From: Moheibacter sediminis
Lineage (GTDB): Bacteria > Bacteroidota > Bacteroidia > Flavobacteriales > Weeksellaceae
DNA length: 64,000 nt
Direction: 5' to 3'
Assembly (NCBI RefSeq): GCF_900176425.1
Contig: NZ_FWXS01000001.1
Coordinates: forward strand, 372,001-436,000
Shown here: positions 1 to 64,000 of the stretch, one piece after another
Layout: each line of letters begins with the position of its first letter
Numbering within the stretch: position 1 is the stretch's first letter
Translations under genes and position numbers: made by a program
Notes under the pieces: generated by a model
What the model saw: the letters and a program-made list of their open reading frames with translations, nothing else
The model's database searches: none
What the model was told of the DNA's origin: nothing

Positions 1-771
1 AATGGAATCCGTCAGCCATTCTTCAGGTTTGGAATCGCTCCAAGAAATCAGATTTCCGTTTTCATCTTTGGTCGCACCTGCATACATACAGGTTTCAAGT
101 TCATTTGCGTATGAAATTCCTTTAATCCAATTAATTTTTAAAGAAATTCCTTCAGCATTCGGTTCATCGCTGAGCAACATCGCTCCGGCACCGTCTGAAA
201 GCATCCATCTCAAAAAATCTTTGTCAAAAGCGATGATTGGATTTTGTTCCAATTCGATTAATTTTTCTGCTTCATTGTTATATTTATCGGCTCTTAACCA
301 TGATGAAACTCTTTCTGATCCTGTGCTGATCGCATTTTTTGCATTCCCGGCAGCAACGGTCATGAAAGCATATTTCAAAGCATTCATTCCTGAAGTACAA
401 ATTCCAATTGCAGAATTGATTTCAATCGGTTTATTTTGCCACAAACCGTGAACCATGCTCGCATGAGAAGGAAGCAACTGGTCAGGAGTGGAAGTTCCAC
501 ATGACAAAACATCAACATCGTTTTTTGAAATTTTTCCCAATTCCAAAACTTTATTGATGGCTTCAACCGTTAAGTCTGTATTATTATGTGTTGGGTTTCC
601 GTTTTCATCGATTGCATAATAACGCGATTTGATTTTATTGTTTCTGAGAACAATGGCTTTAGCCCGCGATGCATTTCCATTTACAAAACCTAAAACCTGC
701 TCCATTTCGTCATTGCTAACGGCTTGATTTGGAAGGAATTTGGAAACGGCTTTGATGTAAACTTCTTGCAT
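1..771 (-). CDS. Beta-ketoacyl-ACP synthase III-like enzyme (partial, 3' end beyond window)
   Basis: The frame is open for 257 codons from an ATG at 771 to the window edge. The catalytic cysteine lies at about residue 125 in the context GICTSGMN, preceded by a CGTSTPDQ segment, both typical of KAS III (FabH-like) thiolases. The His and Asn of the triad would lie in the missing C-terminal part. It is the last gene of the minus-strand arm of a flexirubin/aryl polyene locus, where KAS III homologues (DarB type) serve the dialkylresorcinol or polyene pathway. It is separated from the next gene by 113 nt containing its own TAnnTTTG promoter. Family call is firm; the exact substrate is inferred from context. 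Confidence 0.88.
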   Translation of the reverse strand, partial: MQEVYIKAVSKFLPNQAVSNDEMEQVLGFVNGNASRAKAIVLRNNKIKSRYYAIDENGNPTHNNTDLTVEAINKVLELGKISKNDVDVLSCGTSTPDQLLPSHASMVHGLWQNKPIEINSAIGICTSGMNALKYAFMTVAAGNAKNAISTGSERVSSWLRADKYNNEAEKLIELEQNPIIAFDKDFLRWMLSDGAGAMLLSDEPNAEGISLKINWIKGISYANELETCMYAGATKDENGNLISWSDSKPEEWLTDSI

Positions 772-828
772 TGAGTATTTCAGGTTAACGATTGATATTT
801 AAAAAATTTCAAGTATAAAACAGAACGG

Positions 829-836
829 CAAAGATA
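829..836 (-). promoter_or_regulatory. Bacteroidota -7 promoter element (TATCTTTG) for the KAS III gene
   Basis: Minus-strand TATCTTTG matches the TAnnTTTG consensus and lies 57 nt upstream of the ATG at 771. It suggests the KAS III gene can be transcribed separately from the acyltransferase-ACP genes upstream. Confidence 0.5.
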
Positions 837-884
837 ATATTAAAAATAAAACAGATGCAAGCCGTTTTATGAACTGTAGTTTAA

Positions 885-1754
885 TTAAGATTTATTCCAA
901 AAATCGTAATAATTAAACCATTGAAGCGGATATTTCTCCAGAATTTTCTCAATAGATTTTGTGTAAGCTTCCAAAAGTGAATTGGCATCGCGATTTGTAA
1001 ATTCGGCTTTTCGTGCATACAAATGGTAATGACGGTTTCTCTCGCGCATCACATAAACGAATAAGACTGGCGTTCTCAATCGCGAACTTATGAGAAAAGT
1101 CCCAGCAGGAAATTTAGCCTTTTCACCTAAAAATTCCGCTTCGAGTGTTTTTGTATTTGGGAAAAATCTGTCGCCTGTAAAACAAATCATTTGTTTTTCT
1201 TCGATGATTTTGTTGATTTCAAAAATATGTGACAAATCTTCGCTGACAATGATGAATTCGACTTTTGATTTAGCCATTACATTATCTAGAAGTGATTTGA
1301 TGGCGGCACGTTCTTCATCAGTTGTCACAAGATGAATTTTTTTGTCAAATTCTCCCATGAAATGCTGTGCTACTTCGAAATTTCCGACGTGTGCACTGAT
1401 CAAAATTCCCGCAGAATCATCTTTAGCTAATTGGTGAATGTTTTCAATGCCGTCAAATTCGTAGGTAAATTTATTTTCTAAACCTGCTGCAATGGCGACT
1501 TTGTCAACGATGGTTTGGCCGAAAACGAAATTATTTCTATAAGTATTGATTAAACTTTGAAAAACATTTTGCTTGTGTTTTTCTCGGAAATACTTGTAAA
1601 TAATTCGGGTCTGTTTTTGATTAAAAATAAAATAATAAAATGACACAAACGCCAGCAAAGCGTATGCTGCGTTGAGTCCTGCATTTTTAATGAGAAAGAT
1701 AAATATTTTGTAACCCGTTACGGTACCTTTTGATTTGCCTTCCCACTCAGCCAT
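885..1754 (-). CDS. LpxL/HtrB-like lysophospholipid acyltransferase of the pigment cluster
   Basis: This 289-residue protein has one hydrophobic N-terminal segment (about residues 18-45) and the acyltransferase signature H(x4)E at His122-Glu127 in SAHVGNFEV, as in the lipid A late acyltransferase (LpxL/HtrB) family. It is probably membrane-anchored and transfers an acyl chain from ACP or CoA. Such acyltransferases are standard members of aryl polyene/flexirubin clusters, where they are thought to attach the polyene to a lipid or alkylresorcinol partner. It follows the ACP gene after 17 nt, so the two are probably co-transcribed. A role in ordinary lipid A synthesis cannot be excluded but the neighbours argue against it. 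Confidence 0.85.
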   Translation of the reverse strand: MAEWEGKSKGTVTGYKIFIFLIKNAGLNAAYALLAFVSFYYFIFNQKQTRIIYKYFREKHKQNVFQSLINTYRNNFVFGQTIVDKVAIAAGLENKFTYEFDGIENIHQLAKDDSAGILISAHVGNFEVAQHFMGEFDKKIHLVTTDEERAAIKSLLDNVMAKSKVEFIIVSEDLSHIFEINKIIEEKQMICFTGDRFFPNTKTLEAEFLGEKAKFPAGTFLISSRLRTPVLFVYVMRERNRHYHLYARKAEFTNRDANSLLEAYTKSIEKILEKYPLQWFNYYDFWNKS

Positions 1755-1771
1755 TTATAAAATTGGATTTT

Positions 1772-2023
1772 TTATGCTAATGCGTGAAATTTCTGATCAA
1801 CCACATCATACAAATCATTGAATGTATGAATGTTGGCGAAATCTTTTCCTTCCAGTTTTACGCCGAAATTAGATTCGATAATTACTACCAAATCAACGTA
1901 ATCCAAACTGTCCAGATCTAAAGATTGTTTTAGGTTGGCGTTGGGTTGGATAACATTTGCTTCTACTTCAAATTCTTCAACCAAAAAATTATTAATTGTT
2001 TGAATAATTCCCTCCTTATTCAT
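1772..2023 (-). CDS. Acyl carrier protein
   Basis: An 83-residue acidic protein with the phosphopantetheine attachment motif DLDSLDYVDL, modified serine at residue 39. Size and helix pattern fit a single ACP. It lies 14 nt downstream of the KAS gene and 17 nt upstream of the acyltransferase, inside the pigment operon, so it is probably the dedicated carrier for the growing aryl polyene rather than the fatty acid synthase ACP. It needs a 4'-phosphopantetheinyl transferase; one is encoded at 46329-46961. Confidence 0.93.
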   Translation of the reverse strand: MNKEGIIQTINNFLVEEFEVEANVIQPNANLKQSLDLDSLDYVDLVVIIESNFGVKLEGKDFANIHTFNDLYDVVDQKFHALA

Positions 2024-2037
2024 AGTTCTATTAATGC

Positions 2038-3258
2038 TTATTGTTTTAGTTTTCTTATAATTAAAGCAGAATTAGTTCCGCCAAATCCAAAAGAATTCGA
2101 CAAAAATACATCAAAATTTTGGTTTAACGTATTTTTAACTAAATTCAAATTTTTCGCAGCATCATCAACTTCTTCCAAATTAATGTTGGGTGCAACAAAA
2201 CCGTGTTCAGCCATTAACATCGAATAAATTATTTCGCTCGTTCCAGCCATCCAACATTCGTGTCCGGTCATTGATTTGGTGGAGCTTACATAAGGATTGC
2301 TGCCGAAAATCTGGTCAATTGCACGTGCTTCATTTGCATCGCCAATCGGCGTGGAAGTTGCGTGAGCATTGATGTATTCAATATCTTCTGCTTTTAAATC
2401 CGATTGATTAAGAGCCATTTGCATCGCGCGAACTGGTCCGTCAACATTGGGAGTCGAAATATGATCACCATTGGAAGAAAATCCATAACCTAAAATTTCA
2501 CCTAAAATAGGAGCGCCTCTTTTCACAGCAGATTCATAATCTTCTAAAATAATCGTTCCCGCACCGCCACCTGGAACGAGCCCATCGCGCTGGATATCAA
2601 ACGGACGAGAAGCTTTTACAGGCTCATCTTCACGAACCGAAAACACGCCTAAACCATCGAAGCTTCCCATTGAATATTTATTGGTTTCCTGTGCACCTCC
2701 ACAAATCACAATGTCTTGCAAACCTTGTTTGATCATCATAAATCCTAGGCCAATTGAATGCGAGCCACTTGCACAAGCTGCACTGATGGTCATGTTGATT
2801 CCTCTGATTTTATAAATAGTTGAAAGGTTCATTGTTACGGTCGAATTCATCGATTTGAAAATCGCCCCCGAACCAACCAATGTAGTATCTTTTTTTTCTC
2901 GTATAATTTCGATTGATTCCCAAACGGATTGCGAAACGCTGTCGTTTCCGTAAAGTAATCCAACGATATTTTCTTCAAAAAAATCATTTGAAATTCCTGC
3001 ATTTTTGAGTGCTTCTTGCGTAGCAACAAATGCATATTCGCTTTCCTCAGCCATGCTGATTCTCTGTCTGCGAGATAATTCTTTAGTCAAATCCGGTTTT
3101 TCAACAAATCCGGTCAAAGCAGAACGGAATCCGAAATCTTTTCTTTCCTGAGAGAAGACGATCCCAGATTTTCCTTGGTACAATGAGTCTTGTACTTCGT
3201 TTAAATTTTTACCTAACGAAGAATAAATTCCCATGCCTGTGATGACTACTCGTCTCAT
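2038..3258 (-). CDS. Beta-ketoacyl-ACP synthase (FabF/FabB type) of the pigment cluster
   Basis: A 406-residue condensing enzyme. The KAS I/II triad is complete: Cys162 in SAACASGSHS, His299 in NAHATSTPIGD and His333 in SMTGHECW, followed by the C-terminal NSFGFGGTNS loop. It catalyses decarboxylative Claisen condensation of malonyl-ACP with the acyl chain and should extend the 4-coumaroyl starter into the polyene. It sits 11 nt after the ketoreductase gene and 14 nt before the ACP, in the standard flexirubin/aryl polyene order. The sequence does not show whether a chain-length-factor partner is used; it may lie left of the window. Confidence 0.92.
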   Translation of the reverse strand: MRRVVITGMGIYSSLGKNLNEVQDSLYQGKSGIVFSQERKDFGFRSALTGFVEKPDLTKELSRRQRISMAEESEYAFVATQEALKNAGISNDFFEENIVGLLYGNDSVSQSVWESIEIIREKKDTTLVGSGAIFKSMNSTVTMNLSTIYKIRGINMTISAACASGSHSIGLGFMMIKQGLQDIVICGGAQETNKYSMGSFDGLGVFSVREDEPVKASRPFDIQRDGLVPGGGAGTIILEDYESAVKRGAPILGEILGYGFSSNGDHISTPNVDGPVRAMQMALNQSDLKAEDIEYINAHATSTPIGDANEARAIDQIFGSNPYVSSTKSMTGHECWMAGTSEIIYSMLMAEHGFVAPNINLEEVDDAAKNLNLVKNTLNQNFDVFLSNSFGFGGTNSALIIRKLKQ

Positions 3259-3269
3259 TTTTTATCTTC

Positions 3270-4007
3270 TTATGCGTAGATTCCTCCGTTTATGTTGATG
3301 GTTTCTCCGGTGATGTAAGATGCTTTTTTAGATGCTAAAAAACAAACCAAATCCGCTACTTCTTCGGCTTTGCCAAAACGATTTAAAGGTACTAATTTTT
3401 TTAATTCACCTTGATCCAAATCCGAAGTCATGTCCGTTTCTATAAATCCCGGAGCGACTGCGTTTACGGTAATATTTCTTTTAGCAATTTCTTGAGCCAA
3501 TGCTTTCGTAGCACCAATCAATCCTGCTTTTGCAGCTGAATAGTTGACTTGCCCAGGCGTTCCTTTCATTCCTGAAATAGATGCAATATTGATGATTCTT
3601 CCGTATCGGTTCTTTAATAAATCCTGAATTAAAGTTCGGGTTACATTGAAAAACCCATTCAAACTTGTATTCAAAACTTGGTTCCAATCCTCATTTTCCA
3701 TCCACATCAAAAGTCCGTCACGAGTGATTCCGGCATTGTTTACGATTACTTCAATAACTGCTTGTGGATTGGTTTCTTTCCAAGAATTTAATTTAGATTC
3801 AACTTCTTCTTTATTATTTACATCAAATTGAATCAATTCAGAACTTCCTCCATTTTCAGCAATGATTTTCTGTGTTTCTTCTGCCGCAGCTTGATTGGAT
3901 TGGTAATTTATCAAAATTGAATAACCCAATTCCTGTGCCAATTTGAGGCAGATTTCTTTTCCAATTCCGCGTGAACCGCCGGTTACCAAAGCAAATTTAT
4001 TGTTCAT
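3270..4007 (-). CDS. 3-oxoacyl-ACP reductase (FabG-like SDR) of the pigment cluster
   Basis: A 245-residue short-chain dehydrogenase. The cofactor loop GGSRGIG (residues 10-16), the NNAG motif at 90-93 and the catalytic set Ser143, Tyr156, Lys160 (YSAAK) are all present. It should reduce the beta-keto group after each condensation using NADPH. It lies 26 nt downstream of the ammonia-lyase gene and 11 nt upstream of the KAS gene. The housekeeping FabG normally sits with other fatty acid genes, so this copy is probably dedicated to polyene synthesis. Confidence 0.92.
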   Translation of the reverse strand: MNNKFALVTGGSRGIGKEICLKLAQELGYSILINYQSNQAAAEETQKIIAENGGSSELIQFDVNNKEEVESKLNSWKETNPQAVIEVIVNNAGITRDGLLMWMENEDWNQVLNTSLNGFFNVTRTLIQDLLKNRYGRIINIASISGMKGTPGQVNYSAAKAGLIGATKALAQEIAKRNITVNAVAPGFIETDMTSDLDQGELKKLVPLNRFGKAEEVADLVCFLASKKASYITGETININGGIYA

Positions 4008-4033
4008 AAGAAATGAATTAGTTCAATCTAAAA

Positions 4034-5560
4034 TTACAAAGATTGTTCCTTTATATGATTTTTAATTTTGTGTAAATAAGGAGCCAAAACCAAATCTTCC
4101 TTAAATGCAGGCACGATTTCACGGATTTGGTCATAAACGTTTTTCCCTTTCGGAGAAAGATTGTCGTAACATTCCAAATATTCAATTGCTTGAATTAATG
4201 TCAACAATTGAATGGATAAAACTTCAAACGAATTGTCAATCACCTTTTTAGTCAGCCAGGAGGCATTCGTTCCCATGCTCACAATGTCCTGGTTATCCTT
4301 ATTGTTAGGAATGCTATGTGTATAAATAGGCGTAGCAAGCGTTTGATTTTCAGCAGTAGTTGAGGTCGCTGTAAACTGCGCTCCCTGCATCCCAAAATTC
4401 AATCCCAATTTTCCTAAATTGACAAATGCCGGCAACATTTCATTCAAAGATGGATTCAAAAGATAATTCAATTGGCGTTCCATCAACATGCTCAGTTTTG
4501 TGATGCCAATTCGCAATTTATCCATTTCAAAAGCGACATAATCGCCGTGGAAATTTCCGCCGTGGTAAACATTTTTCGTTTCCACATCAATAATCGGATT
4601 GTCATTCGCTGAATTCACTTCTTCGATTAAAATCTTTTTGGCGTTTTCCAAAGTTTCATAAATCGGTCCTAAAATCTGCGGCGTACAGCGGATTGAATAA
4701 TATTCCTGCAATTTGTCTTTGAAAATACTTTCCTGATTTTTTCCGTTGTATAAATGTTCTTCTCTTTTGCGAATCAATTTACTTCCGGAAATAAATTCAC
4801 GTAACATTCCGGCAACTTTTTGCTGTCCGCTATGCTTTTTAACGCTGTTTAATTTTTCGGATAAATGATCATCATACGCACGCATGATTTCATTAATTAA
4901 ACCTGAACATGAAACCGACCATTGAAATAATCTTTCAGCATAAATCACATTCACGATTCCAATTCCGGACATGATGGATGTTCCGTTCATCAATGCCAAG
5001 CCTTCACGCAGATGAACTTTTAAAGGTCCTAAACCTTCTTTTTCAAAAACCTCATTTGTCGGTTGTTTCTTTCCTTCGTAATAAACTTCTCCTTCGCCAA
5101 TTAAAATCAAAGCTAAATGTGCCAACTGCACCAAATCACCGCTCGCGCCAACACCACCATGGTGGTAAATAACCGGAGTAATATTTCGATTCAACAGTTC
5201 TTTCATCAATTCAATAGCGGAAACATGAATTCCCGAATGACCCAGAGAAAGTGTGTTCATACGCGCCAACATTGAAGATCGAACATAAACTTCGCCCAAT
5301 TCTTCACCCATTCCGGTTGAGTGGCTTCTTATCAAATTGTACTGAAGCTGAATCATATCTTCCTCGCTGATGCGGTACTGCGCCATCGGTCCGAATCCGG
5401 TGTTTACACCATATATAATTTTGTTCTGCGCAAATTCGCTCAGAAAAGAAAAACTTTCGTTTACTCTATTTAAAAGAGTATCAGATAATCCCACTTTATT
5501 TTGTTCAAATAAAACAGAATGAAAGTCATTCAAAGAAATTGAATCATTTAATATAGTCAT
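4034..5560 (-). CDS. Tyrosine ammonia-lyase (aromatic amino acid lyase)
   Basis: A 508-residue lyase when read from the ATG at 5560; the frame is open upstream to 5626 but that extension is basic, unlike the family N-terminus, and runs through the promoter. The Ala139-Ser140-Gly141 triplet forms the MIO cofactor (GGVGASGDLVQL), Tyr50 lies in IIYGVNTGFGP, and NSANDNPI and the QFTATSTTAE region are present. It deaminates an aromatic amino acid to an arylacrylate. From memory it closely resembles the Flavobacterium johnsoniae enzyme characterised as a tyrosine ammonia-lyase, which with its position first in the pigment operon favours tyrosine to 4-coumarate, the flexirubin starter. Automatic annotation would often call it HutH. 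Confidence 0.9.
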   Translation of the reverse strand: MTILNDSISLNDFHSVLFEQNKVGLSDTLLNRVNESFSFLSEFAQNKIIYGVNTGFGPMAQYRISEEDMIQLQYNLIRSHSTGMGEELGEVYVRSSMLARMNTLSLGHSGIHVSAIELMKELLNRNITPVIYHHGGVGASGDLVQLAHLALILIGEGEVYYEGKKQPTNEVFEKEGLGPLKVHLREGLALMNGTSIMSGIGIVNVIYAERLFQWSVSCSGLINEIMRAYDDHLSEKLNSVKKHSGQQKVAGMLREFISGSKLIRKREEHLYNGKNQESIFKDKLQEYYSIRCTPQILGPIYETLENAKKILIEEVNSANDNPIIDVETKNVYHGGNFHGDYVAFEMDKLRIGITKLSMLMERQLNYLLNPSLNEMLPAFVNLGKLGLNFGMQGAQFTATSTTAENQTLATPIYTHSIPNNKDNQDIVSMGTNASWLTKKVIDNSFEVLSIQLLTLIQAIEYLECYDNLSPKGKNVYDQIREIVPAFKEDLVLAPYLHKIKNHIKEQSL

Positions 5561-5592
5561 ACTCGTCCGGAATTTTTTGAGAAGAGAGGTCG

Positions 5593-5600
5593 CAAATTTA
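5593..5600 (-). promoter_or_regulatory. TAAATTTG promoter element for the minus arm of the pigment locus
   Basis: Minus-strand TAAATTTG fits TAnnTTTG and lies 32 nt upstream of the ammonia-lyase ATG. Together with the plus-strand element 11 nt away it forms a compact divergent promoter. Confidence 0.5.
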
Positions 5601-5611
5601 AGAATAACTAT

Positions 5612-5619
5612 TAAATTTG
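5612..5619 (+). promoter_or_regulatory. TAAATTTG promoter element for the plus arm of the pigment locus
   Basis: Plus-strand TAAATTTG lies 30 nt upstream of the ATG at 5650, almost mirror-symmetric to the minus-strand element. Confidence 0.5.
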
Positions 5620-5649
5620 AGTGCAAATTTTAAGACTTAAAATAAACAG

Positions 5650-6873
5650 ATGAAATCTGAAAATGTTGACGTTCTTGTAATCGGTGCCGGACCATCCGGT
5701 GCGGTATCTGCATCTATCCTTCATCAAAAAGGCTTTAAAGTAAAAGTTGTTGAGAAAGAAAAATTCCCAAGATTCGTGATTGGGGAAAGTCTTATTCCGC
5801 GCTGTATGGACAATTTTGAAGAAGCAGGATTTATCGAAGGTGTTTTGGAAAAGAATTTTGAAAAGAAATTTGGAGCAAGATTTTTGCGTGGAAATGAAGT
5901 GTGTCATTTTGATTTCAGTAAGAAATTTACTGAAGGCTGGGACTGGACGTGGCAATTACCACGAGCAGAATTTGACAAAACTTTGACCGATATTTTAACA
6001 AGCCGAGGCGTTGACATCGAATTTGAAACCGCCGTTGAAAATGTGATTTTTAATGGAACAGATTCACTCACAACCGTTTCAAATGTAAAAGGTGAAAAAG
6101 AAATTCATGCGAAATTCATAATTGACAGCAGCGGTTACGGAAGGGTTTTGCCACGTTTGCTGGATTTGGATGCGCCAAGTTCGTTGGAGCCGATGGCTGC
6201 AATTTTTGTGCATTTGGATGACAAAAGAAGACCACAAGGAGTAGAGGGAACACAAATCACATTTGATGTTTTGACGCAGCGAAACTGGTTTTGGGTAATT
6301 CCTTTTTCTGATGGGAAGTCTTCGCTTGGACTCGTTGCCCCGAAGGAATATATGGAATCGATTGATACAGGAAATAATGCGGAAACATTTAAAAATATAA
6401 TTAATCAATCTGATTATTACAAAGAAAGATTTGACGGATTGGATTTCTTATTTGAGCCAAAAAAGATTGTGTCTTATTCTGCCGCTGTCAAAAAATTATA
6501 CGGTTCTGGATTTGCTTTGACGGGAAACAGCGCAGAATTTTTAGATCCCGTTTTTTCTTCCGGAGTTTGTTTTGCCACGGAATCTGGAGCGACTTCGGCT
6601 CGCCTGGCAGCGCGTCAACTCAGCGGAGAAGCTGTGGATTGGGAAAAAGAATATGAAGAATACATCATGTATGGTGTCAATGTTTTCCGTTCGTATGTCC
6701 GCACTTGGTATACAGGAGAATTGCAGAAATTATTTTTCCATACACCTGAAAATCCTGAAGTGAAAAGAAAAGTTTGTTCTATTTTGGCAGGGTATGTTTG
6801 GGATAAGAACAATAATTTTGTCGCTAAACACGACAGGGCAGTTCCGGCGGTTGCTTACAGTTTACCCGGATGA
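5650..6873 (+). CDS. FAD-dependent halogenase-like/geranylgeranyl-reductase-family oxidoreductase
   Basis: A 407-residue flavoprotein with the FAD-binding GAGPSG at residues 12-17, the GESLIP segment at 45-50 and WFWVIP at 213-218. The last agrees with the W-x-W-x-I-P signature of flavin-dependent halogenases, although related non-halogenating monooxygenases can also carry it. Homologues are usual in flexirubin clusters and could chlorinate, hydroxylate or otherwise tailor the aromatic ring. It heads the plus-strand arm and overlaps the next gene by 4 nt (ATGA). I did not identify the halogenase catalytic lysine with certainty, so the reaction is left open. Confidence 0.82.
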   Translation: MKSENVDVLVIGAGPSGAVSASILHQKGFKVKVVEKEKFPRFVIGESLIPRCMDNFEEAGFIEGVLEKNFEKKFGARFLRGNEVCHFDFSKKFTEGWDWTWQLPRAEFDKTLTDILTSRGVDIEFETAVENVIFNGTDSLTTVSNVKGEKEIHAKFIIDSSGYGRVLPRLLDLDAPSSLEPMAAIFVHLDDKRRPQGVEGTQITFDVLTQRNWFWVIPFSDGKSSLGLVAPKEYMESIDTGNNAETFKNIINQSDYYKERFDGLDFLFEPKKIVSYSAAVKKLYGSGFALTGNSAEFLDPVFSSGVCFATESGATSARLAARQLSGEAVDWEKEYEEYIMYGVNVFRSYVRTWYTGELQKLFFHTPENPEVKRKVCSILAGYVWDKNNNFVAKHDRAVPAVAYSLPG

Positions 6874-8543
6874 TTTTTTTGAAAAAAAATAAATTATTTC
6901 TTTTCGGAATTGGATTTTTTCTTCTGCTTCAATCTTGTGCGGGTTCGAGAGAATTACCTCAATTTGAGAAATTTAAATCAGAATTTCCTGAAAGAGAAAT
7001 CATTTCAGACAATCATTTTAAAGCAGGAAATAATCAACTTTTCAAAAATTCACAGGGAATCTGGGAATTGTACGTTGAAGGAAATCCTTTGGAAAGAGGA
7101 ATTTCAAATGGTTTGTTGACGCAAGAATTGATTTACAAGCAAGAAAATGCTTTTGTTTCTAAAATTAAAGAATTGGTTCCGTCGGAATTTTACCAGAAAA
7201 TTCTCCGCAATTTCTTGAAATATTTTAACCGAAAATTGGATTCTCATGTTCCTGAAGAATATAAAGTTGAGATTTTCGGACTGTCACGTTATTCTTCAGA
7301 TGAATTCAATTTCGTGGCTGAACCTTATTGGCGTACGCTTTATTTTCATGGCGCACACGACATCGGGCATGCTTTGCAGGATTTGGCGATGGTTGGCTGC
7401 ACGTCGTTTGCGGCTTGGGGAAATCATACCAAAGATGGAAAAATGATCATGGGGCGCAATTTTGATTTCTATGTCGGAGAAGAATTTGCCAAAGAAAAAA
7501 TTGTCGCATTCTTTAATCCTGATAAAGGTTACAAGCATGCAATCGTGACTTGGGCAGGAATGGTAGGTGCGGTTTCAGGAATGAATGAAAAAGGTTTGAC
7601 AGTGACTATCAATGCCGGAAAATCTTCGATTCCGATGAAAGCCAAAACTCCGATTTCACTTTTGACGAGAGAAATTTTGCAATATGCATCCAATATAAAT
7701 GAAGCGATTGAAATTGCTCAGAAAAGAGAAGTTTTTGTTTCTGAGTCGATTATGGTTGGAAGTGCAGAAGATAAAACGGCGGTTTTGATTGAAGTCTCTC
7801 CAAAGAAATTTGGGGTTTATCAAGTTGAAAGTTCTACTGATTTGCTGGTTTGTTCCAATCATTTTCAAAGTGAAATTTATAAGTCCGACAAAAAGAATTT
7901 GAAATCGATTGAAGAATCGCATTCCCAATACAGATTTGACAGAATGAATGAATTAGTTGAAACAAATCCTAAAATCACCCCTGAAATTGCAGCAGAATTT
8001 TTACGAAATAAAGAAGGTTTGAATGATTTGAAAATTGGATTTGGAAATGAAAAATCAATCAATCAATTGCTTGCGCACCACGCGGTGATTTTCAAACCGG
8101 AAGAGCGTTTGATGTGGGTTTCGGCGAATCCTTATCAATTGGGCGAATTTGTCGCATATGATTTGAATGAAGTTTTTGCGAAATTTAATTCAAAAGAAAT
8201 TCAAAATTCTGTTGCTGTTGATTCACTTTCGATCCCTGAAGATGAATTTTTGCACTCGCAGGGTTTCCAGAATTATCTGGAATTTAAAAAGAAAACGCAT
8301 GAATTTTCAGATAAAATTAATTCAAAAAAAAATATTCAAGAAGACGAAATCCAGAAATTTATAAAATTAAATCCTGAATTTTGGAAAACTTATTTTGTGG
8401 TGGGCGAATATTATTTCCACCAAAAAAATTACAAAAATGCTTTGGAAAATTATGAAATTGCGTTGATGAAAGAAATTACTACATTGCCCGATAAAGAATT
8501 GATTTTGAAACGAATCAAAAAATGCGAGAGAAAACTGAAATGA
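6870..8543 (+). CDS. Lipoprotein C45-family (acyltransferase-like) Ntn-hydrolase with C-terminal TPR
   Basis: A 557-residue protein. A lipoprotein signal ends in LLLQSC (Cys23). The Ntn-hydrolase core starts with a probable nucleophile at Cys177 in MVGCTSFAAW, followed by the typical GRNFDF segment, as in the C45 acyl-CoA:6-APA acyltransferase/choloylglycine-hydrolase group. The last 60 residues (about 495-555) look like one tetratricopeptide repeat. It hydrolyses or transfers an amide or ester acyl group; in a pigment cluster this may form the ester bond of flexirubin, but that is inference. It overlaps both neighbours by 4 nt, so it belongs to the same operon. Confidence 0.8.
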   Translation: MIFLKKNKLFLFGIGFFLLLQSCAGSRELPQFEKFKSEFPEREIISDNHFKAGNNQLFKNSQGIWELYVEGNPLERGISNGLLTQELIYKQENAFVSKIKELVPSEFYQKILRNFLKYFNRKLDSHVPEEYKVEIFGLSRYSSDEFNFVAEPYWRTLYFHGAHDIGHALQDLAMVGCTSFAAWGNHTKDGKMIMGRNFDFYVGEEFAKEKIVAFFNPDKGYKHAIVTWAGMVGAVSGMNEKGLTVTINAGKSSIPMKAKTPISLLTREILQYASNINEAIEIAQKREVFVSESIMVGSAEDKTAVLIEVSPKKFGVYQVESSTDLLVCSNHFQSEIYKSDKKNLKSIEESHSQYRFDRMNELVETNPKITPEIAAEFLRNKEGLNDLKIGFGNEKSINQLLAHHAVIFKPEERLMWVSANPYQLGEFVAYDLNEVFAKFNSKEIQNSVAVDSLSIPEDEFLHSQGFQNYLEFKKKTHEFSDKINSKKNIQEDEIQKFIKLNPEFWKTYFVVGEYYFHQKNYKNALENYEIALMKEITTLPDKELILKRIKKCERKLK

Positions 8544-9844
8544 TTCCCATTCCCGAAATAGAAAAGAAAAATCCTGAAGAAATAAAATTATTTCAAGAAC
8601 AATTATTGCAAAAACAATTGATTTATCTCAAAGAAAATTCACCTTTTTATTCCAAGTTATTTCAAACAAATAATATTGATATAGAGGAAATTAAATCGAT
8701 TGAAGGTTTGGTTAAAATCCCGATTACGACGAAAGATGATCTGCAAGAATTTAACGACGATTTTTTGTGTGTTAAAAGAAATCAAATTGCAGATTATGTA
8801 ACAACCTCTGGTACTTCCGGCGATCCGGTTTGGATTGCACTTTCTGATAACGATTTAGATCGTTTGGCTTATAATGAAGAACTATCTTACCAATGTGCAA
8901 ATTTATCAGATGAAAGTATAATTCAGCTTACGACTACGATTGACAGAAGATTTATGGCTGGATTGGCTTATTTTTTAGGTGCGCGAAAAGCCGGAATCGG
9001 AATTGTGAGAGTGGGTTCGGGCGTACCTGAATTGCAGTGGGATACGATTCGAAAAGTTAAACCCAATGCTTTGATTTGTGTGCCTTCGTTTTTGTTGAAA
9101 ATGATTGACTACGCTGAGGAAAACGGAATTGATTATAAAAACTCGAGTATTAAAAAAGTAATCTGTATTGGTGAACCCTTGCGCAATCAGGACTTTACAG
9201 AAAATACTTTATCAAAACGCATCACAGAAAGATGGAATGTGCAGCTTTTTTCCACTTATGCTTCTACCGAAATGGCGACAGCTTTTACAGAATGTGAATT
9301 TGGAGTCGGCGGACATTTGCATCCTGAATTGATCATCGCCGAGTTTTTAGATGAAAATGACAATCCTGTTAAAAATGGCGAAGCGGGTGAATTGACCATC
9401 ACGACTGTGGGCGTGGAGGCGATGCCTCTTTTGCGATATAAAACTGGTGATATTTTGAATTTTCATACGGAAAAATGTGAATGTGGAAGAACCACATTGC
9501 GTTTAAGTCCGTTGGTTGGTCGAAAACAGCAGATGATCAAATACAAAGGAACGAGTTTGTATCCGCCGTCTTTGATGGATTTGCTGAATGATTTTGAGGA
9601 AATTGTGCACCATGTCATTGAAGTTTCTTCGAATGAAATCAATGAGGATGAAATTCAGGTAAAGATTTATTCTAGAAGTGAATCGGAAGAATTGCATGAT
9701 AAAATTAAAGACCGTTTTCGTTCGAAAGTTCGTGTAAGCCCGAAAATTATTTTTGTTCCGGAGCAGGAAATACTGAAAATTAAATTTCCTGAAAATTCTA
9801 GAAAAAGTATCACATTTGTGGACAATAGAAAGTCGATTGGTTGA
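8540..9844 (+). CDS. PaaK-like adenylate-forming ligase (probable 4-coumarate activating enzyme)
   Basis: A 434-residue member of the phenylacetate-CoA ligase/ANL family. The phosphate loop TTSGTSGDP is at about residues 88-96, followed by YASTEMATAF and RYKTGDI. The start at 8540 overlaps the stop of the previous gene by ATGA; an in-frame ATG at 8522 also exists but is less likely. It should activate an aryl acid as adenylate and pass it to CoA or ACP. In this locus 4-coumarate from the ammonia-lyase is the natural substrate. It is the last gene of the plus arm; 54 nt of AT-rich sequence follow. Confidence 0.85.
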   Translation: MIPIPEIEKKNPEEIKLFQEQLLQKQLIYLKENSPFYSKLFQTNNIDIEEIKSIEGLVKIPITTKDDLQEFNDDFLCVKRNQIADYVTTSGTSGDPVWIALSDNDLDRLAYNEELSYQCANLSDESIIQLTTTIDRRFMAGLAYFLGARKAGIGIVRVGSGVPELQWDTIRKVKPNALICVPSFLLKMIDYAEENGIDYKNSSIKKVICIGEPLRNQDFTENTLSKRITERWNVQLFSTYASTEMATAFTECEFGVGGHLHPELIIAEFLDENDNPVKNGEAGELTITTVGVEAMPLLRYKTGDILNFHTEKCECGRTTLRLSPLVGRKQQMIKYKGTSLYPPSLMDLLNDFEEIVHHVIEVSSNEINEDEIQVKIYSRSESEELHDKIKDRFRSKVRVSPKIIFVPEQEILKIKFPENSRKSITFVDNRKSIG

Positions 9845-9898
9845 GAAGTCAAGTATTCAGAAATTAACTAATTAACTTTACAAGTTAATAATTCACGT

Positions 9899-10792
9899 AT
9901 GTCTTCAATCCGAAAAGTAAAAAGAAAAAATCTAGATCTTGAGAAATATACAAGAGCATTGAACGACTCTTTGAATTACCGGATTTATGCTGAGGTTTGG
10001 TACCTTGATATTTTGACTGATAAAAAATGGGAATGTTTGGTTTGTGGTGATTATGAGGTGATTATGCCCATTCCATTGCAATCTAAATTTGGAATTAGAT
10101 TCGTCTTGCAACCAATTTTCTGCCAGCAATTGGGAGTGTTTTATAAAGATGAAATTTCAGAAGAATTATTTAGCAAATTTGAGGCTAAACTTCATAAATA
10201 TAGAGTTAGGAACTATTGTTTCAATGAAGAAAATACGGAAAGATTTAATCCTAAAGGAAAGAAAAAAACAAACCATGTTTTGGATTTAAATCTTCCCTAT
10301 GAACAATTGCGCAAAAATTACAATCGTAACAGGAGAAGAAAACTCATACCAATGCCTGATTTTTATGTTTTAAAACTATCAGACACGTCAGATGATTTTA
10401 TAAGACTTTTTAAAGAGGAGTATCCAGATTTAATGAGTGACAAATGGGCTGATAAACTTCAATTAATAATGAAAAAAGCTTTCGAACAAAATATTGGCTA
10501 CCAATGTAGGGTAGAGGGTGACAATCAGCTAATAGCAGGTCTTTTTTATATAAAAACCCACAGAAGAATTTTCCAGTTGGGAGCTGCCAGAGATAAAAAT
10601 ATAAGTGACATCGGTTTTTTTACAATTATAATCGATTACACAATTAATCTCTTTTCTAATTCTAAAGATTATAAATTTGATTTCGAAGGGTCTTCTGTGC
10701 CAGGCGTTGCTTTATTTAATGAGAGTTTTGGAGCGGAAAAAAAATATTTCACTTATTACCAAAGCCCTATTTTTAATTTTTTAAAGACTTGA
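9899..10792 (+). CDS. FemAB/GNAT-fold acyltransferase-like protein
   Basis: A 297-residue protein with no signal peptide. Its C-terminal half has the layout of the FemAB-like (BioF2-like) acyltransferase fold, including FDFEGSSVPGVALF and ESFGAEKKYF, which match the conserved end of that group. Such proteins transfer aminoacyl or acyl groups to cell-wall or surface sugars. It lies between the pigment cluster and the glycan genes, convergent with the next gene and overlapping its end by 20 nt. Substrate unknown. Confidence 0.62.
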   Translation: MSSIRKVKRKNLDLEKYTRALNDSLNYRIYAEVWYLDILTDKKWECLVCGDYEVIMPIPLQSKFGIRFVLQPIFCQQLGVFYKDEISEELFSKFEAKLHKYRVRNYCFNEENTERFNPKGKKKTNHVLDLNLPYEQLRKNYNRNRRRKLIPMPDFYVLKLSDTSDDFIRLFKEEYPDLMSDKWADKLQLIMKKAFEQNIGYQCRVEGDNQLIAGLFYIKTHRRIFQLGAARDKNISDIGFFTIIIDYTINLFSNSKDYKFDFEGSSVPGVALFNESFGAEKKYFTYYQSPIFNFLKT

Positions 10793-11552
10793 AAATAGTT
10801 TCTCTGACTCCTTGTTTTAGTTGAAATTTTTGAATTATTTCTTTCTCTAATTCTTGTGTATAATTTATTGTTTCTACTTTAAATCCTTCACGACTTAGCC
10901 TTTCCGCAAAATCATTTCCGTGCAGCCTGACTAAGTCTTTTTCGCCATAAGCCTGTAGCCTTTCGTTTTCGGTCTGCAAAGAAGGATCTTCATACGTAGG
11001 AATGTCATTCTTATTTATCAGGGTCAATACAAAGGCCAATCCATTTGGCTTCAACACACGAAACATTTCTCGTATGGCTTCGGCTTCATCAGGCACGTGT
11101 CCTAAAACATGAGCACAGATAATGAAATCAAAATAGTTTTCAGGGTATTTAATGTCTGTGATATCGATTATTTCATCAGCATAATTGGGATTCAAATCAC
11201 CATTTATGTAATTTATATTTTTACTCTTTTTAAATATTTTTTTTAATGAATCTTCAGGTGCAATGTGAAGTAATGAACATTCACGGCTAAATAAATCCGT
11301 TTCATTTTGCAGATAAAAAAGCAATAAGCGAGTTCTTTCCAAAGAACCACAAGTCGGACACTCTGCATTTTCTCTCATTTCTAGACCATTACCTTTAGAT
11401 AGGAATTTACTAAAGGTTTTGCCGCAACAATTACACTTTACCCTATTACCTCTGAGCATCCATCCTTTGAACTGTCTCCTGAAATTTACAATCTTTATCC
11501 TAAAAGATTCGTCGAAAATATCCTTGTAAATTGTTTTTAGATTTATCTTCAC
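10773..11552 (-). CDS. SAM-dependent methyltransferase with N-terminal zinc ribbon
   Basis: A 259-residue protein. Residues 40-68 carry a zinc-ribbon-like CxCC...CPxC set (Cys40, Cys42, Cys43, Cys65, Cys68). Then comes a class I methyltransferase domain with SLLHIAPE as the SAM loop region, FDFIICAHVLGHV as the acidic/post-II region and VLKPNGLAFV. The target may be a glycan or lipid given the neighbours, but the ribbon could also recognise nucleic acid or protein. It is transcribed away from the deacetylase gene, with only 32 nt between the two starts. Confidence 0.72.
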   Translation of the reverse strand: MKINLKTIYKDIFDESFRIKIVNFRRQFKGWMLRGNRVKCNCCGKTFSKFLSKGNGLEMRENAECPTCGSLERTRLLLFYLQNETDLFSRECSLLHIAPEDSLKKIFKKSKNINYINGDLNPNYADEIIDITDIKYPENYFDFIICAHVLGHVPDEAEAIREMFRVLKPNGLAFVLTLINKNDIPTYEDPSLQTENERLQAYGEKDLVRLHGNDFAERLSREGFKVETINYTQELEKEIIQKFQLKQGVRETIFKSLKN

Positions 11553-11584
11553 AAAAAAATGTAATTAGATACAAAAATATAAGA

Positions 11585-12484
11585 ATGCATCGGTTTCTGA
11601 GTCCTAAAAATATCATTTTTCCATTTTATCATACTATTTCAGATGAAAATTGCCCTCATATAAAAAACTTATATCCGTTAAAAACTATTTCTCAGTTTGA
11701 AAAAGAATTGGACTATTTTCAAAAAAACTATCAATCAATTAGTCTTGAGGAAATCAAAATTCATATTGAAAGTGGAACCCAGGCCGATAAACCTTCCTTT
11801 TTTTTGAGTTTCGATGATGGTTTGGCGGGGTGTTATTCTATCATAGCTCCCATTCTGAAAAAAAGAAATATTTCCGCTGCTTTTTTTATCAATACAGGAT
11901 TTATTGATAATCAAGACTTATTTTATCGATACAAAGTCAGTTTGATAATTGAAAAAACCGCAATGTCGAAAGGAGATTTACTCAATTTGACAATTCATGA
12001 TTTGCCAAAAATTGATGAAATAGCGAAAGAAGCGAATTTAGACTTCAATCAATTTCTCCAACAAGAAAAACCTTATATGAATTGGGATGAAGTAAAAGAT
12101 TTATCTGCACAAGGATTTTATATTGGGGGACATTCTGTCAATCATCCTTATTATAACCAGATTTCTTTTGATGAACAATTGTTTCAAACGAGATCAAGTA
12201 TTGATACAATTATATCAAAGCTAAGTTTAGATTATAAAATTTTTTCATTTCCCTTTACAGATTTAGGCGTCAAAAAAGAATTTTTTGAAACAGTTTATCG
12301 GGAGGAAATTGCGGATTTGACATTTGGAACGGCCGGAATCAAGACCGATGAATTTCAGCGAAATTTACAGCGGATTCCTATGGATAATTGTTTTGGAAGT
12401 CCGCAGAGATTTATCCGAAAAAACTTGATTCAATATCATTTGAAAAAGTTAATGAATAAAGACAAAGTCATTCATCCTTTATAA
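11585..12484 (+). CDS. Polysaccharide deacetylase (NodB-fold, CE4)
   Basis: A 299-residue protein from the ATG at 11585; the open frame continues upstream to 11531 into the divergent gene. The metal and base motif LSFDDG is at about residues 75-80, and the GGHSVNHP histidine motif (HxxxH) follows in the C-terminal half. It removes N- or O-acetyl groups from a polysaccharide. No clear signal peptide is visible, so it may act on lipid-linked intermediates in the cytoplasm. It fits the surrounding surface-glycan genes. Confidence 0.83.
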   Translation: MHRFLSPKNIIFPFYHTISDENCPHIKNLYPLKTISQFEKELDYFQKNYQSISLEEIKIHIESGTQADKPSFFLSFDDGLAGCYSIIAPILKKRNISAAFFINTGFIDNQDLFYRYKVSLIIEKTAMSKGDLLNLTIHDLPKIDEIAKEANLDFNQFLQQEKPYMNWDEVKDLSAQGFYIGGHSVNHPYYNQISFDEQLFQTRSSIDTIISKLSLDYKIFSFPFTDLGVKKEFFETVYREEIADLTFGTAGIKTDEFQRNLQRIPMDNCFGSPQRFIRKNLIQYHLKKLMNKDKVIHPL

Positions 12485-12517
12485 ATTTCCTATCTTTCTC
12501 AATAGAAAATCATCTAT

Positions 12518-13687
12518 ATGCGACATCTGGCTGTATTATTTTTCTTCTCGGCATTTTGGCTGTATTCTTTTGGGCAAAAGAAAATACCCGAACATTATAG
12601 TTATCAACTAGATCAAACTTATAATCCGTTGAATATAAGAGCCAATGTAATTGTGCTTTACCGTACTGATGGAACAGGCAATTTTGACCTTGAAGATGAG
12701 GAAGAAAAAGCATTGCTGGATGATTATCTAGAATATGTAAACAAATATGTTTATTCTGACCTACAAAAACCACCTGATCTGACTGGTTGTTATACGGGTA
12801 CGGATTTCTGGCCAGATGCTAAAATCAGAATTAAATTTAATATAATAAAGGTAAGAAACAATTATGCCTGGGATTACCTCAACAGTGGAACTGATGCTGA
12901 TGATAAAAAACTTTTAGGTTTTTCACCAACTGAAAAATGGTACCTGAAACAATTAGATGATTCTATTTCAAATGCTTCAGACATACCTAAAGGAATCAAT
13001 ATCTATATGACAATGAATGGAGCTAAATTTGACCGTATTTACAAAGATAAAGGCATGAGCTATGATGTCGTTGATAAAGCTGCTGCTCAGTTTCCTTCAA
13101 ATCGTAATCTTCAACGAAGTTCCCAGGTACATCTGCCCAACCGTTATCTCAAATATCTTTTACATAGGTATAAACTTATCATTGAATATGAAACAACCTG
13201 GGAAAAAACAAGATGGTGGCATTTAGGTGACGCAAAAGGACTGGCTCATGAGTTCGGACATAATTTCGGACTCAGTCATGCTAATGAATATCATCAAACC
13301 AATACTTGTCAATATTCTTTAATGTCCCAGAAGTCTGCAGATCCTAAAAACTATCTCCAGCCTACGGAAATCAAAAAAATACACTGGAATCTGACACGGA
13401 CCAACATGATGCAGTTTGTGACGGAAGACTCTCACTACGGAGCAAACTGGATAATTGAAAAAGATACTGTTTGGGATAAACCCCGAAGATTTTATAGCGA
13501 TATAGAGATTGCCAAAAATATAACTCTTACTATATCAGACTCAATAGTCTTACCTCCTCAGTCATTTATTAAATTAAACCAGAATTCAAAGATTGTTTTC
13601 TTGGAAAAGGGAAAAATCGTAAATGCAAAAGGAGAAAAGTATGAAAATTTTCAGAAGCACAAAACTTCGAAAATAATCCATGAATGA
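12518..13687 (+). CDS. Secreted metzincin-like zinc metalloprotease
   Basis: A 389-residue protein with an N-terminal signal peptide ending near SFGQ (residue 20). The extended zinc motif HEFGHNFGLSH spans residues 244-254, the HExxHxxGxxH of metzincins, and SLMS at about 267-270 is a plausible Met-turn. No T9SS sorting domain is visible at the C-terminus. It lies 33 nt after the deacetylase and 42 nt before the FkbM gene, so it may belong to the same transcript. Its presence among glycan genes is unusual and the substrate is unknown. Confidence 0.8.
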   Translation: MRHLAVLFFFSAFWLYSFGQKKIPEHYSYQLDQTYNPLNIRANVIVLYRTDGTGNFDLEDEEEKALLDDYLEYVNKYVYSDLQKPPDLTGCYTGTDFWPDAKIRIKFNIIKVRNNYAWDYLNSGTDADDKKLLGFSPTEKWYLKQLDDSISNASDIPKGINIYMTMNGAKFDRIYKDKGMSYDVVDKAAAQFPSNRNLQRSSQVHLPNRYLKYLLHRYKLIIEYETTWEKTRWWHLGDAKGLAHEFGHNFGLSHANEYHQTNTCQYSLMSQKSADPKNYLQPTEIKKIHWNLTRTNMMQFVTEDSHYGANWIIEKDTVWDKPRRFYSDIEIAKNITLTISDSIVLPPQSFIKLNQNSKIVFLEKGKIVNAKGEKYENFQKHKTSKIIHE

Positions 13688-13729
13688 GATTCGTTTAAAA
13701 ATCAATAAATTTGAAATCAAATTTAACTG

Positions 13730-14524
13730 ATGATTAAAAATTACATTTCAAAAATATTTTTAGCGATTGAAATTTCAAGAAATTTTAAAACATTTCTAAA
13801 CTTAATCATCAATTCCAAGAAGTACAGCGGTCAGTTCAAAAAAAATATTATTGATGCCGGAGATTTAAGCTCTGAAAATTATCAAATGAAAATTTCACAA
13901 AAGAAAATTGATATTTTGATGAGAACTTATAAAGGAGACATCAACATTTTTTATGAGATTTTCTGGAAAAAGGTTTATGCTATTCCACCTGATTTTGTGC
14001 AAAATCCCCTCACGATAATTGATTTGGGAGGGCATGTTGGTTTTACTTCCATTTATTATTCTCTTCAATATCCAAATGCAAAAATATTTTCAGTAGAAGC
14101 TTCGCGTGAAAATTTTAATATCTTGCAGTCAAACGTTCGGCAATTTGAAAACATAATTCCAATTAACAAAGCCATTTATCCAATAGATGGAGAAGTGCTA
14201 TTTGACGAAAGCGGTTTTTCTTACAATACTAAAATAAGTAACGTCGGAAAACCAATAGAGTCTGTTTCTGTAAATACGCTGATGAAAACTTATGGATTTG
14301 ACAATATTGATTTGATGAAAATTGACATCGAAGGCGCGGAAAGTGAGTTATTGAAAACAAATACAGAATGGCTGGAAAAAACTGATACTATAATCATTGA
14401 ACTCCATAATCCTTATGGCTTAGGTGATTTAGAAAAAGATTTAGAACCATTTGGGTTTAAAATCATCAATCCTACAGAAGAAAATAATCTTCAGAATATA
14501 TTGGCTGTAAAAAATAAGATTTAA
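13730..14524 (+). CDS. FkbM-family methyltransferase
   Basis: A 264-residue class I methyltransferase with the SAM loop IIDLGGHVGFTS at about residues 96-107, an acidic SVEAS strand, and the FkbM signature MKIDIEGAES. Members O-methylate sugars or polyketides. In this cluster methylation of a surface sugar is most likely. It is convergent with the next methyltransferase, whose stop lies 4 nt away. Confidence 0.85.
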   Translation: MIKNYISKIFLAIEISRNFKTFLNLIINSKKYSGQFKKNIIDAGDLSSENYQMKISQKKIDILMRTYKGDINIFYEIFWKKVYAIPPDFVQNPLTIIDLGGHVGFTSIYYSLQYPNAKIFSVEASRENFNILQSNVRQFENIIPINKAIYPIDGEVLFDESGFSYNTKISNVGKPIESVSVNTLMKTYGFDNIDLMKIDIEGAESELLKTNTEWLEKTDTIIIELHNPYGLGDLEKDLEPFGFKIINPTEENNLQNILAVKNKI

Positions 14525-14528
14525 AATT

Positions 14529-15341
14529 TTATTCGGGTAACTTAATAGAATCAATCACCAGTTTAAATGTAATATTCGGATCTGCATATTTGTCCAAATA
14601 TTTAACCTCGAAATTGCCTTTCACAAAAATAGCACACATCGTATTGGCGACATGGTATAAATTAGAATGAAATTCCTGTGGGACACCATCTAAAATGGCA
14701 TCCATAACTTCGAATCTTACATTTTCAGGACTATAAGCATAGTCATGCCATACAATTATTGAATTTTCATGGATTAAATTTTCAAAAACTTTCTTAGTAT
14801 CTGACACAACAAAATCATGATGATGATTACCATCAATGAAAATCACATCAAATTTCTTATTTAACCCTGCGTAATCAAAAGTTCTGGAATCTCCTTCAAG
14901 ATGTGTGACATTATTTAATCCTTTAGAGAAAAAAGCATGGGCGTCTGCATAATTGGCAGGCATTCCTAAATTTATTATTTGCTGTCTGGAAAGATTCAGT
15001 GTGTAACAATCTTTTGCCACATCAGCTACATTTTTTACGCTTTCTCCGCGCCAAGTTCCGATTTCAAAGTAGGAAGCATTTTCAAATTTTCTGCATAAAG
15101 ATTTTAGCAAAGCAATATCTGTCGGAAGCGAACCTCCGCCAGTAAATGAGAAAGAATTTAATTCTTCCGAAAAATCAGGGAACAGCTCATTTAACTGAAT
15201 TTGAACAAGCCCATTTGGTAAATTATATTTCTGAGCTACTTTCTTTTCCCAAACAGAATTTTCTTGTAAAATATGGTTGAGCAGCCATGGGTTTTTTATG
15301 ATTTCTGCCAGTGCAGAGAAAGTTTTTTTAATTTTATTCAT
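14529..15341 (-). CDS. Class I SAM-dependent methyltransferase (Methyltransf_24 type)
   Basis: A 270-residue protein with SAM-binding ASYFEIGTWRGES and the acidic FDVIFIDGNHHHDF segment typical of Methyltransf_24 enzymes. It is the last gene of a minus-strand operon and overlaps the flippase gene upstream by 8 nt. It probably modifies a glycan building block. Acceptor unknown. Confidence 0.78.
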   Translation of the reverse strand: MNKIKKTFSALAEIIKNPWLLNHILQENSVWEKKVAQKYNLPNGLVQIQLNELFPDFSEELNSFSFTGGGSLPTDIALLKSLCRKFENASYFEIGTWRGESVKNVADVAKDCYTLNLSRQQIINLGMPANYADAHAFFSKGLNNVTHLEGDSRTFDYAGLNKKFDVIFIDGNHHHDFVVSDTKKVFENLIHENSIIVWHDYAYSPENVRFEVMDAILDGVPQEFHSNLYHVANTMCAIFVKGNFEVKYLDKYADPNITFKLVIDSIKLPE

Positions 15342-16581
15342 GCTTCAAATTTCTTAAATAATTATGAAATAATATCATTCCGATGATTCCCGTAAAAGTA
15401 AATGCGGCTCCCATACCGATTACCGCGCCCATTATACCATAACTCGGTATCAGTAAAACTCCCAAAAGTAAAATTATAATTAATGCTCCCACAGACGTAT
15501 ATGTATTCCAATGTGCTTTGCCAATTGCTGAACTCATATTGCCATAAAGGTTTCTCATCCACATATTTCCTACCAAGGCTGCCAATATTGTGAAAAATAC
15601 CCAGCCGTTTCCTGCATAATTTTCTCCAAAAATAAATGGAACAATCCAGTCTTTTATGAAGAAGCCAACTATCAGAGTTAAAATGCCTATTGGTATGAAT
15701 ATTTTGTAATAATTAATTATATAGAATTTCAAATAAGTTTTGTTTTCATAATTTTTTGCAATCTTGGGATAATCTGTCTGCATAAAAATTAATGGCAGGA
15801 AAGATAGGCTTAGTGGTAGCATTACTGCATTTTTATAAAGCGCAAGCGAAGTTTCATTGAGCATCAACCCGATAAGTAAATAGTCCATAGAAAAGAGTAA
15901 ATCTGAAAAAAAATAGGTCAGACTTGCATGTATAGAATAATGCCAGAATTTCCTGAAATCAATTTTAGGCTTTGAAACAGGAAAAGGATTTTTTTTGAAA
16001 TAAAATAAACAAAACCAAGGCATAACGGCCATTGAAATGAGATAACCGATCATTTCAAAGAAATAGGTGAGAACGGCAACTAAAGCTACACCTGCCAGAT
16101 TTGTGAAGATGTTCATGATAGAATAAGTTCTGTTATCATCCATCATGCGGTAATATGCCTGTATGTGATTGAAAAAATAATAGCCGGTCAGCCTTATTCC
16201 TATAAATATAGAAATCAATAATATGCCGTCATATTTCCATGCATAAAAAATGCATACAATAATGTAAATCAGTGAAATAAAAATATTATTTACAAATCCT
16301 TTCCAGAAAACATAATCACTGAGTTGCTGCTTGCTTATTTTATTTTTCTCTAAAACACCAAACCGTAACAACCCTTGGCTGGAGCCCATACCCAATAATG
16401 GAAAACAAATTGTAAATACTGAAAGGATAAGTGCAATGCGTCCATACTCCTCCGGTGAGATTAAATTAGAAGCAATGACCGCTGCAAAAAGCATTGAGAG
16501 CTTACTGATAATGCTTGAAAGAAATACAAGCAGTCCTTGGTTTGATAAAAATTGTCTTATAAATTCTATCAAACTTTTCAT
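15334..16581 (-). CDS. Polysaccharide flippase (Wzx/MATE-like), copy 1
   Basis: A 415-residue very hydrophobic protein with about 12 predicted membrane segments and the start pattern of the Wzx/RfbX group (SKLSMLFAAVIASNLISPEEYG). It should flip lipid-linked oligosaccharides across the inner membrane. It overlaps the asparagine-synthase-like gene by 4 nt and the methyltransferase by 8 nt. A second flippase lies three genes upstream in the same operon. Confidence 0.85.
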   Translation of the reverse strand: MKSLIEFIRQFLSNQGLLVFLSSIISKLSMLFAAVIASNLISPEEYGRIALILSVFTICFPLLGMGSSQGLLRFGVLEKNKISKQQLSDYVFWKGFVNNIFISLIYIIVCIFYAWKYDGILLISIFIGIRLTGYYFFNHIQAYYRMMDDNRTYSIMNIFTNLAGVALVAVLTYFFEMIGYLISMAVMPWFCLFYFKKNPFPVSKPKIDFRKFWHYSIHASLTYFFSDLLFSMDYLLIGLMLNETSLALYKNAVMLPLSLSFLPLIFMQTDYPKIAKNYENKTYLKFYIINYYKIFIPIGILTLIVGFFIKDWIVPFIFGENYAGNGWVFFTILAALVGNMWMRNLYGNMSSAIGKAHWNTYTSVGALIIILLLGVLLIPSYGIMGAVIGMGAAFTFTGIIGMILFHNYLRNLKHE

Positions 16582-18227
16582 CCAAACAAATATTTATTTG
16601 ATGCCAAGACTGTAATCACCAACATTTTTTCCTCAAAACTTCCTTCATTATACATTTTGGACATATCCCCACACAATTCTAAATCTTTAATTTTAGAGAT
16701 ATTTTCATTGTAATATCCATTTATAAATCCATTGATGTCCTTATTTCTATCATAATAATATTCATAATTACCCATTTTGGAGCCTTCATGATTTTGTAGA
16801 ATTTTTTCTTGAATAAAACTATAAGCACGAGTCATGACAATGTCTCCAAATTTCGTCTTCCATGCAGCATTAGGTTTAAGTAAAGTTCTTTCCCATCGAA
16901 ATTGAGATGCTTCAGCACAATGCTTATTTAACCATTCCAAATAAAGTTTTTGTTTAAATTTCCAAGATTCCGGAAGACTCACAGCTAATTTCAGAAAAAA
17001 AGAAGTCATAAACGGAGAAGTCTGATAGGAATAATCTTCCGCCATGAAAGAACCCAGAACAGCTCTATTATATCCAACATTTCTCAACAAGAAAAGTTCT
17101 TCCGAATCATATTCATTTGTAATTTTTTGAAATGGTTTTGCAAACTTATCAAACAAAAATTCTGAGTAAACAATCTTTTCTTTTGAGGGTGAGATCTTAA
17201 ACGGACTTTTGTTAAACCCACCCAAAACACCATCTCCCAACTGTCCGCTGTGGATCAATCCTAAATTTTCCTTATTTATAAATTGATAAGCATAATTTGT
17301 ATGAACTCCTCCTGTAAATCTACCCGTTCCCTCTGTTACGGCAGTTACCTTGTCCACATCTTTCAAATATTCACCCCCATTTAGCGGTACAAATAAAAAG
17401 GGCAAATTATATTTTTCACTTATCTGCCGCGCAATGATTGCGTCCAAATATCCTTTTTGAGAAAAACATAAAACTTCATCCAATTTATATCCCAAACGAT
17501 TCGCATATAAAACTGCCATTCTCGAATCTAGACCTCCGCTTAGCAGTGCGAAATGATTCAGGTTTAAACTTTCATCCTTTGAATATTCTAACCGGACTCC
17601 TTCTTCAAATGTTTCATGTATCAGATCAATTGCCTGACTTTTGGTTCCGGAAAATCGGGAAATATTTTCCAGAGAGAAATATTCTTTTAATTCAAATTTA
17701 TGTTCTTTCAAATCAAATTCAACATATTCTCTGTCCATCAATCTCTTTGCACCTTCAAGTGGTGTCATGTTTTCGAGCAGGTTTGAACAAACTAAAATTG
17801 AATAAGCAGCTTCTTTGTTAAATTGGGTTGAAATTCCTGATTTCTCCAATTTTTCTTTTAATCTTAATAAACTGGTGTCTGCAATGAATAAATTATCTGT
17901 TTGGTAGTAAAATAGTTTCCGCGTTGCGGTGAAATTCATAAACAGATAAATTTTTTCTTTTGCTTTATCATGTAAATAACCACAAAATTCACCTTCCAAT
18001 TCATTCAGAAAATTCATCCCATATTTATGAAATAAAGTTGAGAATAAGTCATTTCTTTGAGATGCAGCGTGTGCAGATAATAATTTGGAATAATTAATTA
18101 CAACTCCTTCCAAAGCAAACTCAAATGAATCTGATTCAAAAGAAATATTATCAAAATAGCTGTCGCTAAACCTTACTTCTTTTATAAGCTGATTTTGATT
18201 TATTATGATTCCAAATCCTTTATCCAT
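16578..18227 (-). CDS. Asparagine-synthase-like (AsnB family) protein lacking the N-terminal Cys
   Basis: A 549-residue protein. An N-terminal class II glutaminase-like region is followed by the ATP pyrophosphatase P-loop SGGLDS at residues 230-235. The usual Cys2 nucleophile of the glutaminase is absent (the protein starts MDKGFG), so it should not hydrolyse glutamine itself. Related proteins in capsule and O-antigen loci are thought to amidate uronic acids or form other amides. It overlaps both neighbours (4 and 8 nt). Confidence 0.8.
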   Translation of the reverse strand: MDKGFGIIINQNQLIKEVRFSDSYFDNISFESDSFEFALEGVVINYSKLLSAHAASQRNDLFSTLFHKYGMNFLNELEGEFCGYLHDKAKEKIYLFMNFTATRKLFYYQTDNLFIADTSLLRLKEKLEKSGISTQFNKEAAYSILVCSNLLENMTPLEGAKRLMDREYVEFDLKEHKFELKEYFSLENISRFSGTKSQAIDLIHETFEEGVRLEYSKDESLNLNHFALLSGGLDSRMAVLYANRLGYKLDEVLCFSQKGYLDAIIARQISEKYNLPFLFVPLNGGEYLKDVDKVTAVTEGTGRFTGGVHTNYAYQFINKENLGLIHSGQLGDGVLGGFNKSPFKISPSKEKIVYSEFLFDKFAKPFQKITNEYDSEELFLLRNVGYNRAVLGSFMAEDYSYQTSPFMTSFFLKLAVSLPESWKFKQKLYLEWLNKHCAEASQFRWERTLLKPNAAWKTKFGDIVMTRAYSFIQEKILQNHEGSKMGNYEYYYDRNKDINGFINGYYNENISKIKDLELCGDMSKMYNEGSFEEKMLVITVLASNKYLFG

Positions 18228-19362
18228 TCAAAATTTCCTTATAAACTTTATCAAATCTTTTTGCTATTACCTGAGGAGAAAAAACACTGTCAGCGTAGGC
18301 AGACATTTCTTCTTTTGAAGCAAATTTTTTTCCTTGGATCGTCTTTTTCATCGCCTCGTACAATTGCTGCTCATTTCCTTTTTCTATCAAAAACCCAAAA
18401 CTTTCAGGAAGAAATTCTTTGATACCCCCCACATCGGTTCCTATAAATGACAATCCGCTTGCAAAAGATTCTGCTTGTACACACGGTTGATTTTCATAAT
18501 TACTAAATAATACGAAAGTATCATAATCATTCATTTTATCAGGAACTTTATCGTGACTCAACTCTCCAAAAGTAAATATATGTTTTTCCAAATTATTCTT
18601 TTGGATGAATTGATGCATATCTTCACGACTTCCAGTTCCTCCAAGATGAAATTCAAATTCAAGACCTTCGTCTGCAAGTTTCTTGGCGACATTCAACATG
18701 CCCCGGATATTTTTGTGATCATATTTCAATGAAGAAAGATGAAGGAATTTCTTGATAGGATTATTTTTTTCTAAAGGTTTAAAAAATTCGGTAAATACCA
18801 CATTGGGAATTACTTCCACTGGTTTATTTCCTGAAGCATTCAGCATACTTTTTCCTAAATCGGTAGATACAGGTAGCAGTTTTGAGGCATTTTTCAGAAT
18901 TAGTTTGATTAATATTCTTTCTAAGAAATTTACTTTCTGAAACAAATCTTTTCTAAACCCGGTCCAATGCTCAGTGATTACATATTTTTTTCCTTTGATT
19001 ATTTTTAAATACAAGACGAAAATACCCGCAGGATGAGACACGTTCAGGTGAACCAAATCAAAATTTGAAATGTGTTTAAAACCTTTTTTCAGGGCAATTA
19101 ATCTTCTTATGTAATTCCAGGGTCTGAAACGGCTGTTTTTGTAATAAACAATAACTTCTTTGATTTTGCCTTCTTTGATTTTGCCTTCTTTGATTTCAAT
19201 CTCATAATTTTGGTTTAAATTTTCATCTTTGATTGCATGCAAAACCGAAATTTCATTCAGCAAAGAAGCCGCTAAGGCATGTCTCTGAACAAAATCTCCA
19301 TTGAACGGATAGACGCGCGAAGGATACCATGAGCTTACAAAAAGTATGTTTTTACGCTGCAT
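18220..19362 (-). CDS. Glycosyltransferase family 4
   Basis: A 380-residue GT-B enzyme. The C-terminal nucleotide-sugar region has FTFGELSHDKVPD and the ESFASGLSFIGTDVGG segment with the E(x7)E-like pattern of GT4. It should transfer a sugar from an NDP-sugar to the lipid-linked glycan. Residues about 56-68 contain a short KEGKI repeat produced by a DNA tandem duplication. It overlaps the upstream flippase by 11 nt. Confidence 0.85.
   Translation of the reverse strand: MQRKNILFVSSWYPSRVYPFNGDFVQRHALAASLLNEISVLHAIKDENLNQNYEIEIKEGKIKEGKIKEVIVYYKNSRFRPWNYIRRLIALKKGFKHISNFDLVHLNVSHPAGIFVLYLKIIKGKKYVITEHWTGFRKDLFQKVNFLERILIKLILKNASKLLPVSTDLGKSMLNASGNKPVEVIPNVVFTEFFKPLEKNNPIKKFLHLSSLKYDHKNIRGMLNVAKKLADEGLEFEFHLGGTGSREDMHQFIQKNNLEKHIFTFGELSHDKVPDKMNDYDTFVLFSNYENQPCVQAESFASGLSFIGTDVGGIKEFLPESFGFLIEKGNEQQLYEAMKKTIQGKKFASKEEMSAYADSVFSPQVIAKRFDKVYKEILNG
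19156..19196 (+). repeat. In-frame 15-nt tandem repeat inside the glycosyltransferase gene
   Basis: Two exact copies of TTCTTTGATTTTGCC (19156-19170 and 19171-19185) and a partial third copy to 19196. On the coding strand they encode the repeated KEGKI/IKEGK units. The length is a multiple of three, so slippage would keep the frame. Confidence 0.85.
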
Positions 19363-20620
19363 TATTTAACTTTAATTGTTTTAAATTCCATAAAATAGAA
19401 CCCGTTAAGATCAAATATCCGATTCCCGATAATGCCGAAAATACCATTATGCCAAAACTAAAATCATTTTTCATTACACCTATGCCAATTGCTGCAAAAT
19501 TAACCAACAATAAATAGATATTGAAAATCAAAGAATAATGATTCTTTTTCATAACCAATAATATTGTGATAATAGGATTCAAGGCACTTCTGGCCAATAT
19601 CCAAAAAGAAAGTATCAATATAAATTCCCCCAATCCCTGCCAGGCATCTTTTAGGAATAAATCCAGTAAATAAATCCCTGCTGTATTCATGAAAACCAAA
19701 AATAGAAAGATGATGCCTGCATTTGACAAAATTACCCGATAAGTCAGTGATGCAAGCTGTTTGATATCATGATTGTATAAAGTAACCGACTTTTGAAAAT
19801 AAACCCTTGATACCGAGCCTGAGAGCAATGACAAAGGCGTCGTCAACATCTTAAATGCCAATGCGAAAATACCAACTTCCACTTTTTCAAAATAAGAAAA
19901 TGCCAAAATGAGTAAAATATTGTTTGCAATGATGTTGATGGAATCAGAAGGATAAGTAAACTTAACAACTTCGAAATGTTCTTTTACACTTTTCTTTAAT
20001 AAAGGAATATTTAATGCCCCCAATCTATCTTTCGCAACTCTCGCATTGTATATAAATGAAACCAATAATCCCACTAACCAACCATAAATCAATCCATTTT
20101 CCACATATCCTGCGAAATAAAATATTCCCTGAAACAAAACCGAAAAAATAGAAGCCAAAACGAATGCAGTGGACATCTGTTTAAATAATTTGAATTTTGA
20201 GAAAAGTGAATTCTGCGCATTGTTCCAAGCCGTTAAAACCGTTGCCAATCCACATAAAAACAGAACGAAATAAGACATTTCTATCTGTAGAAGATTTGAT
20301 TTTTTTATTAAAAATAAAATACCTGTCAGTAAAATTGTAACCATCAATGATATCCAGATAATTCCATTGAAAAGATTACGGATTTCTTTACTTCCTTTCT
20401 GTAAAATCATGATGTTGTCCAATCGGAAAGAAGCCAAAACCGGCATAATCATTACATAGCTCAAAAAGACTGAATAAACAGCATAGTTCTCAGGATTGTA
20501 ATAATTGGCCAAAACAAATCCAAATACCGTCAAAATAAACTTTGAAAGCGTATTTCCTGCAAAGAGAGAAACTACGCCTTTGAAGTTTTTGGTTCGGAAT
20601 TGTTTGGTATTGATTTTCAA
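19352..20620 (-). CDS. Polysaccharide flippase (Wzx/MATE-like), copy 2
   Basis: A 422-residue membrane protein with about 12-14 hydrophobic segments and the N-terminal pattern FKGVVSLFAGNTLSKF of Wzx flippases. It is first in the five-gene minus-strand operon 20620-14529. Its sequence differs from copy 1, so this is not a recent duplication; the two may serve different lipid-linked substrates or one may be a non-flippase paralogue. Confidence 0.83.
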   Translation of the reverse strand: MKINTKQFRTKNFKGVVSLFAGNTLSKFILTVFGFVLANYYNPENYAVYSVFLSYVMIMPVLASFRLDNIMILQKGSKEIRNLFNGIIWISLMVTILLTGILFLIKKSNLLQIEMSYFVLFLCGLATVLTAWNNAQNSLFSKFKLFKQMSTAFVLASIFSVLFQGIFYFAGYVENGLIYGWLVGLLVSFIYNARVAKDRLGALNIPLLKKSVKEHFEVVKFTYPSDSINIIANNILLILAFSYFEKVEVGIFALAFKMLTTPLSLLSGSVSRVYFQKSVTLYNHDIKQLASLTYRVILSNAGIIFLFLVFMNTAGIYLLDLFLKDAWQGLGEFILILSFWILARSALNPIITILLVMKKNHYSLIFNIYLLLVNFAAIGIGVMKNDFSFGIMVFSALSGIGYLILTGSILWNLKQLKLNNAA

Positions 20621-20743
20621 TTGTGATGAATTCTACACAAAACTACATAATTTAATAGGAAGAATTTTAAATGTTGAATTTTGAATGAATCATTTCTAAC
20701 AAAACTTTAAACATGAAACTTTGAACTTTAAACTTTCTCTGCT

Positions 20744-20751
20744 TAGCTTTG
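20744..20751 (+). promoter_or_regulatory. TAGCTTTG promoter element 7 nt before yjjG
   Basis: TAGCTTTG fits TAnnTTTG. Only 7 nt separate it from the ATG at 20759, so the transcript would have little or no 5' leader. Confidence 0.55.
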
Positions 20752-20758
20752 CCAGCTT

Positions 20759-21457
20759 ATGGAAAACATCAGACACATCTTTTTTGATTTAGACAATACG
20801 CTTTGGGATTACAGACGAAATGCAAAAATAACACTCGCCAAACTTTTTGAAGAATTCCAAATCAAAGAAAAACACGCTTATACTTTTGAGGAATTTTACC
20901 CATTTTATTATGAAAGCAATGAATCACTTTGGGCAGATTTGCGCGACAAGAAAGTAACCAAAGATGAACTGCGTGCACGACGTTTTCCTGAAGCATTTGC
21001 AGGTTTGGGAATAGAAAATGCAAGCTTTGCAATGGATTTCGAAGAGCGTTTTGTGAATGAAGTGACCAATTCCAATTATGTTGTAGAAGGTGCGGAAGAA
21101 TTATTGGAATACCTGAAAGATAAATACACAATTCACATTCTGTCGAATGGATTTGAAGAAGTCACGCATTGGAAAATTGAAAAAAGCATCATCAAAGACT
21201 ACATAGATACAATCACGACTGCTGAAGGTGCAGGTGCTCCGAAACCTGATCCGATTGCTTTTCAAACTTCGCTTGACAAAGCTGGCGCAACGAAAGAAGA
21301 ATCTATTTATATCGGTGACGATTGGATTGCAGATATGATTGGTGCGACGACTTTTGGGATGAATGCGATATTCTTTAATCCACTCAATGAAAACCATATG
21401 TGGATAGAAGAAGTGCCGATTGTCGGACAATTGATTCAATTGAAGAAATATCTGTAA
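20759..21457 (+). CDS. yjjG: YjjG-family pyrimidine 5'-nucleotidase (HAD phosphatase)
   Basis: A 232-residue HAD-superfamily phosphatase. Motif I is FFDLDNTLWDY near residue 10, motif II the HILSNGF strand, and motif IV GDDWIADMIGA. Length and the NTLWDY pattern match the YjjG group, which dephosphorylates non-canonical pyrimidine nucleotides (house-cleaning). It is monocistronic and convergent with atpC, with a shared terminator between them. Confidence 0.85.
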   Translation: MENIRHIFFDLDNTLWDYRRNAKITLAKLFEEFQIKEKHAYTFEEFYPFYYESNESLWADLRDKKVTKDELRARRFPEAFAGLGIENASFAMDFEERFVNEVTNSNYVVEGAEELLEYLKDKYTIHILSNGFEEVTHWKIEKSIIKDYIDTITTAEGAGAPKPDPIAFQTSLDKAGATKEESIYIGDDWIADMIGATTFGMNAIFFNPLNENHMWIEEVPIVGQLIQLKKYL

Positions 21458-21477
21458 CAAATTAATTTTATACAAAT

Positions 21478-21512
21478 AAAAATCCCGCCAAAAATATTTC
21501 AGCGGGATTTTT
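21478..21512. terminator. Bidirectional terminator between yjjG and atpC
   Basis: Stem AATCCCGC/GCGGGATT (21481-21488 with 21502-21509) with A and T runs on both sides, so it can terminate both converging transcripts. Confidence 0.85.
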
Positions 21513-21532
21513 ATTATTTATAAATCTTATTT

Positions 21533-21826
21533 TTAATTCGCTAAGATCGTAACCACATTGTTGCTCATTTCAACTACACCGCCATTTACATCAAATAAAT
21601 AAACGAACTCATTTGCAGGCGATTTGGTCAATTTTCCGGAAACATTGTCAAAATCGATATTGGATTTAGAATGCAACTTAATTTTGATAGTTCCTTTGTC
21701 CAGAGAAGAAACAATGGGAGCGTGGTTGTTGAGCATCTGGAATTCTCCGTCTTTGCCCGGAACCGTTACCGCATCTACTTCTCCTTCGAAAATAACGTGT
21801 TGTGGTGTTATAATATGTAATCTCAT
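21533..21826 (-). CDS. atpC: ATP synthase F1 subunit epsilon
   Basis: A 97-residue protein with the beta-sandwich start MRLHIITPQHVIFEGE and the PGKDGEFQMLNNHAPIV segment of the epsilon N-terminal domain. The long C-terminal helical hairpin of E. coli epsilon is missing, as is usual in Bacteroidota. It is downstream of atpD after 79 nt. It links rotor and catalytic head of F1. Confidence 0.93.
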   Translation of the reverse strand: MRLHIITPQHVIFEGEVDAVTVPGKDGEFQMLNNHAPIVSSLDKGTIKIKLHSKSNIDFDNVSGKLTKSPANEFVYLFDVNGGVVEMSNNVVTILAN

Positions 21827-21905
21827 TTCGATAAATTTTTAGTATCTGGTATCAAGACTCAAGTATCAGGAAAATCTTACTACTTGATATTTAACCCGAT
21901 ACAGA

Positions 21906-23435
<1,530 letters not shown>

Positions 23436-23447
23436 TTAAAATTTGCG

Positions 23448-23455
23448 CAAAGATA
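23448..23455 (-). promoter_or_regulatory. TATCTTTG promoter element for atpD-atpC
   Basis: Minus-strand TATCTTTG, 33 nt upstream of the atpD ATG. Confidence 0.55.
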
Positions 23456-23535
23456 AGTTTTCCAACTGATTCGTAACTAATGATTAATAAGATTTTTATC
23501 AGTATTGCAAGAAGTGATGCTATTAATAAACTATT

Positions 23536-24288
23536 TCACTCCTTATCAATATCTTGACTCTTCATCTCCTGTCTTTTTTTATGAGCATCTTCCCAGAGCT
23601 TTTCAATATCAATTTCTCTAATTTGTATTCCTTTACTCGGTTTGATAATTTTTGGATTATTAATTCTCTTAATTGATTCTGCAATATAGATTACCTTATA
23701 TTCTCTTTCCTTCGATTTTTTCTCTATCTCTAAAATCAATCCAGGTAAACCGAAAAATTCAGCCGGACCACTGGAAACAGGTACTTCGAGAGCATACCAT
23801 GCTGTTATGTAACTATTTTCATTTTCTGCAATTGCCTTTCTAACTTGAAAGCCTAACACATTTTTAGTTTCATCTGTTATGTTCCAATCCCATTTAGGAA
23901 GTGGATCAAGCGTATAATATTTCTGACCATCAATCTCTCCTATATCTTTCATCTGAACAGAATCTTTAAGATTATGATAAGTCACACCAAAACCTGCCGG
24001 AGCATAACGGATATCAAATGTTTGATCTTGACTATTGTTTATCCTGTCCTGGTAAATAAAAGAATATTCTTTACCTGAAACGACCATGATATATGTTTCG
24101 GCTGGAGGCTCTTCATTTGTCTTCATTTGAATTCTGGCTAGATCGCTATCTTCAAACCAATTTTTCTTCTCTTCTTCACTATATGTTTGCCGGACAAATG
24201 CAGTGTAATTAATCTCTAATTGCTGGGCAGTCAAACTAAATGCTAAATTGTATAATAGGAAAATCAAAATTACTTTCAGTAAGCTCAT
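23536..24288 (-). CDS. GLPGLI family secreted protein
   Basis: A 250-residue protein with a signal peptide cleaved near LTAQ. It carries the family hallmark GLPGLILEIE, preceded by AWYALEVPVSSGP. The GLPGLI family is widespread in Bacteroidota and of unknown biochemical function, often found near TonB-dependent receptors or other envelope genes. It lies 78 nt downstream of the Cys-rich lipoprotein gene on the same strand, so a shared function is possible. Confidence 0.88.
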   Translation of the reverse strand: MSLLKVILIFLLYNLAFSLTAQQLEINYTAFVRQTYSEEEKKNWFEDSDLARIQMKTNEEPPAETYIMVVSGKEYSFIYQDRINNSQDQTFDIRYAPAGFGVTYHNLKDSVQMKDIGEIDGQKYYTLDPLPKWDWNITDETKNVLGFQVRKAIAENENSYITAWYALEVPVSSGPAEFFGLPGLILEIEKKSKEREYKVIYIAESIKRINNPKIIKPSKGIQIREIDIEKLWEDAHKKRQEMKSQDIDKE

Positions 24289-24366
24289 AGAAGATGGTTT
24301 TATGTAAAATTAAATAAAATGGTTAAAGAATTAAAACTTTACAAAAAACTTAATTATTCTAATATT

Positions 24367-25074
24367 TTAGTTCTGTTCAATAAATATGGATGCTGTAAGA
24401 CAGTTACACCCTCCCGGATTACAACAGGCGAAATATCCCGAGCCACACGAAACACTACAGCCACCACCACCCATGCTACAACTTGATGCGCCTTCTCCAC
24501 CACTAGAACACCCACCTGATATTTTGCCTTCAAGATCATTCATGGAAATTATAAATTCAACTGCATTCGGCACCTTTATTATTGCAGAAAGAAAATTAGG
24601 TATATTTCTCATTGAGTCCTTGTCTAACCAATGGTAAGTAATTCCTGTCCCATAATATTCATTTTCTTTTTGAAAACTCAAACCAAACAAGGATTTGATT
24701 TCTTTTTCTTCAGATTTATCCACTGCAAAATAATATGATTTCTCCCCATTATTAAATACAAAAGAATGGTCTAAAAAAGTTAAGGTTCCTTTTCCTTTCA
24801 AGTCCAATCCATCTATATTATTACAATTCTGACAGGTGATAACATTTATGGATTTTTCAGATTCCGTATAAAATACAATTTCATCGGATTCATTTTTCCA
24901 AACTTTAAATTCACCGGTGAATTCACCGGGGTTATTAAGTTTAGAAACATTCCCATTTCTCAATATAGAACTGTTGGAAGACGAATCTTGTGAAATAAAA
25001 GATGAGTCATCTTCACTACATGAAAGAATAAAACAAAGGATGAAAATCCCATAGAAAAATTTAAACATTTTCAT
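24367..25074 (-). CDS. Lipoprotein with Cys/Gly-rich C-terminal tail (function unknown)
   Basis: A 235-residue protein. The lipoprotein signal ends at LCFILSC (Cys19). The middle holds a TCQNC pair. The last 50 residues are strikingly rich in Gly, Ser and Cys, with eight cysteines in about 42 residues including SCSMGGGGCSVSCGSG and YFACCNPGGCNC. Such a tail could bind metal, form a disulfide knot, or be processed like a peptide precursor; nothing in the sequence decides. It is paired with a GLPGLI gene and divergent from an XRE regulator. Confidence 0.72.
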   Translation of the reverse strand: MKMFKFFYGIFILCFILSCSEDDSSFISQDSSSNSSILRNGNVSKLNNPGEFTGEFKVWKNESDEIVFYTESEKSINVITCQNCNNIDGLDLKGKGTLTFLDHSFVFNNGEKSYYFAVDKSEEKEIKSLFGLSFQKENEYYGTGITYHWLDKDSMRNIPNFLSAIIKVPNAVEFIISMNDLEGKISGGCSSGGEGASSCSMGGGGCSVSCGSGYFACCNPGGCNCLTASIFIEQN

Positions 25075-25272
25075 AATTACATAAATTTAGGTTAAACAAA
25101 TTAGATAAAAATCCAAGTCAAATTTTATGTGTTGAATCTTTATTTCCTTACAAACTTAAAATGATTTTTTATAAAAACCAAGAAAAAATTAGCAAAATGT
25201 AATATTATTTTACTCTTTTTGTACTATATAATAATTACTTAATGTTACTTAATTAGCTTCAATTTTGTTCTC

Positions 25273-25527
25273 ATGGAGTGGGTTCCTGAACAAAAAATTA
25301 AGGAAATTAAAAATACGGTTCCTGTCAAAGTCGGGGAAAAAATTCGTTATTACAGACGAATCAAAGATTATACTCAAACTAACCTCGCTGATATGATTGG
25401 TAACGACAGGCAATACATTTACAAAATTGAAAAGGGAAAAGTGAACCCAAGTATTTCCACTATTGCACTTTTGGCTTATGCTTTAGAGATTCCTCTATCC
25501 AAACTTTTAGAGGATATAGAATTATAA
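25273..25527 (+). CDS. XRE-family helix-turn-helix regulator
   Basis: An 84-residue DNA-binding protein. The HTH_3 domain covers about residues 22-80 (KIRYYRRIKDYTQ, then LADMIGNDRQYIYKIEKG and NPSISTIALLAYAL). It is divergent from the Cys-rich lipoprotein gene, 198 nt apart, and could control it or itself. A near-consensus CAATTTTG element (25260-25267) lies 5 nt before the ATG. Confidence 0.85.
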   Translation: MEWVPEQKIKEIKNTVPVKVGEKIRYYRRIKDYTQTNLADMIGNDRQYIYKIEKGKVNPSISTIALLAYALEIPLSKLLEDIEL

Positions 25528-25553
25528 GCTTTTAAACTATTAGTCATATCGCT

Positions 25554-25561
25554 TATCTTTG
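25554..25561 (+). promoter_or_regulatory. TATCTTTG promoter element 6 nt before the ribF ATG
   Basis: TATCTTTG fits TAnnTTTG and ends 6 nt before the ATG at 25568, so the TTG start upstream at 25559 would lie inside the promoter and is unlikely. Confidence 0.6.
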
Positions 25562-25567
25562 CGGTTC

Positions 25568-26494
25568 ATGAAGATTTTCAAAGATATTTCAGCCTGCAAA
25601 AATGTAAAAAATCCTGTTTTGACTTTAGGGATGTTTGACGGTGTTCACATCGGACACCAATGCATCATCCAAAAATTAATTCAAATTGCTGAAGAAATTG
25701 ACGGCGAAAGTACTTTGCTAACTTTTGAACCGCATCCCAGGCTGGTTTTGAGTGATGGAAAGGCAGATTTGGACTTGCTGAATACTTTGGAAGAAAAAAT
25801 CGAATTGCTGGAACAAAACGGATTGCAAAATCTGATTCTGCATCCGTTCACCAAAGAATTTTCCCAATTGAGCTCTGAAGAATTTGTGCGGGAATTGTTG
25901 GTGAATCAAATAGGTGTTCATACGATTGTCATCGGTTATGACCATCATTTCGGACGAAACCGAGAAGGAAACTTTGAACAATTGCAAAAGCTTTCTCAAG
26001 AATTAAATTTCAATTTGATCAAATTGGAAGAAGTGAAAAGCGACGATCTGCACATCAGTTCCACCCAAATCAGAAACGGACTTTTGGAAGGAAATGTGGA
26101 ATTTGCACAAAAAGGTTTGGGCAGGTTTTATTCATTAAAAGGAAAAGTAGTTCACGGAGATAAACTTGGTCGTACATTGGGTTTTCCAACTGCCAATCTG
26201 GAATTACCCGATTATAAATTAATCCCGAAAAATGGTGTTTATTTGGTAAAAGTGAATTTCAGAAATGAAATTTATAAAGGTCTGCTTAGTATCGGAACAC
26301 GACCAACGGTTACGAATTCTAACGAGAAACGTATCGAAGTTTTCATCTTAGATTTCAAAGAAGAAATCTATGGTGAAACTTTGGATTTGAAATTGATCCG
26401 ATTCATCCGCGATGACATGAAATTCAATTCTTTAGAAGAATTGATTTCTCAAATGAATTATGATAAATTGATTGCGAAAAATTTCATTTATTAA
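25568..26494 (+). CDS. ribF: Bifunctional riboflavin kinase/FAD synthetase
   Basis: A 308-residue protein from the ATG at 25568 (an upstream in-frame TTG overlaps the promoter). The N-terminal FMN adenylyltransferase domain has LGMFDGVHIGHQ and the SSTQIRNGL motif. The C-terminal flavokinase domain starts near LKGKVVHGDKLGRTLGFPTANL. It converts riboflavin to FMN and FAD. FAD demand of the pigment and other flavoproteins in this window is an incidental link only. Confidence 0.95.
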   Translation: MKIFKDISACKNVKNPVLTLGMFDGVHIGHQCIIQKLIQIAEEIDGESTLLTFEPHPRLVLSDGKADLDLLNTLEEKIELLEQNGLQNLILHPFTKEFSQLSSEEFVRELLVNQIGVHTIVIGYDHHFGRNREGNFEQLQKLSQELNFNLIKLEEVKSDDLHISSTQIRNGLLEGNVEFAQKGLGRFYSLKGKVVHGDKLGRTLGFPTANLELPDYKLIPKNGVYLVKVNFRNEIYKGLLSIGTRPTVTNSNEKRIEVFILDFKEEIYGETLDLKLIRFIRDDMKFNSLEELISQMNYDKLIAKNFIY

Positions 26495-26544
26495 TCCCAA
26501 TCATTATATTTGGATTATTTTAACATATTAAACTTATTTATTTT

Positions 26545-26979
26545 ATGAACATGATTGATTGGTACAAAAAAGTCGTTTTTGAAAACTATGCAAATTTTAG
26601 AGGAAGAGCAAGAAGAAGCGAGTATTGGTATTTTGCTTTATGTAATGGTATTATTTCTATGGTTTTTTACATCCCTTTATTAGTCACGGGAGGTTTTTCG
26701 GATAATTCAGAACCTGGCATAATTTTTTGGTTATGTTACGGATTGTTGATGGTTTATGGACTTGCAACCTTCGTCCCAACATTAGCCGTGACGGTTCGTC
26801 GCTTACACGATATTGGAAAAAGTGGGTGGTATTATTTTGTAGGATTTATTCCTTTAGTAGGTCCTATTATTTTGCTGGTATGGTTTTTTACCGAAGGTGA
26901 AGGACACACAAATCAGTGGGGGTCGGACCCAAAAGATATATTTGGCAACATACATGAAATTGGAAAACCTCAGGTTTAA
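26545..26979 (+). CDS. DUF805 membrane protein
   Basis: A 144-residue protein with three or four hydrophobic segments and the DUF805 hallmarks FRGRARRSEYWYF near the N-terminus and VRRLHDIGKSGWY in the middle. The function of the family is unknown. The ATG at 26551 (third residue) is an alternative start. A second, broken DUF805 gene follows directly. Confidence 0.88.
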   Translation: MNMIDWYKKVVFENYANFRGRARRSEYWYFALCNGIISMVFYIPLLVTGGFSDNSEPGIIFWLCYGLLMVYGLATFVPTLAVTVRRLHDIGKSGWYYFVGFIPLVGPIILLVWFFTEGEGHTNQWGSDPKDIFGNIHEIGKPQV

Positions 26980-26985
26980 TTTCAC

Positions 26986-27392
26986 ATGTTTCAGATTGAA
27001 AATTATAAAAATACCTTTCTGCGTTGTTATGCTAAGTTTTCTGGCAGAGCGGGCAGAAAGGAATTTTGGAGTTTTTTTTTGTTCAATGTTCTATCACTTC
27101 AATTCTATTTATTCCTCATGTTTTACACACAAAATTCGGTTATGAATTCGATTTAAAACCATTTGAAATTTATCAACACATAATAGGCTTGTACATACTG
27201 CTCACCATCGTTCCTTCATTAGCCATTTTAGTCAGAAGGATGCACGATTCGGGTCGAAGCGGGTGGAACCTTTTGTTATTCTTCGTTCCCATTTTTGGAT
27301 TGTTTTATTTGGTAGTTATTCTATTTTATATGATTGATGAAAGTGATGATGGAGGAAATAAATGGGGTGAAAATCCTAAATTTTCTTTGTAG
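26986..27392 (+). pseudogene. Second DUF805 gene, frameshifted
   Basis: From the ATG at 26986 one frame encodes a DUF805 N-terminus (KFSGRAGRKEFWSFFLFN) and stops at about 27148. A second frame then encodes the rest (IVPSLAILVRRMHDSGRSGW and NKWGENP) to 27392. The whole span is 407 nt, one base short of 136 codons, which fits a single-base deletion. The break lies between about 27095 and 27150. It is a recent pseudogene or a sequencing error; the sequence cannot tell which. Confidence 0.75.
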
Positions 27393-27441
27393 CGAAAATA
27401 AATTTACAATTATAAAATTAAATTTTCTGCTTTCAAATCAT

Positions 27442-27459
27442 TATCGTAATATTGCGATA
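27442..27459. promoter_or_regulatory. Operator palindrome upstream of arsR
   Basis: TATCGTAAT/ATTGCGATA, an 18-nt inverted repeat with one mismatch, 16 nt before the arsR ATG. Its core recurs at 27822-27835, which supports a binding site for the ArsR-type protein. Confidence 0.7.
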
Positions 27460-27475
27460 TTAAATCAATGAAAAT

Positions 27476-27802
27476 ATGGGTGCAACTAAAACAGAACATT
27501 TTACCGAAAGCCAAAATCAAATTGCTACCATCGCAAAAGCTTTGGGGCATCCGGCGAGGATTGCCATCGTGGAGCATCTTATGAAAGTGAATCAATGCAT
27601 CTGTGGCGATATCGTCAACGAACTTCCACTTGCACAACCCACCGTTTCACAGCATTTGAAAGAATTGAAAAATGCGGGCATCATCAAAGGAAGCATCGAA
27701 GGAAATACCATCTGCTACTGCATCGACGAAAAAACGATTGAGATATTGAATAATTATTTCTCCAAAATCATCCAAAATGTTTCGGCTAACAAATGTTGCT
27801 AA
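27476..27802 (+). CDS. arsR: ArsR/SmtB-family metalloregulator
   Basis: A 108-residue winged-helix repressor. The recognition helix region is QPTVSQHLKELKNAG. The N-terminal half carries NQCICGDIV, whose two cysteines lie where the ELCVCDL-type arsenic/metal site of ArsR sits, and the C-terminus ends NKCC, possible extra thiol ligands. It should repress the arsenic-type operon and release on As(III) or related thiophilic metalloids. It is flanked by two related operators. Confidence 0.88.
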   Translation: MGATKTEHFTESQNQIATIAKALGHPARIAIVEHLMKVNQCICGDIVNELPLAQPTVSQHLKELKNAGIIKGSIEGNTICYCIDEKTIEILNNYFSKIIQNVSANKCC

Positions 27803-27821
27803 GACATTTTTTATAAAACTA

Positions 27822-27835
27822 TATCGCAATATTGC
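27822..27835. promoter_or_regulatory. Second ArsR-type operator upstream of the DUF6428 gene
   Basis: TATCGCAATATTGC shares 13 of 14 bases with the upstream operator and contains the perfect palindrome GCAATATTGC (27826-27835). It lies 25 nt before the ATG at 27861. Confidence 0.65.
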
Positions 27836-27860
27836 ATTTAAACTATAAAAAAATTTTAAA

Positions 27861-28331
27861 ATGAAATTATCTGAAGTCAAACAAATTTTGCCCGAATTGG
27901 AAAATGTGGAATTCCAATTGGAGGAGGGCAGTTTTGTACCTGAACATTTTCACGTGACCGAAGTTGGAATGGTTTCCAAAAATTTTATCGACTGTGGCGG
28001 TGTCATCCGAATCGAAAACAAAATCAGCTTTCAGTTATGGAATGCAGATGATTTTGAACACAGGCTCAAACCTGCTAAATTGCTGAAAATTATCAGACTT
28101 TCGGAACAAAAATTGGGTATTGGCGATTTTGAAATCGAAGTGGAATACCAAAGCGGGACGATTGGGAAATATGATTTGGATTTCAACGGAAAGACATTTC
28201 TCCTGAAAAATAAAACAACAGCTTGCCTGGCACAGAATGACTGCGGAATTCCAACTGAAAAGCCTAAGAAAAATCTGGCTGATTTGACAGTGAAATCTTC
28301 TGTTTGTTCACCGGATTCAGGCTGTTGCTAA
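27861..28331 (+). CDS. DUF6428 family protein of ars operons
   Basis: A 156-residue cytosolic protein of the DUF6428 type (LENVEFQLEEGSFVPEHFHVTEVG, FQLWNADD). This family accompanies arsR and arsC in Bacteroidota; its role is unknown. The HFHVTE segment recalls a cupin-like metal site and the C-terminus ends CSPDSGCC, again possible thiol ligands. Its stop is directly followed, without gap, by the ATG of a 41-codon ORF. Confidence 0.8.
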   Translation: MKLSEVKQILPELENVEFQLEEGSFVPEHFHVTEVGMVSKNFIDCGGVIRIENKISFQLWNADDFEHRLKPAKLLKIIRLSEQKLGIGDFEIEVEYQSGTIGKYDLDFNGKTFLLKNKTTACLAQNDCGIPTEKPKKNLADLTVKSSVCSPDSGCC

Positions 28332-28457
28332 ATGAAATCAAAATTTATCCGATATAAAAAACCGATTATCATTACCACCTCTGTGGTTGTACTGCAGCTT
28401 ATTTTTGGTTTCGATCCGAAATTCTGCATCATCAATCTCATTTGGTTATACGTTTAA
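28332..28457 (+). CDS. Small single-span membrane protein (41 aa) inside the ars operon
   Basis: An ATG begins on the base after the DUF6428 stop and a 41-codon frame ends 4 nt before the arsC start. The product starts with a basic stretch (MKSKFIRYKKP), has one hydrophobic span (about residues 12-26, IIITTSVVVLQLIFG) and a second hydrophobic end (INLIWLYV). The exact fit between two operon genes and the membrane-protein pattern argue for a real gene. No known family recognised; function unknown. Confidence 0.55.
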   Translation: MKSKFIRYKKPIIITTSVVVLQLIFGFDPKFCIINLIWLYV

Positions 28458-28461
28458 AGTT

Positions 28462-28878
28462 ATGACAAAAAAAATACTGGTGCTCTGCACGGGGAACAGC
28501 TGCAGGAGCCAAATCGCGGAAGGATATTTAAGGCATTTCTCCGGCTCGAAAGCCGAGATTTACAGTGCAGGTGTGGAAACGCACGGCGTGAACACCCGTG
28601 CCATTGCGACTATGAAATCAGACGGGATTGATATTTCACACCATACCTCCAACCACATAAATGAGTACAGGGACATCGATTTCGATTTTGTAATCACGGT
28701 TTGCGACCATGCTAAAGAAAGCTGTCCGTACTTCCCGACAGGTGCGCAGAAATTTCACCAAAACTTTCCTGACCCAGCCAAAGCAACGGGAAGCGAAGCG
28801 GAGATTAAGCATGAATTTGAAAGAGTGCGCCAGCTCATCAGGGATTATTGCGAAAAATTTGTGCAGGAAAATCTCTAA
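28462..28878 (+). CDS. arsC: Arsenate reductase, low-molecular-weight phosphatase type
   Basis: A 138-residue protein from the ATG at 28462 (the frame is open upstream from a TTG at 28387 but that would overlap the small ORF). The P-loop CTGNSCRSQ lies at about residues 9-17, with the DPAKATGS segment carrying the general-acid Asp near the C-terminus. It reduces As(V) to As(III) with thioredoxin-type thiols, or is a closely related LMW tyrosine phosphatase; the ars context favours the reductase. No arsenite efflux gene follows. Confidence 0.88.
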   Translation: MTKKILVLCTGNSCRSQIAEGYLRHFSGSKAEIYSAGVETHGVNTRAIATMKSDGIDISHHTSNHINEYRDIDFDFVITVCDHAKESCPYFPTGAQKFHQNFPDPAKATGSEAEIKHEFERVRQLIRDYCEKFVQENL

Positions 28879-28953
28879 GTTCCTCCTTTCCCAACCATAA
28901 TGTGAATTATGGTTTAAATTTTGCAAAATGAATTTTAACTAAACACCTCGGTT

Positions 28954-29625
28954 ATGGATTTCAGAAAAATTTCAATTGCAGTTTTATTTGGATTATTGAT
29001 CATTTCATGTTCAGATAAAAAAGATGAATCGGTGGAAAGTGAGCCTTTGATTGAAACAGATTCAGCAGAAGTTGACAATTCCGAATCGATGAGTTTTGAG
29101 CAGAATCCTACGATGAAAGGCTGGTTGGGTTTCTACAAAAAAGAAAATCCGGACATGGGATTGGGAAATTTTGAATTACAGAAAACTTCTAAGCTGGATA
29201 TGATGGAGGGAAGTGTTTCGGGAACCTTCGATTCTGATTTCGATTCTGTTTATATGCCGTTTTTGGTATTTAATCCATCGAAGACGATGTATATAGATTT
29301 AGATAGTTACAATTGGGTTCTGGACGAGAACGGTATCGCGATGTTTGAAGCGGATCAGGAAGTAAATCTTGTAAATCTGAAAGACAAAACCGTGAAACGA
29401 ATCGGCTTTTACGGACCTTCTTATTGGGCAGAAGATGCTTTTTGGATGAATGATTCGGTGTTTGTTTTGCTGGAAAACAGTGACCAAAACGAAACGAGTT
29501 TTCAATTGATCAATCTGCAGGAGAATTCTACTTCAAGTTACATCAATACCAAACCTTTGAAAATCCGTGAGGATTTTTACAATGATTTGCGATTGAATCG
29601 AAAAGGTGTAAAGGTTTTGCACTAA
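28954..29625 (+). CDS. Lipoprotein of unknown function
   Basis: A 223-residue protein with a lipoprotein signal ending LLIISC (about residue 20) followed by an acidic linker. The rest is beta-rich without a motif I recognise. It follows arsC by 75 nt on the same strand but has its own weak leader and need not be co-transcribed. Confidence 0.7.
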   Translation: MDFRKISIAVLFGLLIISCSDKKDESVESEPLIETDSAEVDNSESMSFEQNPTMKGWLGFYKKENPDMGLGNFELQKTSKLDMMEGSVSGTFDSDFDSVYMPFLVFNPSKTMYIDLDSYNWVLDENGIAMFEADQEVNLVNLKDKTVKRIGFYGPSYWAEDAFWMNDSVFVLLENSDQNETSFQLINLQENSTSSYINTKPLKIREDFYNDLRLNRKGVKVLH

Positions 29626-29630
29626 TTAAA

Positions 29631-29654
29631 AATGCTGCCTGCTTGGACAGCATT
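29631..29654 (+). terminator. Hairpin after the lipoprotein gene
   Basis: Stem AATGCTG/CAGCATT (29631-29637 with 29648-29654), 5 nt after the stop codon. It lacks a strong T run, so termination is uncertain. Confidence 0.4.
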
Positions 29655-29669
29655 ATATTCTATTGTGTA

Positions 29670-29732
29670 GTCATTTCGAGGCACGAGAAATCTTTGAAAA
29701 TTTAAAGATTCCTCTTTAGTTGGAATGAGAGA
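29670..29732. repeat. Intergenic imperfect inverted repeat (GTCATTTCGAG...GGAATGAGA)
   Basis: The stretch begins GTCATTTCGAGGCACGAG and folds around AATCTTT/AAAGATT (29689-29695 with 29704-29710), with a looser outer pairing of CATTTCGAG and GGAATGAG. It resembles dispersed intergenic repeats I recall from flavobacterial genomes. It lies between convergent genes. GTCATTTCGA also occurs in the gdhA terminator loop. Confidence 0.5.
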
Positions 29733-29739
29733 AAGAAGT

Positions 29740-31335
29740 TTATTTCTTAACTACTTTCTCAAATTGAATTCTTCCGTTTGATAATTCTACTTTTAGAAAA
29801 TAAATTCCGTTTGGTAATCCGTTTAAATCAATTTGAGTTGAATCCAAATTCTTTCTGATTACTTTTCCTTCTACAGATATTAACTGTAAAGATTTGATTT
29901 CTTTATCTGATTGTACATTTATAAAGCCTTTTGTAGGATTTGGATAAATGGAAATTGAATTTTCAGAACTAACTTCAGAAACAGAAAGAAGATTATTGTA
30001 AGCTTTTTCAAAATCAGGTATCCCATAGCCCAATTGATTGGTTGGATTGTTGAAATGACTCGCAGATTCTCTTACCTGCTGACGCAAAGCACTTGGCTGT
30101 ACTTCTGGAAATGCTTGAATAAAACAAGCCATAGCGCCTGCCATAATAGGGGAGGATAAAGATGTACCGCTTGCAGTATCGATATTTCCATCAGGGGTAA
30201 TTACCAATGCATCAGAACCTCTTGCTGAAACATCAGGTTTAATTCTCCCGTCTGCAGTAGGTCCATAAGACGAAAATCCTGAAGGGTTTCCATTGGAACG
30301 GACCGAGCCGATTGTAAATATATCTATGCCGTCAGCGGGAGCGGTAATATAATGCCATTCACTGTCTCCGGCATTCCCAGCTGAGTTTACAACCATAATT
30401 CCTTTTTCGGAAGCAATCTGCGCACCTCGTGTGATGAAAGCAGTTTGACCATTCATGTCTTCATATTGATAATTGTAACGAGAATCGTCGAATTCATTGT
30501 ACCCCAACGAAGTATTAATGACATCGACACCGATACTGTCCGCACGTTCTGCTCCTGCAATCCACCAAGCTTCTTCCTGTGGGATTTCTTCTTCGGTTTT
30601 TTCTGTAATGAATAAATAAAAATCTGAATCAATGGCTGTTCCTACATATTGATTTTCGATGTATCCTCCGATACTTGATAAAACAATAGTGCCATGTGAA
30701 CCTCTGGTATAAAAAGAATCGTTGTCATCTACGAAATTGTATCCGCCTTTTATTTTGCCATTATCTCTCAAATAATTAAATCCATTAGCTACATCAACTC
30801 CGGGAAAACCTGCATCTAAAACCGCAATGGTAATGCCCTCACCTGTAAATCCTAAATTGTGCAGATAGTCTAGGCTCAATTGAGTGATTTGTTCTTCTGT
30901 GGTTCCATATACAAAGTCTGTCACTTCATTTTCTACGTTGAATTTATCCTGGACTTGGTAGTTTTCGTTTTTTTGGAAACCATTACTTTTAACAAATGTT
31001 TCTACTTCCTGAACGAAAGGTAGATTTTCTATTTGTGTAATTTGTGTTTGGGTTAATTCTGCAAAAATTCCATTGAACCATTTAGAAATAACAACTGGTT
31101 CTATTCCCAAAGCGATAACCTGACTGATGTAAGTTTGTTCTACAGGAACGTCCTGCATATTAAGTTCTATGTTGTATTTTTCTCTTCTGTCCAAAGCTTT
31201 TTGGGAAAGCATAGAGGTAGGATTGGCGAAATATGTTGCTGAAGAAGGTTTGTCATTAAATCTAATCAATACAAATTCTTGTGCCGCAGCAAAATAAGAT
31301 ATGATTAATAAACTGAAAGTAAAAATTGTTTTCAT
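29740..31335 (-). CDS. Subtilisin-like (S8) serine protease with T9SS sorting domain
   Basis: A 531-residue secreted protease with a signal peptide (FAAAQ). The S8 triad is visible: Asp in AVLDAGFPGVD, His in RGSHGTIVLS and Ser in GTSLSSPIMAGA. The C-terminal 75 residues form a T9SS type A domain (ISIYPNPTKGFINV ... LPNGIYFLKVE), so it is exported through the type IX system to the surface or medium. An N-terminal inhibitor-like prodomain is likely. Monocistronic. Confidence 0.94.
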   Translation of the reverse strand: MKTIFTFSLLIISYFAAAQEFVLIRFNDKPSSATYFANPTSMLSQKALDRREKYNIELNMQDVPVEQTYISQVIALGIEPVVISKWFNGIFAELTQTQITQIENLPFVQEVETFVKSNGFQKNENYQVQDKFNVENEVTDFVYGTTEEQITQLSLDYLHNLGFTGEGITIAVLDAGFPGVDVANGFNYLRDNGKIKGGYNFVDDNDSFYTRGSHGTIVLSSIGGYIENQYVGTAIDSDFYLFITEKTEEEIPQEEAWWIAGAERADSIGVDVINTSLGYNEFDDSRYNYQYEDMNGQTAFITRGAQIASEKGIMVVNSAGNAGDSEWHYITAPADGIDIFTIGSVRSNGNPSGFSSYGPTADGRIKPDVSARGSDALVITPDGNIDTASGTSLSSPIMAGAMACFIQAFPEVQPSALRQQVRESASHFNNPTNQLGYGIPDFEKAYNNLLSVSEVSSENSISIYPNPTKGFINVQSDKEIKSLQLISVEGKVIRKNLDSTQIDLNGLPNGIYFLKVELSNGRIQFEKVVKK

Positions 31336-31415
31336 TTTGTGTGAAATTATTGAATGTGCAAGTTACTTATAATTTCGACATCTAATTATTTGAGGATTAA
31401 AATTTAAAGCATTAA

Positions 31416-31446
31416 AAAACCTGTCAACTCAATCGAAATGACAGGC
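31416..31446 (-). terminator. Terminator of gdhA
   Basis: Stem CCTGTCA/TGACAGG (31420-31426 with 31439-31445) followed on the minus strand by a run of T, 28 nt after the gdhA stop. Confidence 0.8.
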
Positions 31447-31472
31447 CTATATTATAGGTATTTAATTTAACC

Positions 31473-32813
31473 TCAAACGACTCCCTGAGCGATCATGGCA
31501 TCGGCAACTTTTACGAAACCTGCAATGTTAGCACCTTTTACGTAGTCAACATAACCGTCTTCTTCCAATCCAAATTTCACACATGAATCGTGGATATCTG
31601 ACATGATTTTGGTAAGGATTTTATCAACCTCCTCTGCCGTCCATTCGATACGTAAAGAGTTTTGTGACATCTCCAAACCTGAAGTTGCAACACCTCCCGC
31701 ATTAGAAGCTTTTCCAGGTGAAAACAAAATTTTGTTTTTCTGGAACCATTCCATTGCATCCGGTGTTGTAGGCATATTTGCACCTTCTACTACACACTGA
31801 ACCCCGTTTTCTACCAACATTTTGGCATCATCAAGTTTCAATTCATTTTGGGTAGCACATGGCATTGCGATATCTACTTTTTGCATCCAAGGGCTTTGTC
31901 CTTCAAAATAAGGAACACCGAATTTTTCTGCATAAGGTTTCACAATATCATTGTTGGTTGCTCTCAATTCGAGCATATAATCGATTTTCTCTCCTGAAAT
32001 TCCCGCTTCATCATAGATGTGCCCGTCAGGACCTGAAAGTGTAACTACTTTTGCGCCTAATTCAGCTGCTTTTGTAACTGCACCCCAAGCCACGTTTCCG
32101 AAACCTGAAACTGCAATTCTTTTGCCTGCAATGTCTTCACCTTTTGTAGCCAACATCGCTTTTAGAAAATATACGGCACCATAACCGGTTGCTTGTGGAC
32201 GTAACAATGAACCTCCCCAAGACATACCTTTTCCGGTAATAACACCTGTAAATTCGTTTTTCAATTTTTTGTACATACCAAACATGTAGCCGATTTCTCG
32301 GGCTCCTACCCCGATGTCTCCCGCAGGTACATCTGTATTTGGACCTACGTGTCTGTATAATTCAGCCATAAAAGCATGACAAAAACGCATGATTTCTCCG
32401 TCTGATTTTCCTCTCGGGTCGAAATCTGAACCTCCTTTTGCACCACCCATCGGCAATGTTGTCAAAGCATTTTTGAACGTTTGTTCAAATGCCAAAAATT
32501 TAAGGATGCTCAAGTTTACACTTGGGTGAAAACGTAATCCACCTTTATACGGTCCGATTGCAGAATTCATCTGGATTCTGTAACCGCGATTTACCTGAAT
32601 TTCTCCTTTGTCATCCACCCACGGTACTCTGAAAGTGATTGTTCTTTCGGGTTCGGTCATTCTCAATAACAAATTTTGACCGTAGTAAATATCTTTACCA
32701 ACTATATAAGGAATGATGGTTTCCGCCACTTCCTTAACGGCTTGTAAAAATTCCGGCTCGTGTGGGTTTCTTCTTTCCACATCTGCCATAAAATCATGAA
32801 TGATTTTTTCCAT
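31473..32813 (-). CDS. gdhA: NADP-dependent glutamate dehydrogenase
   Basis: A 446-residue protein of the usual GdhA length. It has the catalytic lysine region PMGGAKGGSDFDPRGKS, the QMNSAIGPYKGGLRFHPSV segment and the Rossmann loop VSGFGNVAWGA. It makes glutamate from 2-oxoglutarate and ammonium and is the main ammonium entry when GS/GOGAT is low. It is monocistronic with its own promoter (32838-32845) and terminator. Confidence 0.96.
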   Translation of the reverse strand: MEKIIHDFMADVERRNPHEPEFLQAVKEVAETIIPYIVGKDIYYGQNLLLRMTEPERTITFRVPWVDDKGEIQVNRGYRIQMNSAIGPYKGGLRFHPSVNLSILKFLAFEQTFKNALTTLPMGGAKGGSDFDPRGKSDGEIMRFCHAFMAELYRHVGPNTDVPAGDIGVGAREIGYMFGMYKKLKNEFTGVITGKGMSWGGSLLRPQATGYGAVYFLKAMLATKGEDIAGKRIAVSGFGNVAWGAVTKAAELGAKVVTLSGPDGHIYDEAGISGEKIDYMLELRATNNDIVKPYAEKFGVPYFEGQSPWMQKVDIAMPCATQNELKLDDAKMLVENGVQCVVEGANMPTTPDAMEWFQKNKILFSPGKASNAGGVATSGLEMSQNSLRIEWTAEEVDKILTKIMSDIHDSCVKFGLEEDGYVDYVKGANIAGFVKVADAMIAQGVV

Positions 32814-32837
32814 CGTTTACTTTTGTTTGAATTTGGG

Positions 32838-32845
32838 CAAATTTA
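32838..32845 (-). promoter_or_regulatory. TAAATTTG promoter element for gdhA
   Basis: Minus-strand TAAATTTG, 24 nt upstream of the gdhA ATG. Confidence 0.5.
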
Positions 32846-32888
32846 TAGTATAAAACTGAAATATTGTACAGTTTTTCAAACAGATAAG

Positions 32889-33986
32889 TCATTTTATTTC
32901 AAAAAATTTACCTGAAAGTGGCTTCACGATTCCTTTTAATTCTAAATTTAATAATATGCCATTGAGTTTAAATGTTGGAATTTCTAGTTCTGTAGCAAGT
33001 TGGTCGATTTGCTGTTTCCCTTTTTTCATTAAGAAATTGTAGATGATTTCTTCATCAGTATTCAGTTCTATGAAAAGTTCTTTTTGTACAGGTTTTGGGT
33101 TTAATTTTAAATTGAAATAATTCAACAAATCTTCTGCATTTCTGATCAAATAAGCCTGATTATTTTGAATCAAATGATTGCAGCCCAAACTGTATTTGTC
33201 ATCAATTCTTCCCGGTACTGCAAAAACTTCCCGATTGTAAGAATTAGCATACATTGCCGTGGCAAGCGAACCTCCTTTTACATCGGATTCTACAACAATA
33301 ACAGCATCACAAAGTCCGGCGATGATTCGGTTTCTGAGAATGAAATTCAAAGGTTCAGGTTTGTGAAAAGTGGAGTATTCGGACACCAAAGCACCATTTT
33401 TCTGCAACGATTCTGCATCTTTTTTATGCGCAGCGGGAGCAATTTTATTGAGTCCATGTGCGAGAACTGCAATGGTAGGTAAATCGTGCTTGATTGCAGA
33501 TTGATGTGCAATAATGTCACATCCGTACGCCAATCCACTAACGATTGTGATGTTTTGAGTCGATAAATCTGAAATTAAATTATCGATAAAAGTTTTTCCG
33601 TAATGCGTCATTTTTCTTGTTCCGACAATGCCAATGTGAAGATTTTTATTGAAATCATGCTTTCCTTTTTTAAATAACACTAGCGGCGCATCTGAGCATT
33701 GTCTCAGCTTCTGAGGATAATCTGCAGATGAATTTAAAATCATCTCGATGTTGTGTTTCTCTGCGAAAATTATTTCTTTCTCCGCAAGCCTGAGCGGAGA
33801 TTGGTTGAGAATATGGGGTATGAAATCTTTCTTGTTCCGAAAAATTCTGTTCAATTCTTTTTCATTCATCTGCCAGATAATTTCCGGATCGTCGATGACT
33901 TTTAAAATCTTTTTTGCGTTGGCAACGCCCATTCCCGGAATGTACGTAAGTGCAAGTAGGTGTAGAAGGTTAGGTTTCATTTGCAT
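32889..33986 (-). CDS. dprA: DNA-processing protein DprA
   Basis: A 365-residue protein from the ATG at 33986; a second Met two codons later and an upstream non-ATG extension to 34010 are alternatives. It has the DprA Rossmann core: IGIVGTRKMTHYG, SGLAYGCDIIAHQSA, EYSTFHKPEP and the FILRNRIIAGL segment, plus a C-terminal winged-helix DprA_WH domain. It loads RecA on incoming single-stranded DNA in natural transformation. An HhH-like start (IPGMGVANAKK) precedes the core. Confidence 0.93.
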   Translation of the reverse strand: MQMKPNLLHLLALTYIPGMGVANAKKILKVIDDPEIIWQMNEKELNRIFRNKKDFIPHILNQSPLRLAEKEIIFAEKHNIEMILNSSADYPQKLRQCSDAPLVLFKKGKHDFNKNLHIGIVGTRKMTHYGKTFIDNLISDLSTQNITIVSGLAYGCDIIAHQSAIKHDLPTIAVLAHGLNKIAPAAHKKDAESLQKNGALVSEYSTFHKPEPLNFILRNRIIAGLCDAVIVVESDVKGGSLATAMYANSYNREVFAVPGRIDDKYSLGCNHLIQNNQAYLIRNAEDLLNYFNLKLNPKPVQKELFIELNTDEEIIYNFLMKKGKQQIDQLATELEIPTFKLNGILLNLELKGIVKPLSGKFFEIK

Positions 33987-34047
33987 AAAATTAGAATTTT
34001 TTATTAACAATTTATTTACTTTTCTGAAAACTCAGGGAAAATTTTAA

Positions 34048-34055
34048 TAATTTTG
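34048..34055 (+). promoter_or_regulatory. TAATTTTG promoter element 4 nt before the HU/SPOR gene
   Basis: TAATTTTG fits TAnnTTTG and ends 4 nt before the ATG at 34060, so a leaderless transcript is expected. Confidence 0.55.
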
Positions 34056-34059
34056 GAGT

Positions 34060-34956
34060 ATGAATTTGGAAAAACATATCAGCACTTTATTGTATAGCTA
34101 TGATTGTGTCATTGCTCCGGGATTTGGGGCATTTTTAACTCATAAAAATTCTTCTTCTTTAAATGAAACTTCCATTGATCCTCCTTCAAAAAAAGTTGGA
34201 TTTAATGGTGCTTTGCAAAAAAGTGATGGTCTACTGATTCAAACTTATGCTCAATCCCGCAAATTGAGTTTTGAAGATGCACAACGTGAAATTGAAAACC
34301 AAATCAGTTTTTGGAAAATTCATCTCAATAAAAACGATTCTTTGATTTTAGGAGAATTGGGAACTTTTACTAAATATCCAGCGGGAAATGTAGAATTCAA
34401 GCCGAATGAGCTAAATTATTCTTTGGAATCTTTTGGATTGGAAAGCATCAGAACGAAATTCATCATGCAACCTGTCCCTAAAAATAATGGATCAAATGGC
34501 GTGTGGTGGAAAGTAGCAGCGATGGTTCCCATTCTAATTGGTGGTTATCTTTATTTTGCACAACCTCAGCCTGTTGCTGATTTTGTGAATGAGCAATGGA
34601 GTGGTTTTGTGGCTCCAATTGTAAATACACATGTGGTCTCCACAGAAACTCCGTTAATCACTGAAGAAGTGAAAGTAATTGAAGAAATGCCTGCTGCAAT
34701 TGTGGAAAACGTAGTTTCTGAGAAAATTGTTCATGCGCACCAGGTAATTGCAGGTTCATTCAGGTTAAAGTCAGAAGCTGAAATTTTCGAGGCAAAATTG
34801 AAAGAAGAAGGTTTTGCTAATGCGAAATTTACTCAGAAAAAAGGAAGCTATTTCTATGTAGCATTTGATACTTTTGAGACAACTGATGAAGCTTTAGCTT
34901 TCAAAAGAAGTTTGCCAATGGACTATCCGGAAGCCTGGATACTTTCTTTAAACTAA
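34060..34956 (+). CDS. HU-CCDC81 and SPOR domain protein (cell envelope/division)
   Basis: A 298-residue protein. Residues 1-130 form the Bacteroidota HU-CCDC81 region (YDCVIAPGFGAFLTH, FNGALQKSDGLL, LGELGTFTKYP). One membrane span lies at about 149-165, followed by an acidic linker. The C-terminal 70 residues form a SPOR domain (HQVIAGSFRLKSEAEIFEAK) that should bind denuded peptidoglycan at the septum. It is convergent with the lipid kinase gene, overlapping by 4 nt. Confidence 0.9.
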   Translation: MNLEKHISTLLYSYDCVIAPGFGAFLTHKNSSSLNETSIDPPSKKVGFNGALQKSDGLLIQTYAQSRKLSFEDAQREIENQISFWKIHLNKNDSLILGELGTFTKYPAGNVEFKPNELNYSLESFGLESIRTKFIMQPVPKNNGSNGVWWKVAAMVPILIGGYLYFAQPQPVADFVNEQWSGFVAPIVNTHVVSTETPLITEEVKVIEEMPAAIVENVVSEKIVHAHQVIAGSFRLKSEAEIFEAKLKEEGFANAKFTQKKGSYFYVAFDTFETTDEALAFKRSLPMDYPEAWILSLN

Positions 34957-35822
34957 TTAATTACTTCTATAAATTTATCATTGAATACAGCTTCAACTTT
35001 TTGAGTTAAGCCTAGATATTCTCCGTCAATCTGTAAATGAACTTTACGAGAAAATTCTGCTGTGACATTTTTGCAGGAATGGATTTCCATATATTTTTCG
35101 GCAGGTTTTGATTTTCCCAAATATAACTTCAATCCGTTGATAAAAGACAAGCTTTTTAACATCACAATTTCAAATACATCATCGTCTAATCTTCCTTCAG
35201 GATTAATGATAAGTCCCGTTCCATAAGCAGTTCCATTGCTAAAGACCAACATGTAAATTTCTTTCTGAAAGTTTTCTATGTCTGTTATAATATTAGCTTT
35301 AACCTTCTTTTGTTTAAAAATCACATTATTGAATGCTGAAAAATAACCCCAAAAACCTCTTTTGTTTTGAGATTCAAATTGTTTGATGATTGCAGCATTA
35401 ACACCTACATCAGCCAGATGAACGCTAAATTTACCATTTATAGTCAGTGAAGACATTGGGTGAGAGTTTCCTGTTTCAATAAGACTAAGTGCCTCATTTA
35501 AATCTGCAGGAATATTTAAGTTTTTCGCCAGGCCGTTTGCTGAACCCGTTGGCAGAATTCCAAGTTTGATGTTCAACCCATAAATTTGTTCGCAAACATA
35601 TGTTACCGTACCATCGCCTCCAGATGCCACCACTGTTTCGTAATCGTTTCGTTGCAGTTTTTCTTTGAGATCCTTACACGCATCTCCGTCCCAATTCGGA
35701 ACAAAAAAATCAAGGTCAAAACCAGACTTGTCAGAAAAGTGAATTCGGATTTCTTTTTCAAAATCATCATCACGGGTTCCGGAAGAAGGGTTAAGTACAA
35801 ATAGAATTTTACGTGTAGGCAT
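34953..35822 (-). CDS. Diacylglycerol/lipid kinase family protein
   Basis: A 289-residue protein of the DAGK catalytic family. It has FVLNPSSGT at the N-terminus, the nucleotide loop VASGGDGTV and the LPTGSANGLAKNL segment. It phosphorylates a lipid alcohol such as diacylglycerol or a sphingoid base, either plausible in a Bacteroidota. The exact lipid is not deducible. The opposing App1-like gene starts 43 nt away on the other strand. Confidence 0.9.
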   Translation of the reverse strand: MPTRKILFVLNPSSGTRDDDFEKEIRIHFSDKSGFDLDFFVPNWDGDACKDLKEKLQRNDYETVVASGGDGTVTYVCEQIYGLNIKLGILPTGSANGLAKNLNIPADLNEALSLIETGNSHPMSSLTINGKFSVHLADVGVNAAIIKQFESQNKRGFWGYFSAFNNVIFKQKKVKANIITDIENFQKEIYMLVFSNGTAYGTGLIINPEGRLDDDVFEIVMLKSLSFINGLKLYLGKSKPAEKYMEIHSCKNVTAEFSRKVHLQIDGEYLGLTQKVEAVFNDKFIEVIN

Positions 35823-35865
35823 TTTAGAATAGTTTAATCAAAGTTATGTAAATTTACGAAAGGTT

Positions 35866-36828
35866 ATGGTTATAAAAATTTACCATTCATTCGGTAGCAA
35901 TAAACAGATTCAAGTTACGGGTCATGTATTTGACATGAAACCTCCTGAAATCTTTTCTGAAACCAATTTTTTCCTTGCCAATTTGATTGCATTGATTTAT
36001 TTGTTCAAAGTTAAAACGATTGCTGAAGTTGAATTGGAGTTGGATTTCTTTGGAATAAAACATAAAACAAAATCGCTCGAAGATGGATTTTTCAGGTTTG
36101 AATTTGATACAAATTATGATTTATCATTTGGCTGGCATACAATTCAAATTAAAGGAAAAAATATTTTGACAGGCGAAATCTTTTCATCTGAAGGAAAATT
36201 ATTTGTTCCCGAAATCACAAAATTTGCGGTCATTTCAGACATCGACGACACGATTATGAAATCATACAGTGCTACAATTTTTAGACGTTTGTATGAATTG
36301 ATTTCAAAAAATCCATACCGTAGAAAAGTTTTTGAAAACACAATTGAATGGTATCAAGAACTTGCAGAAGAAGAAAATCCGGGCAATGAAAGCCGTGCTT
36401 TTTTTTATGTAAGCAGCAGTGAATGGAATTTGTATGAATATTTGAATGTGGTTTTCAAACAGAATAAATTGCCGGAAGGAATTTTCCTATTGAATTCACT
36501 TCGGACTTTGAAATCATTTTGGAAAACCGGAAAAACGGGACATGAAGGTAAATTGGTCAGAATTGGTCGTTTGATGAATACTTTTCCTGAAGTAAAATTT
36601 TTATTAATCGGAGACAATACCCAGAAAGATCCGGAAATTTATCAAGAAATTGTTTTTAAATATCCTGATCAAATCAAAGCAGTGATGATTCGAAACAGTC
36701 GCAAAAGTAAAGGGGCAGATACGACACTGATTTTAAAGAAAATTGCACAGCAAAATATTCCGGTCATTCAATTTACGACGACGCAGGAAGGTATTGATTT
36801 TAGCCGGGAGATTGATATCATTAAATAA
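35866..36828 (+). CDS. App1-like phosphatase (DUF2183)
   Basis: A 320-residue protein with the DUF2183/App1 catalytic core: the HAD-like DxDxT motif in ISDIDDTIMKS, FYVSSSEWNLYEYL, and LIGDNTQKDPEIY. Yeast App1 is a Mg-dependent phosphatidate phosphatase. Adjacent divergent transcription with a lipid kinase suggests opposed lipid phosphorylation and dephosphorylation, which is inference from context. Confidence 0.87.
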   Translation: MVIKIYHSFGSNKQIQVTGHVFDMKPPEIFSETNFFLANLIALIYLFKVKTIAEVELELDFFGIKHKTKSLEDGFFRFEFDTNYDLSFGWHTIQIKGKNILTGEIFSSEGKLFVPEITKFAVISDIDDTIMKSYSATIFRRLYELISKNPYRRKVFENTIEWYQELAEEENPGNESRAFFYVSSSEWNLYEYLNVVFKQNKLPEGIFLLNSLRTLKSFWKTGKTGHEGKLVRIGRLMNTFPEVKFLLIGDNTQKDPEIYQEIVFKYPDQIKAVMIRNSRKSKGADTTLILKKIAQQNIPVIQFTTTQEGIDFSREIDIIK

Positions 36829-36890
36829 AATCTGTGATTATAATTGAATTAAAATATTTTTAAAGACCTTTGCAAAGCAAAAATTCAAAC

Positions 36891-37409
36891 ATGAACACAA
36901 AAACGAAAACGCCTTCTGACTCTGCATCTGTATTGACAAATTTAGTTTTACCAAGTGAAACAAATATGCTGAATAATTTATTCGGTGGAGAATTGCTGGC
37001 GAGAATGGATAGAATATCTTCCATCGCAGCAAGACGTCATGCAGAAAGTTTTCAGGTGGTAACTGCTAGTGTTAATCATGTTTCGTTTCATACGCCTGTT
37101 CCTTTGGGAAGCATCGTAAAGCTGGAGGCGAAAGTAACACGTGCTTTTTCCAGTTCGATGGAAATTTATGTTGATGTTTGGATTGATGATCCGATGAAAC
37201 AGGAGCTGATCAAAACCAATAATGGAATTTATACGTTTGTGGCAGTTGATGAAAACAACAAACCCGTTGCTGTGCCGCAAATCAAACCGGAAACAGAAGA
37301 AGAAATTGAACGTTTTGATGCTGCTTTGCGAAGAAAACAATTGAGTTTGATTTTAGCAGGGAGAATGGATCCTAAGGATGCACATGAATTGAAAGCGATT
37401 TTCTTTTAA
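36891..37409 (+). CDS. Acyl-CoA thioesterase (hotdog fold)
   Basis: A 172-residue protein from the ATG at 36891; the frame is open upstream to a TTG at 36870, just next to a GACCTTTG promoter-like element. It shows the BACH/YciA hotdog pattern: TNMLNNLFGGELLARMD, ARRHAESFQVVTASVNHVSF and PLGSIVKLEAKV. It hydrolyses acyl-CoAs. It ends 4 nt into the convergent tadA gene. Confidence 0.88.
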   Translation: MNTKTKTPSDSASVLTNLVLPSETNMLNNLFGGELLARMDRISSIAARRHAESFQVVTASVNHVSFHTPVPLGSIVKLEAKVTRAFSSSMEIYVDVWIDDPMKQELIKTNNGIYTFVAVDENNKPVAVPQIKPETEEEIERFDAALRRKQLSLILAGRMDPKDAHELKAIFF

Positions 37410-37846
37410 CGTTTTGATTTAAAGAATTCTATCAAAATTTCAGAACATTCATTTTCTAAAACTCCAAATTGGATTTCTGTTTTTGGATGCAATTTGATTC
37501 CATTGCTCAGAAACCCTCGCTTTTCGTCTTTTGCGGCTATTACAACTTTACTTATTTGGCTCCAATAAAGTGCTCCGGCGCACATTGTGCAAGGCTCGAG
37601 CGTTACATACAAAGTACAATTTTTTAGGTATTTTCCTCCTAAATAATTGGCTGCTGAAGTGATTGCCTGCATTTCTGCATGAGCAGTTACATCTGTCAGT
37701 GTTTCGGTCAGGTTATGTCCTTTGGCTATAATTTTATTATTTGAAACGATGATGGCCCCGATTGGAACTTCATCTTTTTCCAATGCGTAATGTGCCTCAT
37801 CTAAAGCTTTGCGCATGAAATAATCATCTGTAAATAACTCGTTCAT
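37406..37846 (-). CDS. tadA: tRNA-specific adenosine deaminase
   Basis: A 146-residue zinc deaminase with HAEMQAI (His and catalytic Glu) and PCTMCAGAL (two Cys ligands). Length and the DEVPIGAIIV start match TadA, which makes inosine at position 34 of tRNA-Arg. A free nucleoside deaminase is the alternative. A TAATTTTG promoter element lies 16 nt upstream (37863-37870). Confidence 0.9.
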   Translation of the reverse strand: MNELFTDDYFMRKALDEAHYALEKDEVPIGAIIVSNNKIIAKGHNLTETLTDVTAHAEMQAITSAANYLGGKYLKNCTLYVTLEPCTMCAGALYWSQISKVVIAAKDEKRGFLSNGIKLHPKTEIQFGVLENECSEILIEFFKSKR

Positions 37847-37862
37847 GAATGGCGTAAAAATA

Positions 37863-37870
37863 CAAAATTA
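37863..37870 (-). promoter_or_regulatory. TAATTTTG promoter element for tadA
   Basis: Minus-strand TAATTTTG, 16 nt before the tadA ATG, overlapping the stop codon of the upstream gene. Confidence 0.45.
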
Positions 37871-38224
37871 AGAATTGAGATGCGCTCCTTTCATGGTTGC
37901 AAAGTCACGAATATATTTAAAGAATTTATCTCTGCAATTTTCGCGGTTGTTGATATAAAAATTAATTGTAGTTCCATCCTTTGATTCTATATAAATATTA
38001 TTTGACCCGGTTTCTGAAGATACATATACATTTTTGATTTCATTCCAGTGAATTTTAATTACAGTATTTCCCTTTTCGTAAACCCATTCAATATAATCTT
38101 CGAAAATGTCAACATCTCCAGAACAAAATATTTTACTTTTATTTAAGTCGAACCATTCCATTATTTGATGTTCTGGGAGTTTTTTAATTCTTTTGGGCAA
38201 TTTTAAATTCAAAAAATTCTTCAT
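37868..38224 (-). CDS. Hypothetical protein (118 aa)
   Basis: No family recognised. The start ATG has no clear signal peptide; the product is soluble, beta-rich and charged, with alternating strands (GDVDIFEDYIEWVYEKGN, IKIHWNEIKNVYVSS, IYIESKDGTTINFYI) that look like a PH-like or small beta-barrel domain. It lies 21 nt before tadA on the same strand. Confidence 0.65.
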   Translation of the reverse strand: MKNFLNLKLPKRIKKLPEHQIMEWFDLNKSKIFCSGDVDIFEDYIEWVYEKGNTVIKIHWNEIKNVYVSSETGSNNIYIESKDGTTINFYINNRENCRDKFFKYIRDFATMKGAHLNS

Positions 38225-38387
38225 TTTTAGTTGTTATGTAAACTACAATTAGATAAGAATTAGTTGTTGGAAAGGAAGACAAAATAATGACTATTTTTTC
38301 TATTAGTTATGAAGATAAGCGTTACAAAAACGTTTCAAATACATTACTATTGAATTAAATCCTTATAAACGAATGTTTTGAAAATAA

Positions 38388-38417
38388 AAAAAGCGATACA
38401 ATTTTGTATCGCTTTCA
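38388..38417 (-). terminator. Terminator of the OmpA-family gene
   Basis: Near-perfect hairpin AAAGCGATACAA/TTGTATCGCTTT (38390-38401 with 38404-38415) followed by T residues on the minus strand. Confidence 0.85.
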
Positions 38418-38441
38418 TATATCGAATTTAAAATTCTTTAA

Positions 38442-39812
38442 TTATTTGATTTTAAAGATAACTCTACGAGCTAATTGGTGAGCAGAAACTGCGCTTCCTT
38501 TAAACTGACCATCGATTCCTTGACCTTTCGCATTCAATCTTGAAGCGTTGATTCCTTTTCCTACGATGATTTGTTTTACAGCATCAGCTCTTCTTTGAGA
38601 TAGAGCCTGGTTGTAAGAAGCTCCTCCTGCAGGGTCAGCGTATCCTAAGATTTCAACACTTGCATTAGGGTTCATTTTCAAGTACTCAACTACGAAGTCA
38701 ACTCCACCGATAGATGCATCAAAAGGAACTGATTTGTCATAATCAAAATATACGTTGATAATTCCACTGTCGATTAATTGTTTCAAGATATTTGAATCAC
38801 TTAATACACCTGCATTTCCAGCAGCAGGATAGTTATCTTTTATATATTGTTCGATAACATCCGGAACACCGTTGCCATTAGCATCGATAGTTCTACCTTT
38901 TGTATCAACTACAGCATCAGGAGCAGAATTAGGCTCTTGGTCTAAATAGTTAGGCACTCCATCGTTATCATCGTCTTTTAACATCTCTTCGATATTGTCA
39001 ATACGTTGTGATAAGTCTTCTTCTAGATACCAGTCAGCATGTTGTTGTTTGTTTCCAAAATAGTATGTAAGACCCAATGAAACATTTAATAAAGGATTTA
39101 AATGTCTTGTATAATTAGTAGCAGGGTTTGCTACTTGAGACGTGACTGTTTGTCCTGGGATTGTTTCCCCATTAACGACTTGCGAAGGAATAACTGTAGT
39201 TACTGTTAGGTACTCAGCATTTCTGGAAAGACCATTCCACGTGTATTTCATTCCAAAGTTATTGATTCCAGTAGCATCTAAAGTTAAAGCAAATTTTTCG
39301 CTTAATTTAAATTGCGCAGTAAGACCGGCCATAACGCTAAACATCTCATCATCTTCAGGAATATTATCATTCTGAAATATACTGTAAGCAGGTCCTCCAT
39401 GGAATAAAAGACTAAAAGATTTTGTCCAATCTTCAAAACTCAACACTCTTCCAAGATTTATAACACCCTGAAGTCCAAATCTCCATTGTGTAGTTTCAAA
39501 TTCAGGACTGTCATCACGGTTTGTAATACGATCATAGCCCGCATCCGCTTTCAAACCAAATTTTGTGTTGAACATGTAACGCACTCCTAAATCAGCATGC
39601 CATAATCCTAAAAATTTTGCATCCGAAGATTTGTTGTTCCAATTGTAAATAGCATTGTTTCCACCTCCATTTACTTCTACAGACCATTTGTTATAATTGG
39701 CTGCTTTGTACTTGCTAGAGGGAACTACCTCTACAATTTCTTCTTGTGCTTCCTGTGCTTGAGCTGATATTGCTAAAGCAAAAAAAGCCACCGGCAAAAA
39801 GAATTTTTTCAT
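38442..39812 (-). CDS. OmpA-family outer membrane protein
   Basis: A 456-residue protein with a signal peptide ending near ISAQA. An N-terminal eight-strand beta-barrel-like region is followed by a calcium-binding thrombospondin-type-3-like stretch (DDDNDGVPNYLD and DANGNGVPD, about residues 280-315) and a C-terminal OmpA domain (YFDYDKSVPFD, ILGYADPAGG, LSQRRADAVKQ) that binds peptidoglycan. Likely an abundant structural porin-like protein; it has its own terminator. Confidence 0.93.
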   Translation of the reverse strand: MKKFFLPVAFFALAISAQAQEAQEEIVEVVPSSKYKAANYNKWSVEVNGGGNNAIYNWNNKSSDAKFLGLWHADLGVRYMFNTKFGLKADAGYDRITNRDDSPEFETTQWRFGLQGVINLGRVLSFEDWTKSFSLLFHGGPAYSIFQNDNIPEDDEMFSVMAGLTAQFKLSEKFALTLDATGINNFGMKYTWNGLSRNAEYLTVTTVIPSQVVNGETIPGQTVTSQVANPATNYTRHLNPLLNVSLGLTYYFGNKQQHADWYLEEDLSQRIDNIEEMLKDDDNDGVPNYLDQEPNSAPDAVVDTKGRTIDANGNGVPDVIEQYIKDNYPAAGNAGVLSDSNILKQLIDSGIINVYFDYDKSVPFDASIGGVDFVVEYLKMNPNASVEILGYADPAGGASYNQALSQRRADAVKQIIVGKGINASRLNAKGQGIDGQFKGSAVSAHQLARRVIFKIK

Positions 39813-40007
39813 AATTTAATTATTTAGATTAATACCCTAAAACCTTTATTTTCTGGTGCAAATGTATAAACAAATGCTGATTTAACAATATTTCTGACGT
39901 TTTTTATTCAATTGTTAAAATTAATTTAAAACATACTTGCAGCGCTGTGTTTCCAAAATTGATGCCAAATCATTCATGAAAGAAGTTATTATCAGTGATA
40001 ATATTAT

Positions 40008-40015
40008 TATTTTTG
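40008..40015 (+). promoter_or_regulatory. TATTTTTG promoter element for prs-rplY
   Basis: TATTTTTG fits TAnnTTTG, 15 nt before the prs ATG. Confidence 0.5.
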
Positions 40016-40030
40016 CAAAAAAAATAACTC

Positions 40031-40966
40031 ATGCATCAAGTCGCTTTATTGTTCTCAACCCGTGGAAGTCAGGAATTAGCACTCAAAATAGCCGAGCATT
40101 ACGGAGAGGAATTAGGTAAATTAAAAATTATTAATTTCAGTGATGGTGAATTCCAGCCTGCATTTGAACAATCAGTAAGAGGATCGAGAGTATTCCTCAT
40201 CGGCTCTACTTTTCAGCCAACTGATAATTTGATGGAACTTTTATTGATGATTGATGCAGCAAAAAGAGCTTCAGCAGATAAAATCACTGCGGTTATTCCT
40301 TATTATGGTTACGCAAGGCAAGATCGTAAAGATGCACCTCGCGTGCCTATCGGAGCAAAATTAGTTGCGGAAATGTTGGCAGCTGCAGGGGCTACTCGCG
40401 TGATGACAATGGATTTGCATGCAGACCAGATTCAAGGTTTTTTTGATATTCCTGTGGATCATTTATATGCATCGACCATTTTTGTGGATTACATAAAAGG
40501 ATTAAATCTTGATAATTTGACAATTGCATCTCCAGATATGGGTGGTGCGAAAAGAGCAAATAATTATTCAAAATACCTAAATGCCGATATTGTTATTTGT
40601 CATAAAGAACGCAAAAAAGCGAACCAAGTAGAAAACATGATGTTGATTGGTGATGTGGAGGGTAAAAACGTAATTCTTCTTGATGATATGATTGATACGG
40701 CAGGAACTTTAGCAAAAGCTGCAGAGTTAATAATGGAAAAAGGAGCCGCAAGCGTAAGAGCAATCGCAACTCATCCAGTCTTATCAGGCGAAGCTTATGA
40801 GCGACTTGAAAACTCTCCATTGGTGGAAATTGCTGTGACTGATAGTATTCCATTAAAAAATAATTCATATTCTAAAATAAAAGTACTATCTTGCGCGCCA
40901 CTTTTCGCTGATGTTATGCACATGGTACATGACAGAAAATCAATCAGTTCGAAATTTATTATTTAA
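40031..40966 (+). CDS. prs: Ribose-phosphate pyrophosphokinase
   Basis: A 311-residue PRPP synthetase. It has the DLHADQIQGFFDIPVDHL signature, the YYGYARQDRK loop and the PRPP-binding VILLDDMIDTAGTL. It makes PRPP from ribose 5-phosphate and ATP for nucleotide, His and Trp synthesis. It is followed after 19 nt by rplY, a common gene pair. Confidence 0.97.
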   Translation: MHQVALLFSTRGSQELALKIAEHYGEELGKLKIINFSDGEFQPAFEQSVRGSRVFLIGSTFQPTDNLMELLLMIDAAKRASADKITAVIPYYGYARQDRKDAPRVPIGAKLVAEMLAAAGATRVMTMDLHADQIQGFFDIPVDHLYASTIFVDYIKGLNLDNLTIASPDMGGAKRANNYSKYLNADIVICHKERKKANQVENMMLIGDVEGKNVILLDDMIDTAGTLAKAAELIMEKGAASVRAIATHPVLSGEAYERLENSPLVEIAVTDSIPLKNNSYSKIKVLSCAPLFADVMHMVHDRKSISSKFII

Positions 40967-40985
40967 TTTATTATAAACATTTTTT

Positions 40986-41615
40986 ATGAAATCTATTACA
41001 ATTCAAGGTGTAAAAAGAGAAAACGTGGGTAAAGCTGCAACGCGTACCTTACGTAATGCTGACCAAGTACCTTGTGTTGTTTATGGCGGAAACGAGCCTT
41101 TGCATTTCTCAGCTGATGAGAAAAGTTTCAAAGACTTGGTTTACACACCAGACGCAAACACAGTAAATTTGGAATTGGCAGACGGAACAAAAATTCATGC
41201 AATTTTGCAAGACATCCAGTTTCATCCCGTAACAGACAAAATCATCCATGCTGATTTCTATCAGTTACATGATGACAAACCGGTTGCGATTGAAGTTCCA
41301 GTTCGTTTGACAGGACGTGCGCGTGGTGTTGTAAGTGGTGGTGTGATGAGATTCAACATGCGTAAATTGAAAGTAAGAGCAATTCCTGCTAACTTACCTG
41401 ACGAAATCGTTATCGACATTACTTCAATGCGTATCGGTCACAAAAAATACGTAGAAACCATCCGTAACAACGATTATACAATCTTGCACCCGGACAATGC
41501 AGTTATCGTAGCCATCCGTACTTCTAGAACGGCTGTTGCAGATGCTGACGATGATGACGAAGATGAAGCGGCTTCAGAAGAAGCTCCTGCTGCTGAAGCA
41601 TCTGGAGAAGAATAA
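40986..41615 (+). CDS. rplY: Ribosomal protein bL25 (CTC-type)
   Basis: A 209-residue protein of the long L25/general stress protein Ctc form. The N-terminal L25 domain binds 5S rRNA (VPCVVYGGNEP, LQDIQFHPVTDKIIHADFYQ), followed by the TL5-like C-terminal domain and an acidic Ala/Glu/Asp tail (about residues 185-209). Co-transcribed with prs and followed by a strong terminator. Confidence 0.96.
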   Translation: MKSITIQGVKRENVGKAATRTLRNADQVPCVVYGGNEPLHFSADEKSFKDLVYTPDANTVNLELADGTKIHAILQDIQFHPVTDKIIHADFYQLHDDKPVAIEVPVRLTGRARGVVSGGVMRFNMRKLKVRAIPANLPDEIVIDITSMRIGHKKYVETIRNNDYTILHPDNAVIVAIRTSRTAVADADDDDEDEAASEEAPAAEASGEE

Positions 41616-41637
41616 AATTCAAAAAATAGAATTATCA

Positions 41638-41670
41638 TAAGACCTTCGAATTTTCGGAGGTCTTTTTTAT
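41638..41670 (+). terminator. Terminator of prs-rplY
   Basis: Stem AAGACCT/AGGTCTT flanking a CGAATTTTCGG region with six T residues after it, 24 nt after the rplY stop. Confidence 0.88.
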
Positions 41671-41836
41671 TACGTTAAATCATAAATAGATTTACCTCAG
41701 TGTTAATTCAATTTTATTAAAACATTACATTGTTCCAAATGATTTTCTCTAAAGTTTTATGATGGGTAATTTTGTCAAAAAATTAAAAGGTGGAATGGTA
41801 AATTTCATTAAAACAACAATTTAAAAAATTATCTAA

Positions 41837-42715
41837 ATGAAAAAAATTTATACTCTTTTATTAGCAGTTTCAGCTTCTGTAGCTGTGAATGCACAGGCAA
41901 CCATCATCACAGAATGGAACTTTAATGACCAGACAACCAATCCATCTGTAGGAGAGGGAACACTTACACTCATAGGAGGTATTATGCCTTGGGACAATCC
42001 TGGAGATGATATTCCTGCAGGTTATTCATCAGGTTGTAATCCCGTTACTTTGCTGTTAGAAGATGGTACGGGAACAGGAAATTGGGCATATAATTCTACT
42101 GCCTATCCGGCTCAGGGAACAAATCCTGATACGGCTGGATTTCTTTTCCATACATCTACTGAAGGAGCGGTTGATGAGGTAAGCTTCATTTTCAACTTGC
42201 GCAGATCGGGTACTGCATCTACTTATTTCTCAGTATTCTCTTCACTCGATGGTACAAATTGGGACTTAATTGCGACAGAAAGTAATATGACTACCGATTT
42301 TGCAGCTTATGGAGGTCCTTATTTGGTTCCGAATGGTACAAATGCTCCTCAACTTTACATCAAAGTAGTCTCTTCTTTTGCGCCAGGAACTAATCAGTAC
42401 GGTGCAACCGGAAATTATGGAGAAGGTGGAACTATCCGTTTGGACAACGTAAGAGTTTTTACCGGTACATTGTTAGCAACAGAAGAAATTTCGACACAAC
42501 CAATCGTAGCAAATACTGTTTGGTACAATGAAGCAATTTTCAATGCGCAAGGGAAAACGGCAATCGAAGTTTATGACATTTCAGGTCAGAAAGTGAAATC
42601 ATTTTCAGGAAACGAAACATTTAAAGTAAATGTTGGGGATTTGGTTAAAGGTGTTTACGTTGTGAAAATCATTACGGCAAACAAAATCATTACTCAAAAA
42701 GTAATCAAGAAATAA
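41837..42715 (+). CDS. Secreted protein with T9SS type A sorting domain
   Basis: A 292-residue protein with a signal peptide (SVAVNAQ) and a C-terminal T9SS domain (TAIEVYDISGQKVKSF and LVKGVYVVKI, ending VIKK). The passenger (residues 21-215) is beta-rich and Gly/Thr-rich with an EWNFNDQT start typical of the concanavalin-like surface modules in these bacteria. It is therefore exported to the surface; ligand or substrate is unknown. Confidence 0.85.
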   Translation: MKKIYTLLLAVSASVAVNAQATIITEWNFNDQTTNPSVGEGTLTLIGGIMPWDNPGDDIPAGYSSGCNPVTLLLEDGTGTGNWAYNSTAYPAQGTNPDTAGFLFHTSTEGAVDEVSFIFNLRRSGTASTYFSVFSSLDGTNWDLIATESNMTTDFAAYGGPYLVPNGTNAPQLYIKVVSSFAPGTNQYGATGNYGEGGTIRLDNVRVFTGTLLATEEISTQPIVANTVWYNEAIFNAQGKTAIEVYDISGQKVKSFSGNETFKVNVGDLVKGVYVVKIITANKIITQKVIKK

Positions 42716-42740
42716 AGAATTCATATTACTGAATTAAAAT

Positions 42741-42778
42741 GTCCGTTAGTCGTTTGAAAGAATGATTGACGGATTTTT
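42741..42778 (+). terminator. Terminator after the T9SS protein gene
   Basis: Stem CCGTTAGTC/GATTGACGG (42743-42751 with 42764-42772, two G-U pairs in RNA) followed by five T residues. Confidence 0.7.
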
Positions 42779-44018
42779 ATTTTATGAAATTTTCCAAAAC
42801 TTCCTTCCAACCATTCCATTCTCCATTGAAATTGGAATTGTGAAAAAGTGTAATCATCTGCCCATTCACTTTCTGAATTTCACTTTTCAATCGAAATAAT
42901 TCTGCTAAAGCTTGTTCAGGATTGAGTTTCATATAATTTCTGAGCGTGACATCCATCGCACAAAAAGAGTGAACTTTGAGGTTAGTTTTTATTTCATCTC
43001 TTAAATCATACCAATAAAACGGAGTACAAGTGCCGGCACGAAATCCCGTTTCATCTGCATAAGCCATAGTATAATCTTCTTCAATTCCTTTTTGGATGAG
43101 GTTTTGGTAAGTTTCTGGTAAATCTAATTTGATGAAATGCTGACGTGATTTGGTTATTTTTTGTCCTGAAATTTTCTCTAAACGCCGGATTTCAGTTTTC
43201 AATTTTTCCAAATTAGAATTCGAAGCATAAGACGGATGAATGCCAATTTCAGCCCATTTGGAAATTTCTTTAATTTTATTTTGAAAAAATGAATTATCGA
43301 ACGGATTGTTTTTGTCAAATTTTCCATAATTCGCCATCAGCCAAAAGAAAATCATCCTGAATTTAGATTGTAATTTCTTGTCATTATGAGTTTGTCGAAG
43401 AATCTTAAAGACTTCAAACGTATCATAATCATCAACTTCTTTACCCGAAATTACATTTTTTCTTTTCTTGAATTCCCGCCAATCCAATTTGATTAAGTCC
43501 TTCAGAAACGTACCGTAAGTTCTTTTGAATCCTTTGTTTTTGTATTTCCAAACCTGGTCAACATCACACGTGAGAACCATTTCGAATTCTCTTTTTTTGA
43601 ATTCCAATTCAGAATATTTAAATTTAAATTTTTCTTGAAATTTCAAAATCCATTCATCTACAAAAGGCGTTTTGTAAACTTTTCCTTTCCCTGAAATGCG
43701 TCCGTGAATGTCTTTTTCCTGCGGTAAATATTCTTCGTATCGACTCAACGAAAAAAATAATTTCCCGATTTCGTTTAATTCTTTAAATTTAACATTACCT
43801 GAAATTCCATTTTCAAACATAAATCCATCTGAAATCAAATGAATTTCATCCGAAATTTTCTCTTTCGAATAATTAATTTTTGGAAAATCGGATGCTTCAA
43901 AAAACTGAAGATTTGTGGTCAATTCAAAATCAACTCCTGAAAATTCATTCCATACAAAATCAAAAATGTATTGAATTCGAGAAGTAATTTTGGGTGTATA
44001 AATCAGGATTTTCTGCAT
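42777..44018 (-). CDS. Polysaccharide deacetylase-family protein (DUF7033-like)
   Basis: A 413-residue protein. An N-terminal region of the DUF7033 type is followed by a NodB-like barrel starting at MVLTCDVDQVW (metal Asp pair) with the EIGIHPSYAS histidine region and CTPFYWYDL later. There is no signal peptide. Such proteins occur near surface-polysaccharide genes; the glycan acted on is unknown and the deacetylase motifs deviate from canonical CE4, so activity is uncertain. Confidence 0.7.
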   Translation of the reverse strand: MQKILIYTPKITSRIQYIFDFVWNEFSGVDFELTTNLQFFEASDFPKINYSKEKISDEIHLISDGFMFENGISGNVKFKELNEIGKLFFSLSRYEEYLPQEKDIHGRISGKGKVYKTPFVDEWILKFQEKFKFKYSELEFKKREFEMVLTCDVDQVWKYKNKGFKRTYGTFLKDLIKLDWREFKKRKNVISGKEVDDYDTFEVFKILRQTHNDKKLQSKFRMIFFWLMANYGKFDKNNPFDNSFFQNKIKEISKWAEIGIHPSYASNSNLEKLKTEIRRLEKISGQKITKSRQHFIKLDLPETYQNLIQKGIEEDYTMAYADETGFRAGTCTPFYWYDLRDEIKTNLKVHSFCAMDVTLRNYMKLNPEQALAELFRLKSEIQKVNGQMITLFHNSNFNGEWNGWKEVLENFIK

Positions 44019-44066
44019 TATTTCAATTAAGTACTTACTTCTTTTTACATAATACTTTATACAATT

Positions 44067-44759
44067 TTAAAGCATTCCTTCATTGGCAAAGCTAAAATAA
44101 GACTTTTGCGTCACAATCAAGTGGTCAAAAACTTCGATATCCAAACTTAAGGCGGCTTCTTTGATTTTTCGGGTTAGATTGATGTCGGCTTGGCTCGGAT
44201 TTAAATTTCCGGAAGGGTGATTATGTGCGAGAATCATGCTGGTTGCCATTTCTTCCAAAGCGATTTTCATGATGATGCGCAAATCGACTGAAGTTTGGTT
44301 GATACCGCCTTTGCTGATTTGTTCTTTTCTCACCACAAAATTTCCTTGATTTAGGTACAAAACCCAGAATTCTTCTACATTCGCATCGCCAATCAAACTT
44401 TGTAAAAGCACAAATGCATCTTGGCTGGAATCGATTTTAGGTTTTTCGAGTAATCCTTGTGCGGCGCGTCTTCTTCCGATTTCAAGAGCGGTCATGATGC
44501 TGATAGCTTTTACTTCGCCAACACCTTTGAATTTCCGTAAATCTTTGACAGATAATCTCGACAAATTGTTCCAATTATTTTCTACAGAAGCTAGAATTCT
44601 CTTGGCCAAATCAACGGCAGATTCGTCGCGAGAGCCACTTCCCATGATAATCGCGAGCAATTCAGAATCGGAAAGTGCGCGTTGTCCTTTGAGCAATAAT
44701 TTTTCACGAGGCCGGTCGTCTTCTGCCCAGTTTTTGATGGGATTCGGTTGATAGTTCAT
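44067..44759 (-). CDS. radC: RadC family protein (JAB domain)
   Basis: A 230-residue protein with the N-terminal helix-hairpin-helix part (RKFKGVGEVKAISI) and the JAMM metal motif HNHPSGNLNPSQAD. Its role in DNA repair is disputed; it is a conserved housekeeping gene in Flavobacteriales. Full length. Confidence 0.93.
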   Translation of the reverse strand: MNYQPNPIKNWAEDDRPREKLLLKGQRALSDSELLAIIMGSGSRDESAVDLAKRILASVENNWNNLSRLSVKDLRKFKGVGEVKAISIMTALEIGRRRAAQGLLEKPKIDSSQDAFVLLQSLIGDANVEEFWVLYLNQGNFVVRKEQISKGGINQTSVDLRIIMKIALEEMATSMILAHNHPSGNLNPSQADINLTRKIKEAALSLDIEVFDHLIVTQKSYFSFANEGML

Positions 44760-44878
44760 AATGATTAGGTTTAAAGTTAATTAAAAATGAAAACAACTAT
44801 ACAATTAATTCTTTAAAAAATCCGAAGGATTGTAATGGAATTTCATAAAACCAATTCAAGCCTGAAAGGGTGAAATCA

Positions 44879-45556
44879 TTATACCGAAACTTCTTTTTGA
44901 ATTTGTTTCTTCCACAGGAAATAAGCGTTAATTGCCAAAATGGTAAAAATCAAATATTGAAATGCCGTGATTCCGTATCCTTTCTCCAAAAACAATCCAA
45001 TCGCTATGAAATCACCTACAATCCAAAAAATCCAGTTTTCGATTTTTCGGCGTGCCATGAGCCACATTCCGACAAGGAAAATTGCAGTCAACAACGCATC
45101 GATGTAATCAATATTGGTATAATGAAATCCAACATCCTTCAAATGTGATAAATCAAATCCATTTTGAATGACGGGACGGTAATAATAAATTGTCATCACA
45201 ACCAAAATGCTGAACACAAATAGTATTGAACCGATTCCGTATTCTTTTTTATTCATTCGTAAAACAGGAACGTGAACATGGTCTGCTTCTACGGCTTTCT
45301 GCCAGAGAATCCAGCCGTAAACGCTCATGATGGTGTAGTAAACGTTGATGAGCATATCGCCATACAATCCCCAATTAAACAATAAATAAATGAAAATGGC
45401 AGTAGAAATAATTCCGGTCGGATACACCCAAATATTTCGTTTCATCGAAAAATAAACGCTCGCAATTCCCAGAATGACAGCAAAACTTTCCAAGGCAATT
45501 TGCCAGGGTTCATAGGTTTTATAAGGTTCAATTAAATAATTGATGAATTCGTTCAT
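44879..45556 (-). CDS. pnuC: Nicotinamide riboside/mononucleotide transporter PnuC
   Basis: A 225-residue membrane protein with about seven spans. It has the PnuC pattern WQIALESFAVILGIASVYFS, the VYPTGIISTAIFIYL segment and the YGWILWQK motif. It imports nicotinamide riboside for NAD salvage. No riboswitch or NadR-like gene is visible next to it. Confidence 0.92.
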   Translation of the reverse strand: MNEFINYLIEPYKTYEPWQIALESFAVILGIASVYFSMKRNIWVYPTGIISTAIFIYLLFNWGLYGDMLINVYYTIMSVYGWILWQKAVEADHVHVPVLRMNKKEYGIGSILFVFSILVVMTIYYYRPVIQNGFDLSHLKDVGFHYTNIDYIDALLTAIFLVGMWLMARRKIENWIFWIVGDFIAIGLFLEKGYGITAFQYLIFTILAINAYFLWKKQIQKEVSV

Positions 45557-45561
45557 GCTAT

Positions 45562-45593
45562 AAAATAAAAAGCCCGGTGATGAACCGAGCTGT
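45562..45593 (-). terminator. Terminator between the Bax-inhibitor-like gene and pnuC
   Basis: Stem AGCTCGGT/ACCGGGCT on the minus strand (45591-45584 with 45578-45571), followed by a T run (TTTTTATTTTA). It lies between the two same-strand genes. Confidence 0.75.
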
Positions 45594-45611
45594 TATGCAT
45601 TTCATTTTTAA

Positions 45612-46301
45612 TTAATCTCTTGACATGAAAATTCGTAAGATGTACCAAAAAAGCAACATCAATGAAGCAAACAAAGATAGTGCTGCAGGCACATATTGAT
45701 CAGTTCCGAATTCATTTTTGATTTGATGTGTAGAATATAAAATGCTTCCAGAGGCCAAAATTACCATGCCTACAGAAAACCACAATCCTAAGTTAAATCC
45801 AAACATAATCCCGGCAATCATCAACCCTAAAGCGATGAAAAATCCAACCGTTAACCCTGTTCGCAAAAAAGAAAAATCGGTTCTGGTTAGCATTACCGCA
45901 GCAGTCAAACCTAAAAACATTCCGCCGGTAATTACTGCTGCCTGCATGATCATTTGAGGTCCGCCGCTGTAATACATCGCAATGTGAAGCATTGGAACGA
46001 ATATCACTGCCTGCGCCAAAATGTATAAGAAGTAACCACCATACTGCATGGCTTTGCTGGTGTTTTTATACGCCATGTTTTGTGCAAGCCATGTTACGCC
46101 CATAAATCCTCCCAATAAAATCAACCATGAGTAGCCCTGCAGCGCCAATAAAGCATTTACCAAAGGTTCAATTCTCAATAAAAATGTTTCCAAAATGATG
46201 AAAACCAATACTGCAAGTGCAACGTGCGTGTAAGTTTTCCTGTAAAATGCCGCTTTTTCTATTTCTGTAGCATTAGCTACCAAATTTGGATTGTATTCCA
46301 T
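45612..46301 (-). CDS. Bax inhibitor-1/YccA family membrane protein
   Basis: A 229-residue protein with seven hydrophobic spans and the BI-1 pattern (FYRKTYTHVALAVLVF, then SILYSTHQIKNEFGTDQYVPAALSL near the C-terminus including the conserved Asp). The family includes pH-sensitive calcium leak channels and YccA-type FtsH modulators. Confidence 0.9.
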   Translation of the reverse strand: MEYNPNLVANATEIEKAAFYRKTYTHVALAVLVFIILETFLLRIEPLVNALLALQGYSWLILLGGFMGVTWLAQNMAYKNTSKAMQYGGYFLYILAQAVIFVPMLHIAMYYSGGPQMIMQAAVITGGMFLGLTAAVMLTRTDFSFLRTGLTVGFFIALGLMIAGIMFGFNLGLWFSVGMVILASGSILYSTHQIKNEFGTDQYVPAALSLFASLMLLFWYILRIFMSRD

Positions 46302-46328
46302 TTTTTGATTTTTTGTTAAAGATAAAAA

Positions 46329-46961
46329 TTATTCATAATCCAGCACCCACACCAGAAAGTAATCTTCCACTTTAGTGTAATGCGCAAAATATTTACGGCT
46401 TTGTGTTTCGTCAGAAATCCAGCATTTGATGGTTGCTTTCTCTACCAATTCAAATGGTTCTACACGGTAATGATGAAGGAAATTCCAGATGTTACCACCG
46501 TTTAATTTATACAACCCTTCTTTGATTCCCCAGATGACATGGAGATATTCCGATTCATTTTCTTTCGGGATCCAAATTGCTTCATCCTGTTCACGGATGA
46601 ATTTTTCCTTGATGTTAAAAATCTTAGAAGGACGATTTTTCTCAATGTCAATTCCGATGTTAAATTCACTCAAACCCACACAAACCATATTGTACGAATG
46701 CGTGATCGAGATCTGATTGGTTGCCGGCAGATAAGGTTTTCCTTTCGAATCGTAATAAATTTCCAAATCCAGGTTCAAAACTTTCAGACAAGCACGAAGT
46801 CCTAAATATTCTTTTGCTTGTTTCGGTGTCAACGTCAAATATTTCATGATTCTATAAGGACTCAATTGAAGAAAATCCAATAATTCTTCATCCGATTCTT
46901 CCGTTTTCCAACAGATGATTCGGGTAAAATTATCTTTATGTAATGAATCAATTAATGGCAT
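46329..46961 (-). CDS. 4'-phosphopantetheinyl transferase superfamily protein
   Basis: A 210-residue Sfp-type transferase with GIDIEKNRPS (magnesium-binding Asp) and the W-x-x-KE motif in WGIKEGLYKL. It converts apo-ACP to holo-ACP. It could modify the pigment-cluster ACP at 1772-2023 as well as the housekeeping ACP. The divergent ahcY promoter lies immediately upstream. Confidence 0.88.
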   Translation of the reverse strand: MPLIDSLHKDNFTRIICWKTEESDEELLDFLQLSPYRIMKYLTLTPKQAKEYLGLRACLKVLNLDLEIYYDSKGKPYLPATNQISITHSYNMVCVGLSEFNIGIDIEKNRPSKIFNIKEKFIREQDEAIWIPKENESEYLHVIWGIKEGLYKLNGGNIWNFLHHYRVEPFELVEKATIKCWISDETQSRKYFAHYTKVEDYFLVWVLDYE

Positions 46962-46984
46962 CCTTATTTTGAAAAAATAGTTTG

Positions 46985-46992
46985 TAACTTTG
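46985..46992 (+). promoter_or_regulatory. TAACTTTG promoter element for ahcY
   Basis: TAACTTTG fits TAnnTTTG; the ATG follows after 50 nt, so here a normal leader exists. Confidence 0.55.
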
Positions 46993-47042
46993 CACCTTCG
47001 AATTAGAAATTAATTCCTAAACTTATTTAATAAAAATTATTT

Positions 47043-48359
47043 ATGAGTACACAAGTTGAATATATTCCTTACAAAGTTAAAGATATTTCTTTAGCAGAAT
47101 GGGGAAGAAAAGAAATTACATTAGCAGAAGCTGAAATGCCGGGTTTGATGGCAATTCGTGAAGAATTTGGACCATCTCAGCCATTGAAAGGCGCAAGAAT
47201 TGCAGGGTGTCTTCACATGACCATCCAAACGGCCGTTTTGATTGAAACTTTAGTTGCTTTAGGAGCTGAAGTTACGTGGTCCTCTTGCAATATTTTTTCA
47301 ACGCAAGACCATGCTGCTGCTGCGATTGCTGCTGCCGGTATCCAGGTTTATGCATGGAAAGGTCTTGATGAAGAGTCTTTCGACTGGTGCATCGAACAAA
47401 CATTATTCTTCGGTGAAGACAGAAAACCATTGAACATGATTTTGGACGACGGTGGAGATTTGACGAACATGGTTTTTGATAAATTCCCTGAGTTTACAAA
47501 AGACATCAAAGGTCTTTCTGAAGAAACCACAACCGGAGTTCACAGATTATACGAAAGAATGAAAAACGGAACTTTGGTAATGCCTGCAATCAACGTAAAC
47601 GATTCGGTTACCAAATCTAAATTCGATAACAAATACGGATGTAAAGAATCTGCAGTAGATGCCGTTAGAAGAGCAACTGACATAATGTTGGCCGGAAAAA
47701 GAGTTGTAGTTTGCGGATACGGAGACGTAGGTAAAGGTACTGCTGCATCTTTCAGAGGAGCTGGTTCTATCGTGACGGTTACTGAAATCGACCCGATTTG
47801 TGCCCTTCAGGCTGCAATGGACGGTTACGAAGTAAAAAGATTAGATACTGTGGTTGATAATGCAGACATTGTAATCACAACTACAGGTAACTTCAACATC
47901 GTTAGAAAAGAACATTTCTTAAAATTAAAAGACAAAGCAATCGTTTGTAACATTGGTCACTTCGACAACGAAATTGATATGGCTTGGTTAAACGAAAACT
48001 ACGGTCACACAAAATCTGAAGTAAAACCTCAAGTAGATATCTATACTTTGGAAGGAGGAAAAGAAGTTATCATTTTGGCAGAAGGTCGTTTGGTAAACTT
48101 GGGTTGTGCAACTGGCCACCCATCTTTTGTGATGTCTAACTCTTTCTCAAACCAGACTTTAGCTCAAATCGAACTTTGGACTAATTCTGAAGCTTACGGA
48201 AACGAAGTTTATATGTTGCCTAAACATCTAGATGAAAAAGTTGCCGCCTTGCATCTTAAAAAATTAAGCGTAGAGTTAGAAGTTCTTTCAACTGAACAAG
48301 CCGATTATATCGGAGTTCCTGTAGAAGGGCCATTCAAACCGGAATATTACAGATATTAA
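47043..48359 (+). CDS. ahcY: Adenosylhomocysteinase
   Basis: A 438-residue protein with the [15 protein letters not shown] segment, the NAD loop [11 protein letters not shown], and the C-terminal KPEYYRY end that closes the active site of the partner subunit. It hydrolyses S-adenosylhomocysteine, the product of the several methyltransferases in this window. Monocistronic with a strong terminator. Confidence 0.98.
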
Positions 48360-48381
48360 TGGAACTTTAAATTCACATACC

Positions 48382-48417
48382 ACCTGTCAGTTTTCCAAAA
48401 CCTGACAGGTTTTTTAT
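48382..48417 (+). terminator. Terminator of ahcY
   Basis: Perfect 9-bp stem ACCTGTCAG/CTGACAGGT (48382-48390 with 48402-48410) followed by seven T residues. Confidence 0.9.
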
Positions 48418-48479
48418 TTCCAGATACCATCAGCAATTCTCAAAACTAAACATTAGACTTTGGGCGCCATCTAGCGCTG

Positions 48480-48546
48480 CTCCGGGGTTCCGTATGCCGC
48501 CCTAAACAATGACACCGCACAGGCGGCACACCAAGCCCTCCATATC
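48480..48546 (+). repeat. 67-nt GC-rich interspersed repeat, copy 1
   Basis: The element starts CTCCGGGGTTCCGTATGCCGCC and ends GGCGGCACACCAAGCCCT-n-CATATC. Copy 2 lies inverted at 52959-53025 with the same length. The inner TGCCGCC/GGCGGCA arms can form a hairpin, extended imperfectly outward. Its GC content is far above the surrounding DNA. It fills most of the gap between ahcY and the next gene (48360-48678) together with a GC-rich flank to about 48570. Confidence 0.85.
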
Positions 48547-48665
48547 GCGGGTGCGGGCAAACCTCCAAAACCTTCTCCAAAACAACCAAAAATTTTACAA
48601 CAACGGTTTTCTGGATTTTAAAAACCAATAACCATCAACCACTTTGCCACCTGCACCGAAATAAT

Positions 48666-48673
48666 TACTTTTG
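48666..48673 (+). promoter_or_regulatory. TACTTTTG promoter element 5 nt before the next ATG
   Basis: TACTTTTG fits TAnnTTTG and ends 5 nt before the ATG at 48679; a leaderless transcript is expected. Confidence 0.55.
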
Positions 48674-48678
48674 CACTC

Positions 48679-50247
48679 ATGCCCAAACAAGTTACCATTC
48701 GGATTTCGCCACAAGATTTCGCCAATGAAAATTTACTCAAAAAACATTTGGCAAATTCCCTCAACCTCAAAACCAAACAGATCAATGCATACCAGATTCT
48801 CCGTCATTCATTAGACGCCAGAAGCCGAAATATCGTTCTCCAACTGCAAATCAATGTTTTCGTCGACGAACCTTTCGAAGATGCTTTTGCATTCGATGCG
48901 CCTTTGCAAGATGTCTCCAATGCAAAGCCTGTTTTGATTGCCGGAGCAGGACCTGCCGGACTTTTTGCTGCATTGCGCCTAATCGAAGCCGGACTCAAAC
49001 CTGTCATCATCGAGCGCGGAAAAGATGTGCGCGAACGCCGTCGTGACCTCGCTGCCATGAACAAAGAAGGCACAGTCAATTCCGAATCCAATTATTGTTA
49101 TGGTGAAGGAGGCGCCGGAACTTATTCCGATGGGAAATTGTACACCCGTTCCACGAAAAGAGGAAACGTCCTCAAAAGTTTGCAATGGTTTCATCATTTT
49201 GGAGCGACAGAAAGGATTTTGCAGGAAGCACATCCGCACATCGGAACTAATAAATTACCGGGAATTATCGCCAAAATGCGTGAAGCCATCCAAAAATGTG
49301 GCGGTGAAGTTCATTTCAACTCAAAAGTTACCGATTTCATCATCGAAGGAAATCAATTGAAAGGTGTTAGAATCAACGATGAATTCAATTTGAATTCCGA
49401 GGCGTTGATTCTCGCAACGGGACATTCCGCACGCGACATTTTTCATTTATTAAATAATAAAAACATTCTTATCGAAAGCAAACCTTTTGCAATCGGTGTA
49501 CGCATTGAGCATCCGCAAAAGCTTATTGACAGCATACAATACCATTGCTCCCCAGATGAAGACCGCAACGAATTACTCCCGGCAGCCGCTTATTCAGTGG
49601 TCAGTCAGGAAGCAGGGAGAGGTGTGTTTTCATTTTGTATGTGTCCGGGCGGAATCATCGCGCCGGCAAGCACTGACGAAGGAGAATTGGTCGTAAACGG
49701 ATGGTCTCCATCAAAACGTGACGGTATTTATGCAAACTCTGGAATGGTTGTGACTGTTGATGAAAAAGATTTTTCAAGTTATGGATTCACAGGACCTTTG
49801 GCAGGAATGGAATTTCAGCAAATGATCGAACAAAAAGCATGGAATGCCGGCGGTGGGAAACTAGTAGCACCAGCACAGCGAATGACTGATTTCGTAAAGG
49901 GAGTCGTTTCACAATCTTTGCCCGATTGTTCTTATCTTCCCGGAACCAATTCAGCGCAGTTGAATTCAGTTTTACCCATTGAGGTTTATGCTTCCATGCG
50001 TAAAGGATTTCAATCTTTCGGACAGAAAATGAAAGGTTATTACACCGAAGAAGCAATCGTTTTGGCGACAGAAAGTCGAACTTCCTCTCCAGTCAGAATT
50101 CCGAGAAATAACGACAATCTACAACATACGCAAATCAAAGGTTTATTTCCGTGCGGAGAAGGCGCGGGCTATGCTGGTGGCATCATTTCTGCTGCGATGG
50201 ATGGTGAAAAAGTAGCAGCGGCAGTTGCTATGTCCCTTCAATCATAG
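48679..50247 (+). CDS. NAD(P)/FAD-dependent oxidoreductase (COG2509 type)
   Basis: A 522-residue flavoprotein. An N-terminal domain of about 85 residues precedes the FAD loop IAGAGPAGLFAALRL. The family-typical SNYCYGEGGAGTYSDGKLYT follows, then CMCPGGIIAPAS and the C-terminal GEGAGYAGGIISAAMDG. This matches the COG2509 uncharacterised FAD-dependent dehydrogenases. Substrate unknown. Confidence 0.88.
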   Translation: MPKQVTIRISPQDFANENLLKKHLANSLNLKTKQINAYQILRHSLDARSRNIVLQLQINVFVDEPFEDAFAFDAPLQDVSNAKPVLIAGAGPAGLFAALRLIEAGLKPVIIERGKDVRERRRDLAAMNKEGTVNSESNYCYGEGGAGTYSDGKLYTRSTKRGNVLKSLQWFHHFGATERILQEAHPHIGTNKLPGIIAKMREAIQKCGGEVHFNSKVTDFIIEGNQLKGVRINDEFNLNSEALILATGHSARDIFHLLNNKNILIESKPFAIGVRIEHPQKLIDSIQYHCSPDEDRNELLPAAAYSVVSQEAGRGVFSFCMCPGGIIAPASTDEGELVVNGWSPSKRDGIYANSGMVVTVDEKDFSSYGFTGPLAGMEFQQMIEQKAWNAGGGKLVAPAQRMTDFVKGVVSQSLPDCSYLPGTNSAQLNSVLPIEVYASMRKGFQSFGQKMKGYYTEEAIVLATESRTSSPVRIPRNNDNLQHTQIKGLFPCGEGAGYAGGIISAAMDGEKVAAAVAMSLQS

Positions 50248-50287
50248 AAAGCCTGATAGATTTTAAAAACCTGTCAGATCTGGAATT

Positions 50288-50848
50288 TTATTTAACAGTA
50301 AAAACCAAGTGCTCGTACTGTCCGCCCATCAGATTTTTAGTTTTGATGATTTTAAAGCCGATTCGTTCGTATAATTTTTTAGCAGAGGGATTTTCTACAT
50401 CTACCAATAATCCGACTTTATAAAATCCTTTTTCTTTAGCATGAATTATCATTGCTTCAATCAGTTTCCTGCCGATTCCTTTTCCCTGATGATTCATCGA
50501 AACGCTGACGGTATCGATATAAAATTCTCCTGCTTCAGTTTCATCTTCCGGAATTTGTTCAAATCTAAATTTTTCCAACAAATGATCTAAAAAAGGTGTG
50601 CGTAATTCATTCAATTTATTTCCGTCATAACCTGTAATCGAACCAATGATTTCTCCGTTTTCTTCAAAAACCAGAGTATTTTCATAACTGTACTGATTTC
50701 CTTTTTGCTGAAAGAAATACTCAAAAACAGGAATGGATTTTTCCAAATCCGAACTTTGCGTGAATTTCATCGCCAGATCTTCCATTGCTTGTACAATCAA
50801 TGGTGCAACTTGTATATAATCAGATTTTTGAGCGGGACGGATTAGCAT
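50288..50848 (-). CDS. GNAT family N-acetyltransferase
   Basis: A 186-residue acetyltransferase with the acetyl-CoA loop NHQGKGIGRKLIEA and the following LLVDVENPSAKKLYERIGF. It starts immediately after a decayed toxin gene, so it may use a promoter or leader inherited from that locus. Substrate unknown. Confidence 0.85.
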   Translation of the reverse strand: MLIRPAQKSDYIQVAPLIVQAMEDLAMKFTQSSDLEKSIPVFEYFFQQKGNQYSYENTLVFEENGEIIGSITGYDGNKLNELRTPFLDHLLEKFRFEQIPEDETEAGEFYIDTVSVSMNHQGKGIGRKLIEAMIIHAKEKGFYKVGLLVDVENPSAKKLYERIGFKIIKTKNLMGGQYEHLVFTVK

Positions 50849-50849
50849 T

Positions 50850-50982
50850 TTATTTTTTGTAGTAAATGGGTTTTCTGCTGGTATGTATGATTCTTAAAAT
50901 TTGGATTTCATCCATTTTTACACGAAATGAAATTCTGTAAGAATCGACAAATAATACATGATAAGTTCAATTTGATTTCCAT
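50850..50982 (-). pseudogene. Remnant of a RelE/ParE-type toxin gene
   Basis: An ATG at 50982 overlaps the stop of the antitoxin remnant (TAATG), as in intact TA operons, and begins MEIKL. After a frame break the C-terminus of a RelE/ParE toxin is readable: YHVLFVDSYRISFRVK then EIQILRIIHTSRKPIYY. About 50-60 residues of the toxin core are missing, so this is an internal deletion and the protein cannot be functional. Confidence 0.7.
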
Positions 50983-51219
50983 TACAAAGATTTTCTTCTT
51001 TCTGAAAGCAAACTTTCTATGTCATTTTTGAAATAAACTGACCGGAATAGATTGCTTTTTCAGCTTCGTTAATCTCCAAATTGTGTTCTTTCAAAAATTC
51101 AGAATTAATTGAATTTTCATCGATTTCATCAATCGTTTTGAATTTAAAATTCAGACTTTCCATAAAAGCAAGCAATACTTTTTTTCCTGTTCATTTTGTA
51201 TGTCGATAAGAATATGCAT
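50982..51219 (-). pseudogene. Remnant of the cognate antitoxin gene (two frameshifts)
   Basis: The ATG at 51219 opens MHILIDIQNEQEKK. At a run of seven A the frame shifts to VLLAFMESLNFKFKTIDEID ... AEKAIYSGQFISK, and at a run of five A it shifts again to NDIESLLSERRKSL and stop. The span is 238 nt, two bases short of 80 codons, so one base appears lost at each A run. The layout fits a type II antitoxin upstream of its toxin. Confidence 0.7.
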
Positions 51220-51241
51220 GAAGTAAAGTTAATATTTTAAT

Positions 51242-52054
51242 TTAAAATCTAAATCCAATACCTAAATTAAATCTTAAATTGAAGAAATTATCTGAAGTCA
51301 ATTTCATCCTTGCTGAATTATTGGTCAAAGTAATTTCGGTATCGCCATTTGGCAATTCAAAATCGCTCAATTCTTCTCTCAATTGTTCCATTTCGGCATC
51401 TGAAAGATTATAATCGGAAACAGAATTGAAATCAATTTTCACGTTTGAAAAATAAGGCCCTAGCGAAGTGTCAATCGTGAAATGTTTTCCAATTGTGAAC
51501 TGCGTTCCAATGTTCAAACCGTACCCAAAACCTTTGTATTTTCCTTCGAAATCAATTAAATATTGGTCTTCAAATGTTGTGAAATTATAATTTGAGCTAA
51601 AATCATAATTATCAAATCTCAAAAAAGGACCTAGGTAAAAACCCTTACCATAACCTTGCCCCAGGTAAAATCTAACTTCAGGAGTGATGGCATTTCCACT
51701 GAATTCAAAGTCGCGGAAAAATCTTTCACCTGTACTTTCCAGATTGTCAATTCCGCTTGAGTCTTCGATGAGGTCAATGACCTTGTCTTCAAAAACCATC
51801 CCGCGTTTCGGAGTGAATTTATATCCTAAAGAAATGGACATAAAATTGACAGGGAAAAACTCATATTGAAATGATAGGGTTCCTACAAACAGAGAAGGAA
51901 CATTTAATTTGATGATGTGTCGGGAAGGCGATTCAGTTTGAATGGAATCATAAACTAAAGTTGGATCATCAAGAATTGTATCTTCTTGAGCATTTGCAAA
52001 TTGTGTAAACACCAACAGTGTCATAACACAAAATAATTTTACAATGTTTTTCAT
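51242..52054 (-). CDS. DUF3575-like outer membrane beta-barrel protein
   Basis: A 270-residue protein with a signal peptide (FANAQ), then alternating amphipathic strands (IIKLNVPSLFVGTLSFQYE, SISLGYKFTPKRG, PEVRFYLGQGYGKGFYLGP) and an aromatic C-terminal strand ending FRF. The pattern fits the DUF3575 family of Bacteroidota. Function unknown, outer membrane location likely. Confidence 0.78.
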   Translation of the reverse strand: MKNIVKLFCVMTLLVFTQFANAQEDTILDDPTLVYDSIQTESPSRHIIKLNVPSLFVGTLSFQYEFFPVNFMSISLGYKFTPKRGMVFEDKVIDLIEDSSGIDNLESTGERFFRDFEFSGNAITPEVRFYLGQGYGKGFYLGPFLRFDNYDFSSNYNFTTFEDQYLIDFEGKYKGFGYGLNIGTQFTIGKHFTIDTSLGPYFSNVKIDFNSVSDYNLSDAEMEQLREELSDFELPNGDTEITLTNNSARMKLTSDNFFNLRFNLGIGFRF

Positions 52055-52090
52055 GTCTGATAGAAAGTTTAGTTAACATAAGTAGAAGTT

Positions 52091-52786
52091 TTAGCTGGTG
52101 AGTGTGTGGAAGGCTTCTTCCAGATTTTTATATTGTCCTTTGAACTCTTCGATAGGGCTGTCAGAGACGATTTTTCCTTTGTTGAGTAAAATTACTCTGG
52201 AACAAAGTGCCTCAACTTCCTGCATGATGTGTGTGGAAAGAATTACGGTTTTTTCTTTTCCGATTTCGCGGATAACCTCGCGAATTTCCAAAATCTGATT
52301 TGGGTCAAGCCCGTTTGTAGGTTCATCTAAGATTAGAATTTCAGGGTTTGAAAGAATGGCTTGTGCAAGACCAACGCGCTGTTTGTAACCTTTGGAAAGC
52401 TGTCCGATTTTTTTGTGGCTTTCGGGCGTTAACCCCACCTTTTTGATGACTTCTTCGATGCGTTCTTTCTTTTCATTGCGAATGTTTCCTACAAATTTTA
52501 AATATTCGCGGATGTACATTTCGTAATAAAGCGGATTGTTTTCAGGTAAAAATCCGATTAATTTTTTAGTTTGAATGGGTTGGTTGAGAACTGAAAATTC
52601 ATTGACTTTTATTTCCCCGCCGTCAGGAATGATGGCTCCTGTGACACTTTTCATCAATGTTGATTTTCCGGCGCCGTTTGGACCTAAAAGTCCGACTACT
52701 TCACCACTTTTTATAGAAAATGAAATCGAATCCAATGCCTTTTGGTTGCCGTAGTTTTTGGATAATGATGAAATGACGATGCCCAT
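52091..52786 (-). CDS. ABC transporter ATP-binding protein, GldA-like
   Basis: A 231-residue ATPase with Walker A LGPNGAGKST, the signature LSKGYKQRVGLAQA and Walker B ILILDEPTNGLDP. Its N-terminus (ISSLSKNYGNQKALDSISF) is close to GldA, the gliding-motility-associated ATPase, but GldA is about 300 residues and the C-terminal extension is absent here. No gldF/gldG permease is adjacent. It may be a shorter GldA orthologue or another export ATPase. Confidence 0.8.
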   Translation of the reverse strand: MGIVISSLSKNYGNQKALDSISFSIKSGEVVGLLGPNGAGKSTLMKSVTGAIIPDGGEIKVNEFSVLNQPIQTKKLIGFLPENNPLYYEMYIREYLKFVGNIRNEKKERIEEVIKKVGLTPESHKKIGQLSKGYKQRVGLAQAILSNPEILILDEPTNGLDPNQILEIREVIREIGKEKTVILSTHIMQEVEALCSRVILLNKGKIVSDSPIEEFKGQYKNLEEAFHTLTS

Positions 52787-52958
52787 TTTGTTTATTTATC
52801 TAACAAAAGTAAGGATTAAGTTTTTATTTTTTGAATTGGATTCCGAATGTAAATGTTTTATCGGGCTTATGTGAGATTTGATATTAAGAGAAGAAACCGT
52901 GAGGTTTCGGTAATTATCTTTTATGACAAAAAAAATTAGATAACGGAATTCTGTGAGG

Positions 52959-53025
52959 GATATGCAGGGCTTGGTGTGCCGCCTACTACGTTTTGATTTT
53001 TGTGGCGGCATACGGAACCCCGGAG
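52959..53025 (-). repeat. 67-nt GC-rich interspersed repeat, copy 2 (inverted)
   Basis: Reverse-complement copy of 48480-48546. The outer 22-24 nt at each end are conserved; the roughly 20-nt centre differs. It lies between the GldA-like gene and tmRNA, in a stretch (52787-53210) that otherwise holds only another hairpin and the tmRNA promoter. Confidence 0.85.
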
Positions 53026-53033
53026 TAGCCCGA

Positions 53034-53084
53034 CCCCGTTGCACGGGAATTGTGAATTTATAATCTGATTGAATTGCAACGGGG
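53034..53084. repeat. Hairpin-forming inverted repeat CCCCGTTGC/GCAACGGGG
   Basis: Nine-bp perfect arms (53034-53042 with 53076-53084) around an AT-rich 33-nt loop, directly beside repeat copy 2. The following CTTCGACAAGCTCAGCATGACA (53104-53125) resembles intergenic sequence I recall as frequent in flavobacteria. Confidence 0.65.
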
Positions 53085-53166
53085 GCACAGCCTGATTAGA
53101 TGCTTCGACAAGCTCAGCATGACATACTGATATTTTGACAGTTGTATTTAATTGGCATTTATTTTG

Positions 53167-53174
53167 TACTTTTG
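53167..53174 (+). promoter_or_regulatory. TACTTTTG promoter element for tmRNA
   Basis: TACTTTTG fits TAnnTTTG, 36 nt before the mature 5' end; a TTG triplet 22 nt further upstream may be the -33 element. Confidence 0.55.
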
Positions 53175-53210
53175 CAGACTGAATTTTAAAGATTCGTTAT
53201 TTGAAATTAT

Positions 53211-53607
53211 GGGGCTGACCGGTTTTGACAGCAAGGTCAATAGACGGAGTAAGCATGTCGTGGAATGTCGCGTACCCACGTTAATCAGACGCTTCAACTT
53301 TATAACTGGCAACAACAATTACGCTTTAGCTGCCTAATTGATCGAATTATAGTAGATCTTGGCGTTTCTGTACTAGGTATGGAAGCTAAATGTCTCTCAA
53401 ATGCCTTTCCTTACGGCGTTTGATTAAGAGGCACAGCAATGTGGGGATAGACAAGATGGTGTTTCGGAGTCTTGTCGAAATTTAAGAAACTAAGCTGCAG
53501 ATAGGGTGTTTGTTCTCGGTCTGTAGTCGAAAACCAAAAACAAAATAAGCATGTAGAAAGCACGTAGGTTGCTTGTTTGGACGCGGGTTCGAATCCCGCC
53601 AGCTCCA
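53211..53607 (+). ncRNA. ssrA: Transfer-messenger RNA (tmRNA)
   Basis: About 397 nt. The 5' end GGGGCTGACCGGTTTTGAC pairs with the 3' end CAGCTCCA to form the tRNA-like acceptor; the third pair is G-U, the alanyl-tRNA synthetase identity element. The T-arm GCGGGTTCGAATCCCGC is at 53583-53599. The mRNA-like part encodes the degradation tag. The CCA end is not encoded. It rescues stalled ribosomes and tags the nascent chain for proteolysis. Confidence 0.96.
53308..53337 (+). other. tmRNA tag-peptide reading frame (GNNNYALAA, stop)
   Basis: Codons GGC AAC AAC AAT TAC GCT TTA GCT GCC TAA encode GNNNYALAA and stop. The YALAA end is the usual ClpXP-recognised C-terminus; the alanine charged on tmRNA precedes it. 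Confidence 0.9.
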
Positions 53608-53611
53608 CTTT

Positions 53612-53652
53612 GCGGGATAGATAATTTTTTTCATTCTTTGTCCCGCTTTTAT
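53612..53652 (+). terminator. Terminator downstream of tmRNA
   Basis: Stem GCGGGA/TCCCGC (53612-53617 with 53641-53646) with a long loop, followed by TTTTATTTT. Confidence 0.6.
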
Positions 53653-53724
53653 TTTCGTATAATTTATTGTTAATCAGGTATATATTTTTAACAACATCAT
53701 TGATTCTTGCAGTTCGATTTATAA

Positions 53725-54094
53725 TTATTTCTCCGTAGGACGCATGGCGGGTGTACCTTCATTTTTCTTGGCAAAATCATAAGTTTTAGTTCTTAATTCT
53801 TTGTTGGCTGTAGCTGCGTCAGAATAAAGCTGATCTATATTAGAGGTTTTTTGTAGAACTTCTCTATTTGGTAAATTTTTAAGTATATCATCACTAAGTT
53901 TAGAATTACTTTGTCTTTTTACTCTACGTTCCAACACATCGTCTATCCATTTATTCAGTTTTGGAAGTTTTGTACTTAATTTCCCTACTCCTTTTACAAT
54001 AGTTATTACAGATAATACAATATCTATGGCAATGATGGTATCTTCTCCGACATTGTGGGCTATAACATAGCGGGAAAGCGAAGAATTGTAAAAG
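53725..54094 (-). pseudogene. C-terminal gene remnant downstream of tmRNA (toxin-region-like)
   Basis: A frame open from about 54110 to the stop at 53725 has no ATG start but reads as coherent protein: SRYVIAHNVGEDTIIAIDIVL, then a hydrophobic VITIVKGVGK, LNKWIDDVLERR and a charged C-terminus ending AMRPTEK. A GTG at 53937 could start only the last 70 residues. It looks like the end of a larger protein such as an Rhs or polymorphic-toxin tip, but I do not recognise the family. Upstream sequence has been lost. Confidence 0.5.
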
Positions 54095-54127
54095 AAAAAA
54101 CCGTTTCATACATCGAAACGGTTTTTT
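54095..54127. terminator. Strong hairpin between two gene remnants
   Basis: Thirteen-bp stem AAAAAACCGTTTC/GAAACGGTTTTTT with a 7-nt loop; A and T runs on both sides make it bidirectional. It would end the remnant at 54147-54320. Confidence 0.85.
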
Positions 54128-54146
54128 TATAAAACTCAGTTCTATA

Positions 54147-54320
54147 CTATTTTTCTTTATAATCATACAATCTGCCTACTACCTCATATTTTCCTTGTTC
54201 ATTTAGTTTTATACGGATATGCCCTGTATAATAATGATAAGCAAACGCCTCGCCTTTTTCATCATCTATTGATATGATAATTCCGGACCTCTCAGGTTCA
54301 CAAACCTGAAAAGTGTGCTT
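54147..54320 (-). pseudogene. Gene remnant (58 codons, no start)
   Basis: A minus-strand frame between an in-frame stop at 54321-54323 and the TAG at 54147-54149 encodes a plausible soluble C-terminus: HTFQVCEPERSGIIISIDDE, then AFAYHYYTGHIRIKLNEQ and VVGRLYDYKEK. There is no ATG at its beginning. It is followed by a strong terminator, so it was probably the end of a small gene, for example an immunity protein; that identity is a guess. Confidence 0.45.
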
Positions 54321-54323
54321 TTA

Positions 54324-54607
54324 ATTTTGTTTTCCATTTGGATAAATTGGTTTTTATGATTAATAATTTATACATACAAAGCATGACGCTATAATATATT
54401 ATAGCATTTACTTTATTGAAATAAAAAAGGGGTGTTATTTCTATAAAAGAAATAGTTTTAGAAGTGTTGTCATAGGTTAAGTTTTAGGTTGAAAATCATT
54501 TTGACTAAAATAGTCAATGTTTTTAATTAACAAGATAAATTTAAAATTATTTTTTAGATGACTAATTAATTAGATGCAGATAATTTGGAAAGGGTTGGTT
54601 AAAGAAA
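54324..54607. other. AT-rich non-coding stretch
   Basis: No coherent frame, hairpin or promoter stands out between the remnant and the ThuA gene end. Confidence 0.5.
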
Positions 54608-55321
54608 TTAATCAAATTTCAAAATATAATAAACTCCGCCTAACAAATGTTTCTGGAAATCAAGCTCATCATAAGACTCCGGCGTATGCCCCAATCCTGT
54701 GTAAAACATTCTGCTGTTTTCATCTTCACGGTACCAGGCAATCGGATGGATTTTTCCCATTTCTCCACCTTTGTAGCTTGATTCATCAAGCAGCATTAGG
54801 ATTCTGATTTCAGGATTGATATTTTTGAAATTGTACCATTCGTCTTCGTGCAGCCATTGATCTTTCAAATGTTTGGTAGAAATATGCGTTCGATCTATCA
54901 CATCGATTTTCGCTTGTTGATTGTCAGGATGACTTTTGAAATATCCACCGACCAATTCTCCGTACCATTCCCAATCGTGTTCTGTATCAGTTGCTGAATG
55001 TATACCCATAAATCCTTTTCCTGAATTGTAAAATTCTTCAAAAGCTTGTTCCTGTTCTTTGTTTAAAATATCGCCGGTTGTGTTGAGGAAAATTACGCCG
55101 TCAAATTTTCGGAGAGAATCAGGCGTGAAATACTCGCTGTTTTCAGTATGGGTAAATTGAATACGGTTTGATTTTAAAATTTGAGATAAAGTTTCAACTC
55201 CTTTTTCGATGCTTTTGTGACGAAATCCTGCTGTTTTGGTAAAAATCAAAACAGTTTTACTCTGAGCATTTATAGTTTGAAATACACAGAAAATTAAAAC
55301 CAAACAAACGAAATTTTTCAT
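54608..55321 (-). CDS. ThuA-like domain protein (secreted)
   Basis: A 237-residue protein with a signal peptide (TINAQ). It has the ThuA-like (trehalose utilisation, class I glutamine amidotransferase-like) pattern: VLIFTKTAGFRHKSIEKGVE, GVIFLNTTGDIL, GKGFMGIHSATDTEHDWEWY and MFYTGLGHTPESYDE. ThuA domains occur in sugar catabolism and 3-keto-glycoside metabolism. Periplasmic location is likely. Single gene here. Confidence 0.9.
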   Translation of the reverse strand: MKNFVCLVLIFCVFQTINAQSKTVLIFTKTAGFRHKSIEKGVETLSQILKSNRIQFTHTENSEYFTPDSLRKFDGVIFLNTTGDILNKEQEQAFEEFYNSGKGFMGIHSATDTEHDWEWYGELVGGYFKSHPDNQQAKIDVIDRTHISTKHLKDQWLHEDEWYNFKNINPEIRILMLLDESSYKGGEMGKIHPIAWYREDENSRMFYTGLGHTPESYDELDFQKHLLGGVYYILKFD

Positions 55322-55397
55322 GTGAGTTGAATTTTTTATAAAAATAAATAATTACCTGATATATTAAAATTTAAAAATTATAGCTCTCAATTCAGGA

Positions 55398-55529
55398 ATG
55401 GAACAAACGAAATTGATTAAAAATCTGAAACAAAAAAATGTAAATATCATTCAATCAGATTCAAAAGAAAAATTTTATCCTGAAAAAAGACGATTCCAAT
55501 ATGTAGGAATTGATACCATACATCAATAG
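55398..55529 (+). CDS. Possible small ORF or gene remnant (43 aa)
   Basis: ATG at 55398 to TAG at 55527-55529, basic product (MEQTKLIKNLKQKNVNIIQS, ending VGIDTIHQ). The frame stays open a few codons upstream, so it could equally be the end of a lost gene. No family recognised and no clear ribosome binding site. It lies in the 252-nt gap between the ThuA and dioxygenase genes. Confidence 0.3.
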   Translation: MEQTKLIKNLKQKNVNIIQSDSKEKFYPEKRRFQYVGIDTIHQ

Positions 55530-55573
55530 ATTTGAAATCTAATCTTCTGAAATTTGTATAGAATTAATTTATT

Positions 55574-56398
55574 ATGAATCAGCAATTTCAGAATTACATC
55601 AATAATTTCAAGGAAAGAGAAACAAGGATGCCGGCAATGTTCGTCGGACATGGTTCTCCGATGAACGGAATTCGCGACAATGAATTTACGCAAGGCTGGG
55701 TCAATGCTGCACAGTCGATGGATTTGCCGAGTGCAGTTTTGGTGATTTCAGCGCATTGGCTGACCAATGGAACGCAAGTTACGGCAATGGATTTCCCAAA
55801 AACGATTCATGATTTCGGTGGATTTCCACAAGAATTGTTTGATGTACAATATCCGGCGTCGGGAAGTTCTGAATTAGCGGAATTGATTCAAAAAGATATT
55901 TATAAAACTGAAGTTGGATTGGACCACGAATGGGGATTGGACCATGGTGCATGGACGGTTGTGCGGCACATGTTTCCAGATGCGGACATTCCTGTTTTGC
56001 AGCTGAGTATTGATTATTTCAAGCCGGCTCAGTACCATTATGATTTGGCGCAGCAACTGGCAAATTTGAGAAAAAAGGGAGTTTTGATCATCGGAAGCGG
56101 GAACATGATTCACAATCTGAAAATGATTGACTGGCAGAATATTGACAATAATATCGGTTATGATTGGGCAGAAGAATTGAATAAAAAATTTGTCCAAATC
56201 ATTGAAAATAAAGAACATTCAAAACTTTTCAATATTTCTGAATTAGGCGAAGCGGCTAAACTTGCGATTCCAACTCCAGACCACTATTTTCCGCTATTGT
56301 ATTCATTGGGCTTACAAAATTCCAAAGAAGAGGTTGAGATTTTCAATAACCATTGTGTGGCAGGTTCTTTGTCGATGACTTCTGTGAAAATCGGATAA
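55574..56398 (+). CDS. ygiD: 4,5-DOPA dioxygenase extradiol-like (YgiD family)
   Basis: A 274-residue class III extradiol dioxygenase. Likely metal ligands lie in PAMFVGHGSPMNGI, VISAHWLTNG and GSGNMIHNL, and the catalytic GLDHGAWTVV segment is present. The family includes plant DOPA dioxygenases and E. coli YgiD, which open catechol rings such as L-DOPA. The physiological substrate here is unknown. Confidence 0.9.
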   Translation: MNQQFQNYINNFKERETRMPAMFVGHGSPMNGIRDNEFTQGWVNAAQSMDLPSAVLVISAHWLTNGTQVTAMDFPKTIHDFGGFPQELFDVQYPASGSSELAELIQKDIYKTEVGLDHEWGLDHGAWTVVRHMFPDADIPVLQLSIDYFKPAQYHYDLAQQLANLRKKGVLIIGSGNMIHNLKMIDWQNIDNNIGYDWAEELNKKFVQIIENKEHSKLFNISELGEAAKLAIPTPDHYFPLLYSLGLQNSKEEVEIFNNHCVAGSLSMTSVKIG

Positions 56399-56438
56399 AT
56401 TATTTACGAAATATTTTAAACTTCTAACTTCTATAAAT

Positions 56439-56446
56439 TACCTTTG
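56439..56446 (+). promoter_or_regulatory. TACCTTTG promoter element 8 nt before mfd
   Basis: TACCTTTG fits TAnnTTTG and ends 8 nt before the TTG start codon at 56455. Confidence 0.55.
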
Positions 56447-56454
56447 CCAAACTT

Positions 56455-59400
56455 TTGGAAGCAAAAACAATTCACGACGTCCTGAAAAGATACGAGTCAT
56501 CTGATTTCGTACAGGAGTCCATTGCAAAAATTCAAAAAAATCATTCGCAAAAAATCCACGGAAAAGGTCAGGTTGGCTCTTCACTTTCTTTTTTTACGTC
56601 ACAGTTGATGAAACAATCGGGCAATCCTGTTTTGTTGATTTTAGATGACAAAGAAGAAGCGGTCTATGTATTAAATGAGTTAGAATCTATTTTTTCTAAA
56701 GAAGATATTCTTTTCCTGCCTGATTCATACCGCAGACCGTATGATGTCGAGCAAACCAATAATGCTAACGTCGTTTTGCGAACAGAAGTTTTGAATACAC
56801 TGAATGGTGCCAAAAAGCCGAGAATTGTAGTTGCTTATGCCGAGGGTTTGTTTGAAAAAGTAGTTACCAGAAAAGTTTTAAGCAAAAATACACTCAAAGT
56901 TTCTGTCGATGAAAAACTCGATATTGATTTCTTGAATGAATTGCTTTTTTCGTATGAATTTCATCGTGTAGATTTCGTTTCAGAACCGGGAGAATTTTCT
57001 GTTCGTGGTGGAATTGTGGACGTTTTTTCTTATTCAGACGAGCGTCCGTACAGGATTTCGCTTTTTGGTGACGAGGTGGAAAGCATCCGCGCATTTGATA
57101 TTGAAACCCAATTATCGGTTGAAAAAGTAAAGGAATTTACGATTGTTCCAAATCTGGAAAATAAATTTTCTACCGAAAATCGTGAAAGTTTTCTCCAATA
57201 TATTTCTGATAAAACGATTGTGGTAGCGAAAAATATCGCTGTAATCAAATCTTCTTTGCACAGAAATTTTAAATTGGCGCAAGATATTTTTGAAGATTTA
57301 AAAGGAGAATTGAAACGTGCAACGCCTAATGAACTTTTTTTGGATTCAAATGAATTCATCAAAGATTTAGAAAAATTTTCGGTTGTTGAATTTTCATTAA
57401 ATCCTTATTTCCAAGCAAATTCAATTCAAATTAACCAAAATCCTCAGCCTTCATTCAACAAACAATTTGATTTGTTGTTGGATGAATTTAATCAAAAAAC
57501 AACGGAAGGTTACACGAATTATCTGTTTTGTTCAGGCGAAAAACAAGTTCAAAGATTTAATGATATTTTTGAAGATATCGGGAAAGATGTAAAATTTGTT
57601 CCGGTGATTGGCTCTATTCATCAGGGTTTTATCGATGACGATTTGAAAATCACTTGTTTTACCGACCATCAGATTTTTGAACGTTACCATAAATTTAATT
57701 TAAGAAATTCATTCGCCAAAAAAGAAGCAATTACGTTGAAAGAATTGACTTCGCTTCAAGTTGGCGATTACGTAACGCACATAGACCATGGAGTAGGGAA
57801 ATTTGCGGGATTGATGAAAATTGACGTGCAAGGTCAGAAACAAGAAGCGATCAAATTGATTTATCAAAACAATGATATTCTGTACGTCAGTATTCATTCT
57901 TTACATAAAATTGCAAAATTTACAGGCAAAGACGGCGCGGAACCAAAAGTGAATAAATTGGGTTCGCCGGCTTGGAGAAATTTAAAAAATAAAACCAAAG
58001 CGAAAGTCAAAGAAATTGCTTTTGATTTGATTAAATTATATGCAAAACGCCGTACACAGAAAGGATTTGCGTTTACACCTGATAGTTATTTGCAGAACGA
58101 ATTGGAGGCTTCTTTCATGTACGAAGACACGCCGGACCAATTAAAAGCGACAAATGACGTAAAAGCCGACATGGAAAGTGACCGCTCGATGGATCGACTG
58201 GTTTGCGGTGATGTAGGATTTGGGAAAACGGAAGTCGCTATCAGAGCCGCATTCAAAGCTGCAACGGACGGGAAGCAAGTGGCCATTTTGGTTCCAACCA
58301 CAATTTTGGCATTTCAGCATTTCAAGACTTTTTCTGAAAGATTAAAGGAAATGCCGGTTACAATTGCATATTTAAATCGTTTTAAATCAGCAAAACAGAA
58401 AAAAGAAATTCTTGAAAAATTAGCCGAGGGAAAAATTGACATCATCATAGGAACACATCAATTGGTCAACAAAGAAGTGAAGTACAAAGACTTGGGATTG
58501 TTGATTGTCGATGAAGAACATAAATTTGGGGTAGGTGTAAAGGACAAATTGAAAACGCTTCGTTCCAATATTGATACTTTGACATTGACTGCGACACCGA
58601 TTCCGAGAACTTTGCAGTTTTCGTTGATGGCTGCAAGAGATTTGTCCATCATCAAAACACCACCACCAAACAGACAGCCGATAGAGACGAGTTTAATTGG
58701 ATTTAATGAAGAGCAAATTCGTGATGCGGTTTTTTATGAATTACAGCGAGGCGGGCAAATATTTTTCATTCATAACCGAATTGAAACCCTGAAGGAAATT
58801 GCAGGAATGATTCAACGTTTGGTTCCTGATGCGAAAATCGCAACAGGGCACGGACAGATGAAAGGAGATGATTTGGAGAAGGTCATTTTGGATTTTATGG
58901 AAGGAAAATATGATGTTTTGGTTTCTACAACGATTGTCGAAAATGGGTTAGATGTTCCCAATGCAAATACAATTTTAATCGGTGATGCGCAGAATTTCGG
59001 ATTGGCAGATTTACATCAAATGCGCGGGCGGGTAGGTCGAAGCAACCGCAAAGCTTTCTGTTATTTGATTGCGCCACCAGTAGCTGCACTCACAAATGAA
59101 GCAAGAAAACGTTTGCAGGCAATCGAGCAGTTTTCAGATTTGGGTTCAGGATTTAACATTGCGATGAAAGATTTGGAGATTCGCGGTGCAGGAAATCTTT
59201 TGGGCGGTGAACAGTCCGGATTTATATCTGAAATCGGATTTGATACCTATCAGAAAATTTTGAATGAAGCGATCGAAGAATTAAAAGAAACAGACTTCAA
59301 AGATTTGTTTGAAGAGCAAAATGCAGATAAGAAAATTTATGTTTCAGATATTCAGATCGATACGGATTTGCAAATATTAATTCCCGATGATTATGTGAAC

Positions 59401-59820
59401 AATGTAGAAGAACGTTTGGCGCTTTACAATGAATTGTCTTCTATAGAAAATGAGGTAGAATTAGCGGTATTTGAATCAAAATTAATTGATCGTTTTGGAG
59501 AATATCCGAAAGAAGTTTCCAATTTGTTGCAAAGCATTCGTCTGAAATGGATGGCACGAGATTTAGGATTTGAAAGAATCATTCTCAAAAAAGGGGTTAT
59601 GCTTGCCTATTTCATCAGTAAACCACAATCGGAATATTTCCAATCGGCAACTTTCCAAAATTTAATTTCAACATTACATCAAAATCCAAGATTGGCAACT
59701 TTCAAAGAAAAAGAAGCCAAATCAAAAGAGGAAAATGCAACTTTAATGTTGCGATTTGAAGAAGTGAAGACGGTTCAGAAAGCTTTGGAGAAGTTAGATT
59801 TTTTTGTCAATAAACAATAA
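56455..59820 (+). CDS. mfd: Transcription-repair coupling factor Mfd
   Basis: A 1121-residue helicase of typical Mfd length. It has the UvrB-homology start, a CarD-like RNA-polymerase interaction domain (GDYVTHIDHGVGKFAGL), Walker A GDVGFGKTE, the DEEH box (IVDEEHKFGV), TATPIPRTL and the C-terminal TRCF domain. It displaces stalled RNA polymerase and recruits UvrA. The start is a TTG; the first in-frame ATG is about 50 codons downstream and would remove conserved sequence. Confidence 0.97.
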   Translation: MEAKTIHDVLKRYESSDFVQESIAKIQKNHSQKIHGKGQVGSSLSFFTSQLMKQSGNPVLLILDDKEEAVYVLNELESIFSKEDILFLPDSYRRPYDVEQTNNANVVLRTEVLNTLNGAKKPRIVVAYAEGLFEKVVTRKVLSKNTLKVSVDEKLDIDFLNELLFSYEFHRVDFVSEPGEFSVRGGIVDVFSYSDERPYRISLFGDEVESIRAFDIETQLSVEKVKEFTIVPNLENKFSTENRESFLQYISDKTIVVAKNIAVIKSSLHRNFKLAQDIFEDLKGELKRATPNELFLDSNEFIKDLEKFSVVEFSLNPYFQANSIQINQNPQPSFNKQFDLLLDEFNQKTTEGYTNYLFCSGEKQVQRFNDIFEDIGKDVKFVPVIGSIHQGFIDDDLKITCFTDHQIFERYHKFNLRNSFAKKEAITLKELTSLQVGDYVTHIDHGVGKFAGLMKIDVQGQKQEAIKLIYQNNDILYVSIHSLHKIAKFTGKDGAEPKVNKLGSPAWRNLKNKTKAKVKEIAFDLIKLYAKRRTQKGFAFTPDSYLQNELEASFMYEDTPDQLKATNDVKADMESDRSMDRLVCGDVGFGKTEVAIRAAFKAATDGKQVAILVPTTILAFQHFKTFSERLKEMPVTIAYLNRFKSAKQKKEILEKLAEGKIDIIIGTHQLVNKEVKYKDLGLLIVDEEHKFGVGVKDKLKTLRSNIDTLTLTATPIPRTLQFSLMAARDLSIIKTPPPNRQPIETSLIGFNEEQIRDAVFYELQRGGQIFFIHNRIETLKEIAGMIQRLVPDAKIATGHGQMKGDDLEKVILDFMEGKYDVLVSTTIVENGLDVPNANTILIGDAQNFGLADLHQMRGRVGRSNRKAFCYLIAPPVAALTNEARKRLQAIEQFSDLGSGFNIAMKDLEIRGAGNLLGGEQSGFISEIGFDTYQKILNEAIEELKETDFKDLFEEQNADKKIYVSDIQIDTDLQILIPDDYVNNVEERLALYNELSSIENEVELAVFESKLIDRFGEYPKEVSNLLQSIRLKWMARDLGFERIILKKGVMLAYFISKPQSEYFQSATFQNLISTLHQNPRLATFKEKEAKSKEENATLMLRFEEVKTVQKALEKLDFFVNKQ

Positions 59821-59847
59821 ACATTATTTTTGAGAAAAATTGACCTT

Positions 59848-61131
59848 ATGAAAAAACTATTTTTATGCTTTTTATTTATTCTTTCTTCTTTTGGGTTTGC
59901 GCAATGTCCTGAAGGAAGTGTGTTTTTATTATGCCAAGAGGATATAGATCAGTTTATCATCGATTACCCTGAGTGTACAGAAATATTAGGTGACTTAAAT
60001 TTACAATCTACTCCTAATCCTAGTGGAGAATCGCCTATAATAAATTTACAAGGTCTACAAAATATCGAAAAGGTGAATGGTTCTTTATCAATCTGGTGGT
60101 GCTATCATTTGCAGAGCCTAGAAGGTTTAAATAACTTAAAAAATGTAAACGGATATTTTTTGATTAGCCAAACAGGCATTATATCAGTAGATAATGTTTT
60201 TAGTGTTTTAAATTCTGTAGGTGGTTCATTTAGGTTTCATTCCAATGAAAGTTTAATATTTATTGATGACTTTGATAATTTATTGTTTGTTGGAGATAAT
60301 ATGCGTTTTCACCAGAATTATAATTTGTCTAGTATAGATGGATTTGAAAATTTAGAAAGTATAGGAGGAGGAATAAATATTTCAGATGATAGATTGAAAA
60401 ACATTTCAGGATTTCAAAATTTGTCATATTTAGGTGGTGATTTTCAATTTTCTCATAATATATTTTCATTTGAACCTATTTCTATATCTCCATTTGATCG
60501 TTTGACAGAGATTAATGGAAATCTTAGAATTATCCAAACAACTATTGAAAATTTGAATTGGCTAAATAACTTAAATTCTATAAGAGGAGAGGTTTTAATC
60601 AATAGTAATTCATCTTTTGTTGAAGCGTCAGAAATGACAAATTTGACTTCAATAAATGGTAGTTTAAGATTAATGGATAATAACATAAGCTCTTTAGATG
60701 GATTTGAAAATGTAGAACCATCTGATATTAGCTTTCTGACGTTAAATCATAATTTAAATTTATCAGACTGCAGTAAACCTAACATTTGCCAATATTTAAT
60801 AAATGGAGGAGAATATTTAATTGAAAACAACGCCTCAGGCTGTAATTCAGCGGAAGAAATTTTGATGAATTGCAATATGAGTGTTGCTGATGAAGATTTG
60901 AGTGAGAAATTAACCGTTTACCCTAACCCTGCTAAAGACAAATTATTTATTAATTCTAAAGATTTAATTATTCAAGAATTAGGATTGTATTCGACCGAGG
61001 GAAAATTAATTCAAGCATTTAAATCAAATAATAATATTTTAGATGTTTCAAAATATCCTTCAGGTAATTATATTTTAATTGTAAAAACAGGCAAGGGACA
61101 ATTGTCTAAGAAAATTTTAATTTCTAAATAA
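59848..61131 (+). CDS. Secreted receptor-L/LRR-like protein with T9SS sorting domain
   Basis: A 427-residue protein from the ATG at 59848 (the frame is open from a TTG at 59830). After a signal peptide (FGFAQ) come repeats of the receptor L-domain kind: GSLSIWWCYHLQSLEGLNNL, LSSIDGFENLESIGG, LKNISGFQNLSYLGG and SLDGFENVEPS, consistent with a beta-solenoid binding surface. The end is a T9SS type A domain (LTVYPNPAKDKLFINS, YPSGNYILIVKT). Probably a surface adhesin or binding protein. It begins 27 nt after mfd. Confidence 0.85.
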   Translation: MKKLFLCFLFILSSFGFAQCPEGSVFLLCQEDIDQFIIDYPECTEILGDLNLQSTPNPSGESPIINLQGLQNIEKVNGSLSIWWCYHLQSLEGLNNLKNVNGYFLISQTGIISVDNVFSVLNSVGGSFRFHSNESLIFIDDFDNLLFVGDNMRFHQNYNLSSIDGFENLESIGGGINISDDRLKNISGFQNLSYLGGDFQFSHNIFSFEPISISPFDRLTEINGNLRIIQTTIENLNWLNNLNSIRGEVLINSNSSFVEASEMTNLTSINGSLRLMDNNISSLDGFENVEPSDISFLTLNHNLNLSDCSKPNICQYLINGGEYLIENNASGCNSAEEILMNCNMSVADEDLSEKLTVYPNPAKDKLFINSKDLIIQELGLYSTEGKLIQAFKSNNNILDVSKYPSGNYILIVKTGKGQLSKKILISK

Positions 61132-61171
61132 TAAAAAAACCTCAAAGTCTTTAAATTCTTTGAGGCTTTAT
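61132..61171. terminator. Bidirectional terminator after the receptor-L-like gene
   Basis: Stem CCTCAAAG/CTTTGAGG (61140-61147 with 61158-61165) with A and T runs on both sides, between convergent genes. Confidence 0.85.
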
Positions 61172-61189
61172 TTAAAAAATTGAACTTTC

Positions 61190-61567
61190 TTATTGCGCTT
61201 CAAACCTTACCGGAATGCGGTAAACTTCATTTTGTGCGAGAAGCGATTTCGCGTCCGAATGTGAAAATTTTTCAATTGCTGATTTTGCTGCATCTGCCAA
61301 TTCTGCATCAGATTTGCCCAAAATCCTTACGTTCTGTAAGTCGCTGTTTGCATTCGTTGTAAAACGCACATACACAGTCCCTTCATGAGAATTGTTCAAT
61401 GCATGTTCAGGATATTCAGCATAATCAGAAATCAAATCTGCAATCAGATGGTCTTTACAAGATTTTTGTTTTTCTTGTGCTACAGTATTACACTTTTCGA
61501 TTTTGTTTTGTGCAAATGAAATCCCTGAAATGCACACAATGAATATAGTTAAAATGCTGTTTTTCAT
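61190..61567 (-). CDS. Small secreted TonB-C-terminal-like protein
   Basis: A 125-residue protein with a signal peptide (GISFAQ), two cysteines, and a TonB C-terminal-like fold: DYAEYPEHALNNSHEGTVYVRFTTN, LQNVRILGKSD and the end YRIPVRFEAQ. Lacking a membrane anchor and Pro-rich linker it is not a classical TonB; such small periplasmic versions are common in flavobacteria and of unknown role. It is divergent from blaI. Confidence 0.72.
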   Translation of the reverse strand: MKNSILTIFIVCISGISFAQNKIEKCNTVAQEKQKSCKDHLIADLISDYAEYPEHALNNSHEGTVYVRFTTNANSDLQNVRILGKSDAELADAAKSAIEKFSHSDAKSLLAQNEVYRIPVRFEAQ

Positions 61568-61890
61568 AATATTAAAATTTGAAATGATTAATTATTTACT
61601 TTATCGTGATGTAAAATTAACATTAAGTTTACATTGAAACAATAGTGAAATGAAAACTTAACATTGGAAATGCAATTCTTAACATTGGAAAATAAAGGTT
61701 TGAGGTTCAGAGTTCAATGTTTCAGATCCTTAATTTTAGTTTACAATAAATTAACATTAAACCAAAAACTTGAAACTTGAAACAAAATATTGTGTAACAA
61801 TTCTATCTTTTTTGTCGTCTTTTAAATAGAAACATTTGGAGAATTAAATTTTTATTCTACATTTGTAGAGTTAATTCTAGGAATATAGAA
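61568..61890. other. Intergenic region with TTAACATT repeats and the blaI operator
   Basis: This 323-nt gap contains TTAACATTGGAAA twice (61662-61674 and 61680-61692) and TTAACATTAA twice (near 61618 and 61751), a low-complexity ACTTGAAACTTGAAAC stretch (61769-61784), and the palindrome at 61856-61869. No reading frame of note. Confidence 0.6.
61856..61869. promoter_or_regulatory. BlaI/MecI-type operator palindrome
   Basis: TCTACA-TT-TGTAGA, six-bp perfect arms, 21 nt before the blaI ATG. It contains the TACA/TGTA half-sites typical of BlaI/MecI operators, so autoregulation of the blaI-blaR1 pair is likely. Confidence 0.75.
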
Positions 61891-62265
61891 ATGAGTTTGT
61901 CAAAAAAGGAAGAAGAATTGATGGAGATTATCTGGAAGGAGGAAAAGCCTTTTATGAAAGACATCATCGAAAATTATCCTGAACCCAAGCCTGCGACTAC
62001 GACTTTAGCGACTTTGCTCAAAAGGATGCAGGACAAAGGTTTTGTGGATTTTGAACTTTTCGGGAATTCAAGAAGGTATTTTGCGCTGGTCAGAAAAGAA
62101 GATTATTTCTCAGGGCAGATGAATGGAATCATCAAAAATTTCTTCAACAATTCGGCATTGCAGTTTGCTTCTTTTTTCACTTCTTCGGCAAATCTGTCGG
62201 ACAAGGAATTAGAAGATTTGAAAAAAATAGTGGATAAAGAACTTAAAAAAAGACAAGATGATTGA
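61891..62265 (+). CDS. blaI: BlaI/MecI/CopY family transcriptional repressor
   Basis: A 124-residue winged-helix repressor with the BlaI start LSKKEEELMEIIWKEEKPF and the recognition part TTTLATLLKRMQDKGFVDF. Its C-terminal dimerisation helices precede a basic tail. It should bind the palindrome upstream and be removed by proteolysis triggered by the BlaR1-like protease, whose gene overlaps its end by 8 nt. No beta-lactamase gene is nearby, so the regulon may be something else. Confidence 0.9.
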   Translation: MSLSKKEEELMEIIWKEEKPFMKDIIENYPEPKPATTTLATLLKRMQDKGFVDFELFGNSRRYFALVRKEDYFSGQMNGIIKNFFNNSALQFASFFTSSANLSDKELEDLKKIVDKELKKRQDD

Positions 62266-63925
62266 ACTGATTTTTAAAACCTTAGCCTGTTCCGGATTGT
62301 TTATCGCATTTTATTTGTTGATTTTACAACGTGAAAAAATGTTTGCTTTCAACCGCTTTTATTTGATTGCAACTTTGCTGCTTTCGTTTGCGATTCCTTT
62401 TATGGAATTTGGAATGAACCAAATGGAAAATGTTCCTGTTGTTGCGGAAGTAATTCCGGTCGAAATCGCCAAAAATGATATAAATATAGCTGAACTGGTT
62501 GCTCAGAAAAATGTAGAAAAACAAACAATTTCAACTGCAGGTAGTTCTCAATCAACATTCAATTGGTGGATTTTAGTTCCGTTGATTTATCTGGTTCTGA
62601 CTTTGGTGATGTTGCTTCGATTTATTTCTAATTTGTTGAATTTATTTGTAATGACACGAATGAATGATAGGATTCAGAAACAAGGATTTACAATAGTTTC
62701 AGTTAAAACTGATATTTCGACTTTTAGTTTTTTCAATTATTTATTTGTTCCAAAAAATGAAATTCATTCTGAAAGGATCCAACCTGAAATTTTCCGTCAC
62801 GAATTGGCACACATGAAACAAAAACACAGTTTTGATGTGCTCTTGATTGAATTCCTGAAAATATTTTTCTGGTTCAATCCATTCCTTTATATGTATAAAA
62901 AATCAATTCAAACCAATCACGAATTCCTTGCGGATGCTGAAGTGTTGAATCAAAATCTCGATACCGTTCATTATCAGCGGCTTTTGTTAGAGAAGGTTTC
63001 TGCAAAATCACAAACCGCCTTGGCAAGCCCGTTTAATTATTTAGTAACCAAAAAAAGATTTATTATGATGACAAAAAAGACTTCTAGAATGAAAACCATA
63101 GCGTTAAAATTATTCAGCATTCCGCTATTGGTCATAACTATGCTCGTATTCAGCGAGAAAGTTTCCGCTCAGGTTCAACCCGGAAAAGGTGTCTCAAAAG
63201 AAATGTTCCGCGAATACAAAAAACAAGTTCGTAAAGCAACGGTAAAAGTTAAAAATGCAGACGGAACCAAAACGGAAAAAATTCAAACTGAAAACCTTGA
63301 CACAGAATTGCTTGCCAATATTTATAACCAAATGAGTGACGAGCAGAAATTGAAAGTAAAACCGCTTCCACAGAACAAAAGCTTTAATTTGAATCTTGGA
63401 GACTTAGGTGTTCATTTAGGTAATTTGGGTGTAGAGCTCGGTGATATGGGTGTTGACTTGGGTAACATAAATGTTGACTTAGGTGACCTTGGTGTAGAAT
63501 TGGGCAATTTGGGCGTTGATTTAGGGGATATGTTTTCTTCTCCGGAATTCTTGGACTTAATTGCCGGTATTAATATTGATTCGGAAGAAATTCAGAAATA
63601 TGCGGATTCACCTGAAATGCAGAAAAAAATAAAAGAAATTGAAAAGAAAGCAGCCGAAATTGAAAAATATTATGATTCTCCTGAATTTAACAAAAAAATT
63701 AAGGATATCGAAGACAGAGCCGCAGAAATAGAGAAATACTATGACTCGCCGGAATTCAAGAAAAAAATAGAAGATATCGAGCGCAAAGCTGCTGAAATAG
63801 AAAAATACTACGATTCTCCTGAGTTTCAAAACAAAATCAAAGAAATAGAAAGAAAGGCAGAAGAAATGGGTAAAGAGGCTGAGAAAAAAGCTGCAGAAGC
63901 GGAAAGAAAAGCTAAAAAAGCCTAA
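62258..63925 (+). CDS. M56 family (BlaR1-like) membrane metallopeptidase with C-terminal repeats
   Basis: A 555-residue protein. Three N-terminal membrane spans (about residues 5-22, 34-50 and 104-130) precede the zinc motif HELAH at 181-185 and the downstream NHEFLAD glutamate. A fourth span lies at about 285-305, ending VSAQ. In place of the penicillin-binding sensor of staphylococcal BlaR1, the C-terminal region holds seven LGxxGVx-type heptads (380-428) and four or five 23-residue DSPE units (about 425-539), then an Ala/Lys/Glu-rich coil. It should sense envelope stress and cleave BlaI; the ligand is unknown. Confidence 0.9.
   Translation: MIELIFKTLACSGLFIAFYLLILQREKMFAFNRFYLIATLLLSFAIPFMEFGMNQMENVPVVAEVIPVEIAKNDINIAELVAQKNVEKQTISTAGSSQSTFNWWILVPLIYLVLTLVMLLRFISNLLNLFVMTRMNDRIQKQGFTIVSVKTDISTFSFFNYLFVPKNEIHSERIQPEIFRHELAHMKQKHSFDVLLIEFLKIFFWFNPFLYMYKKSIQTNHEFLADAEVLNQNLDTVHYQRLLLEKVSAKSQTALASPFNYLVTKKRFIMMTKKTSRMKTIALKLFSIPLLVITMLVFSEKVSAQVQPGKGVSKEMFREYKKQVRKATVKVKNADGTKTEKIQTENLDTELLANIYNQMSDEQKLKVKPLPQNKSFNLNLGDLGVHLGNLGVELGDMGVDLGNINVDLGDLGVELGNLGVDLGDMFSSPEFLDLIAGINIDSEEIQKYADSPEMQKKIKEIEKKAAEIEKYYDSPEFNKKIKDIEDRAAEIEKYYDSPEFKKKIEDIERKAAEIEKYYDSPEFQNKIKEIERKAEEMGKEAEKKAAEAERKAKKA
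63395..63541 (+). repeat. 21-nt tandem repeats encoding LGxLGVx heptads
   Basis: Seven consecutive 21-nt units encode LGDLGVH, LGNLGVE, LGDMGVD, LGNINVD, LGDLGVE, LGNLGVD and LGDMFSS, residues 380-428 of the BlaR1-like protein. Confidence 0.9.
63530..63874 (+). repeat. 69-nt tandem repeats encoding 23-residue DSPE units
   Basis: Four clear units from 63599 (YADSPEMQ, YYDSPEFN, YYDSPEFK, YYDSPEFQ, each followed by a KI-x-x-IE-x-x-A helix) and one degenerate unit before them from 63530 (SSPEFLDLI). Each is 23 residues. They predict amphipathic helices or a coiled coil. Confidence 0.9.
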
Positions 63926-64000
63926 AGAAAATAAATAGCAAAGACGCAATACATCATGTCTTTGTACAGTTTCTCAATAATTTTTTGTTTCAAGATAAAG

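Follow-up and report, generated by a model that had tools for sequence, protein, structure and literature searches.

The C-terminal tail of an exported lipoprotein encoded in the 64,000-nucleotide stretch of Moheibacter sediminis DNA analysed here (hereafter the window) carries eight cysteines and, as judged from sequence comparison, belongs to a module that recurs in Bacteroidota, where it either terminates exported proteins or stands free as a Sec-secreted peptide encoded near a six-bladed propeller gene. We propose, with a probability of about one half, that the lipoprotein displays this tail at the surface as a disulfide module and is paired with a GLPGLI family protein. The existence of a free-peptide form makes the tail more interesting than was first apparent, as it defines a recognisable cysteine module, absent from the family libraries searched, that links anchored lipoproteins and free peptides. 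Furthermore, the finding of the two-gene unit at two sites, together with a LolA/RseB-type fold match of the GLPGLI protein, raises the concrete question of whether the latter binds its lipoprotein neighbour.

The eight-cysteine tail announced in the original prediction is real, as evidenced by the open reading frame, a lipoprotein-type signal (..ILSC19-SEDDSS..) and cysteines at residues 189, 199, 206, 210, 217, 218, 223 and 225 of the 235-residue chain. The densest 50-residue stretch of the protein holds eight cysteines, an event with a binomial probability of ~7e-9 at an assumed cysteine background of 0.8% and of ~8e-7 at an assumed 1.5%. The ending given in that prediction, YFACCNPGGCNC, is nevertheless off by ten residues: the C-terminus is CNCLTASIFIEQN rather than CNC, and the chain continues past the last cysteine with LTASIFIEQN. 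By eye, the window's C-SEDDS resembles the export signals SDDDD and SDDFE tested on Bacteroidota lipoproteins, according to PMC5080379, in which the lipobox cysteine precedes one polar and several acidic residues. Read in the same manner from the alignment, the homologues other than the window's have no clear export signal; the lipobox of the protein from the congener G003 is atypical, and the L079 protein has a secretion signal with no evident lipobox.

Pfam (above cut-off), NCBIfam, PHROGs and PADLOC yield nothing for the lipoprotein, those of its relatives that were scanned are equally without a Pfam or NCBIfam hit above cut-off, and no library family covers the tail with a score over its cut-off. 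A structural model derived from seven sequences (pLDDT 71.5) features a beta-rich body and a lower-confidence tail (pLDDT ~60-75). Neither part has a PDB relative by sequence or a convincing fold match (no row with Z > 3.0 and no Foldseek E < 0.13), which does not prove a new fold for the body. A CxxC motif occupies about the same aligned place in the bodies of the window, L067 and L082 proteins and is absent in L066 (alignment A5).

Table. Features of the lipoprotein locus in window coordinates
Feature	Coordinates	Strand	Description and basis
Lipoprotein gene	24367..25074	-	235 aa: signal peptide, lipobox Cys19, ~160-aa beta-rich body, C-terminal Cys-rich tail (ORF, sequence, model)
Predicted lipidated Cys19, followed by SEDDS	25018..25020	-	Sequence; resembles the Bacteroidota lipoprotein export signals SDDDD / SDDFE
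CQNC (Cys81, Cys84) in the lipoprotein body	24823..24834	-	Alignment A5
Eight-cysteine core of the tail, Cys189 to Cys225	24400..24510	-	Sequence, tail alignment
GLPGLI family protein	23536..24288	-	250 aa; TIGR01200 E 8e-37; predicted PNGase-F-II N-terminal / LolA-like half-barrel fold
XRE-type HTH regulator	25273..25527	+	84 aa, divergent; HTH_3 E 8e-13; in the segment absent from two congeners
Three-gene segment between the atpD and ribF start codons	23415..25567	.	~0.2 kb without such genes in G001 (L095) and G005 (L097)

The tail had been singled out as unusual, and it is in addition conserved, with its cysteines spaced like those of a disulfide-bonded module. It follows the pattern C1-x9-C2-…-C3-x3-C4-x6-C5C6-…-C7-x-C8, with the consensus C-x2-GG-x-G-x3-C ... 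C-x3-C-x2-GYYACC ... C-x-C. Across 14 tail sequences, whose collection with tail profiles favours agreement in spacing and whose ends were set by eye, C1 and C2 are always 10 residues apart with GG-x-G in between, C5 and C6 are always adjacent, the C4-C5 distance is 7 in 13 sequences and 8 in one, and the C3-C4 distance is 4 in all nine sequences that have C3. Between the window and G003 proteins, 25 of the 37 residues of the tail core are identical, 11 of them through synonymous codon differences, versus 45% identity for the body. Such in-frame conservation with synonymous changes indicates that the tail is under coding constraint and rules it out as a product of chance, a frameshift or an artefact.

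The cysteines also co-vary. C3 and a CxC pair are either both present (nine sequences) or both absent (five) in all 14 tails, with a Fisher p of 0.0005, or of 0.0045 if the C3-less sequences are counted once per genome, both values being uncorrected for relatedness. In seven of the nine C3-bearing sequences the CxC follows C6, and in the other two (L081 and L082) it precedes C1, with none after C6; the five C3-less sequences, which come from three genomes, retain a single cysteine after C6. Paired gain and loss is what disulfides predict, C3 being expected to bond with one cysteine of the CxC, and from these alignments the co-variation appears to fit disulfides better than metal binding, but the odd or varying totals in L082 (nine) and L079 (10 or 11, depending on the boundary) count against this reading. 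L066 and L079 each carry one additional cysteine before C1 and another after C8, and additional cysteines within the L081 core make its cysteine assignment arguable.

Conservation of the tail in homologues, on which the original prediction had made itself dependent, is seen in seven lipoprotein-form proteins, each at its own locus, and in seven free peptides at five loci. A search of six genomes of the genus recovered one full-length lipoprotein homologue, that of G003 (~43-44% identity, E 2.5e-55), and a weak match in G002 (E 0.036) was taken as chance. Tail profiles added one more full-length protein from G328, which belongs to another family within the same order, and a scan of named genomes with three full-length proteins yielded eight confirmed loci out of 252 candidate stretches, two of which (L076 and L077) proved by gene identity to be loci already found. 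Lipoprotein-size proteins with the tail thereby come from Leptobacterium flavescens (L078), a Saprospiraceae MAG (L081), a Bacteroidetes MAG (L082) and a MAG labelled Bryobacteraceae (L079), the exported tail-bearing proteins measuring ~210-245 residues. Free peptides are found in a Flavobacterium single-cell genome (L080) and a Cryptobacteroides MAG (L083), as well as in G687 (two), G847 (two) and G981 (one), all three of one family.

The module is rare. Tail matches at E 0.1 occur in 18 of 316 genomes of the family, with only G000 and G003 taken as real; the other 16 are at E 0.013 or weaker, with partial profile coverage and in some cases stops, and the loci of two (L034 and L035) were inspected. 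At the order level, 3/346 genomes match at E 0.05; among them G328 is a new, real case, whereas G500 had the look of a chance match. Profile A1 matches 20 of 395 genomes of the phylum at E 0.05; among the 19 outside the window's genome, the loci of 11 were inspected, G847 and G687 were taken as real, and the remaining inspected matches looked like chance Cys- or Gly-rich frames, L057 excepted. The latter, in G671, contains around position 1501 a 34-residue open frame with C-x3-C-x2-GIYAASC..CNC (E 0.007 for one genome), an ambiguous case that could possibly be a degraded or distant relative of the tail. With profile A6, the module is found in 3/296 genomes of the phylum at E 0.001. Within the family of G687 it occurs in three of 77 genomes (E 0.01) and within that of G328 in one of one, and its count in the order of G632 (0/98) is uninformative because that order was picked blindly. 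A search of the family with the full-length lipoprotein matches 129 of 320 genomes at E 1; the tail motif is present in only L001 and L002 among the 31 loci examined, and L004, L005 and L006 (E < 1e-3) match other regions of the protein. A 57-residue double-glycine, bacteriocin-like peptide with several cysteines, including one CC, in a family genome (L020, 1468-1641) is not the tail module. Plasmids searched with the tail and the L083 peptide gave no match, nor did phages searched with the whole protein, and none of 33 viral contig stretches retrieved with profile A1 was confirmed. Cysteine-rich secreted lipoproteins did not come up in a literature search covering sources outside subscription journals.

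With signal and tail removed, the bodies of the window, L067 and L066 proteins match clearly (E 2.5e-12 to 9e-40). The L078 body does so at E 1.6e-4 with a three-sequence profile and at 0.89 with a two-sequence profile, those of L081 and L082 vary with the test between E 0.004-0.04 and mere background level, and L079 gives nothing clear. One body common to all seven lipoprotein-form proteins is only partly supported by these comparisons; what L078, L081, L082 and L079 appear to share with the window protein is the tail, kinship of the bodies being weakly or not supported. The L079 module lies on a 4.5-kb contig of 58% GC, adjoining an FtsX-type permease fragment. The label of this MAG may mean that the module occurs beyond Bacteroidota; alternatively, the contig could be misbinned.

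The window locus reads GLPGLI, lipoprotein and XRE between atpD and ribF, with the GLPGLI gene on the same strand as and 78 bp downstream of the lipoprotein gene, and the XRE gene 198 bp from the latter. In the congeners G001 and G005, atpD and ribF are adjacent, the pair and the XRE gene are absent from the site, and the genus search found no lipoprotein homologue, the G005 assembly being only 81% complete. The site is uninformative in G002, where the contig ends, and in G003 and G004, where ribF has other neighbours, including a gene that by eye is phosphoglycerate kinase-like. From the rarity of the module we infer a gain at the window site rather than a loss, and the GC content of the three genes (0.34 versus 0.353 for the window) reveals no foreign origin. 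Two 12-bp arms in inverted orientation (23446-23457 and 25552-25563) border the segment. We read them not as terminal inverted repeats but as promoter elements of atpD and ribF, which are divergent, because the empty sites have a similar sequence in front of each of the two genes. The Bacteroidota -7 box is TAnnTTTG. No integrase was recognised by eye among the open reading frames listed at the segment. A defence system was considered and rejected: PADLOC gives no hit for the lipoprotein or for two of the free peptides and only E 0.023 for the GLPGLI protein, and the XRE regulator matches many generic HTH models. Elsewhere in the window, an intact DUF805 gene (26545-26979) is followed by a second one (26986-27392) that is split over two overlapping frames and looks frameshifted from its sequence, and positions 27476-28878 hold a small arsenic-type cluster of an ArsR-type regulator, a gene of unknown type and a low-molecular-weight phosphatase/arsenate-reductase-type gene.

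In G003 the pair resides elsewhere, beside RNase R-like and LysE-like genes (named by eye), in the same order and on the same strand with a 7 bp gap; the GLPGLI proteins of the two species are 51% identical and the lipoproteins ~43-44%. The two loci thus define a two-gene unit at two unrelated sites within one genus only. The pairing with GLPGLI advanced in the original prediction accordingly stands within the genus, in two species and at two chromosomal sites, but not as a general rule: a profile of 16 GLPGLI proteins detects one near two of the seven lipoprotein-form loci (window and G003), and a motif search at the others revealed none. The flanks searched covered 64 kb at the window and, at each other locus, between 4.5 and 21 kb overall, L079 and L082 being the shortest, and the lack of GLPGLI near five of the seven loci in this DNA indicates that it is not needed in general. 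Similarly, the divergent XRE regulator is present as predicted, but its association does not extend beyond the window (1/7 lipoprotein-form loci), with no match at the other 15 sources searched, the G003 pair included, in a single-sequence search that could miss a diverged one. The GLPGLI link is therefore real but narrow, and that to XRE so far local to the window site.

The GLPGLI partner is a clear family member (TIGR01200, 127.1 bits versus a curated cut-off of 50, residues 5-234), and its model, derived from 16 sequences (pLDDT 83.4), superposes on the bowl-like N-terminal domain of PNGase F-II with Z scores of 15-16 (PDB 7zgn, Z 15.8, rmsd 3.6 over 172 residues; 4r4x, Z 15.4, rmsd 3.5 over 173 residues). 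The relationship is also detected by a sequence profile (PNGF-II, E 4e-8) and by Pfam PF22252, the PNGase F-II N-terminal domain, over its cut-off, although at 250 residues the partner is too short for the glycosidase domain. PMC12381499 calls the role of this N-terminal domain unknown. The next matches are to half-barrel proteins of the LolA/LolB/RseB type, with LolA, VioE and EPDR1 at Z ~10-11 and RseB at 9.6 (rmsd ~3 to 6), and many LolA, RseB, VioE and EPDR1 chains align to the predicted model at Z ~9-11 over ~120-155 residues, at 3-11% identity. Altogether, 97 of the 997 chains aligned to the model have Z >= 8, PNGases included. A shared fold proves no function, and the half-barrel likeness serves as a lead for GLPGLI. 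The pair, expected to be a possible route to GLPGLI, thus gives a lead through the predicted fold and not through the tail. In the parts of the literature available, GLPGLI genes are only listed in expression tables or a short regulon discussion, with no family function given there.

The free form comprises seven Sec-secreted peptides (signal peptides assigned by eye), two of them in tandem in L068. A DUF5128 six-bladed propeller gene adjoins four of the five free-peptide loci and is one gene away in L080, and all five propellers match the Pfam family over cut-off; these counts are of raw adjacency, with three of the five loci coming from one family. A profile search for DUF5128 gave no match at the seven lipoprotein-form loci, and because the profile was built from the five propellers themselves, only this absence is informative. 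A second propeller locus lies a few kilobases from the two tail-module peptides of G687 (L069, 3151-5187) and combines a DUF5128-type gene with a 79-residue Cys-rich peptide, which has a weak DUF6520 match below cut-off; the neighbouring gene is thioredoxin-like by eye, with no Pfam match.

Two known groups of small Bacteroidota peptides invite comparison. NVEALA proteins are small exported peptides of this phylum, and the L083 peptide, which ends 10 bp before its DUF5128 propeller gene, has a weak local match to their family (PF14055, E 0.0064) and an ESLASGE stretch. It scores, however, 16.6 bits against a cut-off of 27, the four other free peptides scanned (five of the seven) have no match, and neither does the window protein; NVEALA was not mentioned in the literature searched outside subscription journals. 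The bacteroidetocins are small cysteine-containing peptides, described in PMC6671954 as having a 15-16-residue leader ending in GG and a mature part of ~42-48 residues with at least two, and often four, cysteines. In contrast, the window protein has 235 residues, a Sec/lipobox signal in place of a double-glycine leader and eight tail cysteines, and falls outside this group.

We therefore consider a model in which the lipoprotein would be exported, lipidated and held in the outer membrane, where it is probably surface-exposed, and in which the tail would be oxidised into a compact disulfide-stabilised knob. Outside the cell, this knob could bind a partner, be it a ligand, a glycan or another cell, with the lipid anchor keeping it at the surface, and the GLPGLI protein, as a predicted LolA/RseB-type half-barrel in the periplasm, might help fold, hold or deliver the lipoprotein.

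The tail could alternatively be a metallothionein- or chaperone-like module whose CxC and CC pairs, together with the body CxxC, hold copper, zinc or iron at the cell surface. Metals are commonly bound through CC and CxC pairs, the body CxxC recurs in L067 and L082, and the ArsR-type regulator and the phosphatase/arsenate-reductase-type gene are only a few kilobases away. These ars-type genes, however, lie past ribF and outside the segment missing in the congeners, the site is exported and oxidising, and the alignment of 14 tails contains no conserved histidine. Moreover, in most sequences a gain or loss of cysteines affects a pair and leaves the rest as it is, a change that would destroy a shared metal cluster but costs a disulfide-bonded module only one bond. 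We regard metal binding as unlikely. Less probable still is that the tail is the precursor of a released peptide, such as a bacteriocin or a signal, cut at the surface, with the free peptides representing the finished form in other genomes. The seven free peptides at five loci, their tandem arrangement in L068 and small size speak for such a product, as does the production of Cys-containing peptide toxins by Bacteroidota, exemplified by the bacteroidetocins (PMC6671954); yet a double-glycine leader is absent, the 14 sequences have by eye no conserved cut site before C1, and inspection of the open reading frames beside the lipoprotein gene (by eye, with Pfam on some) recognised no peptidase or ABC transporter gene, nor one for a thiol oxidoreductase.

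The protein might also be one of many lineage-specific exported lipoproteins, placed next to GLPGLI and XRE by the accident of one transfer and sharing no joint function with them. The pair is found in one genus only, XRE is matched at one locus only, the module is present in 2/316 family genomes, and the four genus genomes counted, the window's own included, hold 6, 7, 7 and 11 GLPGLI matches (G000, G003, G001 and G002, respectively). Such counts make chance adjacency possible once, but unlikely twice at different sites, and a single accident followed by rearrangement poorly explains why two species, with proteins ~43% and 51% identical, keep the pair at sites unrelated to each other with its order and strand preserved. 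We consequently deem this account unlikely, and retain the surface-displayed disulfide module as the best reading.

A broader and rather improbable extension would make GLPGLI proteins carriers or holdases that serve particular exported partners in the periplasm in the manner of LolA, so that the operon would encode a dedicated carrier-cargo pair escorting a lipoprotein with a new, mobile disulfide module, the same module being the active part of the free peptides near DUF5128 propellers. If true, two display systems would draw on a single undescribed peptide module.

Finally, the window's own genome contains a further GLPGLI array (L099, 692-2998), in which three such genes lie in tandem, the search match of the middle one including an in-frame stop, beside an outer-membrane-type gene that by eye reads as TonB-linked.
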